Below, piece after piece: positions 1 to 64,000 of a stretch of DNA of 64,000 bases. The DNA is from Kofleriaceae bacterium (GTDB lineage: Bacteria > Myxococcota_A > Polyangia > Haliangiales > Haliangiaceae). The position numbers were made by a program, and so were the translations under genes. Under the pieces are notes generated by a model that saw only the letters and a program-made list of their open reading frames with translations, ran no database searches and was not told the DNA's origin. Each line of letters begins with the position of its first letter. Within the stretch, counting starts at the first letter, position 1. Where the stretch lies: NCBI GenBank assembly GCA_018058095.1, contig JAGPCO010000009.1:5560-69559 (forward strand). The letters are read 5' to 3'.

Positions 1-233
1 GGCGTCTCCAGCGCGGCCGCGTTGAGGTCGTCGATGTCCCGCACCATGTCGCTGGCGTCGGCCAGGGCCACCAGCAGCGGCAGGTCGGCGGGGTAGGCCG
101 CGGCCAGCTCCTCGGCCACCGGCAGCGGCTCGGCCGCGACGGCGGCGGCCTCGAGCTCGCCGTCGTCGGCCAGGCGCGCGACCTTGGCCGCGGCGCGGTC
201 GATACGCCCGCGGGTCCACCAGCCCTCCAGCAT
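1..233 (-). CDS. Hypothetical protein, 5' part only
   Basis: The first 77 codons of a minus-strand gene are visible. It begins with ATG at 233 and runs off the left edge with no stop. The peptide starts MLEGWWTRGRIDRAAAKVAR and is Ala/Glu/Asp-rich and probably helical, with no signal peptide or membrane segment. The composition would suit a helical-repeat protein such as HEAT or TPR, but I recognise no family. It is divergent from the lipoprotein gene starting at 293; about 59 bases separate the two starts and must hold both promoters. Confidence 0.6.
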   Translation of the reverse strand, partial: MLEGWWTRGRIDRAAAKVARLADDGELEAAAVAAEPLPVAEELAAAYPADLPLLVALADASDMVRDIDDLNAAALET

Positions 234-292
234 GAGGCCGAGCCTACCGCGACCTGGGCCGCGACGAGCTACACTCCGGCCCGGAGGTCACC

Positions 293-2047
293 ATGCGTGT
301 CGCCATGCTCGCCCTGGGTTCGATGCTGCTTGCCGGGTGTGGGGGTGGTGGCGGCAGCGGCGACGCCGCCGGCGGCGATGGCGACGGCGGCGGCGTGCCG
401 GCCGACGCCGCGCCGCCACCACCACCCTGCCCCGACCCGCCGGTCGCGCCGGGGCCCGATGGCGTCACGCCGGGCACGATGAGCCTGCCGCACCCGACCC
501 TGCACCACCTGACCATCGAGTGGCCGTACCAGGGTGACCCCGACGGCGACGCCACCACCACCGTGCGCTTCCGCGCCGACGGCGGCGAGTGGCGCCAGGG
601 CGCGCCGCTGTTTCGCGCCCCGGCCGGCGCGGTCGCCGGCAAGAGCTGGGGCGATCGCTTCGCCGGCAGCCTGTTCGCGCTAGCGCCCGACACCGGCTAC
701 GAGGTCGAGGTGACGATGCGCGACCCCGACGGCGGCTGCGCGCTGGCCACGCTGACCACCCGGACCCGGCCGGTGCCGGCGCCGATGCCAGGCGCCCCGG
801 TGGTGGCGGTGACCCCGGCCAACCTGAGCGCGGCGCTGGGCGCGGCCCAGCCCGGGCAGATCCTCGAGCTGGCGGCCGGCAGCTACCCTGGCTTCACCGT
901 CGCCGTCGATGGCGCGGCCGGCCAGCCGCTGGTGATCCGCGCCGCCGCCGGCGCCACCGCGGCCATCGGCGGCGACGTCCGCCTCGACGGCCGCCAGCAC
1001 GTGCACGTGGTCGGCCTGACCATCACCGGCAAGATCAAGTTCAACGACGGCCGCGACCTGGCCATCGTCGGCAACACGATCACCACGACCGAGGACGGCA
1101 TCACCACCAAGACCCGGGCCGAGCGGGCCTACATCGCCGACAACGTGGTGACCGGGCCGACGGCGTGGAACGAGGCCGCGCTCGGCGTCAGCGGCGCCAA
1201 CGTCGGCGAGGGCATCGAGGTGACCGGGCCCGGTCACGTCATCCTGCACAACCGGGTGCGCGGCTTCCGCGACTGCGTGTCGCTGCTGGAGGACAGCAAC
1301 GCCGACGAGCAGGTCGCGATCGACATCGTCGGCAACGACCTGTCGGAGTGCGCCGACGACGGCGTCGAGGCCGACTTCTGCGCCCACGACTGCCGGGTGG
1401 TCGGCAACCGGCTGACCAACACCTTCATCGCCCTCAGCTCGCAGCCGGGCCTGGGCGGGCCGACCTACTTCGTGCGCAACGTCGTCGCCAACACGCTCTT
1501 GACCGCCTTCAAGCTGCAGCGCGGCTCGATCGGCGACGTGCTGGTGAACAACACCGTGGTCAAGCGGGGTGATGCGTTCGGGGTGTTCACCACCGACGTG
1601 TTCAGCCGGGTCTGGGCTCGCAACAACCTGTTCCTGGGCGGCGCCGGCGGCAGCTACGGCGGCTACGACATCGGCGACGGCGCGGTGATCGAGCTGCGCG
1701 CGCTCGACGTCGCCACCAGCTCGCTCGACCACGACGGCTACGGCTCGAGCGCCGGCTTCGCCGGCCGCTTCGGCCCGATCGCCTTCTCCAGCCTGGCCGA
1801 GCTGCGGGCCATGACCAGCGAGGCCCACGCGGTCGAGGTCACGCCCGCGGTGTTCGCGACCCCGAGCTCGCCGCCGGCGTCGCCGTTCCCGTCGATCACT
1901 CCGCCCGACCTGCGCCTGGCGCCGGGCGGCGCCGCCATCGACGTCGGCCAGGTCATCCCCAACCTGGCCGACGGCCACGTCGGGGCCGCACCCGACCTGG
2001 GCGCGTACGAGCTGGGCGCCGCTCTGCCGGCCTACGGTCCGCGCTGA
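293..2047 (+). CDS. Right-handed parallel beta-helix lipoprotein
   Basis: 584 residues. The N-terminus is a lipoprotein signal (MRVAMLALGSMLLAGC, lipobox LAGC) followed by a Gly/Asp-rich linker. Residues of about 60-160 look like a fibronectin-III-type beta domain (RFRADGGEWRQG, LAPDTGYEVEV). From about 175 on there are repeated short strands with Asn/Gly turns (HVHVVGLTITG, LAIVGNTITTTEDG, VVGNRLTNTFIAL), the pattern of pectate-lyase-like right-handed beta helices (NosD/PbH1 class). The ATG at 293 follows a good ribosome site (GGAGG at about 282). Such proteins often bind or cleave polysaccharide, but I see no diagnostic catalytic motif, so the substrate is unknown. It is probably an outer-membrane surface lipoprotein. 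Confidence 0.8.
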   Translation: MRVAMLALGSMLLAGCGGGGGSGDAAGGDGDGGGVPADAAPPPPPCPDPPVAPGPDGVTPGTMSLPHPTLHHLTIEWPYQGDPDGDATTTVRFRADGGEWRQGAPLFRAPAGAVAGKSWGDRFAGSLFALAPDTGYEVEVTMRDPDGGCALATLTTRTRPVPAPMPGAPVVAVTPANLSAALGAAQPGQILELAAGSYPGFTVAVDGAAGQPLVIRAAAGATAAIGGDVRLDGRQHVHVVGLTITGKIKFNDGRDLAIVGNTITTTEDGITTKTRAERAYIADNVVTGPTAWNEAALGVSGANVGEGIEVTGPGHVILHNRVRGFRDCVSLLEDSNADEQVAIDIVGNDLSECADDGVEADFCAHDCRVVGNRLTNTFIALSSQPGLGGPTYFVRNVVANTLLTAFKLQRGSIGDVLVNNTVVKRGDAFGVFTTDVFSRVWARNNLFLGGAGGSYGGYDIGDGAVIELRALDVATSSLDHDGYGSSAGFAGRFGPIAFSSLAELRAMTSEAHAVEVTPAVFATPSSPPASPFPSITPPDLRLAPGGAAIDVGQVIPNLADGHVGAAPDLGAYELGAALPAYGPR

Positions 2048-2170
2048 GGTCCTGCTTGGCGTCGACGTTGTTCGTCGTCGTGGTCGTGGACCTTGACGGC
2101 GACGGCGACGGCGACGTGGAGGTGGACGCCACCATTGACGAGCAGGTCGTTCTTCGTGAGCCTCGACGGC

Positions 2171-2965
2171 ATGTCGCACCAACCCTCGCGCCGCCTCGCC
2201 GACGTCGCCGTCCTCGCCCTGCTGCTCGCCGCCGGCGCCGCCGGGTGTGGGCGGCGCCCCGCCCCGGCCCCGACCACGCCGGCCGGCGAGGACGCGGCGA
2301 CCGGTGCCGCCACCAGCGCGGACGCGACAGCCGGACCGAGCGCGGGCGGGCGAGGCGACGCCGAGCAGGTCTGGCGCGCCACCGTACGCATCGACCCGCG
2401 CCCGGGCGGCAAGAAGTTCCAGGGCGTGTGGCTCGAGCTCGCCGACGGCCAGCGCTGGGTGATCGACTACCGACCGCGCGCGGTGTGGACCGACTTCGCC
2501 GACCGCCCGGTGCGGGTGACCGGCGGCTGCTACCTCCCGTTCGGCCAGGCCATCGCCGCCACCCACTTCCGCGTCGCCACCCTGGTGCCCGACACGGAGG
2601 CGCCCCGCCCCGAGGGCTGGCCGGTCGTCGCCGTCGGTCCGGACCGGCGTGAGGTGATGACCCTGATCGAGGTCACCGGCGCGGCCGGCACCAAGACCGC
2701 CGGCGAGGTCCACCTCGAGCTGGCCGACGAGCGCGGCCACCACTTCCTGCTGGCCGGCCACGATGGCGACCTGCCCGCCGTGGGGCTGCCGGTGCGTGTA
2801 CGCGTGCGCCCGGTCGAGCCGAGCCCGTACCAGGCCCGCCTGGGCGGCGCCTACCTGCACCTGCTCGGGCACGAGCCCACCACCTCGAGCCCCGAGCCGG
2901 ATCGCGACGAAGCGCAGTTCTGCCCACCGGTCGGGCCCGGCGCCGGCGCCCCGGCCCAGCCCTGA
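2171..2965 (+). CDS. Hypothetical lipoprotein
   Basis: 264 residues from the ATG at 2171. The start MSHQPSRRLADVAVLALLL leads into AAGAAGCG, a lipobox-like cysteine, which is why I prefer this start; a GTG at 2156 in the same frame is equally possible. The open frame further upstream runs through a GACGGC repeat (about 2095-2116) and is unlikely to be coding. The mature part has two similar halves (FQGVWLELADGQRWVIDY and GEVHLELADERGHHFLL), suggesting a duplicated beta-barrel or OB-like fold. I recognise no family. It lies between the beta-helix lipoprotein and htpG on the same strand, 124 bases after the former. Confidence 0.7.
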   Translation: MSHQPSRRLADVAVLALLLAAGAAGCGRRPAPAPTTPAGEDAATGAATSADATAGPSAGGRGDAEQVWRATVRIDPRPGGKKFQGVWLELADGQRWVIDYRPRAVWTDFADRPVRVTGGCYLPFGQAIAATHFRVATLVPDTEAPRPEGWPVVAVGPDRREVMTLIEVTGAAGTKTAGEVHLELADERGHHFLLAGHDGDLPAVGLPVRVRVRPVEPSPYQARLGGAYLHLLGHEPTTSSPEPDRDEAQFCPPVGPGAGAPAQP

Positions 2966-3041
2966 CCCCGCGCACGCGCCTGCCGGCCCCCGGCCTTGAC
3001 GACCGCCGCCTGGGTGGTTATCGCGGTGTCCGAGGACCGCC

Positions 3042-5006
3042 ATGACCAGCCCGACCACCGCAGCCGCCCCCAGCCCCGCCCCCGAGACCCGCGAGCTCCA
3101 GGCCGAGATCAAGCAGCTGCTCGATCTCATGGTCCACTCGCTCTACTCCAACCAGGACGTGTTCCTGCGCGAGCTGGTGTCGAACGCGTCCGACGCCCTC
3201 GACAAGCGCCGGTTCGCCCAGCTGACCGACACCAGCGTCGGCGGCGACGACGAGCTGGCCATCCGGCTCGAGCTCGACGAGGCGGCCCGGACCCTGGCGG
3301 TCATCGACAACGGCATCGGCATGACCCGCGACGAGGCGGCGCGCAACCTCGGCACCATCGCCCGCAGCGGCACCAAGGAGTTCCTGCAGTCCCTGCGCGA
3401 GGCCAGCGCCGCCGCCGCTGGTGGTGGCCCGGTGCCGCCCGAGCTCATCGGCCGCTTCGGCGTCGGGTTCTACGCCGCGTTCATGGTGGCCGATCGGGTC
3501 GAGGTGGTGACCCGGCGCGCCGGCACCGCCGAGGTGACCCGGTGGGCCTCGACCGGCGACGGCAGCTTCACCCTGACCAGCCTCGACGCCGGCGAGCGGC
3601 CCGGCCCTGGCACCACCGTGACCTTGCACCTCAAGCCGGCCGACGAGGAGCACGGCGTGCGCGACTACGCCCAGGAGCACGTCGTGCGCGACATCGTCCG
3701 CCGCTACTCCGACTTCGTCGGCTACCCCATCCGCACCGTGCGCCACAACGCGGCCGAGGGCGCGCCGGCCACCCCGAGCGAGCCGATCAACTCGATGCGG
3801 GCCATCTGGGACCGCAGCAAGGGCGAGGTCAGCGACGCCGAGTACCAGGAGTTCTACCGCCACGTCAGCCACGACTGGGCGCCGCCGCTGCGTACGGTGC
3901 CGGTCAAGATGGAGGGCACCGTCGAGGCCAACGCCCTCCTGTTCGTGCCGAGCAAGGCGCCGTTCGACCTGTACAGCCCGGAGATGAAGCGCGGCGTGCA
4001 GCTGTACGTGCGCCGGGTCTTCATCATGGACGAGTGCAAGGACCTGATGCCGTCGTGGCTGCGCTTCGTGCGCGGCGTGGTCGACGCCCACGACCTGTCG
4101 CTCAACGTGTCGCGCGAGCTGCTGCAGCGCGACCGCCAGATCGCCGTCATCCGCAAGCAGCTGGTCAAGAAGGTGCTGGGCTCGCTCGACGAGCTGCGCC
4201 AGGGCGACCTCGCGGCCTACCGCGGGTTCTGGGCCGAGCTCGGCCCGGTGCTCAAGGAGGGCCTGGTCGCGCCCGACGGCGGCGACGCCCGCGACAAGCT
4301 GCTCGACCTGGTGCTGGCGACGTCGACCGCCGGGGCCGAGCCGACCACCCTGGCCGACTACGTCGGCCGCATGAAGGAGGGCCAGGACGCCATCTACGTG
4401 CTGTCGGGCGCCTCGGCCAGCCAGGTCGCGGCCTCGCCGCTGCTCGAGGGCTTCCGCGCCCGCGGCCTCGAGGTGCTGCTGTTCTCCGACCCCATCGACG
4501 AGATCTGGCTCGACAACCAGCCGACCTACCAGGGCAAGCCGCTGCGGGCGATCGACCGCGCCGACGTGCCGGTCGGCCCGGCCGCCGAGCAGGCCGACGC
4601 CGCCGCCAAGCTCGACGACCAGCGGCGCGAGCTGGGCGATCTGTTGACGGCGCTGCGGGTCCACCTGCAGGACCAGATCAAGGAGGTCCGGCTGACCAAC
4701 CGCCTGACCACCTCGGCCGCCTGCCTGGTGTCCGACGAGCGCGACCCCAACCCGCGCATGATGAAGATCCTCGAGCAGTTCGGGCAGAAGCCGGAGCCGG
4801 TCAAGCGCATCCTCGAGATCAACCCCGAGCACCCGGCGGTGCGCGGCCTGCACGCGGTGTTCGCCGCCAGCAGCACCGATCCGCGCCTGCCGCTGATGGC
4901 CCGCCTGCTCATGGGCCAGGCCCAGCTGGCCGAGGGCACCGCCCTGACCGACCCGACCGCCTTCCGCGCTGCGCTCGACGAGCTGATGACCCGCGCGGTC
5001 GGCTAG
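3042..5006 (+). CDS. htpG: Chaperone protein HtpG (Hsp90)
   Basis: 654 residues, close to the usual 620-640 for bacterial Hsp90, with an extra Pro/Ala-rich start. The GHKL ATPase domain is clear: LYSNQDVFLRELVSNASDAL with the catalytic Glu and Asn, the nucleotide-binding loop DNGIGMT, and the lid and glycine motif GRFGVGFYAAFMV. The middle domain contains VDAHDLSLNVSRELLQ, including the Arg that contacts the gamma-phosphate in the family. The C-terminal dimerisation domain follows. It is an ATP-dependent cytosolic dimeric chaperone for client refolding under stress. The stop TAG (5004-5006) shares bases with the stop of the convergent gene at 5003. Confidence 0.97.
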   Translation: MTSPTTAAAPSPAPETRELQAEIKQLLDLMVHSLYSNQDVFLRELVSNASDALDKRRFAQLTDTSVGGDDELAIRLELDEAARTLAVIDNGIGMTRDEAARNLGTIARSGTKEFLQSLREASAAAAGGGPVPPELIGRFGVGFYAAFMVADRVEVVTRRAGTAEVTRWASTGDGSFTLTSLDAGERPGPGTTVTLHLKPADEEHGVRDYAQEHVVRDIVRRYSDFVGYPIRTVRHNAAEGAPATPSEPINSMRAIWDRSKGEVSDAEYQEFYRHVSHDWAPPLRTVPVKMEGTVEANALLFVPSKAPFDLYSPEMKRGVQLYVRRVFIMDECKDLMPSWLRFVRGVVDAHDLSLNVSRELLQRDRQIAVIRKQLVKKVLGSLDELRQGDLAAYRGFWAELGPVLKEGLVAPDGGDARDKLLDLVLATSTAGAEPTTLADYVGRMKEGQDAIYVLSGASASQVAASPLLEGFRARGLEVLLFSDPIDEIWLDNQPTYQGKPLRAIDRADVPVGPAAEQADAAAKLDDQRRELGDLLTALRVHLQDQIKEVRLTNRLTTSAACLVSDERDPNPRMMKILEQFGQKPEPVKRILEINPEHPAVRGLHAVFAASSTDPRLPLMARLLMGQAQLAEGTALTDPTAFRAALDELMTRAVG

Positions 5007-5608
5007 TCGCCGACGCGTGAGAAGGTCGCGCGCGCAACCGGGGCGCCACGGAGCTTCAGCGTGCCGATGAGGACACGGTAGGTGCCGGGCCTGACCGGCA
5101 CGATCGCCAGCTCGTGGGCTCGCACCGGCTCGGCCGCATACAGCGGCGTGGTGGGTGGATCCACCGGCAGGCGCGGGGTGGCGGCCCCGAAGCACGCGGG
5201 GTCGAGCTGGTCAGTCTCGGCGCCGACCTCGGGCGTCGCGTTGTAGGCGATGGCGACCACGACCGCGCCTGACGGAAACAGCAGCTCGTCCTCGTGCCAG
5301 ACGGCGTCGAGGCCGTCGCGCACGGCTTGTTGCACCCCGTCGAGGTCGGCCTCGAACCGCTCTGCCAGGGTCCAGCCGGTCCGCTTCATGGGCGCCAGCA
5401 AGGTCAGCGACGTCGCATCCTCGTCGACGAACACGTCTGGCGACGACAGCTGCAGATCGAAGATCAGCCCCTTGGCCGACTTGAACTTGGTGAACCCGTC
5501 GGACCCGTCCGGGCTGCCGGGCCAGCGCTTCATGGACACGAAGTCGCCGACGACCAGCGGGCTGGCCGAGGTCTCGTTGTAGTAGACGTGACCGACGTGG
5601 TTGAACAC
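5003..5608 (-). CDS. Hypothetical cytosolic protein
   Basis: 201 residues. The start is GTG at 5608, chosen because an exact Shine-Dalgarno (GAAGGAGG, 5613-5620) sits 4 bases upstream. There is no signal peptide or membrane span. Beta-rich segments (HVGHVYYNETSASPLVVGDF, AIVPVRPGTYRVLIGTLKL) and a Thr/Asp/Val-rich middle give no recognisable family. It is the last gene of the minus-strand run that begins with ccmE and lies 17 bases after the small membrane protein, so it may be co-transcribed with the Ccm operon without belonging to the pathway. Its stop codon overlaps that of htpG in a convergent CTAG. Confidence 0.7.
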   Translation of the reverse strand: MFNHVGHVYYNETSASPLVVGDFVSMKRWPGSPDGSDGFTKFKSAKGLIFDLQLSSPDVFVDEDATSLTLLAPMKRTGWTLAERFEADLDGVQQAVRDGLDAVWHEDELLFPSGAVVVAIAYNATPEVGAETDQLDPACFGAATPRLPVDPPTTPLYAAEPVRAHELAIVPVRPGTYRVLIGTLKLRGAPVARATFSRVGD

Positions 5609-5624
5609 CCACCCTCCTTCGAGC

Positions 5625-5807
5625 CTACTTGTCGTCGGCCTTGGCGGCGCGACGGGCCTCGCGCTCGGCCCGGACCTTGGCCCGCTCCTCGTCGCGGCGG
5701 CGCTCGAGATCGTAGGCGTTGCGGGCGGCGCGGGCGCCGAGGATGAAGCCGAGGAACATGCCGACGGCGATCGCGCCCGGGATGAACAGGATGTGACCCG
5801 AGGTCAC
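5625..5807 (-). CDS. Small single-span membrane protein in Ccm operon
   Basis: 60 residues starting at GTG 5807, whose last two bases overlap the TGA of the preceding gene (GTGA). That translational-coupling arrangement decides the start. The peptide has one transmembrane helix (about residues 6-25, ILFIPGAIAVGMFLGFILGA) followed by a highly charged Arg/Glu/Lys helical tail, probably a cytoplasmic coiled coil. The size and topology resemble small CcmD-like accessory subunits, but a stronger CcmD candidate lies directly upstream. A role in anchoring or stabilising the CcmABC complex is inference from position only. Confidence 0.65.
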   Translation of the reverse strand: MTSGHILFIPGAIAVGMFLGFILGARAARNAYDLERRRDEERAKVRAEREARRAAKADDK

Positions 5808-6388
5808 GGCTTGGCCTCGGCCGTCGCCAGCTGCTTGGCCAGCCGGTCGATCTCGGCGCGCAGGCGCTGCTGCCGCCGCCACAGGCCGAACAGGAAGCCG
5901 ACCGCGGCCAGCCACATCGCCGCGTAGGCGAGGATGACGTGGCGCTCGTTCTTGGCGATGGCCGCGCCCCGCTTCTGGTGGTCGAAGAAGGTCTGCTGGT
6001 TGATGGTGCGGATGATCTGGCCGGCGAAGTCGGGGTTGGCGTTCATCGCGTCGGCGCAGACCTGGCGCAGCTGCTCGGGGCGCCCGGTGCGCGGATCGGG
6101 CAGCGGCGCCGGCGGCGCGGGTGGCACCGGGTCGGCCGGGCGAATCCCCGGCGCCGGGTCGCCCGGCGATGGGTTGACCGGCACCCGGTACGACGGGTCG
6201 ACCGGCGCCGGCGCGCTGTCAGCGACAGGCGCGGCGCTGCCGGCCGACGGGGCCGCGCTGCCGGCCGACGGAGCGGCGCTACCGGCGGCGGGCGCCGGCT
6301 GTGCCGCGGCCGGGCCAGCCAGCGCGAGGACCAGGGCCAGGCCGAGGCCAAGGCCCAGGGTGCGGGGAGACGAGGTCGCGGTCTGCAT
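5804..6388 (-). CDS. CcmD-like protein with long periplasmic extension
   Basis: 194 residues from ATG 6388. An N-terminal signal sequence (LGLGLGLALVLALAGPAAAQ) is followed by a low-complexity Ala/Ser/Pro region with three SAAPSAG-type repeats. A short conserved-looking stretch (RQVCADAMNANPDFAGQIIR) comes next. Near the C-terminus is a single membrane helix with a basic coiled tail (HVILAYAAMWLAAVGFLFGL, then WRRQQRLRAEIDRL). That tail matches the pattern of CcmD, the small subunit that helps release holo-CcmE from the CcmABC exporter. CcmD is normally about 50-70 residues, so the periplasmic N-terminal half is an addition. It lies 14 bases after ccmC, and its stop overlaps the next start. 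The family call is inference from pattern and position. Confidence 0.65.
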   Translation of the reverse strand: MQTATSSPRTLGLGLGLALVLALAGPAAAQPAPAAGSAAPSAGSAAPSAGSAAPVADSAPAPVDPSYRVPVNPSPGDPAPGIRPADPVPPAPPAPLPDPRTGRPEQLRQVCADAMNANPDFAGQIIRTINQQTFFDHQKRGAAIAKNERHVILAYAAMWLAAVGFLFGLWRRQQRLRAEIDRLAKQLATAEAKP

Positions 6389-6402
6389 GGTCTTGGACGT
6401 CC

Positions 6403-7116
6403 TCACGTGAGCACCCCGGCGTCGAGCCCGCGTTCGCGCAGCTCGCGCAGCTGCCGCTCGGCCCGGGCGGCGCCGACGCGGCTGATCATCAGGAGCAGGA
6501 ACCAGCACAGGAAGGTCACGACCGACAGCCAGAACCACGGCTTCATCGCCGGGTCGAGCGTGGCGACGTTGCCCTTGCTGCCGGCCTGCGGGTGGCGGTC
6601 GCTCTTGTCGACCATGATGTAGATGAACGGGATGAGGACCGAGGCGAACACCGCCAGGCCGGCCGCCATCCGCTCCGAGCCGAGGCCGGCGAAGCGGCGC
6701 ACCATGACGTAGCCGACCAGGGTCAGCCACAGGAGCAGTGACATGGTCAGGCGCTTCTCCCAGCTCCACCAGATGTCCCACGCCGCCTTGGCCCAGATCG
6801 AGCCGGTCACGAGCACGACCAGGCCGAACACCGCGGCGACCTCGGCCGCGGCCAGGGCGACGTCGTCCCAGCGCGGGTCGCGCTGCTTGAGGTAGCCGAC
6901 CGAGGCGATGCCACACACGAACACGCCGAGGAACAGCATGAAGGCGTGGGCGACGTGGAAGTAGAAGATCTTCTGGTTGAAGAACAGCCCGCCGATGACG
7001 TTGCCGAGAGGATCCGTGTTGACCTGGAGCGGGGCGCGTACGAACACGCCCCACACCGCCACCACCAGGCCGACGGCGGCGAGCACGGACAGGAGGGGGA
7101 CGGCGGCGCGCTTCAT
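6403..7116 (-). CDS. ccmC: Haem transport protein CcmC
   Basis: 237 residues from ATG 7116, which overlaps the ccmB stop as ATGA; a longer frame upstream lies inside ccmB and is rejected. Six hydrophobic helices surround the family's tryptophan-rich periplasmic motif (WDIWWSWEKRLTMSLLLW). Conserved periplasmic His residues that ligate haem are expected at IFYFHVAHAFMLFLG and near IYIMVDKSDRHPQ. CcmC binds haem b and loads it onto CcmE as part of the CcmABCD complex in the inner membrane. A C-terminal basic tail (SRVGAARAERQLRELRERG) replaces the usual short end. Confidence 0.93.
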   Translation of the reverse strand: MKRAAVPLLSVLAAVGLVVAVWGVFVRAPLQVNTDPLGNVIGGLFFNQKIFYFHVAHAFMLFLGVFVCGIASVGYLKQRDPRWDDVALAAAEVAAVFGLVVLVTGSIWAKAAWDIWWSWEKRLTMSLLLWLTLVGYVMVRRFAGLGSERMAAGLAVFASVLIPFIYIMVDKSDRHPQAGSKGNVATLDPAMKPWFWLSVVTFLCWFLLLMISRVGAARAERQLRELRERGLDAGVLT

Positions 7117-7796
7117 TCGATCACCAGGCTCTCGAAGGTCCACAGCGAGACTACCAGGAACACCGCGTCGTAGATTCCCAGGAAGCGGATCCAGTACCAG
7201 GCCGCGGCCGGATCACCCTCGGGCAGCCGCAACATGGCCGCGGCCGCGTTGGTGCCGCTGATGAACAGCGGGATGAGCAGCGGGAACAGCACGACCGGTA
7301 GCAGCACGTCGCGGCTGCGCACCTTGAGCAGCGAGGCCGCGAACACCGTGCCGACCAGGGCGAAGCCGACCGCGCCGAGCACGACCGAGACCAGCATCGG
7401 CCCCGGGTGGCGGAACACGTCGGCGCCGACGAACAGGGCCAGGAGCGGCAGGGCGACCGCGGCCACCACCAGCACCAGCACGGTCATGGCCGCGGCCTTG
7501 CCGAGGAACACCGCCAGGCGCGGCACCGGCGCCAGCAGAAGGGCGCGCATGGTGTCGTTCTCGCGCTCGCGGTCGAACGCCCGGCCCAGGCCGATGACCC
7601 CGGCGAAGGCCAGGGTGACCCACAACATGCCCGGGGCGGCGCCGGCGACCAGGCGCGGGTTGGGCGGGAAGGCGATGGCGAACACCACCACCAGCAGGCC
7701 GGCGAAGAAGGCCATCGTGTAGATGATCTCCTTGGTCCGGACCTCGACCATGAGGTCCTTCCAGGCCACCCGGGCGGCGTGGCGGACCAGGCTCAC
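7113..7796 (-). CDS. ccmB: Haem exporter protein CcmB
   Basis: 227 residues, the family's normal length, with six hydrophobic segments. The N-terminal cytoplasmic helix WKDLMVEVRTKEIIYTMAFF, the loop ERENDTMRALLLAPVPR and the helix end VRSRDVLLPVVLFPLLIPLF are characteristic CcmB signatures. It is the membrane subunit paired with the ATPase CcmA; together they use ATP to release haem-loaded CcmE from CcmC. The start GTG at 7796 is followed by a typical N-terminus; an in-frame ATG at 7751 would cut into the conserved helix. About 120 bases separate it from the ccmA stop, the loosest junction in this part of the operon. Confidence 0.95.
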   Translation of the reverse strand: MSLVRHAARVAWKDLMVEVRTKEIIYTMAFFAGLLVVVFAIAFPPNPRLVAGAAPGMLWVTLAFAGVIGLGRAFDRERENDTMRALLLAPVPRLAVFLGKAAAMTVLVLVVAAVALPLLALFVGADVFRHPGPMLVSVVLGAVGFALVGTVFAASLLKVRSRDVLLPVVLFPLLIPLFISGTNAAAAMLRLPEGDPAAAWYWIRFLGIYDAVFLVVSLWTFESLVIE

Positions 7797-7919
7797 GGTG
7801 CCCCGTCGCGACGCGCCATCGGCGTCACCGGGGGCCGTCCGTGCTCGTGACCTGACGCCATGCCCGCCGCATTGTGCGCCGGGCCGCGCCAGGCCCGCAA
7901 CTTCGCGCCGGTCCTCCGC

Positions 7920-8651
7920 TCACTGCGCGAACCGGTGGTAGAGGTCCTTGAGCTCGTCGTAGCCGAAGCCGGGGGTGCCCGCCTCGCGCCGCTGGTCGAG
8001 CACCAGCGCGCCGCCGCGCAGCACCGCGACGTGGTCGGTCACCCCGGCGATGGCCTCGAGGTCGTGGGTGACGACGACGATGATGGCGCCGCCGGCGCGC
8101 AGCGAGGCCAGGCGCTGACCCAGGCTGATCGCGCCGTCGCGATCGAGGCCGGTGAAGGGCTCGTCGAGGAGGAGCAGGGTCGGCCGCGGCAGCAGCGCCC
8201 GGGCCAATGACAGGCGCTGCCACATGCCACGCGAGTAGGTCCGGGCCGGCCGGGTCCGTGCCGCCGGCTCGAGCCCGACCTCGTCGAGCAGCTCGGTGAT
8301 CCGGCGGTCGACGTCAGCCGCCGGCAGGTCGTACAGGCCGGCGAAGAAGCGCAGGTTCTCGACCGCGTCGAGCTCGCCGTAACACAGCGAGGCATGGGCC
8401 AGCACGCCGATGTCGCGCCGCAGGTCGTCGCCGACCTCGACCGGCTGGCCGCCGGCCTGGTAGTGCACCTCGCCGCTGCTGGCGCGGACCAGCGTCGACA
8501 CGATGCCGAGCAGCGTGGTCTTGCCGGCGCCGTTGTGGCCGAGCAGGGCGCACACCGACCCGGCGCGCAGCTCGAGGCTGACCGCGGCCAGCGCGCGCTG
8601 CTCGCCGAAGCGCTTGACCAGCTTGTCGGTCCGGACCAGGTCGAGCGGCAC
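7920..8651 (-). CDS. ccmA: Haem exporter ATP-binding protein CcmA
   Basis: 243 residues. ABC ATPase with Walker [10 protein letters not shown] (about 38-46), an ABC signature region [16 protein letters not shown] in which the canonical LSGGQ is degenerate, Walker B LLLLDEP followed by FTGLDRDG, and a switch His (VVTHD). The divergent signature and the immediate pairing with ccmB and ccmC identify it as CcmA, not a generic transporter ATPase. It powers release of holo-CcmE. The start is GTG at 8651, 13 bases after the stop of the large exported protein upstream. The C-terminal tail ([13 protein letters not shown]) is not recognised. Confidence 0.94.
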
Positions 8652-8664
8652 GTCGGGTCTCGCG

Positions 8665-10956
8665 CTACGCGGCGGCCCGGCCGCGGCTCGACGCCGGCCA
8701 CAGCCGCTCGAGCTCGGCCACCACCCGGCCCCGCCGCTCGGCGTCGGGGGCGGCGGCGCTGTCGATGCCGATGAGCTCCTCGAGCAGGGCCGCGACCCGG
8801 GCGTCGACCTTGGCCTGCTCGGCCGCGGGCGGCCCGTCGCTGCGGCGGGCGCGCACGGCGATGATCAGCCCACCGGTCAGCAGGCCGAGGACGAGCAGGC
8901 CGGCCAGGCGGGGCAGCCAGATCTTCCAGGCTGGCGGCACCGGCAGGCCGCGCACCTTCATCGCCATGCGCTGGCCCGGGCCGATGTCGAGGTTGCGCAC
9001 GACGTAGAACGCCATGCCCAGGCCGTTGCGCTCGGTGGTCGACCGCACGCCGGCGGGGACGTCGACGATGAGCCCGGGCGTCTGCTGGATGGCGAGCTGG
9101 CTGTCCTCGGCGCCCCACGGCAGGTCCCAGTCCCAGCGGGTCACGCCGCCCTCGATGCGCAACGAGAACGCACCATCGAACGAGGCGCCGCCCGGCGCCA
9201 GCGGCCGGCGGATGCGGAAGCCTTCGGCCTTGTCGGCCGTCACCAGCTGCTGGTCCTTGTCGGCCACGACCGCGCCGACGAAGCCGCGCGGCAGCTTGAT
9301 GAGCAGGCCGTCGGGGCCGTGCCGGTACGGGATCCACGACAGGTTGGCCAGGGTGAACCGGCCCTGGAAGCCGAGGTACTTGTCCTCGGCCGAGCCCGAC
9401 AGCCCGAACTGGAAGGTCACCCGCGGGTAGGCCAGCACGGTGGCCGAGCTGCCGCGGTCGGGCACCGGCTGGAACGGCAACGAGCGGTAGACCTGGCCGC
9501 CGAGCTTGGCCTCGGCGTACACCACCAGCTGGGTGTTGCCGTCGATGCCGTCGAAGGCGGCCACCCGCGGCGTCGCGCCCTCGCGCCAGATGAAGCCCAG
9601 CGCCAGGCGCAGGCCCTCGGCGCCGACCGTGAACGGCTCCGACTTCACGTCGGTCCCCGACAGGCTGGCCAGGACCCGGTAGCGGCCAGGCGCCAGCGCG
9701 AAGCGGGCCCGGCCGGCGCTGTCGGTGGTCGCGGTCGGCGGCGGCGGTGCGCCCTCGGCGGGCTCCTCGGCCATGACCGCCAGCAGCACGCCGTCGACGG
9801 CCTGGCGGCTGCCGCCGGTGCCGCCGCCGGCCAGCACCTCGAGGGTGCCGGCCGGGACGTCGGGGTTGGCGGCGGCGGTGCCGAACTGGCCGCGGATCTC
9901 GACCCGGCCGATCTGGGTCGGGCCGATCGGCTGGGTGCCCAGGGCCTGCCCGGTCTCGGCGTCGACCAGGGTCATCGTCCCGCCCTGGTCGCTGTTCTTG
10001 CTGATCAGCCCGACGGCGACCCGGCCGACCGGGGTGCCCGGCACCTGGTTGTCGAGCCGGGCGTAGTCGTCGACCCCGGGCTCGCTCGAGGTGCGCTTGT
10101 CGCCGGACAGGATGACGCGCACGCCGGTCTCGCCGCCCATCAGGATCGGCACCGACATGACGCGGTCGAACGACGGCCCGCGCGCCAGCTTGGCCAGCGC
10201 GTAGTAGGCGGTGCCACCCGACACGTCGAGGCCGGTCGCCACCACGCGGCCGGCGGCGTCGGAGGTCAGGCGCTGCAGCGTGACCTTGCCGTCGGCGCCG
10301 TAGCCGACCAGCGCGACCGGCTGCTGCGCCGGCGGGGTGGCGTCGCCGAAGTCGTCGTAGGTCAGGCGCACCGTGAGCGACCCGGGCGGGTCGGCCATCT
10401 CCGGGCGCGGCTGCCCGCTCATCTGCCGCGGCTCGGGCATGCCGCCGGCGGCGGCCGGGCCCGCCCCGGGGTGCTGGCTACCGTCGGTCGGCTCGGCCGC
10501 CGCCGCGCCGGCCGCGCCAGCCTCGGCCAGCGGCTTGGTCGTGAGCATCAGGCGCACGCCGCCGCTGCTCGGTGCGGGGAAGACCTGTGACACGACCTCG
10601 CCGGCCGGGCCGACCAGCTTGGCCTGCAGGCTGGCGCCAGCCGCCACGCCGCTGAACGTCGCGCGGCCCTCGCCGTCGGTGGTGGCGGTGCGGGCGACGC
10701 CGTCGACCAGCAGGGTCACCTCGGTCGCGCTCGGCGTCTTGCTGAAGTCGCCGTCGACGACCCGGACCAGCACGGTGCCGGCTGGCAGATCGGCCGCCGG
10801 CAGCGGGCGGCCGATGGCGGCGGCGACCTGGGCGTGCGCCAGTCGCTCGGTGCCGGGGACGAGGCCGGCGGCCAGTCCGAGGGCGGCCACCAGCAGCAGC
10901 GAGCGGGCGCGGCGCGCGGGTGCACCGCGGCGCGAGGTCGTGGTGGTGGCGTTCAT
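8665..10956 (-). CDS. Exported multi-domain protein with Cna-B/CarboxypepD-like modules
   Basis: 763 residues. An N-terminal signal ([17 protein letters not shown] then LAHAQ) leads to several beta-sandwich modules of carboxypeptidase-regulatory or Cna-B type ([55 protein letters not shown]). A membrane helix near 690-715 ([20 protein letters not shown]) is followed by a short charged cytoplasmic tail ([12 protein letters not shown]). Its ATG overlaps the stop of the CcmI-like gene (ATGA), and ccmA follows 13 bases after its stop. Translational coupling inside the Ccm operon implies a related role, perhaps presenting or scaffolding apocytochrome or copper/haem handling, but no CxxCH or other haem or metal motif is seen. 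Function unknown. Confidence 0.75.
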
Positions 10957-11805
10957 GACTCGGCTCCGGCGCCGGCGCGGGCCGGCGGGTCTGCGGGCGA
11001 GGCCGTCGCAGCGCTGTTCGCGCTGGCCAGCGCCTCGTCGGTCGGGTCGGACGACGAGTCGTCCTCGTTGGCATCGGCGTCGTCGCTCTGATCGGCCGCC
11101 TCGTCGTCGGGCTCGGCCGCGGTATGGGTCGCCGCGGCCGCGCTCACCGCGGTCGGCGCGGGCTTCTTGTCCTCGGTCTCGGTCGTGGCCTTCGCACCGT
11201 CACCGGTGGGCGTGGTCTTGCTCGTGTCGCCCTTACCTTTGTTCCCCTTGCCCTTGCTGGCCTTACCCTTGCCGGCCTTGGCCTTGGCCTTGCCAGCGCC
11301 CTGCCCACCCGCGGCGGCGAGCTCCCGCCGGGCCTTGGCCTCGCGCTCGATCTCGTCGCGCACGCTGCCGCCACCGTCGAGCGCGTCGAGCGCCTTGATC
11401 ACCTCGATGGCGCGAGCCCGGTAGAAGCGCGACATCTCGTCGGCGTCGACCTTGGAGGTCTTGCCCAGCTCATGATCGAACTCGATCTCCTTGATCGCCT
11501 TGAGCAGGGAGCGCTTCTCCAGCTCGAGCTCGTCGCGCGCCCCGGCCGGCAGCCACCACGCCGCCTGCTCGTCGGCGGGATCGGCGGTGGCCACCGTGGT
11601 CTGCCAGACGTACAGCACGCCGAGCACCACGCTGAGCCAGCCCAGCGCCAGGAACAGCACCGAAGGCGTGAGGTGGAAGTGGTTGTGCCAGGCGATGAAG
11701 CCCCAGCCGACGGCGATCGCGCCGCCGGCGATGAGGCGGCGCAGCAGGGCCCAGGTCCGTTGCCGGGCCGCCTCTTGGTCGATCACCCGGGCCTGGGGCA
11801 CGGCG

Positions 11806-11828
<23 letters not shown>
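10953..11828 (-). CDS. CcmI-like cytochrome c biogenesis accessory membrane protein
   Basis: 291 residues from ATG 11828, overlapping the 3' end of the ccmF-ccmH gene by 23 bases; a GTG at 11801, just after that stop, is an alternative start. Two N-terminal membrane helices (LIAGGAIAVGWGFIAW, SVLFLALGWLSVVLGVLYVW) precede a charged helix LELEKRSLLKAIKEIEFD ending ELGKTSKVDADEMSRFYRAR. That segment matches the N-terminal region of CcmI/CycH-type proteins (EKRxLLxAIKELEFDxxxGKxS). The C-terminal third is low-complexity, first Lys/Gly-rich (KGKASKGKGNKGKGD) and then Asp/Glu/Ser-rich, with no TPR domain as in full CcmI. It probably helps deliver apocytochrome to the CcmF-CcmH lyase. Confidence 0.65.
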
Positions 11829-14571
<2,743 letters not shown>

Positions 14572-14704
14572 GGGGTACCTCGTGCCCGCGCTCGGCGGGG
14601 AGTGGTGGCGACGCTACCCCGAAAACCACCACCGCACGGGGCGGTGGCGCCGGGGATCACCGAGGCCGCGAGCGGAATGGCTCGCCCTCGGGCGCGGGGT
14701 GGGA

Positions 14705-15148
<444 letters not shown>

Positions 15149-15307
15149 GGGTTCTCCGTCGGGGGTCCGGGCCTCAAGCTAGCATGAAGCGCGCCAGGGA
15201 CGAGGCCGGCGCGCGATCTTGCCGCAGGCCCATCGCTGCACGATCATTGCGCAATGCGGCGGCGCAGCCGGTCGAGGTGGGGCGGCGCCAGCACAACCAG
15301 GGTGGCC

Positions 15308-15327
15308 GGGCCGGGGATTCCCGGCCC
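15308..15327. terminator. GC-rich hairpin between moaA and ccmE
   Basis: A perfect 8-bp stem (GGGCCGGG, 15308-15315, with CCCGGCCC, 15320-15327) closes a 4-base loop. It lies about 50 bases past the moaA stop, upstream of ccmE. No T-tract follows, so it is at best a pause or Rho-assisted terminator for moaA. Confidence 0.35.
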
Positions 15328-15377
15328 CCGCCTGGGGGTCATCCACCCGAGCGAGCTGGGGGGCAGCCACCCAGGGA

Positions 15378-16469
15378 TCAGCCACCCAGGGCGATCATGT
15401 GCTTGTCGGGACCACCGGCCCCTGACGTCTCGAACTCGTGCCCGGCCCGCTTGCCGGCCAGGCTGGCGGCGATGGCTGCCACGATGCCGTCGTCGCCGGC
15501 CCCGCCACGCACCAGCTCGCGCAGGCTGACCGCGTCATCGTGCCCGAGGCAGGCGTGCAGATCGCCGCTGGCGGTGAGGCGGACCCGGTTGCAGGCGTCG
15601 CAGAAGTGCTCGGTCATGGCCGAGATGAACCCGACGGTGCGGGCGGGATCGCCGCCGACCCAGTAGGTGCGGGCCGGCCCCGGATCACGCCCGGCCGGCG
15701 CCGGCACCAGCGGCCCGAGCGCCGACGCGGCGGCGCGCAGCTCGGCGGCGGTGACCTGCTGGGCGGTGGCGTACAGCGCCCCGCCCGACATCGGCATGTG
15801 CTCGATGAAGCGCATGGTGGCGCCGCGGGCCCAGGCGAACTGGCACAGGGCCGCGACCTCGTCGTGGTTGACCCCGCGCAGCGCGACCGCGTTGAGCTTG
15901 ACCCCCAGGCCGGCCGCGACCGCGGCGTCGACGCCGGCGACGACACGCTCGAGCTGCCCGCCACCGGTGACCTGGGCGAATCGGGCGGGGTCGAGCGTGT
16001 CGAGCGAGACGTTGACCCCGACCAGGCCAGCCGCGGCCAGCGGCGCGGCCAGCTCGGGCAAGCGCAGGCCGTTGCTGGTCATGACCACCTGCTCGATGCC
16101 CGGGATCCGGGCCAGCCGCCCGGTCAGCTCGACCACGCCGGCGCGCACGGTGGGCTCGCCGCCGGTGAGGCGCAGCTTGCGGACCCCGAGCCGGGCGAAC
16201 ACGGCGACGACGCGCTCGAGCTCCTCGAAGGTCAGGACGGCCTCGCGCGGGCCGTGGCTGTGGCCCTCATCCGGCCGGCAGTAGGTACAGCGCAGGTTGC
16301 AGCGATCGGTCAGCGACACCCGGAGGTAGCGCACCTGACGCGACAGCCGATCGACCAGCGTGGTCAGGTCGAGCCGCTCCCCGGGCGGCACCGGCGCCGC
16401 ACCCGCGGCCGGGGCAGGCGAGCGCCCGGCCGCCGGGAGGACCGGCAGGTGGATACGGGCGGCGGGCAC
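15378..16469 (-). CDS. moaA: GTP 3',8-cyclase MoaA
   Basis: 363 residues from GTG 16469; MoaA is usually about 330, and the first 35 residues are Pro/Ala-rich, so a later start is possible. The radical-SAM cluster is RCNLRCTYC (Cys-x3-Cys-x2-Cys), followed by the SAM GGE motif (RLTGGEPTVR). The second C-terminal cluster is CDACNRVRLTASGDLHACL. The protein ends in Gly-Gly (HMIALGG), the conserved tail that reaches into the active site. It converts GTP to 3',8-cyclo-GTP, the first step of molybdopterin synthesis. No other moa gene is nearby. A direct repeat (AGCCACCCAGGG) straddles the stop codon. Confidence 0.95.
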   Translation of the reverse strand: MPAARIHLPVLPAAGRSPAPAAGAAPVPPGERLDLTTLVDRLSRQVRYLRVSLTDRCNLRCTYCRPDEGHSHGPREAVLTFEELERVVAVFARLGVRKLRLTGGEPTVRAGVVELTGRLARIPGIEQVVMTSNGLRLPELAAPLAAAGLVGVNVSLDTLDPARFAQVTGGGQLERVVAGVDAAVAAGLGVKLNAVALRGVNHDEVAALCQFAWARGATMRFIEHMPMSGGALYATAQQVTAAELRAAASALGPLVPAPAGRDPGPARTYWVGGDPARTVGFISAMTEHFCDACNRVRLTASGDLHACLGHDDAVSLRELVRGGAGDDGIVAAIAASLAGKRAGHEFETSGAGGPDKHMIALGG

Positions 16470-16589
16470 GAGGGCACCATACGGCAGGCCGCCGGCGTGG
16501 TCACGACCCGCCGGCCGGCCAGGGCCCCAGCACTGGCCCGACCGGCCCGGCCCGGAGGTTCTCGTAGGGGATCGGCACCAGGTTTCTCC

Positions 16590-16619
16590 TTGACATAATT
16601 GACGAAAGGCCGCATGTAA
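16590..16619 (+). promoter_or_regulatory. AT-rich promoter-like island
   Basis: An exact TTGACA (16590-16595) lies in an AT-rich patch unlike the surrounding DNA, followed 18 bases later by ATGTAA (16614-16619), a poor -10 match. It lies upstream of the small gene at 16685, in the divergent region shared with moaA, and could serve that gene. Only the -35 is convincing. Confidence 0.3.
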
Positions 16620-16684
16620 GCGCCGCGCCGACACATCTCCCCCACCCGGTCGAGCGCAGCGCGAAGCGCGAGGAGTCAGAACGA

Positions 16685-17050
16685 ATGATGCAGTACGGCC
16701 AACGCTCCACCGCGGCCACCCCGCGGATGCCGGTCGATCGCTCCACCCTCGACGGCCAGTGGGTCGTCCTCGTCGCCAACGACGGCGAGCTGGCCGCGGC
16801 CGACGCCGACGGTCGGGTCCCGGTGATGGCCCTGGCCGGCAACGAGCAGCGCTACCTGCTGGTGTTCCGCAACGCCGCCAAGGCGCGCCAGTTCGTGGCC
16901 AGCCAGGACCTCGTCGGCGCCGAGCCGCGCATGGTCGTGCGCGGCAACCGCGACGAGCTGGTCCGCATCGCCCGCGCCGCCAGCGTGGTCGGCGTGCTGG
17001 TCGACTACGAGCCCGAGACCCAGCAGTACTTCGCGGTCACCGACCTGTAG
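16685..17050 (+). CDS. Small SseB-like hypothetical protein
   Basis: 121 residues with a clear ribosome site (AGGAG at 16671-16675, 9 bases before the first of two ATGs). It is cytosolic and mixed alpha/beta, with LDGQWVVLVANDGELAAADA, VMALAGNEQRYLLVFRNAAKA and a C-terminal VLVDYEPETQQYFAVTD. The strand-helix order and the phrase YLLVFRNAAKARQF resemble the SseB/YjfX type of small domain, but this is a weak by-eye match. It is divergent from moaA and convergent with the Dam-like methylase, with 30 bases between stops. Confidence 0.7.
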   Translation: MMQYGQRSTAATPRMPVDRSTLDGQWVVLVANDGELAAADADGRVPVMALAGNEQRYLLVFRNAAKARQFVASQDLVGAEPRMVVRGNRDELVRIARAASVVGVLVDYEPETQQYFAVTDL

Positions 17051-17080
17051 TCCCGGCGCCGGCGCGAGCCAGCCCGGTGC

Positions 17081-18040
17081 CTACCGGCCCGGCCCGCCCG
17101 TGATGATGACCTCGTCGACGTCACCGCGCGCGCTGGCGATGCTGTTGATGGCGCGCGGGCAGCGCACGCGGTCGATCCGCAGGCCGTCGACGCCAAGGCC
17201 GCGGTACAGGCTGCGGATGAACGGCGTGTCGTGGTTGGACAGCATGACCGTGCAGCCGCGGCGGATCAGCGTACGCGCCAGCTCGGCCAGCGCGCGCTGG
17301 GCGTCGCGGCCGAACTCGCCCTGGGTGTAGCTGGTGAAGCTGGCGGTGGGTGTGAGCGGGTCGTACGGCGGATCGAAGTACACGAAGTCGCCGGCGCCGG
17401 CATCGGCCACCGCGGCCCGGAAGTCGCCACACCGCAGCTCGGCCCGGGCCAGGGCCCGGCCGGCCGGGTGCAGCGCCTCGGGCACGCAGATCGGCGGGTC
17501 GACGTAGCGTCCCATCGGCACGTTGAAGCCGCCCGACCGGTTGACCCGCCACAGCCCGTTGAAGCAGGTCTTGTTGAAGTAGATGAAGGCGGCGGCGCGG
17601 TCGACCCCCGACCACGAGACCGACCGGTCGTTCCAGCGCGCGCGCATGGAGTAGTAGTGCTCCTCGGCGTGGAGCCGGCGATGCAGCTCCAGGCGGCGGA
17701 TCACCGCGTCGGCGTCGCTGGCCAGCGCCCGGTAGGTCGCGATCAGGTCGGGGTTGTCGTCGTTGAGCACGGCCTGGGTCGGGGCGACCCGGAAGAACAG
17801 GGCGGCACCGCCCGCGAACGGCTCGTAGTAGCGCGCGAACCGGACCGGCATGCGACTGACCAGCTCCCCCAGCAGCTTGGTCTTGCCGCCCACCCACTTG
17901 AGGACGGGGTGGGCGGTGGCGTCGGGCAGCGCGGCCGGGACCGGGCGACGGGCGGGCAGGGTGCGAGCGGGCGCGACCCGCACCGGCCGAGCCGGGGCGC
18001 GTCGCGTCGCCGCCTCGGCGGAGCGGAAGCGGGGAGCCAT
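17081..18040 (-). CDS. Dam-type adenine-N6 DNA methyltransferase
   Basis: 319 residues from ATG 18040; the frame further upstream overlaps the divergent lipoprotein and is not used. A basic Arg/Pro-rich N-terminal tail of about 45 residues precedes the D12/Dam class fold: LKWVGGKTKLLGELV, motif I YYEPFAGGAALFF, and catalytic motif IV VYFDPPYDPL. Later come SNHDTPFIR and a C-terminal strand. These enzymes transfer a methyl from SAM to adenine N6, classically in GATC. No restriction endonuclease gene is adjacent, so it looks like an orphan (epigenetic or mismatch-repair type) methylase, or a remnant of a mobile one. The target site cannot be read from sequence. Confidence 0.9.
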   Translation of the reverse strand: MAPRFRSAEAATRRAPARPVRVAPARTLPARRPVPAALPDATAHPVLKWVGGKTKLLGELVSRMPVRFARYYEPFAGGAALFFRVAPTQAVLNDDNPDLIATYRALASDADAVIRRLELHRRLHAEEHYYSMRARWNDRSVSWSGVDRAAAFIYFNKTCFNGLWRVNRSGGFNVPMGRYVDPPICVPEALHPAGRALARAELRCGDFRAAVADAGAGDFVYFDPPYDPLTPTASFTSYTQGEFGRDAQRALAELARTLIRRGCTVMLSNHDTPFIRSLYRGLGVDGLRIDRVRCPRAINSIASARGDVDEVIITGGPGR

Positions 18041-18161
18041 GAAAAGAATCGTCGAGGGCGCGCCGCGGCGCGGCCAGTTTTCGACACGCGCCAGCGCCAC
18101 TTCGGTAAGTGGATACGCACCGTCGCCGCCGGCTGGGAGCGCGGCCGCGCGCCCTGCTACC

Positions 18162-18815
18162 ATGACGTCGATGCGCACGTCGGCCGTCACGCTCCCCCTG
18201 CTGCTCTCGCTCGCCCTGCCCTCGCTCGCGTGTGGTGGCGCCCCGGCCGCCGCGACGGCGACGGCGCCGCCCCGGGCCGCGCCGACCGCGGCGACGGCGG
18301 CGACCGCCCAGGCCGTCGAGGCCACGCCGATCACCTTCGCCGGCGAGGAGGCGCTGCTGCGCCAGCTGGCCGCGCTGATCGACGGCCGCAAGTGGTCGTA
18401 CTCGACGGTGCGCAACGAGGGCGAGCTGACCGCCCTCACCCTCGACTTCACGTTCGACGACGACGACGTGCCTGACGTGCGCACCACCGTCGAGGTCTTC
18501 TCGTCGACGCCGGAGAAGATGGTGGTGTTCGTGTCGTGCTACAGCCGGATGATGCCGAGCGAGGCCGGGCTCCCGGCCACGCTGGCGATCATCAACGCCA
18601 TCAACCGCGATCTCGGCCTGAGCTGGGCCTTCGTCGACGACGATCGCGAGGTCGCGACCCGGATGGGGTTCCTGGTCAGCAAACACGCGCCGACTCCGGC
18701 GGTGCTGGTGCTCGACGCCATCAGCCGCGTCAGCGACGTCTGGCACGACGAGGTGTGGCCCAAGCTGCTGGCCTGCACCGCGTGTGCGCTCGACAAGCGC
18801 CCGGCCTCGCCCTGA
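18162..18815 (+). CDS. YbjN-like lipoprotein
   Basis: 217 residues from ATG 18162 (a second ATG at 18171 is equally good). The lipoprotein signal TLPLLLSLALPSLACGG gives a lipidated Cys, followed by an Ala/Thr/Pro linker. The mature domain (LLRQLAALIDGRKWSYSTVR, DDDDVPDVRTTVEVFS, ATLAIINAINRDLGLSWAFV) resembles the YbjN / type III chaperone-like fold, in which a helix, a sheet and a helix pack as a small two-layer sandwich. The family call is a pattern judgement. It is divergent from the methylase and convergent with fusA, with a strong stem-loop between. Confidence 0.65.
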   Translation: MTSMRTSAVTLPLLLSLALPSLACGGAPAAATATAPPRAAPTAATAATAQAVEATPITFAGEEALLRQLAALIDGRKWSYSTVRNEGELTALTLDFTFDDDDVPDVRTTVEVFSSTPEKMVVFVSCYSRMMPSEAGLPATLAIINAINRDLGLSWAFVDDDREVATRMGFLVSKHAPTPAVLVLDAISRVSDVWHDEVWPKLLACTACALDKRPASP

Positions 18816-18826
18816 CCCCCGGCCTG

Positions 18827-18871
18827 GCAGGTCGCTACCAACGCGGCTCCGCCGCGTTTGCCAGCGTCCTG

Positions 18872-18872
<1 letters not shown>
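18827..18872. terminator. 46-base stem-loop element, copy 1
   Basis: A compound hairpin: outer stem GCAGG/CCTGC (18827-18831 with 18868-18872), middle stem CGCT/AGCG (18833-18836 with 18863-18866), and inner stem AACGCGGC/GCCGCGTT (18840-18847 with 18851-18858) closing a 3-base loop. It lies between convergent genes and its last base is the first base of the fusA stop, so it can terminate both. A second copy is at 22122-22167. Confidence 0.65.
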
Positions 18873-20902
<2,030 letters not shown>

Positions 20903-21039
20903 GGCGCGGTCCGTATAACATGGCGGGTCGCCACCGGCCCACGGCCGCGGCGAACCGCGGGCGCTGTGTTTTCAGCAGGCTGCGAAATCGAAAGGGCCCG
21001 GCGGGATGCGGCCTCGGCATCCTGCTAGGCTGCCGCTCG

Positions 21040-21927
21040 ATGCGCTCCCCTGCCCTCGCCGCTGCCCTCTGCCTGGCCGTGCCCGTCGCCACCGTCCTCC
21101 ACGCCCCCGGGGTCGCCCAGGCCCAGCCGTCCAAGCCCGAGCTGCAGCGGGCGGCCCAGCTGTACCAGGCGGCCGAGGCGGCCATGGCCGGGCAGCGCTT
21201 CGACGACGCCGCGCGCGACTACGCGGTGGCCTACGACATCACCAAGGACCCGATCCTGTTCTTCAAGATCGCCGCGGCCCACCAGGGTGCCGGGCGGTGC
21301 GACATCGCGGTGACCTACTACAAGCGGTACCTCAAGGAGGGCAAGCCCGACGCCCGCTACACCTCGACCACCCACGAGCGCATCAAGACCTGCGGCGGCA
21401 CGGTCGACCCGGTCGAGCCTGACCCGGTCGACGCCGGTGTCGGTGGCGGGGCCGACGGCGGGGGCGCGACCGACGGCGGCGGCGGGACCGACGCGGCCGG
21501 CGCTGGCGCGGTGGCCGAGCCGACCGGGCCGATGCCGACGCCCAGCCCGGCCTCGGGCGGCGGCAAGGCGACCGCGTGGATCTCGCTCGGGGTCGGGGTG
21601 GCGCTGGCCACCGTCGGCGGCGTGATGGCGCTGTCGGCCGAGGCGGCCGAGAAGGACCTGCAGGACCTGTACGATTTCCGCGCCGGCGGGCAGCCGCCGG
21701 CCTTCGACGGGGCGACCCGCGAGCGCTACGACGAGCTGGTCAAGCAGGGCGACCGCTACCAGCTGTACTCGTGGATCGCGTTCGGCGCCGCCGGCGCCGC
21801 CGCGGTGACCGCCGCGGTGCTGTTCGCCCTGCCGGGCGATGAGCGTGCCGCTCCGACCAGCGCGACCCGGCTGGTGCCGGCCATCGGCGACGGCCAGGTC
21901 GGCGTCCGCGCGGTCGGCCGGTTCTAG
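21040..21927 (+). CDS. Exported TPR protein with C-terminal membrane helices
   Basis: 295 residues from ATG 21040. The Sec signal (AAALCLAVPVATVLHAPGVA) is cut near AQAQ. Two TPR-like helix pairs follow (LYQAAEAAMAGQRFDDAARD and FFKIAAAHQGAGRCDIAVTY), then a Gly/Ala/Asp low-complexity linker. Two hydrophobic helices (ISLGVGVALATVGGVMALSA, IAFGAAGAAAVTAAVLFAL) are separated by a polar loop. This signal-TPR-linker-2TM layout is common in myxobacterial envelope proteins of unknown role, and the gene at 46139 shares it. The start was chosen because the frame before it runs into the fusA promoter region. Confidence 0.75.
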   Translation: MRSPALAAALCLAVPVATVLHAPGVAQAQPSKPELQRAAQLYQAAEAAMAGQRFDDAARDYAVAYDITKDPILFFKIAAAHQGAGRCDIAVTYYKRYLKEGKPDARYTSTTHERIKTCGGTVDPVEPDPVDAGVGGGADGGGATDGGGGTDAAGAGAVAEPTGPMPTPSPASGGGKATAWISLGVGVALATVGGVMALSAEAAEKDLQDLYDFRAGGQPPAFDGATRERYDELVKQGDRYQLYSWIAFGAAGAAAVTAAVLFALPGDERAAPTSATRLVPAIGDGQVGVRAVGRF

Positions 21928-21963
21928 CCCGTGCCCGTGCCCGTGCCCTTGCCCGTGCCCATG
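21928..21963. repeat. Hexamer repeat array CCCGTG, six units
   Basis: Immediately after the stop at 21927 are six consecutive units CCC(G/T/A)TG; units 4 and 6 carry one substitution each. The reverse-complement array is at 22092-22121, so the two could pair across about 130 bases. The block from 21964 to 22091 between them holds nothing I recognise. Confidence 0.8.
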
Positions 21964-22091
21964 CCCGATCGCTCGGGCGGTGCCGGTCGCGAGTCATCGA
22001 CGAAGTCACGGGTGTCATAGCCGTGGTCGGCGCCGACGGTGGGCCGCGCGGTGCGATCCGCTGCTGCCAGCAGCCCGAGGGCCACCTCGCG

Positions 22092-22121
22092 CACGGGCAC
22101 GGGCACGGGCACGGGCACGGG
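22092..22121. repeat. Hexamer repeat array CACGGG, five units
   Basis: Five perfect CACGGG units, the reverse complement of the array at 21928. It abuts stem-loop copy 2 (22122). Two more CACGGG units occur at 28224-28235, between another convergent gene pair. Confidence 0.8.
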
Positions 22122-22167
22122 GCAGGTCGCTGCAAACGCGGCTGCGCCGCGTTTGTCAGCGGCCTGC
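22122..22167. terminator. 46-base stem-loop element, copy 2
   Basis: Same length and layout as 18827-18872. Outer stem GCAGG/CCTGC (22122-22126, 22163-22167), middle CGCT/AGCG (22128-22131, 22158-22161), inner CAAACGCGGC/GCCGCGTTTG (22133-22142, 22146-22155). The copies match at 41 of 46 positions, and the five differences fall in loops or unpaired positions. It again lies between convergent genes. Confidence 0.65.
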
Positions 22168-22194
22168 TCGGCCGGGTCGGGCCGCACGGCCCTG

Positions 22195-24138
22195 TCAGCC
22201 GGCGACGGAGGTGGCGCCGGCCCCGGCGTCGGCCGGCATCACCGCGTCGAGCCAGCGCGCCAGGTCCTTGTCGGACGCGGCCAGGCCCTGGCCCCGGGCG
22301 ATGGCGTCGAGCGACTCCTCGAGCACAGCGCACGAGGTCGGCCGCGCCGCCGGCTCCCACGCCAGCGCCTGCAGCAGGACCGGGTCGAGCGCGGGCGGCA
22401 GGTCGGCCCGCACCGTCGACGGCGGCGGCAGGTGCGGCCAGCCGTCGATGCCGCGCTGGGTCGCGAAGATCACGTCGAGGTTGACCTCGACGCCGCACAG
22501 CAGCTCGTAGGCCAGCGCCGCGACCGAGTACACGTCGGCGCGGGCGTCGACCAGCTGGCCCATGCGCTGCTCGGGCGCCATCACGCTCGGCGTGCCCTTG
22601 GTCTCGCCGATCTGCGTGACGTGGACCTGGGTCGCGGCCTTGGCGATGCCGAAGTCGACGATCTTGACCTGGCCCTGGCGCGACACCAGCACGTTGGCCG
22701 CCTTGACGTCGCGGTGGACCAGGCCGAGCGGCGTGCCGCCGGCGTCGACCGCGCGGTGCGCGAAGTCGAGCCCATCACACACCCGGCGCAGGATGGCCAG
22801 GCCGATGTCGAGGGGCACCTGCAGGCCGCGCGCGCGCAGCCCGGCCAGGACCCGCTCGAGATCGCAGCCCTCGATGTACTCCATGGCGATGAAGTAGTCG
22901 TCCTCGACCCGGCCGAGGTCGATGATCTGGGCGATGTTGGGGTGGGCCAGCTGCGACGCCAGGCGCGCCTCGTCGAGGAAGTGGTCGAGCGCGGCCTGCC
23001 GCCCGGCCAGGTGCGAGTGCATCACCTTGACCGCGACGCGCTTGGAGAAGCCGGCCTCGCCGTGCACCTTGGCCAGGAACACCTCGGCCATGCCGCCGGC
23101 GCCGAGCCGGCGCAGCAGCTGGTAGCGCCCGAGCATGGCGCCGCCCTGCGCGGTGGTGCCGACACCGCCGGGCTGGGCCGGCATCGGCACGCCGGGAAAG
23201 TCGGTCGGCCCGACCGCCAGGGCCGCGTCGTGCGACAGGCTGCGGCGGGCCGCGTCGAGGGCGCCGGTGGGGCGGCCGTCGCTACCGCCCGGCGCCGGGG
23301 TCATCGTGCTCGCCGGCGGCGGCGTGATCGTGGCCGGATGGGCCGGCGCTGGCGCGAGCCCCGGCGCGCCGGCCGTCGCCGGGCGCCGCCCCGGCACCAG
23401 GGCCGCGAGCAGGCCGAGCAGGGCCAGGCCGAGGCCGGGCCACAGCAGGACGCCGAGCCCGCCGCCGCCGCTGCCGGCCGGCAGGGCCGCGACCAGGCGC
23501 GCGTCGCCGACGCTGAGCGGGCGCGTGGTCGTGCCGGCGCTGCCTGGATCGTCACCGAGAGGCAGGCTGCCGCCATCGGTGTCGAGCCGGGCCCGGATGC
23601 CGGCCGAACGCAGCGCGGTGAGCTGGGCCGCGACGTCGACCGACCACGACACCGCGAGCGCGCCGACGATCTCGTCCTGGCGCTCGCTCGGGGTGACCTC
23701 CGACACCACCGTCACCACCAGCTGGTCGCCGATGACCCCGGTGTGTGATCCGGGCCGATCGAGGTACGGCGTGGTCCCGGCGCTGGCGGGGAGGCGCAGC
23801 AGGCTGCTGACCACCCCGCCGGCCTTGGCGCGCTGGCCGAGCTCGACCATCTCGTTGGGGCCGAGCGTGAATGCCAGCTCGGTCGGGGTCAGGTTGGCGA
23901 CGGTGGCGGCGTCGGTCGCCACCGCCGGCCCCAGGCGCGGCAGCTGGGCCAGGGTCTGGCTGCGCGCCCCGACCGCGGCGCGGGTCTCACCCACCTTGCG
24001 ATCGATCTCGCCGGCGACCCGGTCGAGCACGCTGGCCGCCCCGCCGCCGCCCTTGCCGCCGCTGGCCACGCCGAGGCCGACCAGGCCGAGCCCGATCACC
24101 GCGACCAGCGCGCCGCCGATCCTACGGCCGCTTGCCAC
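22195..24138 (-). CDS. Sensor Ser/Thr kinase, N-terminal extracytoplasmic domain
   Basis: 647 residues from GTG 24138. The order is reversed relative to most Hanks kinases. A first membrane helix (GGALVAVIGLGLVGLGVA, about 8-25) precedes an extracytoplasmic region of about 200 residues. A second helix follows (VLLWPGLGLALLGLLAALV, about 230-250), then a Pro/Ala linker and the kinase domain at about 335-600. Kinase motifs: RYQLLRRLGAGGMAEVFLAK, VAVKVM, HRDVKAANVL, DFGIAKA and VMAPEQR. The expected Tyr of GTPxYMAPEQ is Val. The start overlaps the end of the blue-copper-like gene by 17 bases, implying coupled expression and perhaps a shared redox or metal cue. It ends short after the kinase fold. 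Confidence 0.88.
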   Translation of the reverse strand: MASGRRIGGALVAVIGLGLVGLGVASGGKGGGGAASVLDRVAGEIDRKVGETRAAVGARSQTLAQLPRLGPAVATDAATVANLTPTELAFTLGPNEMVELGQRAKAGGVVSSLLRLPASAGTTPYLDRPGSHTGVIGDQLVVTVVSEVTPSERQDEIVGALAVSWSVDVAAQLTALRSAGIRARLDTDGGSLPLGDDPGSAGTTTRPLSVGDARLVAALPAGSGGGGLGVLLWPGLGLALLGLLAALVPGRRPATAGAPGLAPAPAHPATITPPPASTMTPAPGGSDGRPTGALDAARRSLSHDAALAVGPTDFPGVPMPAQPGGVGTTAQGGAMLGRYQLLRRLGAGGMAEVFLAKVHGEAGFSKRVAVKVMHSHLAGRQAALDHFLDEARLASQLAHPNIAQIIDLGRVEDDYFIAMEYIEGCDLERVLAGLRARGLQVPLDIGLAILRRVCDGLDFAHRAVDAGGTPLGLVHRDVKAANVLVSRQGQVKIVDFGIAKAATQVHVTQIGETKGTPSVMAPEQRMGQLVDARADVYSVAALAYELLCGVEVNLDVIFATQRGIDGWPHLPPPSTVRADLPPALDPVLLQALAWEPAARPTSCAVLEESLDAIARGQGLAASDKDLARWLDAVMPADAGAGATSVAG

Positions 24139-25150
24139 GGGTGCCTCCGAACTTGTCTGGCAGCGGGCCCTTGCTGGCGTCGGCGGCGACGCCCACGGTC
24201 ACGCTGTTGCGACCGGCCTTGACCTCGACGTCCTGGGTGATGGGCGCGGCGCTGGCCTCGCTCCAGGCGCGCAGGCGGTACTTGCCTGGCGCCAGGCTCT
24301 TGAAGGCGAACGCGCCATCGGCGCCGGGGATGACGTAGTGCGGCTGGCCGACGACGACGATCGTCGCCGACATGTTGGCGTGCAGGTTACAGCCGATGCG
24401 GACGATGCCCTCCTTGCCGAAGCTGACCTGCCGGGCCTGGCCCTGCTTGTACAGGCCGAGGTCGAACTTGGCCACCGCGTCGGTCGAGAACACGTTGTGG
24501 AAGTACGAGTCGTAGTTGGGGAAGCCCACCGTCGATCCGACCGGGATGATCATCAGGCGCGGCGCGAACTGGCGGTCGCGCTGCTCCATCACCCGGACCT
24601 TGGCGGCGCGCCCCCGCCCCTTGCGGCCGAGCGGCTCGAGCGTGACCATGGCCAGCGCGCCGCCGGCCTTGCCGCCGACGGTGAGCGTGCCCTGCAGGCT
24701 GCCGCGCTGCGGCTTGGCCGCGCCCTCCGCCGCGTCCTCGTCGTCGGAGCTACCGACCGCCTGCGGCTGCTTGCCGGCGTCGGGGATGGCGATCACCGGG
24801 GTGTCGACCCGGGGCGGCGCGCCGGCCCGGAACAGCTGGGCCAGGTCGGCCACGGTGGCCGCGCCGGCCAGCAGCTCGGCCGACGAGAACAGCAGCTCGG
24901 CCAGGTTCTTGTTGCCGCTGTCGAGCGCGCGCTGCGCCTTGTCGAGCAGGTCGGCCGCCTCGCGCAGGCCCGACGCCCGTTCGACCACCGGCCCGGTCGC
25001 CTTGGCCGGCAGCGGCGCCTTGCCCGGCACCTTGGGCGCCGGCGCTTTGGCCGGGGCCGGCGCCTTGCCCGCCGGCTGGCCCCAGGCCGGTCCTGGCGCG
25101 ACGAGGGCCACGGTCGCGGCGGCGGCAAGACACAGCGATACCCTGCTCAT
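24122..25150 (-). CDS. Exported cupredoxin-like (blue copper) protein
   Basis: 342 residues. A Sec signal (LCLAAAATVALVAPGPAWG) is followed by a Lys/Pro/Ala linker, a helical segment (about 55-110) and a plastocyanin-like domain. Candidate type-1 copper ligands are His218 (DSYFHNVFS), Cys254, His257 and Met260 (IGCNLHANM), the canonical His...Cys-x2-His-x2-Met set. The chain ends in a CarboxypepD-like module (GAFAFKSLAPGKYRLRAWSE). Proteins of this kind are annotated in other bacteria as methylamine-utilisation-like or cupredoxin proteins and act in periplasmic electron transfer; the partner here is unknown. The kinase gene overlaps its 3' end. Confidence 0.8.
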   Translation of the reverse strand: MSRVSLCLAAAATVALVAPGPAWGQPAGKAPAPAKAPAPKVPGKAPLPAKATGPVVERASGLREAADLLDKAQRALDSGNKNLAELLFSSAELLAGAATVADLAQLFRAGAPPRVDTPVIAIPDAGKQPQAVGSSDDEDAAEGAAKPQRGSLQGTLTVGGKAGGALAMVTLEPLGRKGRGRAAKVRVMEQRDRQFAPRLMIIPVGSTVGFPNYDSYFHNVFSTDAVAKFDLGLYKQGQARQVSFGKEGIVRIGCNLHANMSATIVVVGQPHYVIPGADGAFAFKSLAPGKYRLRAWSEASAAPITQDVEVKAGRNSVTVGVAADASKGPLPDKFGGTRGKRP

Positions 25151-25197
25151 CGGTAGCGATGATACGACGGCCGGTTACAGGTGGATCAGTTCTCGGC

Positions 25198-25218
25198 CAT
25201 GTCTCGTGCGAGATCATG
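25198..25218. promoter_or_regulatory. Imperfect inverted repeat in divergent promoter region
   Basis: CATGTCTCG (25198-25206) and CGAGATCATG (25209-25218) are inverted copies apart from one inserted T. It lies between the divergent cupredoxin/kinase genes and the HEAT-like gene. The size suits an operator for a dimeric regulator; no protein is known to bind it. Confidence 0.3.
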
Positions 25219-25311
25219 GGGTTGCCGGCCCGGATCGGCGCCCCCGGCCGGGCGCCCGCCCGATCGGGCCGTGGTGGCCCGCCCGGGCCGGTGGTAGGGT
25301 CCGCCCGCACC

Positions 25312-26037
25312 ATGTTCGGACTGTTCTCCAAGGAAAAGACCCGCAAGCGGCTCATCGAGAAGGCCACCAACAAGCACGGCCAGCAGCCTGACCGCTGGGG
25401 CGCGCTCGAGAAGCTGTTCGAGGATGGCTCGGAGGAGGCGCTGCTCGGCATGTGCAAGCGCTTCGCCGTGACCTCCGGCAAGTCGTCCGAGGACGAGGCC
25501 GAGAAGTCCTGGGTGGTCGACCGCCTGGCCGAGAAGGGCGCGGTCGTGCTGCCGCCGCTGCAGGCGTACATGGCCGAGGCGCTCGAGCTGGCGCTGGCCC
25601 TCACCGTGCTGGGGCGGGTGGCCCAGCCGCCCCAGGTGCTCGAGGTGGTCGACGCGGTGCTGGCGCGCGAGAAGCCCGGCTACACCCGGCACCCGGAGCG
25701 GCGCATCGACCTGTTCCGCTGGCTCGGCGAGTACCAGGGCGCGACCGACGCCCAGGTGGTCGACCGCGTCGCGCCCTACGTCGACGACTTCGACGAGAAC
25801 GTGCGCTTCGTGGTGGCCGACGTGCTCGGCGCCCACGATCCGGCGCTGGCCGGGCCTCACCTCATTCGCGGCCTGACCCGGCCCGAGGAGGAGTCGGGGC
25901 GGGTCAAGCGCCGCATCGCCGAGATCCTGGCCGAGAAGAAGGTGCCGCTCGGGGACACCAGCGCGGCGGTGGCCGCGGCGCTGACCGGCACGGTCGCCAG
26001 CTTCCGTGTGCGCGGCGACGTCCTCGTCGGCGGCTGA
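25312..26037 (+). CDS. HEAT-repeat-like protein
   Basis: 241 residues from ATG 25312 (MFGLFSKEKTRKRLIEKATN); the frame before it is not coding. It is all-helical, with repeated two-helix units (WGALEKLFEDGSEEALLGM, VVDRVAPYVDDFDENVRFVV, DVLGAHDPALAGPHLIRGL) as in HEAT or PBS-lyase repeats. There is no signal peptide, so it is cytosolic and probably a protein-binding scaffold. It is convergent with the gene at 26060, leaving 22 bases between stops. The partner is unknown. Confidence 0.75.
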   Translation: MFGLFSKEKTRKRLIEKATNKHGQQPDRWGALEKLFEDGSEEALLGMCKRFAVTSGKSSEDEAEKSWVVDRLAEKGAVVLPPLQAYMAEALELALALTVLGRVAQPPQVLEVVDAVLAREKPGYTRHPERRIDLFRWLGEYQGATDAQVVDRVAPYVDDFDENVRFVVADVLGAHDPALAGPHLIRGLTRPEEESGRVKRRIAEILAEKKVPLGDTSAAVAAALTGTVASFRVRGDVLVGG

Positions 26038-26059
26038 GCGCCGGCGCGTCGCTCGATCC

Positions 26060-27136
26060 TCAGGGCATCGCGTCGTCGGACGCCTGGTCTTGCGCCGGCT
26101 TGAACGTGTCGAGCGCGAGCGGACCGACGCGCCGGCCGAGCTGGTCGAGCGAGCGCTCGAAGTCGGCCAGGTCGCCCGCCTGCTGGGCGCAGCGATCGAC
26201 CTTCTTGCGCCGGCGCTGATGCTCGGTCACCAGGCGCAGCGCTCCACCCGCTCCGACCTCGAGCGCGAGGACCACCCCGAGGTGGTTGGGCGCCGCCTGG
26301 TCGAACAAGCGGTCGTGGCCCACCCACATCAGCTGGCCGACCTCGACCTGCCCCACCTCGCTCAGGCGTCGGGTCGCCGGGTCGCCACGCAGGAGGTGGA
26401 GGGTGATCGTCTCGGCCCGGACGCAGCCCTCCTTCGTGTACGCCCCGAGCCGGATCACCAGCGACGGATAGCCGGTGGCCGCGGTGGTGTCGTGGGCGCC
26501 GTAGAACAGCGGCGCCGGCGACTTGCCGCCGTCGAAGACCGCGTCCGACACCCACCAGGCGTCGGCGCGGCGGACCGCCACCGCCGTGCCCTCGTCGAGC
26601 GTGGAGATCAGCAGCACCGGCTGCGCCGCGTCGGGCTCGGCGACGAACTGCGGCACCTCGGCGGAGGCGAGGACGACGCGGGCGATGGTCGTGGCCCAGG
26701 CCGGGGTCGCGATCGCCTTGTGCTCGCGTGGCGGGCGGCTCAGGACGCCGCCGAGGTGAGCGGGGTCGAGCCCTGCGAAGGCGATACATCGCGGGCGGTC
26801 GGGCTCGAGGGTGCAGGTGGCGGGCTCACCAGCGGCGGGCAGCGCCGACAGGACCCAGCGCGGCGGCGCCGGGTCGTCGGCGTCGTCGAGGCGGAACAGG
26901 GTGAACGTGGTCAAGCCGGCGGCCGCGGTCAAGACCGAGGCCAGCGGTGACGGCGCGGGCGGTGACGGCGCGGGCGGCGCCGGCGCGGGCGGGGCCGGCG
27001 TGGTGGTGGAGGCGGGGCTCGGCACGGCGACGGGCGCGGGCGTCGTGACCGCGGCCGGCGCCGGGGCGCGGGGCCCGGGTCCCCCGCACGCGCCGGCGAG
27101 GACCCAGGGGAGGTACCAAGCGTCACGCCCGCGCAT
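26060..27136 (-). CDS. Hypothetical exported or lipoprotein
   Basis: 358 residues from ATG 27136. A short hydrophobic start (WYLPWVLAGACGG) could be a weak lipobox at Cys. A long Ala/Pro/Thr-rich linker (about 20-65) precedes a beta-rich domain (AWWVSDAVFDGGKSPAPLFY, GYPSLVIRLGAYTKEG). A charged C-terminus carries CAQQAGDLADFERSLDQLG. No family is recognised. Its promoter is shared with the divergent GAF/GGDEF gene at 27250, 113 bases away. Confidence 0.65.
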   Translation of the reverse strand: MRGRDAWYLPWVLAGACGGPGPRAPAPAAVTTPAPVAVPSPASTTTPAPPAPAPPAPSPPAPSPLASVLTAAAGLTTFTLFRLDDADDPAPPRWVLSALPAAGEPATCTLEPDRPRCIAFAGLDPAHLGGVLSRPPREHKAIATPAWATTIARVVLASAEVPQFVAEPDAAQPVLLISTLDEGTAVAVRRADAWWVSDAVFDGGKSPAPLFYGAHDTTAATGYPSLVIRLGAYTKEGCVRAETITLHLLRGDPATRRLSEVGQVEVGQLMWVGHDRLFDQAAPNHLGVVLALEVGAGGALRLVTEHQRRRKKVDRCAQQAGDLADFERSLDQLGRRVGPLALDTFKPAQDQASDDAMP

Positions 27137-27249
27137 CGGCGCCCGGTGTATCACGGGCGTGCCCTTCGCCGGCCACCCACCGCCGGCACGGCGATCGCGG
27201 CGGCCGCGACCCGGCACCGGCGGGCGAACCCCGGGTATGCTCGGGTCCG

Positions 27250-28203
27250 ATGTCCGACCCCGCCGCCACCTCGCCCGGCCCGCTGGCGCCCGACCGGCTG
27301 CTCGCCATCATCGAGCTGCAGAACGCGATCGCCGCCACCTCGCTCAGCGGCGACGGCGTGCTCCGGCTCGTGGTCGAGCGGGCGCTCGGGCTGACCGGGG
27401 CGAGCGCCGCGCTGGTCGCGGTGGTCGAGGGAGACCACGTGGTGTGCCGGGTCGGCGCCGGCGCCAGCAAGCGCGCGATCGGCCAGCGCTGGCCGCTGAC
27501 CGGCGCCATCGCCGCCTGCCTGAGCGAGCGCCGGCCGCACCGGGCCAGCGCCGGCCAGGCCGAGCTCGACGACGCGGCCCGGGCCCGGACCGGCGCCGGT
27601 GACCTGCTGTGGGCGCCGCTGGTGTTCGGCGAACACGCGGTCGGGTTGATCGAGGTGGTGGCGCCGACCGGGGCGCTGACCGGCGACGCCGGCGCCGTGC
27701 TGTCGCTGCTGGCGCACATCGTGGCCATCGCGCTGCACCGGGCCCAGACCTACCCGCGCGCCAAGCTCGACGAGCTGCACGACACCATCTCCGGCCTGGG
27801 CAACCGGCGCGCCTACGACGACCGGGCCGCGGCCGAGCTGAGCCGGCTCGAGCGGTATGGCCACGCCTTCTCGCTGGCGATGATCCGCCTGGGTGAGCTC
27901 GAGAGCGTGGTCGATCGCCACGGCCAGCCGGCCGCGGACGACGTGGTGCGCGAGGTCGCGGGGCTCCTCGAGCAGGGCAGCCGAGCCATCGACGCCTGCT
28001 TTCGGGTCAGCGCTGGCGACTTCGCGGTGGTCATGCCCGGCACCGGGCTGGTCGGGGCCCAGGTCCTGGCCGAGCGCTTCCGCCAGCGCATCACCGACGC
28101 CGTGCGCGCCCACGCCAGCATCGCGCCGCGGGTCGGCGTCATCGAGGCCGGGCGCGAGGCGGCGGCCGACCTGACCGATCGCGCCATCGCCGCGCTGCGC
28201 TAG
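27250..28203 (+). CDS. GAF domain plus degenerate GGDEF domain protein
   Basis: 317 residues, cytosolic. Residues of about 15-165 form a GAF fold (LLAIIELQNAIAATS ... VGLIEVVAPTGALTG). Residues of about 175-315 follow the GGDEF family layout: DTISGLGNRRAYDDRAAAEL, HAFSLAMIRLGELESVVDRH, then the active-site hairpin. That hairpin reads RVSAGDFAVVMPG near residue 255 instead of R-x-GGDEF, so the catalytic Glu and one Gly are lost. It probably cannot make c-di-GMP and may act as a ligand-sensing or nucleotide-binding regulator. The GAF ligand is unknown. It is followed by two CACGGG units and the convergent CULT gene. Confidence 0.82.
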   Translation: MSDPAATSPGPLAPDRLLAIIELQNAIAATSLSGDGVLRLVVERALGLTGASAALVAVVEGDHVVCRVGAGASKRAIGQRWPLTGAIAACLSERRPHRASAGQAELDDAARARTGAGDLLWAPLVFGEHAVGLIEVVAPTGALTGDAGAVLSLLAHIVAIALHRAQTYPRAKLDELHDTISGLGNRRAYDDRAAAELSRLERYGHAFSLAMIRLGELESVVDRHGQPAADDVVREVAGLLEQGSRAIDACFRVSAGDFAVVMPGTGLVGAQVLAERFRQRITDAVRAHASIAPRVGVIEAGREAAADLTDRAIAALR

Positions 28204-28244
28204 CACGGCGGCTCGGGCACGCGCACGGGCACGGGCCCGGGCCG

Positions 28245-28616
28245 TCAATGGATGCGATCGGCGATGAGCCCGTGGAACGTGGGCGCGTGATCGCCGGCGG
28301 TCGGCACGAAGCGCCAGCCGACGTGGGTGGTGCAGCCGCCGCACCCGGCGAACTGCCAGGCCCAGCCCGGGAACCACGAGAAGGCCGGATCGAGGTCGCC
28401 GCTGACGTGCGCGCCCGGCGCGGCCCGGTACAGCACCACCTCGAACACGAAGCCGCCCGGGTTGACGAAGGTGTGCCGGTGCGCGCCGCCCTGCGCGCAG
28501 GCCTCGGCCCGCTGGCTCAGCACGTGGTCACAGCTCCGGCACCGCACCGCTGCCTCGCCGTCGGGCTCGAGCTCGGCGTCGGCGCTGCGCCGCTCGGGAT
28601 CACCCTGGCCCAGCAA
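28245..28616 (-). CDS. CULT-domain protein (cereblon-type thalidomide-binding fold)
   Basis: 123 residues, essentially only the domain. Two zinc-binding CxxC pairs are present (CRSC at 26-29, CGGC at 92-95). The core [10 protein letters not shown] leading to THVGWRF closely follows the human cereblon stretch around Trp380, Trp386 and Trp400; here the aromatic pocket is Trp81, Trp87 and Trp101. Single-domain CULT proteins exist in bacteria (for example Magnetospirillum) and bind uridine- or glutarimide-like ligands, but their cellular role is unknown. The start is a TTG at 28616 because no ATG or GTG opens the frame; the N-terminal 20 residues are therefore uncertain. It is divergent from carB and convergent with the GAF gene. 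Confidence 0.85.
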
Positions 28617-28691
28617 CGAAGCGTCAGGATACCGCGCCCGCGCCGGCCCCGGCAGGCCCAGGTGCCAGGTTCTCGTCGACGAACCGGCACG

Positions 28692-28705
28692 CGGGTGATC
28701 ACCCG
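28692..28705. promoter_or_regulatory. 14-bp perfect palindrome upstream of carB
   Basis: CGGGTGATCACCCG is fully two-fold symmetric and lies 63 bases before the carB start, in the region divergent to the CULT gene. It is a plausible operator, but nothing identifies a regulator and the GC-rich ends raise the chance of coincidence. Confidence 0.3.
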
Positions 28706-28768
28706 GTGGCGGCGCCGCGGCCGGTCGCCGCGCTTCCCCCGCGGGCCCCGCCTTGGTACACGAGCCCC

Positions 28769-32035
<3,267 letters not shown>

Positions 32036-32067
32036 GGGACCGCCCGCGGTGGGCGCCTACGGCGGGT

Positions 32068-32096
32068 TTGTGCCGGGCCAGCAATGCCCGTATGAT
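32068..32096 (+). promoter_or_regulatory. Promoter of the ATPase/TOPRIM cassette
   Basis: TTGTGC (32068-32073) and TATGAT (32091-32096; five of six to TATAAT) are spaced 17 bases. Transcription would begin 6-7 bases on, at or next to the GTG start at 32103, implying a leaderless message. This gives the cassette its own start independent of carB. Confidence 0.5.
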
Positions 32097-32102
32097 CGCG
32101 AC

Positions 32103-33059
32103 GTGACCCGGCCGTTCGTCGACCACATCCGCATCGAGGACTACCGGTGCGTCCGCAAGGTCGACGTCGCATTGACCCGCCTGCACGCCTTCATCGGCCC
32201 GAACGACAGCGGGAAGAGCACGATCCTGCGGGCGGTCGCCGAGGAGTGGGCGACTCGCTGGGTCGGAGACGCGGCCATCAACAAGCGTGAGGGCTTCTGG
32301 GGAGACGGTGCGTACCCCCAGCCGCCCGCAAAACGCGTCCTGCCCGACTCGGTCAAGATGGGCAGGCTGACCGACGCGACAGCCCCCGTGCGACTGCTTC
32401 GACTCGATCCCGACGCGCTCCGGCATCCTGCGTCGCTCATCGCCGAGAACCAAGAGCTGTGGTTCCAGGACGAGCGTGGCGCCGGGCTCCCGGCGCTTTA
32501 CGACGCGCTCGTGTCTCGGGACCTCGCGTCTTACGTTGCGATTGGAACTGAGTTCAAGCGCCTGTTCCCACACGTGACTCAGCTTGGGCTCTACAACGTC
32601 GACCACCAGCGGAAGCAACTGCGAGTCCAGCTCAGCGAAGGGGCATGGGTGGACCCAGCGCACATGAGCGAAGGCATGCTGTACTGGCTGGCACTTGCCG
32701 TTGTGGAACGACTGGCGCCCCCGGCCATCCTGCTGATCGAGGAGCCGGAGAACGGGCTGCATCCTGCACGGATCACGGATGTAATGCGGATGCTCCGACG
32801 CTTCTCGGAGCGAATGCAGATCCTGCTCGCCACCCACAGCCCGCTGGTCATCAATGAGCTGGAGCCGGACGAGGTCACCGTGGTGACCCGGACCGCCGAG
32901 CGGGGCACGATCTGCACGCCGATGCGCCAGACCAAGAACTTCGACGAACGCGCCGAGGCCTACGCGCTGGGGGAGCTGTGGCTCAGCTACGCCGATGGCG
33001 ACACCGAGGCGGAGCTCGTCGGGCCGGACGCCGCGCCGCCGACCGCCAAGGCAGGCTAA
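32103..33059 (+). CDS. AAA/RecF-like ATPase of a putative defence pair
   Basis: 318 residues from GTG 32103. SMC/RecF/OLD-type ATPase: Walker A IGPNDSGKST (31-40), signature-like AHMSEGMLYWLALAVVERL (187-205), Walker B ILLIEEPENGLHP (209-221) and switch histidine LLATHSPLVI (His245). It lacks the C-terminal TOPRIM nuclease of OLD proteins; a TOPRIM-like protein is encoded by the next gene. G+C is lower than its surroundings: I counted 69 of 120 at 32521-32640 against 44 of 60 in carB at 31201-31260, suggesting acquisition. Such ATPases act as sensors that license a nuclease or toxin partner. Specific family membership (Septu-, PARIS- or AbiL-like) cannot be fixed by eye. Confidence 0.88.
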   Translation: MTRPFVDHIRIEDYRCVRKVDVALTRLHAFIGPNDSGKSTILRAVAEEWATRWVGDAAINKREGFWGDGAYPQPPAKRVLPDSVKMGRLTDATAPVRLLRLDPDALRHPASLIAENQELWFQDERGAGLPALYDALVSRDLASYVAIGTEFKRLFPHVTQLGLYNVDHQRKQLRVQLSEGAWVDPAHMSEGMLYWLALAVVERLAPPAILLIEEPENGLHPARITDVMRMLRRFSERMQILLATHSPLVINELEPDEVTVVTRTAERGTICTPMRQTKNFDERAEAYALGELWLSYADGDTEAELVGPDAAPPTAKAG

Positions 33060-33064
33060 TCACC

Positions 33065-33667
33065 ATGCTGAGAGTCGTGATCGCGGGCGAAGGCACCTGC
33101 GAAGTAGGCCATCGTGTCGAGGGCAGACTCGGCGTGGTCGAGGCGCTGCTACGTCGAATCGCGCCCGCCGGTTGGGAGGTCGTTGACACGATCCTGTGGA
33201 AACACATCCACAAGTTCGCCGGCGCCGGAGCTGGGATCTCGCCCGGCCAACACGGTGACTTCAAGAACGTGCTCAAGCTCGTCCTCGAGGCGAAACGGCG
33301 CAGCGCGGACGTACTCGCGTTCGTCCGTGATGTCGACAACGAGGACGCACGAGGAGATGCGGTCCTCGGCGGCCTGGCCAAGGCGAAGTCGGACGCGAAG
33401 TTGCCGGGAGGCATCGTCGGCGGGGTGGCACGGCCGGTCCTCGAGGGCTGGATGCTCGCCTTGCTCGGCCGGCACAACACGGACGAGCTACGCAAGGCCG
33501 CCGCCCTGCGTGAAATGGCCGAACGTGGCTACGCCAAGCAGGCTGCCGCCTATGTCGAGATCGTCGACGCGTCGGACATCAGCCGGATCCCCGCGGGTGC
33601 GCAGTCTCTGCACGACTGGCTCGGCGATGCCCGCAGCGTGTTCGCCCCGCTGGACGGCGAGCGCTGA
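33065..33667 (+). CDS. TOPRIM-like (DUF4276-type) partner protein
   Basis: 200 residues from ATG 33065, 5 bases after the ATPase stop, so clearly co-transcribed. It opens with VVIAGEGTCEVGHRVEG, placing acidic Glu9 and Glu13 as in TOPRIM VxEGxTE loops. It continues with DVLAFVRDVDNED, a DxD pair at Asp89/Asp91, and VARPVLEGWMLALL with Glu127. This layout fits DUF4276, a TOPRIM-fold family usually found beside AAA_21/AAA_15 ATPases. A metal-dependent nuclease role is inferred from those acidic residues. The frame before 33065 overlaps the ATPase and is not used. Family assignment rests on motif reading only. Confidence 0.78.
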   Translation: MLRVVIAGEGTCEVGHRVEGRLGVVEALLRRIAPAGWEVVDTILWKHIHKFAGAGAGISPGQHGDFKNVLKLVLEAKRRSADVLAFVRDVDNEDARGDAVLGGLAKAKSDAKLPGGIVGGVARPVLEGWMLALLGRHNTDELRKAAALREMAERGYAKQAAAYVEIVDASDISRIPAGAQSLHDWLGDARSVFAPLDGER

Positions 33668-33719
33668 ACCCGCGGCCCAGGCTGGAGCCCGGACAGGTGC
33701 CAGGCCCCGTGCCCTGCCT

Positions 33720-33740
33720 TGCGCCGCCCGGCGCGGCGCA
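33720..33740. terminator. Hairpin between cassette and greA
   Basis: A perfect 8-bp stem TGCGCCGC (33720-33727) and GCGGCGCA (33733-33740) with a 5-base loop, 16 bases before the greA start. There is no T-tract. It could end cassette transcripts or shape the greA leader. Confidence 0.4.
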
Positions 33741-33756
33741 GTACGACTAGTCCTCC

Positions 33757-34263
33757 ATGAGCGACAAGTACCCCATGACCCCCGCTGGCCTGGCCAGCCT
33801 CCGCCGGCAGCTCAAGCAGCTCAAGGAGGTCGATCGGCCCGCCAACAGCCGGGCCATCGAGGTCGCGCGTGGGCACGGCGACCTGTCGGAGAACGCCGAC
33901 TACAGCGCCGCCAAGGAGGAGCAGGGCATGATCGAGGCCAAGATCCGGGACTTCGAGGCCCGCATCTCGCTGGCCGAGGTCATCGACCCGACCCGGCTGT
34001 CGGGCAGCAAGGTCCGGTTCGGCGCCACCGTCACGATCGAGGACTCCGAGACCGGCGACAAGCAGACCCTGACGATCGTCGGTGACCACGAGGCCGACAT
34101 CAAGCGCGGCCGCATCTCGATCTCGGCGCCGCTGGCGCGCGCGCTCATCGGCAAGGACGAGGGCGAGACCGTGACCGTAACCACGCCCAAGGGCAAGCGC
34201 GAGGTCGAGATCGCGGAGGTGCAGTGGCGGGCGATCCCCGACGAGGGCGGCGACCCCGCCTGA
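33757..34263 (+). CDS. greA: Transcription elongation factor GreA
   Basis: 168 residues (family about 158). The N-terminal coiled coil reaches the RNA-polymerase channel: ARGHGDLSENADYSAAKEEQ carries the conserved acidic tip DLSENADY. The C-terminal FKBP-like domain is present (GSKVRFGATVTIEDSETGDK, RISISAPLARALIGKDEGE). GreA stimulates cleavage of backtracked RNA in stalled polymerase. The ATG at 33757 has no strong ribosome site. It follows the ATPase/TOPRIM cassette by 89 bases; core genes on both sides mark the cassette as an insertion between housekeeping genes. Confidence 0.97.
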   Translation: MSDKYPMTPAGLASLRRQLKQLKEVDRPANSRAIEVARGHGDLSENADYSAAKEEQGMIEAKIRDFEARISLAEVIDPTRLSGSKVRFGATVTIEDSETGDKQTLTIVGDHEADIKRGRISISAPLARALIGKDEGETVTVTTPKGKREVEIAEVQWRAIPDEGGDPA

Positions 34264-34358
34264 ACCGGCGACGGCGCTTGGGACTGGCCGAGGCAACCGC
34301 CCGGGCCCGCGCGCGGTCGAACCCGAACTCGATCCCTGCCGTGCTACAAGAGGTCCCC

Positions 34359-34634
34359 ATGCGCCGCGCCGTCGTCCTGTCGCTCCTCGTCCTGATCGCC
34401 GGTTCCGTCACCTTTCTGGCCTGCACCCAGGGCGAGGGTGGGCGGTGCCAGATCAACGACGACTGCGACGAGGGCCTGGTCTGCAACCAGGTCACCAACA
34501 CCTGCCAGACCACCACCGGCGGCGGCATCGACGGCTCGCTCAGCCCGGACGCGCGTGGCCCCGACGGCGCGCCGATGGGCGACGCGGCGGTCGACGCCGG
34601 CGTCGACGCCAGCGTCGACGCAACGAGCCTCTGA
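34359..34634 (+). CDS. Small Cys-containing lipoprotein
   Basis: 91 residues from ATG 34359. The lipoprotein signal is LSLLVLIAGSVTFLAC. A short module follows with four cysteines (GGRCQINDDCDEGLVCNQVTNTC is read as C-x5-C-x5-C-x5-C), like the Dickkopf/EB-type motifs in myxobacterial surface proteins. A Gly/Asp/Ala tail ends VDAGVDASVDATSL. A near-identical VDASVDA tail ends the unrelated protein encoded at 36635. The function is unknown, probably an outer-membrane surface protein. Confidence 0.75.
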   Translation: MRRAVVLSLLVLIAGSVTFLACTQGEGGRCQINDDCDEGLVCNQVTNTCQTTTGGGIDGSLSPDARGPDGAPMGDAAVDAGVDASVDATSL

Positions 34635-34649
34635 CCCGGCCCGGGTCCG

Positions 34650-34699
34650 GATCAGGGCCGGCCCCCGTACCCGATCTGGATCTGCCGAACGCCCTGATC
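34650..34699. repeat. Inverted repeat between convergent genes
   Basis: GATCAGGGC (34650-34658) and GCCCTGATC (34691-34699) form a perfect 9-bp inverted repeat around 32 bases, after the small lipoprotein and before the convergent FGE-fold gene. A smaller CGCC-TTC-GGCG hairpin with three following Ts lies at 34725-34738. Together they may stop transcription from both sides. Confidence 0.35.
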
Positions 34700-34750
34700 G
34701 GGCACGGGCAGCGTGACCTCGCGGCGCCTTCGGCGTTTCGAGGTGACCCG

Positions 34751-35896
34751 CTACCGCACCGAGCGCGCGCAGCGAAAACCGATGTACGCGGCCGCGTAGG
34801 CCGGCCCGTACGCCAGGTTCCACGGGTCGCGCATGTCGACCCGACCCAGGTAGGGCGGCTGCCGCCACGAGCCGCCACGGACCACGTGGCGACCGGCGGC
34901 GTCGACCACGCCCTGGCGGACCGGATCGACGGCGGGTAAGCCGGTGTAGCCCTCGGCGACCCATTCGTCCGCGACCCATTCGGCCACGTTCCCGGCCTGG
35001 TCGAACGTCCCGTGCGGGCCCTGGCCCCACGGGAAGGTGGCGACCGGCGCCGCGAACATCGCCCCGTCGCTGCCGTCGGGATGACCGAGCATGTCCTCGT
35101 CGAGGTTGGGCGAGTTGACCTGACCGACCCGCTCGAGGGCACGCAGCGCCGGGTCGCGCACCTTGCCGTGGTTCCAGTCGGCCTCGCGCAGGGCCCCGCC
35201 CCACGGCCAGGGCCGGCCGTCGGTGCCACGCCCCGCCCGTTCCCATTCGGCCTCGGTCGGCAAGCGTCCGCCGCGCCACCGGCAGTAGGTCTGCGCCTCG
35301 CCCCAGGTGACGTTGACCATCGGCAGGTCGGGCCCGCCCGGGCCGGCCGGGACGGCCTGGGCGCCCCGGCCCGGCGCCCCGGCCCGCCCGCCGGTGGCGG
35401 CGCGTCCAGGAGCGACCACTCCAGCCAGGTGGCGCTCGTCACCGGCGAACAGCGGATCGATCGGGCACGCCCCGGCCTGCGCACAGGCGCGGTAGTCCTC
35501 GACGGTGACCTCGGTCCGGTCGATCGCGAACGTGCCGAGCTGGACCTCGCGCGGCCGCATGCCCTCGAGCTGCTGGCGCAGCCCCCCCTCGCGGCACAGC
35601 CAGTCGTACCGCGCCGGGTTGTCGACCGGCAGGCTGAGCTCGCACTGCCCGACCACCTCCTCCGCGTCCTCGGCGGCCACCCCCATCGTGAAGGCGCCGG
35701 CCGGGATGACGACCTCGCCGCGCCGGCGCTCGACCCGGACCACCCGTCCCGCCTTGCGCGAGCGCGGTGCCGGCCGGGCCTGGCCGTCGCGCTCACCCGC
35801 CTCGGCGCCGCCCGGGCGCGGCGGGGTATCCCCGGCGCGCGCCGGGGTCGCGGTCGCCCCGGCGACCAGCAACACGAGCACGGGCGCGCGAGCCAT
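34751..35896 (-). CDS. Formylglycine-generating-enzyme-fold (SUMF1) exported protein
   Basis: 381 residues from ATG 35896. A signal sequence (VLVLLVAGATATPARA) and Arg-rich linker precede an FGE-sulfatase fold: IPAGAFTMG, IDRTEVTVEDYRACAQAG, VTWGEAQTYCRWRGGRLPTE, DQAGNVAEWVADEW, VVRGGSWRQPPYLGR and a final IGFRCARSV. Cysteines matching the catalytic pair of true FGE are not evident, so it is more likely one of the many FGE-fold proteins that bind ligands or accompany kinases in myxobacteria. It is exported, possibly periplasmic. It is convergent with the small lipoprotein. Confidence 0.85.
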   Translation of the reverse strand: MARAPVLVLLVAGATATPARAGDTPPRPGGAEAGERDGQARPAPRSRKAGRVVRVERRRGEVVIPAGAFTMGVAAEDAEEVVGQCELSLPVDNPARYDWLCREGGLRQQLEGMRPREVQLGTFAIDRTEVTVEDYRACAQAGACPIDPLFAGDERHLAGVVAPGRAATGGRAGAPGRGAQAVPAGPGGPDLPMVNVTWGEAQTYCRWRGGRLPTEAEWERAGRGTDGRPWPWGGALREADWNHGKVRDPALRALERVGQVNSPNLDEDMLGHPDGSDGAMFAAPVATFPWGQGPHGTFDQAGNVAEWVADEWVAEGYTGLPAVDPVRQGVVDAAGRHVVRGGSWRQPPYLGRVDMRDPWNLAYGPAYAAAYIGFRCARSVR

Positions 35897-35955
35897 GCCC
35901 CCAGCTTGACCGCGCCGGCCCCACCGATCAAGCGGCGTCGGCGACCGGGCGCGCT

Positions 35956-36597
35956 TCATCGTGGGGCGACCAGACACACTAGCCGGGGTGATGCGTCGCA
36001 CTCGCGGGGGTACTTGCTCAGGCGCTCCGGGTAGTACGCGGTGTCGTTGACCGCGACCGCGGTCAGCAGCGAGCCATCTGTCCAGTCGGCGCAGGTGGTC
36101 GCCTGCGGCCGGTTGTCCTGGCCGCGCCCGGTCAGGTACTCGGCGAACCCGGCGTCGCCGCCGAACACCAGGGGATCGTCGTAAGCGCGATCGTCGTCGA
36201 TGAGGAAACCCGCGCCGTCAGCGACGAAGCTGGCCCCGCCCCGGGTCGTGTTCACCGTCGAGGCGTACCGGTAGCGCCGCCCCGGCGCCAGGTCGCGGCA
36301 GGTGGCCTGGGTGCACAGCCAGGCCTGCACGCCCGCGGCGTCCAGGCGGTCGGCGGCCTGATCCCGCCCCAGCCAGGGCCGCCTGGTCAGCGCGCTGAGA
36401 CAGCGGGCGTCGGCCTCGGCCAGGCCGCCGGCGAGGGGCGCGCCGTCGAGGGAGACCTCGACGAAGAAGCCGTCGGCCGCACCGGCGTCGACCACGCCGC
36501 CGACGTCCGCCCCACTGGAGGTGAACCCCACGCGCCCGCAGGCGAGCAGGCCCACCGCGAGCGCGGCCGGGGCCCACGGACTTGGCGCCACCCCCAC
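35956..36597 (-). CDS. DUF1554/endostatin-like lipoprotein
   Basis: 213 residues from GTG 36597. Lipoprotein signal APAALAVGLLACG. The mature domain has ADARCLSALTRRPWLG, AWLCTQATCRDLAPG, TTCADWTDGSLL and a terminal CDASPRLVCLV, the spacing of Cys and Trp seen in the C-type-lectin-like DUF1554/endostatin fold found in many myxobacterial and Leptospira lipoproteins. These are presumed adhesins or ligand-binding surface proteins. The assignment is by pattern. It lies 59 bases upstream of the FGE-fold gene on the same strand. Confidence 0.7.
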   Translation of the reverse strand: MGVAPSPWAPAALAVGLLACGRVGFTSSGADVGGVVDAGAADGFFVEVSLDGAPLAGGLAEADARCLSALTRRPWLGRDQAADRLDAAGVQAWLCTQATCRDLAPGRRYRYASTVNTTRGGASFVADGAGFLIDDDRAYDDPLVFGGDAGFAEYLTGRGQDNRPQATTCADWTDGSLLTAVAVNDTAYYPERLSKYPRECDASPRLVCLVAPR

Positions 36598-36634
36598 CGC
36601 ACGAGCATACCGCGCCCGGCTTGCGCGGCCCGGC

Positions 36635-37573
36635 TCAGAGCGCGTCGACGCTGGCGTCGACGCTGGCGTCGGGCGGCATGGCCGCGTCGGGCGGCATGGC
36701 CGCGTCGGGCCCGGGCACGTCGAACGACGCCTCCGGGTTGTTGGTGGTCGCGCCGACGAAGGTGTCGAACTGGCCGCGGTACTGCTCGACCCCGGTCGCG
36801 GTCAGGCCGCGCACGGTGAAGGTGGCCGGGCCGAACGGCAGGTCGTTGATGACCTGCGGGAACTGGTCGGTCGACGGCCGGCACGGCTTGGGGTCGGCGC
36901 CGTCGACGCGCTGGCCGGTATCGGTCACCTGCGTGACCGGCAGCCCGCGCACCAGCAGGGTCAGGACCTGCTGCGCCACCACCGGGCTGGCCGCCGCACA
37001 CGGCTGGCCGCCCCACAGCAGGCGGAAGTAGAACGACCCGGTCAAGGTCGCCGTCCACCGGTCCCATGGGATGACGACCTCGTGCAGGGTGTTGCTGGCC
37101 AGCACCTCGATCGGCGCGGTGACCGGCGCGTTCACCAGGGACGCCCCGGCGGTGTTGAGGGGCGTCACCGTCGCCGTGTACGCACCGGGCGGCAGATCCG
37201 GGAACACCGCCTCGCGGTTGCCGCAGGACGGCTCCTGGCTGGCGCTGGCCGGACCGCTCATCTCGACCCGGACCTTGGACACCCGCAGGTCACCACACGA
37301 GTCGCCGTCGAAGCCGCGGCTCGGGTCCTTGTTGAACTCCCACTTCACGGTGGTGCGGGGCGGGATGTACGCCATACACACCCGGCAGCTGTCGAGCTCG
37401 TCGGCGTTGCCGTCGTCGCACTCCTCGCCGTCCTCCTCCACCCCGTTGCCGCACTCGGCTCCGCCGCCGCAGCCGGCGCTGGTCAGCACGTGCCAGCCGG
37501 CGGCCACGGTCAGGCCGACCGCGCCGAGCGCACCCAGGCGGCGCCACCGCTGTGGAGTCGCCGGCGCGGTCAC
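36635..37573 (-). CDS. Exported protein with DUF4215 Cys motif
   Basis: 312 residues from GTG 37573, overlapping the stop of the SIR2-like/TPR gene as GTGA, so translation is coupled to it. An N-terminal hydrophobic segment (LGALGAVGLTVAAGWHVL, then SAGC, a possible lipobox) leads to one cysteine repeat (CGNGVEEDGEECDDGN). Beta-rich domains follow with GAYTATVTPL and PFGPATFTVRGLTATG, like transthyretin/CarboxypepD modules. The C-terminal tail repeats PDAAMP twice and ends DASVDASVDAL. Coupling to a cytosolic giant is odd for an exported protein. Function unknown. Confidence 0.75.
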   Translation of the reverse strand: MTAPATPQRWRRLGALGAVGLTVAAGWHVLTSAGCGGGAECGNGVEEDGEECDDGNADELDSCRVCMAYIPPRTTVKWEFNKDPSRGFDGDSCGDLRVSKVRVEMSGPASASQEPSCGNREAVFPDLPPGAYTATVTPLNTAGASLVNAPVTAPIEVLASNTLHEVVIPWDRWTATLTGSFYFRLLWGGQPCAAASPVVAQQVLTLLVRGLPVTQVTDTGQRVDGADPKPCRPSTDQFPQVINDLPFGPATFTVRGLTATGVEQYRGQFDTFVGATTNNPEASFDVPGPDAAMPPDAAMPPDASVDASVDAL

Positions 37574-40500
37574 GCCTGCGCTCCGTCGCGGATGACCACG
37601 CCGAGGTGACGCCGCACCTGGAAGTAGCTCTCCGACACCGCGTACGCCAGCAGCTCGCGCAGGCGCTCCTTGACCGGCAGCGTCGACTGCGCCGCGTTCT
37701 CGGTGGCGATGACCCGGGCCGCGGTCTCGAGGTCGCCACACAGGATGAAGCCGGCGCGGTTGGCGGTGTGGTCGGTCGCGCTCTGCCAGCCGGTGATGAG
37801 GCCGTTGCCGACCCGCCCCGACAGCTTGGCGCCGAAGTCGCCGACCTGCTCGAGGATGGCGCTCGGCACCTGGCCGCGCACCAGCTGGGCCATGCGACGG
37901 GCCTCGTCCGAGGTGGCCTCGAACGGCTGGCCGTCGTGGCCGCGCAGGCGCGCGCCCGAGGCGGCGATGGCGCCGGCGAAGGCCGCCTCCAGCTTGGGCA
38001 GGGTGCCCAGGGCCATGGTCACGAACCGCTCGGGGCGGAGGTAGGCCATACGCTTGCCGATCTCGAACACCAGCTCGCGCTCGTCGGCCTTGCCGACGTG
38101 GGGCGCGCCGATGAGCAGCGACGGCACCAGCCGGCCGCGATCGGCGCCAGTGGTGTTGGCGACGCGCAGGCCGTCGCCGCCCTCCTGCAGCCAGATCATC
38201 GGCACCGGGTCGAGCCCGAGCACGCTGGCGGCGTAGCGGGCCGCGCGCGGGGCCGGGCGGCCATCGCGGTCGAGGTCGACCCGCCCGCCGAGGTCGAGGC
38301 CAAACGCGGTCGGCGGCTGCGCGGTCGAGCCGGCCAGCGCGCCCAGGGTCGACGCGAAGATGGCGCCGACGTGGCGGTCCTCGCGGCGGTGGATGATGGC
38401 CTTCTGCCACAGCTCCTCGGTCAGGCGCCGGCTGGCCGGGACGAACTGCGGCGCCCGGTAGCGGGCGTACATGGCGCGCTCGCTGTCGTCGGCGGCACCG
38501 AGCAACACCAGGGCCTGGCTCACGCACCAGGCCTTGTCGAGCTCGTGCTCCTCCCGGTACAGCTGGGCCAGCGCCTTGTAGTACTCGACGCGGTCCGGGC
38601 TGTGCTCGATCAGCACCTGCAGCTCGGTGATGGCGTCGCCGCGGCGGTCGGCGCCAGCCTCGAGGTACAGGTCGGCCAGCTGCTCGTGGCGCGACATGTC
38701 GTCGGGCGCGAGGTCGCAGGCGACCTGGAAGGCGGCGGTGGCCGACTCGTGGTCGCCGAGGTGGTCGAGGTAGATCTCGCCGATGCGGGTCCACAGCGGC
38801 ACGAGCTGGGCCGGCTCGGCGTCCTCGCCCAGCCGCTTGAGCTGGCGCCGATAGGCCCGGGCCAGGTTCTTCCAGTCCTTGCGCTCGGTCAGCAGCTTGT
38901 CGATGGCCTCGAACGCCCGCGGCGTGGTCGGCGCGTCGTCGAGGGCCGCCCCCAGCTTCTCGACCGCCAGGTCGGCGTCGCGCAGCTCGTCGCGGGCGAT
39001 GACGCCGGCGGCGTAGTGGTAGCGGGCGCGGAACGCCACGTCGTCCTCACCGACCGCGAGCTGGTCGAGGGTCTCGACCGCGCGCCGCCACTGCTTGGAC
39101 TCGGTGTACGCCTCGAGCAGCTTGTGCAGCAGCACGTGCGAGCCGGGCTGGACCTGCAGGCCCTCGAGGTAGGCGCTGACGGCGTTGGTGGTGTCGCGCA
39201 GCTTGCCGTGCAGGAGGTCGCCGACCTCCTCCAGCACCTTGGCCTTGGCCCCACCCTCGGTGGTCTCGGCCAGGGCCCGCTTGCAGTCGACCACGGTGCG
39301 CCAGTCGGCCCGGGCCGCGGCGGCGTCGGCCAGCGCGACCAGCGTCGGCACGTGCAGCGCCTCGCGCTCGAGCGCGCGCCGCCACGACAGCTCGGCCTTG
39401 CGCTCGTCGCCCAGGGCGCGCGCGCACTCGCCGAGGTGGAACCAGATCTCGGCGACCTGGCCGTCGGCCAGGCCGGTGCGGTGCCGGGCCAGGATCTCGC
39501 GATAGCGGCGATCGACCTCCTCCCACGCCTCGCCACCACCAGCCTGGCCGTCGCGGGCCTTGGCCAGGGTGAGCAGGACGCGGGCCAGGCCGAGCGAGGC
39601 CTCGAGCGAGTCGGCGTCGGCCTCGACCGCGGCGCGGTAGGCGGTGGCCGCCTTCTCGCTGCGGTGCAGGGCCTCGTAGGCGCGCCCGAGCTGGGCCTGC
39701 CGGCGCGCCTTCTCGAGGCGCTCGCCGCTGTCGGCGCGGCGGGCCAGCATCTCCAGCACCGGCAGGGCGTCGTCCCAGCGGCCGCTGGCGACCAGGGTGT
39801 CGGCGATGCGCTCGCCGGCCTCGACGTGGTCGGGGTCGAGCTTGAGCACGCGCTCGTACAGGCCGAGCGCACGCGGCTGGTCGTCCAGCTCGTCGCCGGC
39901 CATCTGCGCCGCGCGCCACAGCAGCTCGACGCGCTCGAGCCGGTTGCCGCAGGTCGCCTCGGCCCGGAGCAGGCCGTCGACGGCCGAGGCCCAGCTGCCG
40001 CGGCGGCCGTGCAGGTCGGCCAGGGCCCGCAGCGCGTCCTGGTTCTCGGGGTCGAGCGCCAGCGCCCGCTCGAGGTGGCGCTCGGCCAGCTCGGGATCCA
40101 TCAGCTGCTCGAGGGCGAGGCGGCCGGCCTCGGCCAGCATGGGCGCGCCGCCAGCGCCGTCGAGGCCGGCGTGCCGGACCAGGACGTCGACCGCGCGGTC
40201 CCACTGCTCGGTCCGCTGGTACATGCGGGCCAGCGCCGACAGCGCCTGCTTGTTGCCGTCGTCGAGCGCCAGCGCCTCGAGGTGAGCGTCGATGGCCCGG
40301 TGCGGGTCCGACAGCTCCTTCTCGTGGACGTGCCCGGCCTCGAGGTACAGCTCGACCCGCTGGGTCGGGCTCTTGGCCGCGGCGACGTGCTTCTCGAGCA
40401 CCGCCACCAGCTCGTACCACTGCGCCTGCTCGCGCAGCAGCCGCTCGAGCCCGCGGAAGGCGTCGTCGGCCGACGGCTCCAGCGCCAGCAGCTGCTCGTA

Positions 40501-42468
40501 GGCCGCCTTGGCCCGGGCCGCGGCGCCATCGCGATCGGCCAGCTCGGCCGCCAGCTTGCGCAGGGTAGCCGGCCGCTCGCCGGCCGGGCCGACCTGACCC
40601 AGCCGCTCGAGCGAGCGCAGGTAGTCGTCGGTGCGGCCGGTCTTGTCGTACAGGTCGACCAGGGCGCGCAGCGCGACCACGTCGGCCCCGTTCTTGGTCA
40701 GGGCCTGCTCGTGGCGGCTGATCGCCCCCTCGAGGTCGCCCAGCTTCTCGGCCCGCAGGGTGCCGAGCTCGTGGCGCAGCGCGGCGGCGCGGCCGGCGTC
40801 GCCCTGGTGCTCGCACACCTCGGCCCGGCGCTCGAGCACCTTGGCCAGGTTGGCCCAGCGCTCGCCCTGCCGGTACAGCCGCTCGAGCGCGGCCAGCGCG
40901 TCGTCGCTGTCGGCGTCGAGGTCGGCCGCAGCCTGGTAGGCCTCGATGGCCTTGGCGGTCGAGGCCAGCTGGCTCTCGCTCAGGTCACCCAGCGCCAGCA
41001 GCAGATCGACCTTGCGGCCGTCGTCGATCTCGACCGCGACGTGGGCGGCCAGCGCGTCGGCCAGCTCGGCCCACTTCTGCTGCTTGCGCAAGAGGTCGGC
41101 CATGGCGACGTGGGCGTCGCGGTTGCTGGCGTCGAGCTCGAGGGCCCGGCGCAGCGACGGGGTGGCGTAGTCGGCCCGGTCGAGCTTGCTGCCGTACCAG
41201 CGGCCCAGGCGGGCCCACCAGGCCGACGCCACCTGCGGATCGGTGACGTCGGTGGCGATCTGCGAGGCCTCGGCCACGAGCGCAGCCCAGCCGCCGGTGG
41301 CCGCGGCCAGCCGCTCGGCGTGGCCGGCGATCTCGGTCGAGGCCGGGTCGACCGCGCACGCGGTGGTCAGGGCCTCGAACGCGCGCGGCAGGTCGCCCAT
41401 GCCGGTCTCGTAGGTGTCGGCCAGCTGCCGCAGCAGCGCGGCGCGCTCGGCCGGCTCCTCGGCGTGCTCGATGCGGCCGAGGATGACCTCGGACACACGC
41501 TCGTGGTTACCCGCGCCGCGGGCCTGATGCTCGATGAGATCGATGGCGTCGCGCGCCTCACCCGGCTGGTCGGCCATGAGCGCGAGCCAGCCGTCGAGGT
41601 CGTCGGCGTCGGGCCGGGCCTGGTGCAGGGTCAGGCCGGCGGTGCGGCAGGCGTCGCGCAGGCTGGTCAGCCAGTCGATCATCGCCTTCTCCGACACCTC
41701 GTCCCCGGACTTGCCGGCCAGGTTGATGACCTGGATCTGGTGCTCGGCCATCAGCTCGTCGACGGTGACCGGCCCGAGGCCGGCGCCGAGGAAGTAGTGG
41801 GTGCCACGCGGCGGCTCGAACATGCCGAACAGACGGTCGAGCACGGCGGCCAGGTCGGGGTCGCCGAAGCGGAACCCGACGAAGACCAGGGTGCCGTCGA
41901 CGTACTGCTCGCGCGCGTAGTCGCGCAGGTCGACGGCGTGGGCCAGGGCGCGCCGGACCGAGCCCGGGGTGACGACGTAGCGCTCGAAGTCGCCCAGCAC
42001 CTTGATCAGGGTCCGGCGACGGGTCGACAGCGCGCCGAGGTCGGCGTAGGTCGCGACCCGCGCCGCCGGCCAGTCCTCGGGCGAGGCCAGCTCGAACGCG
42101 CGCTCGATCACGTCGCCGGGGAACGTGGTCCACACGTGGCGGAACGGCAGCTCGGCCAGGATCTTGGCCATGAGCGGGGTCTGGCCGGGGTGAGCCCACA
42201 GCTCCTGGACGATCCGGTCACACGCCTCGCCGCCGAGCGAGCGGGCGAGGAAGCCCACGGCGCGGACCAGGCTGCCCTTCGACAGCAGCTTTTCGAGGTC
42301 CTTGACCGCGGCGTCATCGCCGTCGCGGCCGCGCGCGGCCAGCTCCTGCGTGAGGCGCTCGAGGAGTTGCTTCCAGGAAGGGACACCGACTCCCGCACCG
42401 ACCACAAGGACGGCGCGACCAGACCTGATCTGGTCGATGAGGGACTCGGGGATCGTGTGCTCGTGCAT
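37570..42468 (-). CDS. SIR2-like domain fused to giant TPR array
   Basis: 1632 residues. Residues 1 to about 290 follow SIR2_2-type NAD-binding folds: GRAVLVVGAGVGVPSWKQLL (GAG at 24-26), HVWTTFPGDVIERA (112-123), TLIKVLGDFERYV (153-165) and LVFVGFRFGDPDLAAVLDRL. The family's catalytic Asn in TTN-x-D is Phe116 and the catalytic His of K-x-HG-D is Leu158, so NAD hydrolysis looks unlikely. The rest is one long series of TPR-type helical pairs (for example ALKALERLYRQGERW-like units), with AALD/LEPS spacing throughout. It is cytosolic and probably a very large scaffold. The ATG at 42468 has a G-rich site upstream. It is coupled to the gene at 36635. Confidence 0.85.
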   Translation of the reverse strand: MHEHTIPESLIDQIRSGRAVLVVGAGVGVPSWKQLLERLTQELAARGRDGDDAAVKDLEKLLSKGSLVRAVGFLARSLGGEACDRIVQELWAHPGQTPLMAKILAELPFRHVWTTFPGDVIERAFELASPEDWPAARVATYADLGALSTRRRTLIKVLGDFERYVVTPGSVRRALAHAVDLRDYAREQYVDGTLVFVGFRFGDPDLAAVLDRLFGMFEPPRGTHYFLGAGLGPVTVDELMAEHQIQVINLAGKSGDEVSEKAMIDWLTSLRDACRTAGLTLHQARPDADDLDGWLALMADQPGEARDAIDLIEHQARGAGNHERVSEVILGRIEHAEEPAERAALLRQLADTYETGMGDLPRAFEALTTACAVDPASTEIAGHAERLAAATGGWAALVAEASQIATDVTDPQVASAWWARLGRWYGSKLDRADYATPSLRRALELDASNRDAHVAMADLLRKQQKWAELADALAAHVAVEIDDGRKVDLLLALGDLSESQLASTAKAIEAYQAAADLDADSDDALAALERLYRQGERWANLAKVLERRAEVCEHQGDAGRAAALRHELGTLRAEKLGDLEGAISRHEQALTKNGADVVALRALVDLYDKTGRTDDYLRSLERLGQVGPAGERPATLRKLAAELADRDGAAARAKAAYEQLLALEPSADDAFRGLERLLREQAQWYELVAVLEKHVAAAKSPTQRVELYLEAGHVHEKELSDPHRAIDAHLEALALDDGNKQALSALARMYQRTEQWDRAVDVLVRHAGLDGAGGAPMLAEAGRLALEQLMDPELAERHLERALALDPENQDALRALADLHGRRGSWASAVDGLLRAEATCGNRLERVELLWRAAQMAGDELDDQPRALGLYERVLKLDPDHVEAGERIADTLVASGRWDDALPVLEMLARRADSGERLEKARRQAQLGRAYEALHRSEKAATAYRAAVEADADSLEASLGLARVLLTLAKARDGQAGGGEAWEEVDRRYREILARHRTGLADGQVAEIWFHLGECARALGDERKAELSWRRALEREALHVPTLVALADAAAARADWRTVVDCKRALAETTEGGAKAKVLEEVGDLLHGKLRDTTNAVSAYLEGLQVQPGSHVLLHKLLEAYTESKQWRRAVETLDQLAVGEDDVAFRARYHYAAGVIARDELRDADLAVEKLGAALDDAPTTPRAFEAIDKLLTERKDWKNLARAYRRQLKRLGEDAEPAQLVPLWTRIGEIYLDHLGDHESATAAFQVACDLAPDDMSRHEQLADLYLEAGADRRGDAITELQVLIEHSPDRVEYYKALAQLYREEHELDKAWCVSQALVLLGAADDSERAMYARYRAPQFVPASRRLTEELWQKAIIHRREDRHVGAIFASTLGALAGSTAQPPTAFGLDLGGRVDLDRDGRPAPRAARYAASVLGLDPVPMIWLQEGGDGLRVANTTGADRGRLVPSLLIGAPHVGKADERELVFEIGKRMAYLRPERFVTMALGTLPKLEAAFAGAIAASGARLRGHDGQPFEATSDEARRMAQLVRGQVPSAILEQVGDFGAKLSGRVGNGLITGWQSATDHTANRAGFILCGDLETAARVIATENAAQSTLPVKERLRELLAYAVSESYFQVRRHLGVVIRDGAQA

Positions 42469-42879
42469 CCTAAACCCCCTTTTGGGCTCGTAACTTGGAC
42501 TACCAACGTGGGCTACAAATCGCCGCGCAACCTAGCGGGGGCCCCCCGGGGGATCAAGGGGAAACGCCCCGGCTGGTTGGTACTTCGGTGGGTCGTCCGG
42601 CCCGAGCCTGGGCCGGGCCAGGGGTACGGCGGTTGACCTGGTGCGGACCTCGCGGTCTCGCGATTCGAGCCATCGGGCTACTCGACCGCGACCTCCAGGC
42701 GATCGCGCGGACCCGACTCGGTTACGCTCCGACTCCGGCGTCCGCGAGCCCACGGCCGGTCGCCGAGCCCGACCAGGTCGGCGTGGGCACGGGGCGGCGT
42801 GGCTGTGGACTCAGCGAGCCATCGGCGGCGGCGGCGTGCCTGGCTCGGCGGACGAGATCAACAAGCCCCGGTCAGAGGA
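42469..42879. other. 411-base gene-free interval
   Basis: The only stretch over 300 bases without a gene. It should hold the promoter of the SIR2-like/TPR gene and the 3' end of the small peptide gene at 42880. A GGGGGCCCCC palindrome and adjoining CCCCCGGGGG lie at about 42537-42552. Short open frames on both strands lack start sites and look like chance. I see no tRNA, repeat array or clear -10/-35 pair. Confidence 0.6.
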
Positions 42880-43062
42880 CTAGGCCCAGCCCATGGCGAC
42901 GCAGTACGGGCAGCGCCCATCGATGTCGTCATCCCCGAACGCGTTGGAGTAGCCGCACACGTCACAGCTGGCGTACCCGTAGCGCACGTAGGCGCCACCG
43001 GCGACCTGCTTGATCTGCTGGCTGCCCAAGGTCCTGACCGCCAGCCGACGCCCCTTCTTCAT
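42880..43062 (-). CDS. Double-glycine-leader peptide, candidate RiPP precursor
   Basis: 60 residues from ATG 43062, with GAGGAG ending 2 bases before the start (short spacing). The first 23 residues, MKKGRRLAVRTLGSQQIKQV plus AGG, match the pattern of double-glycine leaders (basic start, L-x-V-x-TL, QI-x-x-V-x-GG) used by RiPP precursors and exported peptides cut by C39-peptidase ABC transporters. The 37-residue core has four cysteines in two CxxC pairs (CDVC, CPYC) with Tyr/Gly/Asp-rich spacers. Such a core could be crosslinked or, alternatively, be a small zinc ribbon. No modifying enzyme or transporter is within the window, so if it is a precursor it is an orphan. Confidence 0.65.
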   Translation of the reverse strand: MKKGRRLAVRTLGSQQIKQVAGGAYVRYGYASCDVCGYSNAFGDDDIDGRCPYCVAMGWA

Positions 43063-43075
43063 GGCTCCTCATCGA

Positions 43076-43091
43076 AGCAAGCCTGGTGCCA
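43076..43091 (-). promoter_or_regulatory. Sigma-54-like -24/-12 element upstream of peptide gene
   Basis: On the minus strand TGGCACCAGGCTTGCT matches the sigma-54 consensus TGGCACG-N4-TTGCW at every defined base but one. The predicted start of transcription would be about 43065, only 3 bases before the ATG and inside the GAGGAG, so promoter and ribosome site cannot both work as drawn. Either the message is leaderless or one motif is coincidental. Confidence 0.35.
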
Positions 43092-43178
43092 GGGGGTTCG
43101 TCGCCTGTTTCCGAGCGGTTAGCCCCCCGAGCAGGGTCGACACGTGCACGTCATGTCCCCAGCGGGGCGGGCCGCTGC

Positions 43179-46139
43179 TCACATCGTGCACACGCTCGGC
43201 ACCCCGATACACATGAACCCGGCCTCGACCACGCAGCCGCCGTCGCAGCCGTCGCCGGCGTCGGTGTCGCCGTCGTCGCACGCCTCGGTCACCGGCCCCT
43301 GGCTGTCGATGAACCCGTCGCCACACGTGGCCGGGCGGCACTGCCCGAGCAGGTCGACGCAGTCGTCGGCGTTCGAGCCGTTGCCATCGTCGCAGGTGTC
43401 GGTCCGCGGACCTTGCAGGTCGCGCACGCCGTCGCCGCACACGTTGGCCACACACGCGTTCGGGCAGTCGTCGAGGTTCGAGCTGTTGCCGTCGTCGCAC
43501 GTCTCACCGAGGCCGGTGCTGACGAACAGGTCGCCGCAGGTCGGCAGCTCGCAGCTGTTGCGGCAGCCGTCGGTGTCGACGGTGTTGCCGTCGTCGCAAC
43601 CCTCGCTGACCGGCCCCTGGTTGTCGATCACGCCATCGCCGCAGGTGTTGTCACGGCAGGTGTTGAGGCAGTCGTCGTCGTTGTTGTTGTTGCCGTCATC
43701 GCACTGCTCGCCCGGGTCGGGCGCGCCGTCGCCGCACTGCTCGACCAGCGTGCAGTTGTTGCGGCAGCCGTCGGTGTTGACCGCGTTGCCGTCGTCGCAC
43801 TGCTCGCTGCCGGCGCCGAGGAACCAGGTGATGCCGTCCCCGCACGTCGGGTCCTGGCAGGCGTTGGTGCAGTCGTCGCCGTTGACGGTGTTCAGGTCGT
43901 CGCAGCCCTCGAACAGCGACTGGGTCACGCCGTCGCCGCAGCTGCCCACGCGCAGGCACCCGGCCGAGCAGCCGTTGCCGCTGGCCACGGTGTTGCCGTC
44001 GTCGCAATCCTCGAAGTAGCTCTGCACCGTGTTGTCGCCGCAGCTGCCGACGCGACCACACGTGGCCGAGCAGCCGTTGCCATCGGCCGTGGTGTTGCCG
44101 TCGTCGCACGCCTCGAACAGCGGCTGGACCAGGCCGTCGCCGCAGCTGCCGACGCGGGTGCACGTGGCCGAGCAGCCGTTGCCGTCGGCCGTGGTGTTGC
44201 CGTCGTCGCACGCCTCGGCCAGGGTGTTGATCACGCCGTCGCCGCAGGCGGCGGTCACGCAGGTGGCGCGGCAGCCGTCGGTGTCGACCGTGTTGCCGTC
44301 GTCGCAGGTCTCGACGCCAGGGCTGGCGCCGTCGATCACGCTGTCGCCGCAGCGCGCCACCACGCAGGTGTTGCGGCAGTTGTCGGTGTCGACCGCGTTG
44401 CCGTCGTCGCACTGCTCGCTGCCGCCGCCCTGGTTGAAGGTCACGCCGTCGCCGCAGGTCGGGCTGCGGCACGCCGTGGTGCAGGCGTCGTTGTTGTTGC
44501 TGTTGCCGTCGTCGCACTGCTCGCCCGGTTCGGTCACGTTGTTGCCGCACCGGGCCAGCTGGCAGCCGTCGTCGCAGCCGTCGTCGTCGACCAGGTTGCC
44601 GTCGTCGCACTGCTCGCCGGCCAGCAGGTTGAGCTGGCCGTCCCCGCACTGCGGCGCGGTGCAGTCGGCGTCGCACCCGGCGGCCAGCCCGCCGGCGTCA
44701 CAGGTCTCGCCCCGGGCCGGGTTGACGTGGCCATCGCCGCACAGGCCGGGCGTGCAGTCGCTGTCGCACGCCAGGGTGTGGCCGCCGACCGTGCCCGGAT
44801 CGCAGGTCTCCGGGCTCGGGCCAGCGCCGTTGACGAAGCCATCACCGCAGGTGCGGGTGGTGCAGTCAGCGTCACAGCTGGCGCTGTTGCCGCTGTCGTC
44901 GCAGGTCTCGCCGGCGGCCGGGTTGACCGTGGCGTCGCCACACCGGGCGATCGTGCAGTCGGCGTCGCAGGTGGCGGCGAAGCCACCGACGCTGCCGGGG
45001 TCGCACTGCTCCGGGCTGGGGCCGGCGCCGTTGACCAGGCCGTCGCCGCACACCCGGAGCGAGCAGTCGGCGTCGCAGGTGGCGCTGAACGCGCCGACCG
45101 CCCCCGGGTCACACGCCTCGCCGGCCAGGGTGTTGACCCGGGTGTCGCCGCACACCGGGACCGAGCAGTCGCCGTCACAGCTGGCGCTGTCGACGCTGCC
45201 GAGGTCGCACTGCTCGCCCGGATCGACCAGGCCGTTGCCGCACCCGGTGCCGCCGCGGCAGTCGTCGCGGCAGGTCGGGTCGCCGGGGTCGCCGTCGTCG
45301 CACACCTCGTGCAGGGCCGAGTCGGGGTCGTGGATGCCGTTGCCGCACGCCTCCTCCGACAGGCAGTTGGCGCTGCAGCCGTCGCCCGAGTTCTGGTTGC
45401 CGTCGTCGCACACCTCGGCGCAGCCTGTGCCCTGGGCCGACGCGGTCAGGCAGGCCGGGTTGTCGCGCCCGAGCGGCAGGTGGTCGTCGAGCTCGCCGTT
45501 GCCGCACGTGTTGTCCGACTGGCAGTCGTTCCGGCACGCATCGTTGGGGTCGGTGTTGCCGTCGTCACACACCTCGCCCGGGTCGACCACCATGTTGCCG
45601 CACTGCTCGAGCCGGCACAGCGGGCTGCAGGTGTCGCCCGGGTCGTTGTTGCCGTCGTCGCACTGCTCGCCAGCCTGCATGTTGACCTTGCCGTCGCCGC
45701 ACCGGCTGGTGCTGCAGTCGCGGTTGCAGTCGGCGCTGTCGGCGCCGCCCATACCGTTGTCGCACTGCTCGCCGGCGACCAGGTTGAGGGCGCCGTCGCC
45801 GCACTGCGCCGGGGTGCAGTCGTCGTCGCAGCTGGCCGACGGCCCGGCGTCGTCGCACGCCTCCGTGGTCGGGGCCTGGCCGTCGACGTGGCCGTCGCCG
45901 CAGCGCGCCGCCTGGCAGGCGGCGCAGTCGTCGCCATCACTCATGTTGCCGTCGTCGCACTCCTCGCCGGTGTCGACCGCGCCGTTGCCGCACTTGCTGG
46001 CGGTGCAGCCGGTGCCGTCGGCGGTGCACGAGAACCCCTCGGGGCACACCACGCCGGAGCTGCACTCGAGCGTGTTGCTGCCGTAGCAGCCCACCGACGC
46101 CAGGGCGGCGGCGGCGAGGGTGACGAGCGCGGCGCGCAT
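43179..46139 (-). CDS. Cysteine-repeat (DUF4215) lipoprotein, 27 repeats
   Basis: 986 residues from ATG 46139, overlapping the preceding stop as TGATG. Lipoprotein signal VTLAAAALASVGCYG. After one EB-like segment (CPEGFSCTADGTGC), the protein is a continuous tandem array; I count 27 CG(D/N) units, each about 30-40 residues, of the form CGDG-x-ECDDGN-x-DGC-x-C. This is the DUF4215 / Myxococcus cysteine-rich repeat family. It would form a long, disulphide-stapled rod on the cell surface. The protein ends FMCIGVPSVCTM without an MYXO-CTERM sorting tail. Many repeats are near-identical at DNA level (GTTGCCGTCGTCGCA on the plus strand), so slippage is likely. Confidence 0.88.
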   Translation of the reverse strand: MRAALVTLAAAALASVGCYGSNTLECSSGVVCPEGFSCTADGTGCTASKCGNGAVDTGEECDDGNMSDGDDCAACQAARCGDGHVDGQAPTTEACDDAGPSASCDDDCTPAQCGDGALNLVAGEQCDNGMGGADSADCNRDCSTSRCGDGKVNMQAGEQCDDGNNDPGDTCSPLCRLEQCGNMVVDPGEVCDDGNTDPNDACRNDCQSDNTCGNGELDDHLPLGRDNPACLTASAQGTGCAEVCDDGNQNSGDGCSANCLSEEACGNGIHDPDSALHEVCDDGDPGDPTCRDDCRGGTGCGNGLVDPGEQCDLGSVDSASCDGDCSVPVCGDTRVNTLAGEACDPGAVGAFSATCDADCSLRVCGDGLVNGAGPSPEQCDPGSVGGFAATCDADCTIARCGDATVNPAAGETCDDSGNSASCDADCTTRTCGDGFVNGAGPSPETCDPGTVGGHTLACDSDCTPGLCGDGHVNPARGETCDAGGLAAGCDADCTAPQCGDGQLNLLAGEQCDDGNLVDDDGCDDGCQLARCGNNVTEPGEQCDDGNSNNNDACTTACRSPTCGDGVTFNQGGGSEQCDDGNAVDTDNCRNTCVVARCGDSVIDGASPGVETCDDGNTVDTDGCRATCVTAACGDGVINTLAEACDDGNTTADGNGCSATCTRVGSCGDGLVQPLFEACDDGNTTADGNGCSATCGRVGSCGDNTVQSYFEDCDDGNTVASGNGCSAGCLRVGSCGDGVTQSLFEGCDDLNTVNGDDCTNACQDPTCGDGITWFLGAGSEQCDDGNAVNTDGCRNNCTLVEQCGDGAPDPGEQCDDGNNNNDDDCLNTCRDNTCGDGVIDNQGPVSEGCDDGNTVDTDGCRNSCELPTCGDLFVSTGLGETCDDGNSSNLDDCPNACVANVCGDGVRDLQGPRTDTCDDGNGSNADDCVDLLGQCRPATCGDGFIDSQGPVTEACDDGDTDAGDGCDGGCVVEAGFMCIGVPSVCTM

Positions 46140-47287
46140 CAGAACGACCTCCCGGCGGCGACGCCGCCGCCCTCGCTGGAGAACACCGGCACGACCGACC
46201 AGCCGGCCACCGCGCCTGCCCCGGCGCCGGGCGCCTCGGGGACCTCGATCCGGTACGACGACGGCCGGTTGAGCACGACCAGCGCGGCGCCGGCGACGAG
46301 CGCCGCCCCGCCGAGCGCATAACCGGCGTAGGCCAGGTTCTGCTTGGTCTCGGCCGAGCTCTTGCGATCGAAGATGGCCGAGCCGGGCATGGAGCAGCCG
46401 CCGGTCGGATCGGTCAGCGCGCACACCCGGATGGCCTCGTCGTAGTCGGCGAAGCCGCGCTTGGCCGCGCTGTGCAGGATGGCCCCGGTCGCCAGCACCG
46501 CCGCCCCGGCCCCGGCCACCGCGTACGGCATCCAGGCCGGGAAGCGCCGCTTGTAGCGGGTCAACTCGGCGTCGGTGAACAGCTTGAGCACCAGGCTCGA
46601 CTTCTCGCCGCCGCCGAGCTTGAGGTTGAGCTGGTTGGGCACGTAGCCCGGCGCCTTGGCCAGCACCGTGTGTTCGCCGGCCCGGACCAGGGCCGACCAG
46701 GTGCCCGGCCCACGCTGGACCTCCTTGCCGTCGAACACCAGCACGGCGTCGGGAACGTCGACCGCGTACTCGACCCGGGTCAGCTGCTTCTCGACCAGGA
46801 TCTTGTAGCCGCGAGCGCGGTCGAACTTGTCGGTATCGAGCGGGGCGTCGCCGTAGGCCATGGCCTTCTCGAGCGCCAGGTACATCTCGACCGGCTGGTC
46901 GAGGTTCACCAGCGCCAGCGCCAGGTTGTAGTGGATGGCGGGGTGGTCCCAGTGCGCCAGGGCCTGCCGGTAGGTCTCGGCCGCGCGCGGGAACAACGCG
47001 TCGCGCAGGTGGGCGTTGCCCTGGTTGAACAGCTCGAGCGCGACCCGCTGCTCCTCGGGCCCGACCCCCTTGGCCCACGGTCGCACGTCCTCGCGCTGGG
47101 CCTTGGCCAGATCGGCGTCGGTCAGCTCGCGTGGCGGCGCCTTGGGGTCCGGCGTCGGCGCCGGCGCGCCGCCTGGGCCGGGCGCGGGGCTGGGCTGCGC
47201 CAGCGCCGGCGCGGCGGCGGCGGTGGTGGCGACGAGCACGACACACAGAACCTGGCGCGACGACGCGCCGAGCAAGCGAGCACGCAT
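46139..47287 (-). CDS. Exported TPR/PEGA-like protein with C-terminal membrane helices
   Basis: 382 residues from ATG 47287, with a ribosome site GGGAGGGGG just upstream. Signal sequence (VLCVVLVATTAAAAPALAQ), Pro-rich linker and TPR helices (ALELFNQGNAHLRDALFPRA, AIHYNLALALVNLDQPVEMY) come first. A PEGA-like beta module follows (VPDAVLVFDGKEVQRG, ALVRAGEHTVLAKAPGYV), then two membrane helices (PYAVAGAGAAVLATGAILHS, LAYAGYALGGAALVAGAALV). It shares this layout with the gene at 21040. It is translationally coupled to the 27-repeat protein, suggesting a joint surface function. A terminator-like hairpin lies in its 5' region. Confidence 0.78.
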   Translation of the reverse strand: MRARLLGASSRQVLCVVLVATTAAAAPALAQPSPAPGPGGAPAPTPDPKAPPRELTDADLAKAQREDVRPWAKGVGPEEQRVALELFNQGNAHLRDALFPRAAETYRQALAHWDHPAIHYNLALALVNLDQPVEMYLALEKAMAYGDAPLDTDKFDRARGYKILVEKQLTRVEYAVDVPDAVLVFDGKEVQRGPGTWSALVRAGEHTVLAKAPGYVPNQLNLKLGGGEKSSLVLKLFTDAELTRYKRRFPAWMPYAVAGAGAAVLATGAILHSAAKRGFADYDEAIRVCALTDPTGGCSMPGSAIFDRKSSAETKQNLAYAGYALGGAALVAGAALVVLNRPSSYRIEVPEAPGAGAGAVAGWSVVPVFSSEGGGVAAGRSF

Positions 47288-47307
47288 GGCGGGACCCCCT
47301 CCCAAGG

Positions 47308-47385
47308 AAAAAATCGTACACCGATGGCGGCGGCCACGAGGCGGCGCGGGTGGTCAACCGCGTGGCCAGGACCGGGGTCGGTGTA
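47308..47385 (-). terminator. Terminator- or attenuator-like hairpin with T6 tract
   Basis: Read on the minus strand, CGTACACCGA (47385-47376) pairs perfectly with TCGGTGTACG (47324-47315), followed by A and six Ts (47313-47308). The 51-base interior can fold further (CGCGG/CCGCG, CCACG/CGTGG). T-tracts are very rare in this window. It follows the FG-GAP gene but ends only 20 bases before the next start codon, so it may instead attenuate the gene at 46139-47287. Confidence 0.5.
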
Positions 47386-47435
47386 CGTGGACGTGGGCAA
47401 GGCCGAGGCGCGCGCCGCCTGGCCAGGCCGCGCCG

Positions 47436-49772
47436 TCACTCGATGATGGGGCACGACGCGCCGGTGGCGACGTCGTCGTTGTTGTCGTCGTCGCACTCGG
47501 CCACCACCCCGGCGCCGCCGCCGCCGTCGACGGTGACGAAGTAGTCGGCCCGGGCCCCGGTCGGGACCGGCACGACGGTGGTGACGCTGGTCGACTGCCC
47601 GGGCAGGAGCGGGATGGTGGTCATCGTCGTCGCCAGCACCGCACCGGTGGCGTCGGTGCCGGCGTAGAACACCACCGGGATGCCGGCCGGCACGCCGAGC
47701 GCGCCGAGGTTGGACACCCGCGCCCGCAGGATGAACTCGCCGCGCGCGCACTCGGCCAGGGCGATCGACAGCTCGACCGCGAGGTCGGGCGCGTTGAAGA
47801 TGCCCTCGCCCTGCACGTTCTGGCGGTAGTTGTTGAGGCCGGCCGTGGTCCAGTTGGCGGCCTCGACCAGCGGCACGTTGCCGACCGAGTCGGTGTTGGT
47901 GACGTGGTAGCTGTGCTGGGTCCACACCCGCCGGGTCGGCACCCACTCGTCGTTGGCGTCGCCGTACACGTACAGGCCCTGGCGTGGGCTGACGCCGGCG
48001 CCGCAGTCGGCGCTGGCGTTGGTGTCGTTGGCGACCACCAGGATCTCCGAGTTGCCGTCGGCGTCGACGTCGACCACCAGGGGGTACTCATGGATCGTGC
48101 CGGTGGTGTTGGGGGTCTCGAGCTGGACCGCGCCGGTGCGGCCGTCGTACACGCGCAGGAAACACTCGTCGGCGTACACCACCTCGGCCGCGCCGTCGCC
48201 CTGGAAGTCGAACACCGAGGAGCCGGTCGCGTTGGACGACAGGTCCTGGGTGGCTTGCTGCCAGCGGATGAAGGTGGCGCCCAGCGCCGGCGCCGGGCTC
48301 ACGCCGGCGATGTCCTCACCCGGGCGGTTGAGATCGAACACGGCGTAGGCGTAGCCGCCGGCCACGCCGATCTCGGGCCGGCCGTCGTCGTCAAAGTCGG
48401 CGATGGTGGGCGGGCCGCCGCGGTTGCTGGTGGCCTGGCCGGGCAGGTTCCGCGCGGCCGAGCGCAAGGCCGGGCTGGTCGTACACAGCGCCTCGGTCGG
48501 ATCGACCCCACACCAGTACCGGCCCGACTGGCCGTGCAGGACGTGGACCTGGCGGCTGGCCACCAGCACCACCTCGGGTTTCCCGTCGAGATCGAGGTCG
48601 GCCACCGCCGGGTAGCCGTCGGCCGCGGTCGAGGTCCAGTACGGGGTCACCACCGCGCTGGCCGGCGGGCCGGCGGTCCACGCCACCTGCCAGGCCTGGC
48701 GGCCGGTCACGATCTCGTTGTCGCCGTCGCCGTCGAGGTCGGCCGCCACGGCGATGCCGCCGGTGTAGCCATCGTTGGTGCCGACCAGGGTGCCGGCGCC
48801 GCTCCCACCCTGGTCCCACAACACGGTGCCGTCGTGGTCGAGCAGGGTGCCGCCCACCACGACCTCGGCCATGAGGTCGGCGTCGAAGTTGGCCAGGGTG
48901 ACCGCCATGTTGTCGCCCTGGAAGCCGTAGTCGGCGCCGGCCGGGCTGTGCGAGCGCCACAGCAGCGCGCCGGTCCGATCGATGGCGACGATGAGGCTGC
49001 GCGCCGCGCCGCCCGAGCCGTAGCGCGCGACGTACACCACGTCGGGCAGGCCGTCGCCCGACACGTCGCCGGTGGCGATGGTGGCGCGGCCGTGTGAGCC
49101 GTAGCTGGTCGGCGGCGCGTGCGGCAGCGGGGCCAGCTCGATCGCGCCGGTGGCGCCGTCGAGGATGGCGATGCGACCACCAGGATATCCGAGCCCGTCC
49201 ATCTGCGTCACGTTGACCACCACCTCGGGCGCGCCGGCGTTGTCGAGGTTGGCCACCACCGGGATCGAGATGATCTCCTCGGTCACGTAGCTCCACTCGG
49301 TCACCACGCTGAGCGCGCCGAAGCTCGGCACCAGCTGGCAGGTGAGCGGGTCGGGCTGCGGCAGGCACTGGCCCAGGGTCGGCTCGCAGAACTGGCCCGG
49401 GTCGCAGTCGTACGAGTCGGTGCAGGCCCGCCCGGGCACGGTGCAGGTGTTGCCGAGGCACACGGTGCCGGCGTCGCAGCACACGGTGAGATCGGCGCCG
49501 CAGCGGACGCCGCTGGCGCACGTCGGCAGGCAGCGGTCGTCGACGCACTCGTTGCCGGCGTCGCAGCAGGTCGCCGGCTGGCCGCACAGGGTGCCGCCGG
49601 TGCACACCAGCGCGTCGGGCCCGGCCAGGCCGTCGACCAGCGCGTCGGCGCCTGCGCCGGTGGCGTCGACGCCGCCGCCGGCGCTGTTGGGGCCACAGGC
49701 GGCGGCGAGGAGCGCGAGCAGCGCGAGCGAGGACGGAGCGGAGCGGGTCAGGGTGGTGCGAACACGAGACAT
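47436..49772 (-). CDS. FG-GAP/VCBS-repeat lipoprotein
   Basis: 778 residues. Lipoprotein signal SLALLALLAAACG. Residues of about 55-140 are Cys-rich EB/Dickkopf-like modules (CGQPATCCDAGNECVDDRC, CCDAGTVCLGNTC, CDPGQFCEPTLGQC). Then an FG-GAP/VCBS beta-propeller-like region carries repeated Asp-rich calcium loops (DVSGDGLPDVVY, DLDGDGDNEIV, DLDLDGKPEVVL, DFDDDGRPEIGVAG, DVDADGNSEILVV). The last about 110 residues are a CARDB-like beta sandwich (LRARVSNLGALGVPAG). It is probably a large calcium-dependent surface adhesin or binding protein. It is the first gene of the surface-protein run on this strand. Confidence 0.88.
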   Translation of the reverse strand: MSRVRTTLTRSAPSSLALLALLAAACGPNSAGGGVDATGAGADALVDGLAGPDALVCTGGTLCGQPATCCDAGNECVDDRCLPTCASGVRCGADLTVCCDAGTVCLGNTCTVPGRACTDSYDCDPGQFCEPTLGQCLPQPDPLTCQLVPSFGALSVVTEWSYVTEEIISIPVVANLDNAGAPEVVVNVTQMDGLGYPGGRIAILDGATGAIELAPLPHAPPTSYGSHGRATIATGDVSGDGLPDVVYVARYGSGGAARSLIVAIDRTGALLWRSHSPAGADYGFQGDNMAVTLANFDADLMAEVVVGGTLLDHDGTVLWDQGGSGAGTLVGTNDGYTGGIAVAADLDGDGDNEIVTGRQAWQVAWTAGPPASAVVTPYWTSTAADGYPAVADLDLDGKPEVVLVASRQVHVLHGQSGRYWCGVDPTEALCTTSPALRSAARNLPGQATSNRGGPPTIADFDDDGRPEIGVAGGYAYAVFDLNRPGEDIAGVSPAPALGATFIRWQQATQDLSSNATGSSVFDFQGDGAAEVVYADECFLRVYDGRTGAVQLETPNTTGTIHEYPLVVDVDADGNSEILVVANDTNASADCGAGVSPRQGLYVYGDANDEWVPTRRVWTQHSYHVTNTDSVGNVPLVEAANWTTAGLNNYRQNVQGEGIFNAPDLAVELSIALAECARGEFILRARVSNLGALGVPAGIPVVFYAGTDATGAVLATTMTTIPLLPGQSTSVTTVVPVPTGARADYFVTVDGGGGAGVVAECDDDNNDDVATGASCPIIE

Positions 49773-49885
49773 CGCCGCGAGCGTACGCGATCGCGCGGGG
49801 CGCGGGCAGCCGGCGCGGCGCCGATGCGTCCGTCGTCACGCCTCGATGTAGCGAGGCCGACCACACGTGGGACGGCCAGGGCCGA

Positions 49886-51640
49886 TCAGGTCGGCCGCCC
49901 CGCGCCGGCGCCGGCCGCGGCGCGCAGGGCGGTGGCGAACGCCCGCGCGTTGGCCGGCCGGCCGCTGGGGTCCTTGGCCAGCCCGGCCAGCACCACCACG
50001 TCGATCGCGGCCGGCAGGTCGACCAGGCTGCTCGGCGCGGGCGCCGCCTGGTGCACGACCGCGTACAGCACCTGGGCCAGCTCCTGCCCGTAGAACGGCG
50101 GGCGCCCGGTCAGGCAGCGAAAGGCCACCGCGGCCAGGCCGTACACGTCGGTGCGGTGGTCGACCACGCCGCCCTCGGCCTGCTCGGGCGCCATGTACTG
50201 CGGCGTGCCGACGACGTGGCCGTGGGTCAACGTCGCCCCGTGGTCGACCATGCGCGACACCCCGAAGTCGAGCAGCTTCCACACCACGGAGCCGTCGACC
50301 TCGGCCCGGAACACGTTCTGCGGCTTGAGGTCGCGGTGCACCACGCCGGCCGCCTCGGCCGCGGCCAGGCCCTCGGCCAGCTGACCGACGATGGTCACCA
50401 CCTCCGCCACCGGCAGCCGGCCGCGCTTGCGCAGCAGCGTGCCGAGATCGATCCCGTGCAGCCGCTCCATCGCGATGTACGGCAGCGGCGCGCTGGCGTC
50501 GGCGACCTCGAGCACGGTGACCACGTGTGGCGAGCGCAGGGCGGCGACGATGCGGGCCTCGCGCTCGAAGCGCAGCACCGCGCCGCGATCGCTGGCCGCG
50601 GCCAGCTGCAGCAGCTTGACCGCCGCGGGCGCGGCGGTGGCGACGTGCTGGGCCTCGTACACCTCGCCCATCGCCCCACGCCCGAGCAGGTGACCGAGCT
50701 TGAACGACCCGAGCTGCTGGTCGGTGAACCGGCCCGGCCCGCCGATGCGGACGGCGCGCTCCAGATCCTGGCGGACCTCGAGCAGGATGGCCTCGCGCTG
50801 GCCGATGGCCCGCACCGCGACCGCCAGCTCGTCGACGACCCGCTGGGTGGTGGCACGAGAGGCCCGGGCCAGGAGGAACGCGGCCAGCATCACGCCCTGC
50901 AGCAGCCCGGCGCACAGCAGGCGCACCGCCGGCGTCAGCCCCTCCGCCGACAGCAGGCCGCGATCGGCGACCAGCCCGGACACCCCGAGCACGACCAGCA
51001 CGAGGTTGCCGACGGCGAGGATGAGGTAGATGGCGATGGCGACGGCCCGGGACAGGCCCAGGCTGATGAAGTACAGGCCGATGATGCCGGCGGCGATCGC
51101 GCCCGACAGCGGGCCGAAGTAGTAGACCGCGGCCTGGTACGACAACGCCCCGAGGATCCAGGCGATCGAGGCGTGCTGCCGCCGGTAGCGAGCCGGGTCG
51201 CGCGCCAGCCACAGCAGGACCAGGTTGGCCAGCAGCAGCACCCCCATGCCCGCCAGCAGCACGGCGCGCGCGACCGCGTCGCCGCCCAGCCACGGGCTGG
51301 CCGCGGCCACGGCGATGGGCAAGGTGCCGCCGACCAGCGCGACCTGGCGGGTCCGGGCGATCTCGTCCCGGTCGAGCGCCTCGGCCGACGACGACACGGT
51401 CGAGCGCGCGGTCAGCCCCGGGCTGGGTCCGCTGCCCGCGCCCGCCCCTGCCCCCTTGCCCGCGCCGGCGTGGCCGGCCGCGCCGGCGCCGGAGCGGTCG
51501 GGCCCGCTCGCAGGCGGTGAGGTCGGCGCCTCGTGCACCAGCTGGCCGTCGTCGACCGGCTCGCGCCGGGCCGCCGGGGACTCGGCCACGGTCGGGCTGG
51601 CGTCCGGATCGGGTGGGTCGATCGGCTCACCGGCACCCAT
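49886..51640 (-). CDS. Membrane Ser/Thr kinase with N-terminal six-helix domain
   Basis: 584 residues from ATG 51640. An N-terminal cytosolic low-complexity region (with GAGKGAGAGAGSG) of about 95 residues is followed by six hydrophobic helices (for example AVLLAGMGVLLLANLVLLWL, SGAIAAGIIGLYFISLGLS, VAIAIYLILAVGNLVLVVLG). A coiled linker comes next (VVDELAVAVRAIGQREAILL), then a Hanks kinase domain: FKLGHLLGRGAMGEVYEAQH, AVKLLQ, HRDLKPQNVF, DFGVSRM and GTPQYMAPEQ. All catalytic motifs are intact. The helices resemble a membrane sensor (7TM/MASE-like), but I cannot name a family. It is divergent from the transglycosylase, with 69 bases between starts. Confidence 0.9.
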   Translation of the reverse strand: MGAGEPIDPPDPDASPTVAESPAARREPVDDGQLVHEAPTSPPASGPDRSGAGAAGHAGAGKGAGAGAGSGPSPGLTARSTVSSSAEALDRDEIARTRQVALVGGTLPIAVAAASPWLGGDAVARAVLLAGMGVLLLANLVLLWLARDPARYRRQHASIAWILGALSYQAAVYYFGPLSGAIAAGIIGLYFISLGLSRAVAIAIYLILAVGNLVLVVLGVSGLVADRGLLSAEGLTPAVRLLCAGLLQGVMLAAFLLARASRATTQRVVDELAVAVRAIGQREAILLEVRQDLERAVRIGGPGRFTDQQLGSFKLGHLLGRGAMGEVYEAQHVATAAPAAVKLLQLAAASDRGAVLRFEREARIVAALRSPHVVTVLEVADASAPLPYIAMERLHGIDLGTLLRKRGRLPVAEVVTIVGQLAEGLAAAEAAGVVHRDLKPQNVFRAEVDGSVVWKLLDFGVSRMVDHGATLTHGHVVGTPQYMAPEQAEGGVVDHRTDVYGLAAVAFRCLTGRPPFYGQELAQVLYAVVHQAAPAPSSLVDLPAAIDVVVLAGLAKDPSGRPANARAFATALRAAAGAGAGRPT

Positions 51641-51709
51641 CCGACCTCGACGGTAGCACGACCCGATCGGTCGGAATTTGCCCGCCCAGATTCGCGTTGT
51701 TACGGTCCC

Positions 51710-54148
51710 ATGATGATGACCCCGCGCGGCCTGGTCGGCTCGGTGTGTGTGCTCGCGCTGGCCGCCTGCTCCGGGGACGATGGCCATGGCCGCCACGGCG
51801 CGACCACGCCGACGCCGCGGCCGTCGGCGCCCACCGACGCCAGCACCAGCACCAGCGCCGACGCCGGGCCGGTCGCCGCCGCCGGCGCCGTCGCCCTCGA
51901 CGAGGACATGGCGGTCGGCTACTTCGCGACCGGGCCGGCCGCGCCGGCCGCGGCCGCCTACGCCGCCGGCGCCTGGGCCGAGGCGCGCGCCGGCTTCGCG
52001 GCGGTTGCGGCCGACCGCAGCCAGCCGCAGCCGCAGCGCGACCGGGCCGGCCTGATGGCGGCGCTGGCCGCGGCCGAGCTGTCGCAGTGGAAGGCCGCCG
52101 CCAGCGAGCTGGCCCTGGCTCGGGCCGCGCTGCCGGTGCTGGTCGACTGGATCACGTACCAGGAGGCGCGGGCGCGCTACTTCGCGCGCGAGTTCGACGC
52201 GGCCCTGACCCTGGCCCGGGCGGTCGGGCCCGACTCCATCGCCGGGGCCGACGCCGCGCTGCTCGTCGGCGACATCCTGCGCGGCCGGCCCGATCGGGCC
52301 GCGACCGCGGCCCACTACCGCGCCTACCTCACCGCGCGCCCCAAGGGCATCCGCCGCTCGGAGGCGCGCTTCCGCCTGGCCGAGGCGCTGGCCGGCGACG
52401 CCGGGGCCGGGGTCGCCGGCGCCAGCGCCGAGCGGCTGGCCCTGCTTCGCGACATCCTCATCGAGGACCCGCTATCGTCGTGGGCGACCAAGGCGGCGCC
52501 GGCGCTGACCTCGCTGACCGTCGTCCCGCCCGGCCCGGTGCGCCTGTCGGCCGGCGAGCAGATCACCCGCGGCATGGCGCTGTTCGACGCCATGCGTAAC
52601 CCGGAGTCGGAGGCCGCGTTCCGCGCCGCCCTCGCCACTGCCCCGACGGCGGTCGAGGCCTGCGTCGCCGGTTACCACCTGGCGCAGTCGCGCTTCAAGG
52701 CGCGCGATCGCAAGGCGGCCGGGCCGCTGTTCGACGACGCGGCCGCGCGCTGCCGCGCCGCCGGCAACGCCGACCTCGAGATCAAGAGCGCGTACCAGGC
52801 CGGCCGCGCCTACGCCTTCGTCGGCGACCGCAAGACCGCGATCGCCCGCTACCAGGCGGCGCAGCGGGTCGATCCGGCGCACAGCTACACCGACGACGCG
52901 GTGCTGCGTGAGGCCGAGGAGTACGCCGACCTCGGCGACGACGAGGCCGTGCGCACCACCCTGGCCCGCATCCCGCGCGAGTTCCCGGCCGGCGACATGA
53001 AGGCCGAGGCGTTGTGGCGCCTGGGCTGGCGCGCCTGGCGGGCCGGCTCCATCACCGAGGCGATCGACTGGTGGAAGCAGCAGATCGCGACCACGCCGAT
53101 CGACGACAACTACTGGGCCGAGGGCCAGCCGCAGTACTGGCTGGGCCGGGCCTTCGCCAAGGCCGGTCAGGCCAAGGCCGCGCTGGCGTCGTGGGAGGAG
53201 GCGGTCCGGCTGTACCCGATGCAGTACTACGCGCTGCTCGCGCTCAACCGCATCCGCGAGGCGGCCCCGGCCCGCTTCGAGGTGCTCATGCGCGAGCTGG
53301 CGGCCGAGCCGCCCGGCGGCCCAGCCCGGCTGGTGTTCCGGCCGCGCCCGGAGTGGGGCGCGCCCGGCTTCGTGCGCGGCATGGAGCTGCTGCGCCTCGG
53401 CCTGGGCGCCGAGGCCGAGGCCGAGCTGCGGGCGATCGGCCTGACCGCCCCGGCCGACAAGAAGCGCGTCGACGACCCTGACCTCGTCGACAAGCTGTGG
53501 GCGATGGCGTTCCTGTACGACCGGGCCGGCCGGTACGCCACCTCGCACTGGCCGACCCGCTGGCACATCCTCGACTACCGCCGGCGCTGGCCGGTCGGGG
53601 CCGACCGCCTGCGCTGGCAGATCGCCTACCCGCGCGCGTTCTGGCCACTCCTGACCGACCACGCCACCCGCAACCAGGTGCCGGTCGCGATGCAGATCGC
53701 CATCGTCCGCGAGGAGAGCGCGTTCGATCCGTGGCGCGAGTCGTACGCCAACGCCATCGGCCTGACCCAGATGATCCAGTCGACCGCGACGCGGTTCGCC
53801 AAGGGCACCGGCATCGACCCCACCCGCGACAGCCTGCGCGACCCCGAGAAGAACGTGACCATCGGCTCCCGCTTCCTCGGCTTCCTGTTCCAGCACTGGA
53901 AGGGCTTCACCATGCTGGTGCCGCCCGGCTACAACGCCGGCGAGGGCGGCGTCGCGCGCATGCTGCGCGTGCGTGGCGGCTGGGACGCCGACGAGTTCAT
54001 CGAGGGGATCGTCGACGACCAGGCCCGCAACTACAGCAAGCGCGTGCTCGGCTCGTTCTTCACCTACACCTGGCTGTACCAGCAACAGGTCCCGGTCATG
54101 CCCAACCTCATCCCGCCCGAGCTGGTCGCCCGCGCAAACCGCCCGTAG
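51710..54148 (+). CDS. Slt-type lytic transglycosylase lipoprotein
   Basis: 812 residues from the first of three tandem ATGs at 51710. Lipoprotein signal (RGLVGSVCVLALAAC). An Ala-rich linker leads to a long alpha-superhelical region of TPR-like pairs (about 60-600), as in the U-shaped ring of Slt70. The C-terminal SLT catalytic domain has REESAFDPWRESYANAIGLT, with the catalytic Glu at about residue 669, then GYNAGEGGVARML. It cleaves the MurNAc-GlcNAc bond of peptidoglycan to give 1,6-anhydro products; lipidation would anchor it to a membrane for wall remodelling, or predation-related lysis. Distance from the divergent kinase is 69 bases. Confidence 0.93.
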   Translation: MMMTPRGLVGSVCVLALAACSGDDGHGRHGATTPTPRPSAPTDASTSTSADAGPVAAAGAVALDEDMAVGYFATGPAAPAAAAYAAGAWAEARAGFAAVAADRSQPQPQRDRAGLMAALAAAELSQWKAAASELALARAALPVLVDWITYQEARARYFAREFDAALTLARAVGPDSIAGADAALLVGDILRGRPDRAATAAHYRAYLTARPKGIRRSEARFRLAEALAGDAGAGVAGASAERLALLRDILIEDPLSSWATKAAPALTSLTVVPPGPVRLSAGEQITRGMALFDAMRNPESEAAFRAALATAPTAVEACVAGYHLAQSRFKARDRKAAGPLFDDAAARCRAAGNADLEIKSAYQAGRAYAFVGDRKTAIARYQAAQRVDPAHSYTDDAVLREAEEYADLGDDEAVRTTLARIPREFPAGDMKAEALWRLGWRAWRAGSITEAIDWWKQQIATTPIDDNYWAEGQPQYWLGRAFAKAGQAKAALASWEEAVRLYPMQYYALLALNRIREAAPARFEVLMRELAAEPPGGPARLVFRPRPEWGAPGFVRGMELLRLGLGAEAEAELRAIGLTAPADKKRVDDPDLVDKLWAMAFLYDRAGRYATSHWPTRWHILDYRRRWPVGADRLRWQIAYPRAFWPLLTDHATRNQVPVAMQIAIVREESAFDPWRESYANAIGLTQMIQSTATRFAKGTGIDPTRDSLRDPEKNVTIGSRFLGFLFQHWKGFTMLVPPGYNAGEGGVARMLRVRGGWDADEFIEGIVDDQARNYSKRVLGSFFTYTWLYQQQVPVMPNLIPPELVARANRP

Positions 54149-54173
54149 CAGGCTGCCGCTCCCTGGTTCCGGA

Positions 54174-54974
54174 TCAGAGATCGTCGCACAGCGTGCCGAG
54201 CGCGCCGTACACGCCGAGGTCGCGGTAGATCAGGTAGACGTTCTCCTGCACCGGCAGCAGGACCAGCTCGAACTTCTTGCGGCCACGGACCCAGTACGCC
54301 GTGTTGTCGCTGCGGGTGACGATGCGGATCTCGCCGCGCTTGGTGCCGTAGATCTTGCCGGCGCTGTCGTCGACCAGGTTGGTCATGGCCAGCTCCTTCA
54401 TCGCGCCCTTCTTGCCGATGAAGACGCGGTGACCACCACGGCCCTCCTCCTCGCGGAAGCGGTCGACGTAGTAGTAGGTGCCGACGTCGTCACGCGCCAG
54501 CAGCTCGCCCTGGCGCTTCCACAGCGGGCGGCGGAACTGCGCGGTGGCGAGGATCCGCTCCGACTCCTTGGCCGGCAGCTTGCGCATCTCGACCTCGTTC
54601 TTGTCGAGCGTGCCGCAGGCGAGCCAGTACTTCTTGTCGCTGCGCAGGCTGAGCGAGCCAAGCCGGTTGTTGGCCCGGGGCGCCCACGTCGTGTAGTCCC
54701 AGGTCCCGCTGGTGCCGTCCATGCCGCCGCCGACCACGCGCTGCTGGTACATGACCTTGCCGTCGCCGGCGAACACCTCCTTGTCGCTGAACTTCGGGTC
54801 GACCACCACGACCAGGCCGTCATCGTTGGTCAGCACGATCAAGCGCGACCGCGTCTCGCTGATGTCGATGACCTCCGGGTCGGCGCCCGGGTCCGGCTTG
54901 GCGCTGGCCGGGCCGGTGGCGGCGGCGGCGGCGGCCGCGACCAGCACCGCGGCCGCGGCGCGGGGGAGGGACAT
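54174..54974 (-). CDS. Hypothetical exported beta-rich protein
   Basis: 266 residues from ATG 54974. Sec signal (AAAAVLVAAAAAAATGPASA) with cleavage near ASA-KP. The mature protein is beta-rich with repeated strand pairs (SRLIVLTNDDGLVVVVD, RRPLWKRQGELLARDDVG, TYYYVDRFREEEGRGGHRVF, GEIRIVTRSDNTAYWV), perhaps a propeller or barrel, and a single Cys near the end. I recognise no family. It is convergent with the transglycosylase (25 bases between stops) and divergent from the kinase at 55029 (54 bases). Confidence 0.7.
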   Translation of the reverse strand: MSLPRAAAAVLVAAAAAAATGPASAKPDPGADPEVIDISETRSRLIVLTNDDGLVVVVDPKFSDKEVFAGDGKVMYQQRVVGGGMDGTSGTWDYTTWAPRANNRLGSLSLRSDKKYWLACGTLDKNEVEMRKLPAKESERILATAQFRRPLWKRQGELLARDDVGTYYYVDRFREEEGRGGHRVFIGKKGAMKELAMTNLVDDSAGKIYGTKRGEIRIVTRSDNTAYWVRGRKKFELVLLPVQENVYLIYRDLGVYGALGTLCDDL

Positions 54975-55028
54975 GATGGTGGCGGGGCGGGCTGCGCGCT
55001 GCACGGGTTCATTATACGCTGGGAGGCG

Positions 55029-56768
<1,740 letters not shown>

Positions 56769-56790
56769 CGGCCACGCCCGCCCCGCCGCT

Positions 56791-56807
56791 CGAGCCCTCA
56801 GGGCTCG
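56791..56807. terminator. Hairpin spanning a convergent stop codon
   Basis: CGAGCCC (56791-56797) and GGGCTCG (56801-56807) pair around a TCA loop that is itself the stop codon of the minus-strand gene at 56798. It lies 22 bases past the kinase stop, so it serves both genes. There is no T-tract. Confidence 0.45.
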
Positions 56808-57166
56808 ACCAGCACGACCACCTGGCCACCGTCCGCGAGATCGATCCGCATCGACGCGCCGACCGCGCTGGTCGCCCACCGGTCCACCACGTCGGCCAGC
56901 TCGGCCGGCCGGCGATCGAGCGTGACGACGCGGTTGCCGGGCTGCAGGCCGAGCGCGGTGGCGACCAGGCGCGGCGACACCCGCGGCAGGACGGCCTGGC
57001 GGGAGATCGTCACCACCCGCGCGGCCTGCACCTCGGCGGCGACGGCCGGGCAGGCGGCCGGGGCGCAGCGCGGGGCCTCGGTGTGGATCACGATCGCCGG
57101 CGGCCGGGACGCCAGCACGCCCAGGGCCAGTCCGACGGCGCCTCCGATGACAAACCTTGCTCGCAT
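56798..57166 (-). CDS. Small PDZ-like membrane-anchored protein
   Basis: 122 residues from ATG 57166. An N-terminal signal anchor (FVIGGAVGLALGVLA) precedes a short linker with two Cys (CAPAAC) and a C-terminal domain resembling a minimal PDZ fold: SPRLVATALGLQPGNRVVTL, RRPAELADVVDRWATS, ADGGQVVVLVEP. PDZ domains bind peptide C-termini; here it would be periplasmic, like the PDZ of GspC or DegP. The assignment is by pattern only. It is downstream of bfr on the same strand, 146 bases away, and convergent with the kinase. Confidence 0.7.
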   Translation of the reverse strand: MRARFVIGGAVGLALGVLASRPPAIVIHTEAPRCAPAACPAVAAEVQAARVVTISRQAVLPRVSPRLVATALGLQPGNRVVTLDRRPAELADVVDRWATSAVGASMRIDLADGGQVVVLVEP

Positions 57167-57198
57167 GCAGGTGGGTGCTGCAAGGTCGACGCCAGGGC

Positions 57199-57290
57199 GG
57201 TGGCACCAGCAGACACGGCGTTACCGGCGGCGCGGGCCGTGCCGGGTGCCACCTCGGCGCCGCGACCAGGCCGGCGCTGCCAGGCTGGCA
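57199..57290. terminator. Inverted repeats downstream of bfr
   Basis: TGCCAGGCTGGCA (57278-57290) is a near-perfect palindromic hairpin 23 bases past the bfr stop. Further on, GGTGGCACC (57199-57207) and GGTGCCACC (57245-57253) form a 9-bp inverted repeat. No T-tract is present. They are likely terminators for bfd-bfr or leader structures of the PDZ-like gene. Confidence 0.35.
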
Positions 57291-57312
57291 CGTGGTCCTG
57301 CGCCGGCCTGCG

Positions 57313-57780
57313 CTACTTGAGCTGCTGTGCCAGGTAGTTCTGCTCGCCGACCTGCTTCATCAGCTCGAGCTGGCTCTCGAGCCAGTCGGCGTGTTGCTCC
57401 TCGCCGACCAGGATGCGCTTGAGCAGATCCTCGCTGCCGTTGTCGCCGACCTTGCGGGCGGCGTCGATGCCGTCGTTGAGGAACTTGATGGCGTGGATCT
57501 CGAGCTGGAGGTCGCTCTCGAACTGCTCCTTGACGGTCTCGCCGACGCGCAGCTTGTTGTAGCGCTGCAGGTTGGGGATACCCTCGAGGAACAGGATGCG
57601 GGTGATCACCTCGTCGGCGTGCCGCATCTCGTCGATGGACTCGAGCCGGATCTTGGCGGCGAGGCGCTCATAGCCCCAGTTCGCGCACATCTTGCTGTGC
57701 ACGAAGTACTGGTTGATCGCCGTCAGCTCGTTGGTGAGCAGGTCGTTCAGGATGCGGAGAACGTCTTTGTTGCCCTTCAT
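57313..57780 (-). CDS. bfr: Bacterioferritin
   Basis: 155 residues from ATG 57780, which overlaps the bfd stop as ATGA. Four-helix ferritin fold with the dinuclear ferroxidase ligands: Glu in LLTNELTAINQYF, Glu and His in ESIDEMRHADEVI, Glu in LQLEIHAIKFL, and Glu/His in ILVGEEQHADWLE. The Met of SIDEMRHAD is the bis-Met haem ligand, so this is haem-binding Bfr, not Ftn. It assembles as a 24-mer that oxidises and stores iron. It is translationally coupled to bfd, which releases that iron; a Fur-like box precedes the operon. Confidence 0.96.
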   Translation of the reverse strand: MKGNKDVLRILNDLLTNELTAINQYFVHSKMCANWGYERLAAKIRLESIDEMRHADEVITRILFLEGIPNLQRYNKLRVGETVKEQFESDLQLEIHAIKFLNDGIDAARKVGDNGSEDLLKRILVGEEQHADWLESQLELMKQVGEQNYLAQQLK

Positions 57781-58037
57781 GCCGCCTCGCGCCGTCTGGT
57801 TCGGCCGGCGGACCTTACCGAGACGAGCGAGTCCCCACAACGACCGGGGCACGGGTTGTCTCCGTCGGCGCCACCACCGCCACACGCGGCCACCTTGTCG
57901 GCGATCTCGCCGAGGCAGGCGCCGCAGCTGGTGCCGGCGCCGCACCGGCCGCCGACCGCTTCGACCGAGTCCGCACCCTCGGCGATCACCCGCTCGACCT
58001 CGCGCTCGGACACGCCATGGCACAGGCACAGGAGCAT
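57777..58037 (-). CDS. bfd: Bacterioferritin-associated ferredoxin Bfd
   Basis: 86 residues from ATG 58037. The [2Fe-2S] ligands are CLCHGVSE at the N-terminus and CGAGTSCGACLGEI: the usual C-x-C...C-x2-C spacing. The C-terminal 25 residues carry extra cysteines (CGGGG, CPGRCG) not typical of Bfd. It reduces the haem of Bfr so that Fe(II) leaves the core. First gene of the bfd-bfr operon. An open frame upstream of 58037 overlaps the Fur-like box and is not used. Confidence 0.93.
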   Translation of the reverse strand: MLLCLCHGVSEREVERVIAEGADSVEAVGGRCGAGTSCGACLGEIADKVAACGGGGADGDNPCPGRCGDSLVSVRSAGRTRRREAA

Positions 58038-58040
58038 CTT

Positions 58041-58059
58041 GAATTTGATAATGCCTTTC
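58041..58059 (-). promoter_or_regulatory. Fur-like box before bfd
   Basis: GAATTTGATAATGCCTTTC matches 12 of 19 positions of the classic GATAATGATAATCATTATC Fur box and sits in a sharply AT-rich patch 4 bases before the bfd start. TTGAA/TTCAA ends extend it as an inverted repeat. Fur control of bfd is well known, so this is plausible. Confidence 0.45.
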
Positions 58060-58168
58060 AAACCCGTTCTGATCAAGGCCGATCGCTGGGCCTGCAGGGG
58101 TCAGCGCACCAGGAATCAGGGACTTGGAGAGGGGCAACGCTTGACGATCGTGGCTCGCGAGGGCCAGC

Positions 58169-59104
58169 ATGAACCCGATGTGGACGCGCGCCTGGCGAAG
58201 CGGGATCGCCGCGGTGCTGGTCGCCGCGGCCAGCTGCGGCGACTCGCGCCGACCGCCGCCACCGCTGGTGCTGATCGACGCGCCGCCACCGACCGTGCTG
58301 CCGGACCTGGTCGCGCCGCTGGTTCCGGCCACCGTCACGCTGCTGGAGCCCGGGGCCGAGCCGCGCCGCCCGCGCCGGTACGACTACGACGTCAACCGCA
58401 TGCTCGGCCTCGAGCTCGAGCTGGCGTGGACGACCACCGAAGGGCCGGGCGGAGCGAGCACGCCGCCGGCGGTGCTGGTCCGGTTCGAGCCGGCGGCCAA
58501 GGCCCGCACCGGCGAGCTCACCCCGGTGATCCTGACCGCCGAGCTGGTGTCGGCCCGTGACGTCGAGGGCGGGGTCGCCCCGGCCTCGACCCTGGCCCAG
58601 GCCACCGCCGAGCTTCGTGGCGCCAGCATCCGGTTCGAGCTCGACGACCGTGGCGTGACCCGGACCCGCCACGCCGACGGCCCCCTCGGCAACCACCGCC
58701 ACCCGCTGTGGGCCACCATCGCGCCCGGCCTCGACCAGCTGTGGCTGCCGCTGCCGGCCGAGGACATCGGCGTCGGCGCCCGCTGGACCGTCCACGAGGT
58801 GCGCTGGTACGGCGGCGCCCTGGTCACGATCGAGTCGACCTACCAGCTCGACGCCGTCGACGGCAGCGGGCTCAGCGTGCGCGGGGAGCGCCGGCTGACC
58901 GGTCGGCCGCAGCGGCTCGAGACCGGCTCGGCGCCGGTCGAGGTGTCCGACATCGAGGGCACCGGTGCGATCGACGCCCAGGTCCTGCTCGGCCGGGGCG
59001 AGGTGCGGGCCACCGGCACGCTGGCCCTGTCGCAGACGATGACCACCATGGGCCAGACGATCCGCGTCGGGTCCCAGCTGCGCTTCACGATCACCCCGCG
59101 CTGA
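58169..59104 (+). CDS. Hypothetical lipoprotein (DUF6263-like layout)
   Basis: 311 residues. Lipoprotein signal (SGIAAVLVAAASCGD). A Pro-rich linker follows, then a beta-rich domain with RYDYDVNRMLGLELELAWTT, LWLPLPAEDIGVGARWTVHE, TIESTYQLDAVDGSGLSVRG and TGAIDAQVLLGRGEVRATGT. This repeated antiparallel-strand pattern resembles lipoproteins of the LolA/DUF6263 type, but no specific match is claimed. It is divergent from bfd and convergent with rsmB, whose stop is 9 bases away. Confidence 0.7.
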   Translation: MNPMWTRAWRSGIAAVLVAAASCGDSRRPPPPLVLIDAPPPTVLPDLVAPLVPATVTLLEPGAEPRRPRRYDYDVNRMLGLELELAWTTTEGPGGASTPPAVLVRFEPAAKARTGELTPVILTAELVSARDVEGGVAPASTLAQATAELRGASIRFELDDRGVTRTRHADGPLGNHRHPLWATIAPGLDQLWLPLPAEDIGVGARWTVHEVRWYGGALVTIESTYQLDAVDGSGLSVRGERRLTGRPQRLETGSAPVEVSDIEGTGAIDAQVLLGRGEVRATGTLALSQTMTTMGQTIRVGSQLRFTITPR

Positions 59105-59113
59105 GGTGGAGGC

Positions 59114-60424
59114 TCAGCGCCGGCGCAGGCGCGCCGCGAAGAACCCGTCGGCGCCGCCGGCGTGGGGCCAGGTGCGCAGCGCCGCGCGCCCCGGGCCGAC
59201 CGGCTCGGCCACGAAGGCCGGCTGCTCGGCCAGGAAACGCTCGACCTGGGCCTCGCCCTCGGTGACGGTGACGCTGCACACGCTGTAGACGAGCACGCCC
59301 CCCGGCGCCACCCGGGGCGCGACCGCGGCCAGCAGCTCGTGCTGCAGCGCCGCCATCCGATCGACGTCGGCCGGGACCAGCCGCCACTTCGCCTCGGGGT
59401 GGCGCCGGAGCACGCCGAGGCCGGTGCACGGCGCATCGAGCACCACCACCGGGTACGCGGCGGCCAGGGCCAGGCCGGGCGCGCGCAGGTCGCCGACCAC
59501 GGTGCGGACGTTGCCGAGGCCGAGCCGGCGCGCCGAGGCCGCGGCCAGCTCGAGCTTGCCGGCGGCCAGATCGACCGCGTCGATCGACACCTCCGGCCCG
59601 GCCAGCTCGGCCAGCTGCGTCGCCTTGCCGCCGACGCCGGCGCAGGCGTCGAGCACCGGGCCGGCGCCGAGCGGCGCCGCCAGCGCCACCACCTGCTGGG
59701 CGCCGAGATCCTGCACCGTCCACCAGCCGGCGCGGAACGACGGTGACGCCGCCGGATCGCCGAGCCCGGTCACCGCGAGCGCGCCCGCCAGCTGGTCGGA
59801 CGCGACCACCTCCGCGCCCTCCTCCACCAGCGCGGCGGCGACCTGATCGGCGCGCGCCCGGGTCGGGTTGACCCGCACCCACAACGGCGCCGGCGTGCTG
59901 AGCCCGGCCGCGGCCGCCGCCACCGTGGCCGCATCACCCCCGTCGGCCGCGACCGCCAGCGCCAGCTGATCGACGATCCAGCGCGGCAGGGAGTGCTCCA
60001 CCACGATGCGCTCGAGCCCCGGCGGCGGCAGGGCCGGCTCGCCGACGCTCGACAGCTTGCGCAGGACCGCGTTGGTGAAGCCGGCCAGCTTGGTGCTGCT
60101 GGCCCGCACTGCGCCGACGGCGTCGTCGACCGCGGCGTGGGCCGGCACGCGCAGGAACAGCAGCTGGTAGGCCGCCACCCGCAGCGCCAGCAGCACCATC
60201 GGCGGGGTGCGCCCGAGATCCGCGAGCGCCGCCAGCGCGCGGTCGATCCGGGTCCGGTGCCGCAGCACGCCGTACACCAGCTCGGTGGTCAGGCGGCGGT
60301 CGCGCCCATCGAGCCCGCTGCGCCCGAGCTCGCCGTCGAGGGCCAGCGTCGCCCACGCGCCGTCGCGCTCGACCCGCGCCAGCACGCGCCGCGCCACCTC
60401 GCGCGCGCCGACCGGCCGGCTCAC
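59114..60424 (-). CDS. rsmB: 16S rRNA (cytosine-967-C5) methyltransferase
   Basis: 436 residues from GTG 60424. The N-terminal NusB-like RNA-binding domain has LTTELVYGVLRHRTRIDRAL and AAVDDAVGAVRASSTKLAGF. The Rossmann MTase domain has SAM motif I LDACAGVGGKATQLAEL, motif IV LDAPCTGLGVLRRHPEAKWR and motif VI VYSVCSVTVTEGE, giving the two catalytic cysteines of RNA m5C enzymes. It methylates C967 of 16S rRNA. Length is normal (about 430). It is often next to fmt and def, which are not present here. Confidence 0.95.
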   Translation of the reverse strand: MSRPVGAREVARRVLARVERDGAWATLALDGELGRSGLDGRDRRLTTELVYGVLRHRTRIDRALAALADLGRTPPMVLLALRVAAYQLLFLRVPAHAAVDDAVGAVRASSTKLAGFTNAVLRKLSSVGEPALPPPGLERIVVEHSLPRWIVDQLALAVAADGGDAATVAAAAAGLSTPAPLWVRVNPTRARADQVAAALVEEGAEVVASDQLAGALAVTGLGDPAASPSFRAGWWTVQDLGAQQVVALAAPLGAGPVLDACAGVGGKATQLAELAGPEVSIDAVDLAAGKLELAAASARRLGLGNVRTVVGDLRAPGLALAAAYPVVVLDAPCTGLGVLRRHPEAKWRLVPADVDRMAALQHELLAAVAPRVAPGGVLVYSVCSVTVTEGEAQVERFLAEQPAFVAEPVGPGRAALRTWPHAGGADGFFAARLRRR

Positions 60425-60511
60425 GCCCGGGCTCCGGGTGCGTCGGCGCGGCCGGCGCCGGTGACGGCGGCGCGCGACGCCAGGCCGGGGCAGGACGCGA
60501 TCGTCATGGTG

Positions 60512-61078
60512 TCAGGGCGCGCATAGCTCGCCCCAGCGGGCGCAGGTCGCGCCGCGCTCGTCGAGGCAGCGCCGGTGCAGGCCATCACGGCGGTCGAACC
60601 GGCAGGCCGGGGCCGGGCAGGCCGCGCCATACCGTCGACATTGACCATCGCGGGCCTCGGCGCAGCGCTTGTAGGCGCCGTCGGCGGGGTCGATCCAGCA
60701 GTCGCCGGCCGGCTGGCACGGCGCCCCGAAGTGAAAGCAGGCGCCGGCGCCGCCGCTGAGGCAGCGATAGTACCCACCCGCGCCAGGGTGGTACGCGCAG
60801 GTCGGGGTGGCGCAGGCGACCCCGCCGGCCGCCAGCAGCGGCGTCCCCGGCGGGCCGTCGTCCCCGGCGGGTGGGGCGTCCCCGTGGCCGGAGCCGGAGC
60901 CAGCGCCGGCCCCCGACCCGCCGCCGGCCGCCGACCCGGCCGAACCCGCACCGGTCCCCAGCCGGCTCGGGCCGACCGGGCGAGACGCCCCCCCGGAGCA
61001 GGCCAGGCCCGCGACCAGGGTGATGGTCAGCGCGGCGATCCATCCGACGAACGGGGCGAAGTCACGGCGACCGGACAC
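60512..61078 (-). CDS. Cysteine-repeat lipoprotein
   Basis: 188 residues from GTG 61078. Lipoprotein signal IAALTITLVAGLACSGG, a Gly/Ser/Ala linker (about 30-80), then a tandem of about 30-residue units: YHPGAGGYYRCLSGGAGACF, WIDPADGAYKRCAEARDGQC and FDRRDGLHRRCLDERGATC, each followed by an R/H-x-GA-C-x-P-type joint. The units share D-x-x-G-x-x-RC-x-G-x-C spacing and probably form small disulphide knots. I know no family name. It would be surface-exposed like the DUF4215 proteins in this window. It lies upstream of rsmB on the same strand. Confidence 0.72.
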   Translation of the reverse strand: MSGRRDFAPFVGWIAALTITLVAGLACSGGASRPVGPSRLGTGAGSAGSAAGGGSGAGAGSGSGHGDAPPAGDDGPPGTPLLAAGGVACATPTCAYHPGAGGYYRCLSGGAGACFHFGAPCQPAGDCWIDPADGAYKRCAEARDGQCRRYGAACPAPACRFDRRDGLHRRCLDERGATCARWGELCAP

Positions 61079-61140
61079 CGCGCGGAAGGTAGCGCGAGGT
61101 CGGCGCCGTCGCCAGGCGGACCGTGGTGTAGCGTCGACCC

Positions 61141-63114
61141 ATGCGGACGATTGCCCTGGTGGCCGCCCTGGCCGCGACCCTCACGCCGATCCTCGCCGGC
61201 TGCGGCGACGACGGCACCGACGCCTTCCCCATCACCGACGGCTGCAACCCGCTGGGCGACAACCACTGCATGACGCCGTGGCCATCGTCGGCGTTCGAGA
61301 TCGACGACGCGGCCGCCGCGACCGGGCGCCGCCTCGCCATCCCGGCCGGGACGCTGCCGACCAACATCGACCAGATCCCGATCGACCCGACGACGTGGAA
61401 CTGGGCCGACGGGTTCTCGCCGGCCGCGCCGATCGTGCTGTCGTTCGCGGGCGGGGTGTCGGTCGCGGGCCTGCCCGGCCACGCTGACCCGGCGGCCAGC
61501 CTGGCCGCGGCCAGCCCGACGGTGATCATCGACATGACCACCGGCGAGCGGGTGCTGCACTTCGCCGAGGTCGACGCCCCGTCCGAGGCCACGCCCGACC
61601 GGCAGGCGCTGTACCTGCGGCCGATGCAGCGCCTGGTCGGCGGCCACCGCTACGCCGTCGCCATCCGCCCGACCGTGCTCGGCAAGGGCGGCGCCCCACT
61701 GCCGCGCCCGCCCGGCTTCGCCGCGCTCCTCGACGGCACGGTCACCACCCACCCGCGCCTGGAGGCGATGCGGGCCCGGTTCCCGGCGGTGCGCAGCGCG
61801 CTCGAGGCGGCCGGGGTCGCGGTCGACGAGCTGGTGCTGGCGTGGGACTTCACCGTGGCCAGCGACGAGTTCATCTGGCGCGACGCCCGGGTCACCCGGG
61901 ACGCCGCCCGCGTCGCCCTGGCCGCGGCCGAGCAGACCTACGCGATCGAGCGCGACCAGGTCGTCGACGACGGTACGATCATCCGCCGCCGCATCGACGG
62001 CGAGCTCGACGCGCCGCTGTTCCTCAGCAAGGGCGGCATCTACGGCATCGAGGTCACCCTGGTGCGCGACGGCGCCGGCGACCCGGTCCTGCAGGGCACC
62101 TACCGCATCCCGTTCACCGCCATCGTCCCGGCCTGCGCGTACACCGCGCCGGCCCCGGTCGGCATGGTGGTGTATGGCCACGGCCTGATGGGCAAGGGCG
62201 AGCAGGCCGCCAGCGGCGCCATCCGCGACACCGCGGTCGACCTGTGTATGGTCGTGGTCGGCACCGACATGCGCGGCATGTCGACCCCCGATGGCGCGGC
62301 CATCGCCCGGGTCCTCAACGAGATGTCGCTGGCCGAGGAGGTGATGGAGACCCTCAGCCAGGGGCTGGTCAACCACCACGCCCTGACCCACGCCATGAAG
62401 ACGGTGCTGGCGCGCGACGTCTTCGTCGACGATCCCGACGGCGCCGGGCCGATGCCGGCGCGGTCGCTGGTCGACCCCACCAAGATCTTCTACTACGGGC
62501 TGTCGCAGGGCCACATCTTCGGCACGCCGGTGGTGGCGTGGTCCGACGACATCGTGCGCGGGGTGGTCGGGGTCGGCGGCGGCAACTACTCGCTGATGCT
62601 CGAGCGCTCGACCGACTGGCCGACCTACAAGGCCATCGCCCAGGGCGCCTACCCCGATCCGCTCGACCTGTCGCTGGCCATCGGCCTCTTGCAGATGCGG
62701 TGGGACAAGACCGAGACCTCGGGCGTCGCCCACGTCGTCACCCGCGGCGCCGGCAACGTGCTGGCCGCCAAGCAGCTGCTGGTGCACATGGCGCTGGGCG
62801 ACGACGAGGTGCCCAACCTGTCGACCGAGTGGCAGGTCCGGACGATGGGCGCGCCGGTGCTCGGGCCGACGGTGAAGGTCCCCTACGGGATCGCCGAGCA
62901 GGTCGGCCCGCTGACCGGCGCCGCCCTGGTGGTGTTCGACGGCGGCGCGCCCGCCCCGCCGCCGGAGAACGTGCCGGCGCCCAGCACCGGGGCCCACTCC
63001 CTCACCCGCAACCAGCTGGCGACCCGCCGGCAGATGAAGACGTTCTACGAGACCGGGATGATCGTCAACGAGTGCACCGGCCCGTGCGTGTGCCAGGCCG
63101 GGCAGTGCGACTGA
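61141..63114 (+). CDS. Alpha/beta-hydrolase-like esterase/lipase lipoprotein
   Basis: 657 residues. Lipoprotein signal TLTPILAGCGD. The first about 230 residues form a beta-rich domain similar to the N-terminal domain of large bacterial lipases. The hydrolase part has VVYGHGLMGKGEQA (oxyanion HG motif) and FYYGLSQGHIFGTP, whose GLSQG is a GxSxG nucleophile elbow. A C-terminal ECTGPCVCQAGQC cysteine tail follows. It probably hydrolyses carboxyl esters at the cell surface; the acid and His of the triad cannot be placed with certainty. It is divergent from the Cys-repeat lipoprotein, 62 bases between starts. Confidence 0.85.
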   Translation: MRTIALVAALAATLTPILAGCGDDGTDAFPITDGCNPLGDNHCMTPWPSSAFEIDDAAAATGRRLAIPAGTLPTNIDQIPIDPTTWNWADGFSPAAPIVLSFAGGVSVAGLPGHADPAASLAAASPTVIIDMTTGERVLHFAEVDAPSEATPDRQALYLRPMQRLVGGHRYAVAIRPTVLGKGGAPLPRPPGFAALLDGTVTTHPRLEAMRARFPAVRSALEAAGVAVDELVLAWDFTVASDEFIWRDARVTRDAARVALAAAEQTYAIERDQVVDDGTIIRRRIDGELDAPLFLSKGGIYGIEVTLVRDGAGDPVLQGTYRIPFTAIVPACAYTAPAPVGMVVYGHGLMGKGEQAASGAIRDTAVDLCMVVVGTDMRGMSTPDGAAIARVLNEMSLAEEVMETLSQGLVNHHALTHAMKTVLARDVFVDDPDGAGPMPARSLVDPTKIFYYGLSQGHIFGTPVVAWSDDIVRGVVGVGGGNYSLMLERSTDWPTYKAIAQGAYPDPLDLSLAIGLLQMRWDKTETSGVAHVVTRGAGNVLAAKQLLVHMALGDDEVPNLSTEWQVRTMGAPVLGPTVKVPYGIAEQVGPLTGAALVVFDGGAPAPPPENVPAPSTGAHSLTRNQLATRRQMKTFYETGMIVNECTGPCVCQAGQCD

Positions 63115-63210
63115 GCGCGAGCCGGCGGCCCGCGTGCCCATGCGGCCGCGGCCGTCGGGCCCGCGTCAGCGCTCGGGCGTGGACGTGGACGTGCGGATGA
63201 TACGCGCCGC

Positions 63211-64000
<790 letters not shown>

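Follow-up and report, generated by a model that had tools for sequence, protein, structure and literature searches.

Prochlorosins and synechococsins are lanthipeptides whose precursors are scattered over the genomes of picocyanobacteria (PMC10783134). In Myxococcus xanthus, sigma-54 and Nla28 control PKS/NRPS genes through a half site, CT(C/G)CG(C/G)AG, and through promoters that are mostly intragenic (PMC7910581). Here, sequence comparison groups nine dispersed single-gene loci, which share a conserved leader, ligand pattern and promoter layout, into one family in the genome of a Kofleriaceae bacterium, whose gene content points to a myxobacterium. One of the nine lies in the window, by which is meant the whole stretch of 64,000 nucleotides that was analysed (Table 1).

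Table 1. Features of the peptide locus, in positions of the window.
Feature	Position	Strand	Remarks
GG-leader peptide gene, 60 aa	42880..43062	minus	ATG at 43062, stop at 42880
Leader, residues 1-23, GG at its end	42994..43062	minus	From alignment with the eight paralogues
Core, residues 24-60, with YVRYGYASC motif and two CxxC pairs, zinc-ribbon-like	42883..42993	minus	
Sigma-54-like -24/-12 element, TGGCACCAGGCTTGCT	43076..43091	minus	Predicted transcription start near 43065
GAGGAG, at or upstream of the predicted transcript start	43065..43070	minus	Preliminary description and our own reading
Proximal GTGCAC palindrome, putative activator site	43144..43149		
Distal GTGCAC palindrome, putative activator site	43186..43191		Within the last codons of gene 43179-46139

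The ORF, which translates as MKKGRRLAVRTLGSQQIKQVAGGAYVRYGYASCDVCGYSNAFGDDDIDGRCPYCVAMGWA*, is a real gene. Only the peptide frame has positive coding log-odds (+16.7; the remaining five lie between -20 and -63), and its codon usage matches that of the genome. A chance origin is untenable because the same genome (7.57 Mb in 227 contigs) holds eight paralogues, found by a peptide search and then a profile search, with profile E-values from 1.3e-10 to 2.1e-24. In about 390 kb of this genome, from regions partly picked because they hold such peptides, 438 short ATG ORFs were counted. Only five of them have both a GG-leader-like start and two Cys pairs, and all five are GG-leader peptides treated here. 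The gene is solitary, between long minus-strand genes at 37570-42468 and 43179-46139; the latter, which adjoins it, encodes a long Cys-rich protein with CGDG...E.CDDGN repeats. The preliminary description of this DNA had pointed to the leader, its GG, both CxxC pairs and the GAGGAG, and all are present as described, on the minus strand. It had also called the peptide an orphan, a label overturned by the eight paralogues and by the promoter layout that the nine have in common.

The paralogues reside on contigs C67, C27 (three within about 4.4 kb), C181, C49, C150 and C188, each as its own small gene flanked by unrelated genes. No DNA similarity extends beyond about 50 nt among the loci, which are therefore diverged paralogues and not recent mobile copies; recent mobile cassettes were ruled out as the origin of the family on this ground. 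The nine align over a basic leader of the form MKK..R..L.PR.L....L....GG, followed directly by R-[YFL]-G-x3-C-x(1,2)-C, with M1, L12, G22, R27, G29, C33 and C36 as the invariant columns. The leader ends in GG, GA or GS, and the spacing of its hydrophobic residues is conserved. The earlier proposal of a double-glycine-type leader thus holds for all nine, in a form like that of the GG leaders of related genomes. Homologues that kept the CxxC pairs and had lost the leader had been named as evidence against it; every homologue found keeps both. A search of 193 related genomes gave no clear member of the family, the best match being a GG peptide of the same genus with a different core (E = 1.7e-4), and none was found in the viral contigs and plasmids searched. 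The sole match of the window protein among GTDB contigs, L085, proved spurious, with neither leader nor Cys pattern.

Each of the nine cores contains two Cys/His pairs and no more. One or two residues separate the partners of a pair, and 4-14 residues lie between the pairs. The pairs are CxxC..CxxC in four members, CxxC..CxC in two, and CxC..CxxC, CxxC..CxH and CxC..HxC in one each. Two such pairs are found in 9/9 members of the family and in 0/38 other GG-leader peptides from the same genome and bacterial family, a difference for which the Fisher p of 7e-10 is a guide only, as the test came after the pattern had been recognised. Compared with other GG-leader peptides, the cores are low in Ser/Thr (8% vs 19%) and rich in aromatics (18% vs 5%), and their alignment has no conserved Ser/Thr column. 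Seven members have four Cys, while in C181 and C49 three of the paired positions are Cys and the fourth is His (CGH and WHSC). A paired Cys that gives way to His fits a role as metal ligand and does not fit thioethers or disulfides.

Zinc ribbons are the only recurrent Pfam resemblance in the family, weak and always below the cut-offs. Zn_ribbon_3 matches C27c at 1.4e-4, a rubredoxin-like family matches C27b at 0.005, and several ribbons match C67; Zn_ribbon_PF0610 and Zn_ribbon_8 reach 0.02-0.03. The best score in the family is 21.7 bits, against a curated cut-off of 27. The other six members, including the window protein, lack a zinc-ribbon match in Pfam, and the window protein matched no Pfam family of any kind. 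Nothing in the PDB matched significantly by sequence. Single-sequence AlphaFold2 models of the full peptide and of the core were poor (pLDDT 65-66), and a fold search with these low-confidence models returned nothing significant. The ligand pattern suggests that the mature part is probably a zinc-binding mini-protein. A GG-leader precursor and a zinc ribbon had been set out in the preliminary description as alternatives; the likeliest truth joins the two, with a GG leader in front of a zinc-ribbon-like core.

The upstream sequences of the nine genes reveal a common promoter layout. The sigma-54-like element of the window gene has the form TGGCAC-N5-TTGCT, and in all nine members the best -24/-12 match begins 28-30 nt upstream of the start codon (TGGCCCAGCGCTTGCT in C67, TGGAACACGGTTTGCT in C27b). 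The elements score 8.2-17.6 against a mean of 0.44 for 284 control genes (p = 7e-7), with weights set from a sigma-54 consensus of which the string, not the weights, agrees with PMC7910581. The weakest are those of C181 and C27c; GG and GC ten bases apart are kept in eight of the nine, including the window gene, and C181 has CG for GG. Since the -12 C lies at 43077, transcription of the window gene should start near 43065, three bases upstream of the start codon. The GAGGAG coincides with this predicted start and so may not be a ribosome-binding site, and several paralogues have no sequence like it. The peptides are not alone in this layout: in 6/282 ordinary genes a similar element lies at -27 to -29, hinting that near-leaderless sigma-54 transcripts are a wider habit of this genome. 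Ordinary genes that have a sigma-54-like box in this range are found at L118 (9046, 11961 and 13217), L043 (1327) and L041 (15021 and 5815), and several of their products look exported.

GTGCAC palindromes are present upstream of all nine members, often near -120 and -86, giving 15 sites where 0.20 would be expected (P = 3e-23). The top 6- and 7-mers in a comparison with 147 control upstream regions were TGCACA, GTGCAC and GTGCACA, the last occurring in eight of the nine members and in one of the 147 controls. Across the genome, the pattern of GTGCAC followed by a -24/-12 element is not enriched by count (41 matches vs 47 in the control), and inside genes it occurs at the control rate. Among the 28 genome-wide matches that were checked, the intergenic ones were one doubtful site and five peptide promoters, namely those of the family that conform to the pattern; it is the intergenic placement, not the count, that carries the signal. 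A repeat-rich GTGCAC match on C208 and two tandem CAGGTGCACC sites were examined and set aside.

C39-peptidase ABC exporters, which the preliminary description had said to look for in the genome, are encoded there. The best of six C39 matches, at C27:12073-14403, is a C39-ABC exporter flanked by a pair of HlyD genes, and another C39-ABC exporter is found on C92. Positions 5564-16677 of L115 (C27:4000-23900) make up a complete type I secretion locus that includes this C39 exporter, the two HlyD and an FHA/sigma-54 activator, with an outer-membrane efflux gene in divergent orientation. The locus also encodes two larger proteins, of 204 and 391 aa, that have GG-like starts and belong to no known family. 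The regulator combines FHA, Sigma54_activat and Fis-type HTH domains and has a GSFTGA loop. Three family members lie on the same contig about 72 kb away, and no exporter was found adjoining any of the nine. No GTGCAC cluster was seen upstream of the exporter, its regulator or LanBC, so the link of these genes to the peptides is circumstantial. A 1300-aa protein with an embedded C39-like stretch is encoded at 1803-5705 of L119 (C157).

Other genomes of the bacterial family hold dispersed GG-leader peptides whose leaders resemble those of lanthipeptides and whose cores are of a Ser/Thr-Cys type; it is the core that sets the nine apart from them. About a third of those inspected have a sigma-54-like element at about -29. 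One genome, G020, has some fifteen dispersed peptides of this kind (L211, L217-L229), some with a sigma-54-like box at -29. L089:4145 (plus strand) and L196 are orthologous GG-leader peptides with Gly-rich tails from two genomes of the same genus; a TraR-box-like palindrome, TTGTGCAGATCGATCTGCACGA, lies upstream of the L089 peptide. The core of another GG-leader peptide, L141 (C223:7949), is very short (MKKSAKLPPVTTKRPGALTLTRTTVHTLEANQLAGVQGGRIGMDATNRPTTD), and two GTGCA half sites lie upstream of it. On C130 (L124, minus strand), a LanC-like gene at about 9138-10217, with no LanB alongside, follows a 57-aa precursor-like ORF at 10341-10514 that has a lanthipeptide-like leader.

The best explanation, for which we judge the chances to be about even, is a dispersed sigma-54 regulon of GG-leader peptides that are trimmed and exported by a C39 exporter and bind metal in their mature part. 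The regulon is predicted to depend on RpoN and on an enhancer-binding protein, which would bind GTGCAC and activate the sigma-54 RNA polymerase to produce nine mRNAs that start about 3 nt upstream of the start codon. Export and cleavage are predicted to follow when a C39-peptidase ABC exporter, for which the C27 type I system adjoining the FHA-domain sigma-54 activator is the best candidate, recognises the leader and cuts after the GG. The released core, about 33-65 residues long, would then act as a mini zinc ribbon, its four Cys/His ligands holding a single zinc or similar ion. On this view, the nine would be co-expressed, diversified extracellular mini-proteins, whose predicted activity and role outside the cell may be those of signals, antagonists or metal binders.

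The preliminary description favoured a RiPP precursor. On such a reading, the peptides would be modified in trans by a stand-alone enzyme such as the class I LanB/LanC of C2, then cut and exported, with their Cys in thioether or other cross-links. One enzyme serving scattered precursors is known for the prochlorosins (PMC10783134), and the lanthipeptide enzymes that the preliminary description had said to look for are present: a LanB/LanC pair on C2, plus a further LanC on C130. Nothing was found that links the pair to the nine peptides, and the genome has one SPASM protein only. Some other GG leaders of the genome and the bacterial family match or approach NF038153, the class I lanthipeptide leader model, and other GG peptides share the sigma-54-like layout, but none of the nine members matches that model. 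The scarcity of Ser/Thr in the cores, with two Cys/His pairs conserved in place of any Ser/Thr column, and the Cys-to-His swaps at two pair positions also speak against this reading, and we consider a modified RiPP core improbable.

Bacteriocins of class II or pheromones would share the GG leader and a C39 exporter, their CxxC pairs being left unmodified and oxidised to disulfides outside the cell after cleavage. The small, aromatic-rich cores, the four Cys of seven members and the weak resemblance (E = 0.14) that the window peptide bears to EntF induction factors are in keeping with this, but the three paired Cys and single His of C181 and C49, together with CxxCG and CPxC, which are zinc-knuckle signatures, make it very unlikely. 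An alternative that keeps the zinc-ribbon-like core places the mini-proteins inside the cell, for example as regulators or adaptors, with the GG-like N-terminus as a binding tail and not an export leader. It would account for the lack of an exporter beside any member and for the conservation of R-[YFL]-G right after the GG, a part of the core, which would be unusual for freely varying cargo. However, the leader has the same form as GG leaders on peptides of this and related genomes that are not zinc-ribbon-like, and the genome does encode C39 exporters; an intracellular role is therefore unlikely.

If the exported metal-binding regulon is correct, zinc-ribbon-like mini-proteins join the known cargo of C39 peptide exporters, and peptide regulons under sigma-54 can be built with one gene per locus. 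Genome mining based on clusters misses such a regulon because no biosynthetic gene adjoins the precursors. The common promoter layout offers a handle for finding such peptides and names a candidate activator. Tentatively, the nine could represent a new class of secreted peptides, namely GG-exported zinc-ribbon mini-proteins, diversified within one genome, switched by sigma-54 and a GTGCAC activator and expressed from near-leaderless mRNAs. In the literature searched, no relevant report described GG-leader or lanthipeptide precursors of myxobacteria as being under sigma-54 control.

Each of the known systems resembles the family in part. The zinc ribbons and rubredoxin-like knuckles (Zn_ribbon_3, RUBY_RBDX, Zn_ribbon_PF0610) share the CxxCG ... 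CPxC pattern, and three paralogues give weak profile matches to them, but the family has a GG leader in front and CxC, CxH and HxC variants. NF038153 (lant_leader_L1a) describes leaders of similar form, whereas the nine fail to match it and their cores are not lanthionine-like. Class II bacteriocins and microcins with C39-peptidase ABC transporters also have GG leaders, and the genome has a candidate C39 exporter with HlyD and an outer-membrane partner; here, however, the exporter is not beside the gene, the core is zinc-ribbon-like and nine loci appear to be co-regulated. With the prochlorosins, the family shares dispersed, solitary precursor genes and machinery encoded elsewhere, but their leaders are of the Nif11 type and a single LanM makes their lanthionine cores (PMC10783134), whereas the present family has Ser/Thr-poor cores with two Cys/His pairs and a common sigma-54-like promoter. 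The M. xanthus sigma-54/Nla28 system likewise places a -24/-12 promoter and repeated upstream activator sites before natural-product genes (PMC7910581), while in the present family the genes encode peptides, the site is GTGCAC and the promoters are intergenic and keep a constant spacing to the start codon. Neither the prochlorosin (PMC10783134) nor the Nla28 (PMC7910581) parallel has the combination seen in the nine-peptide family.
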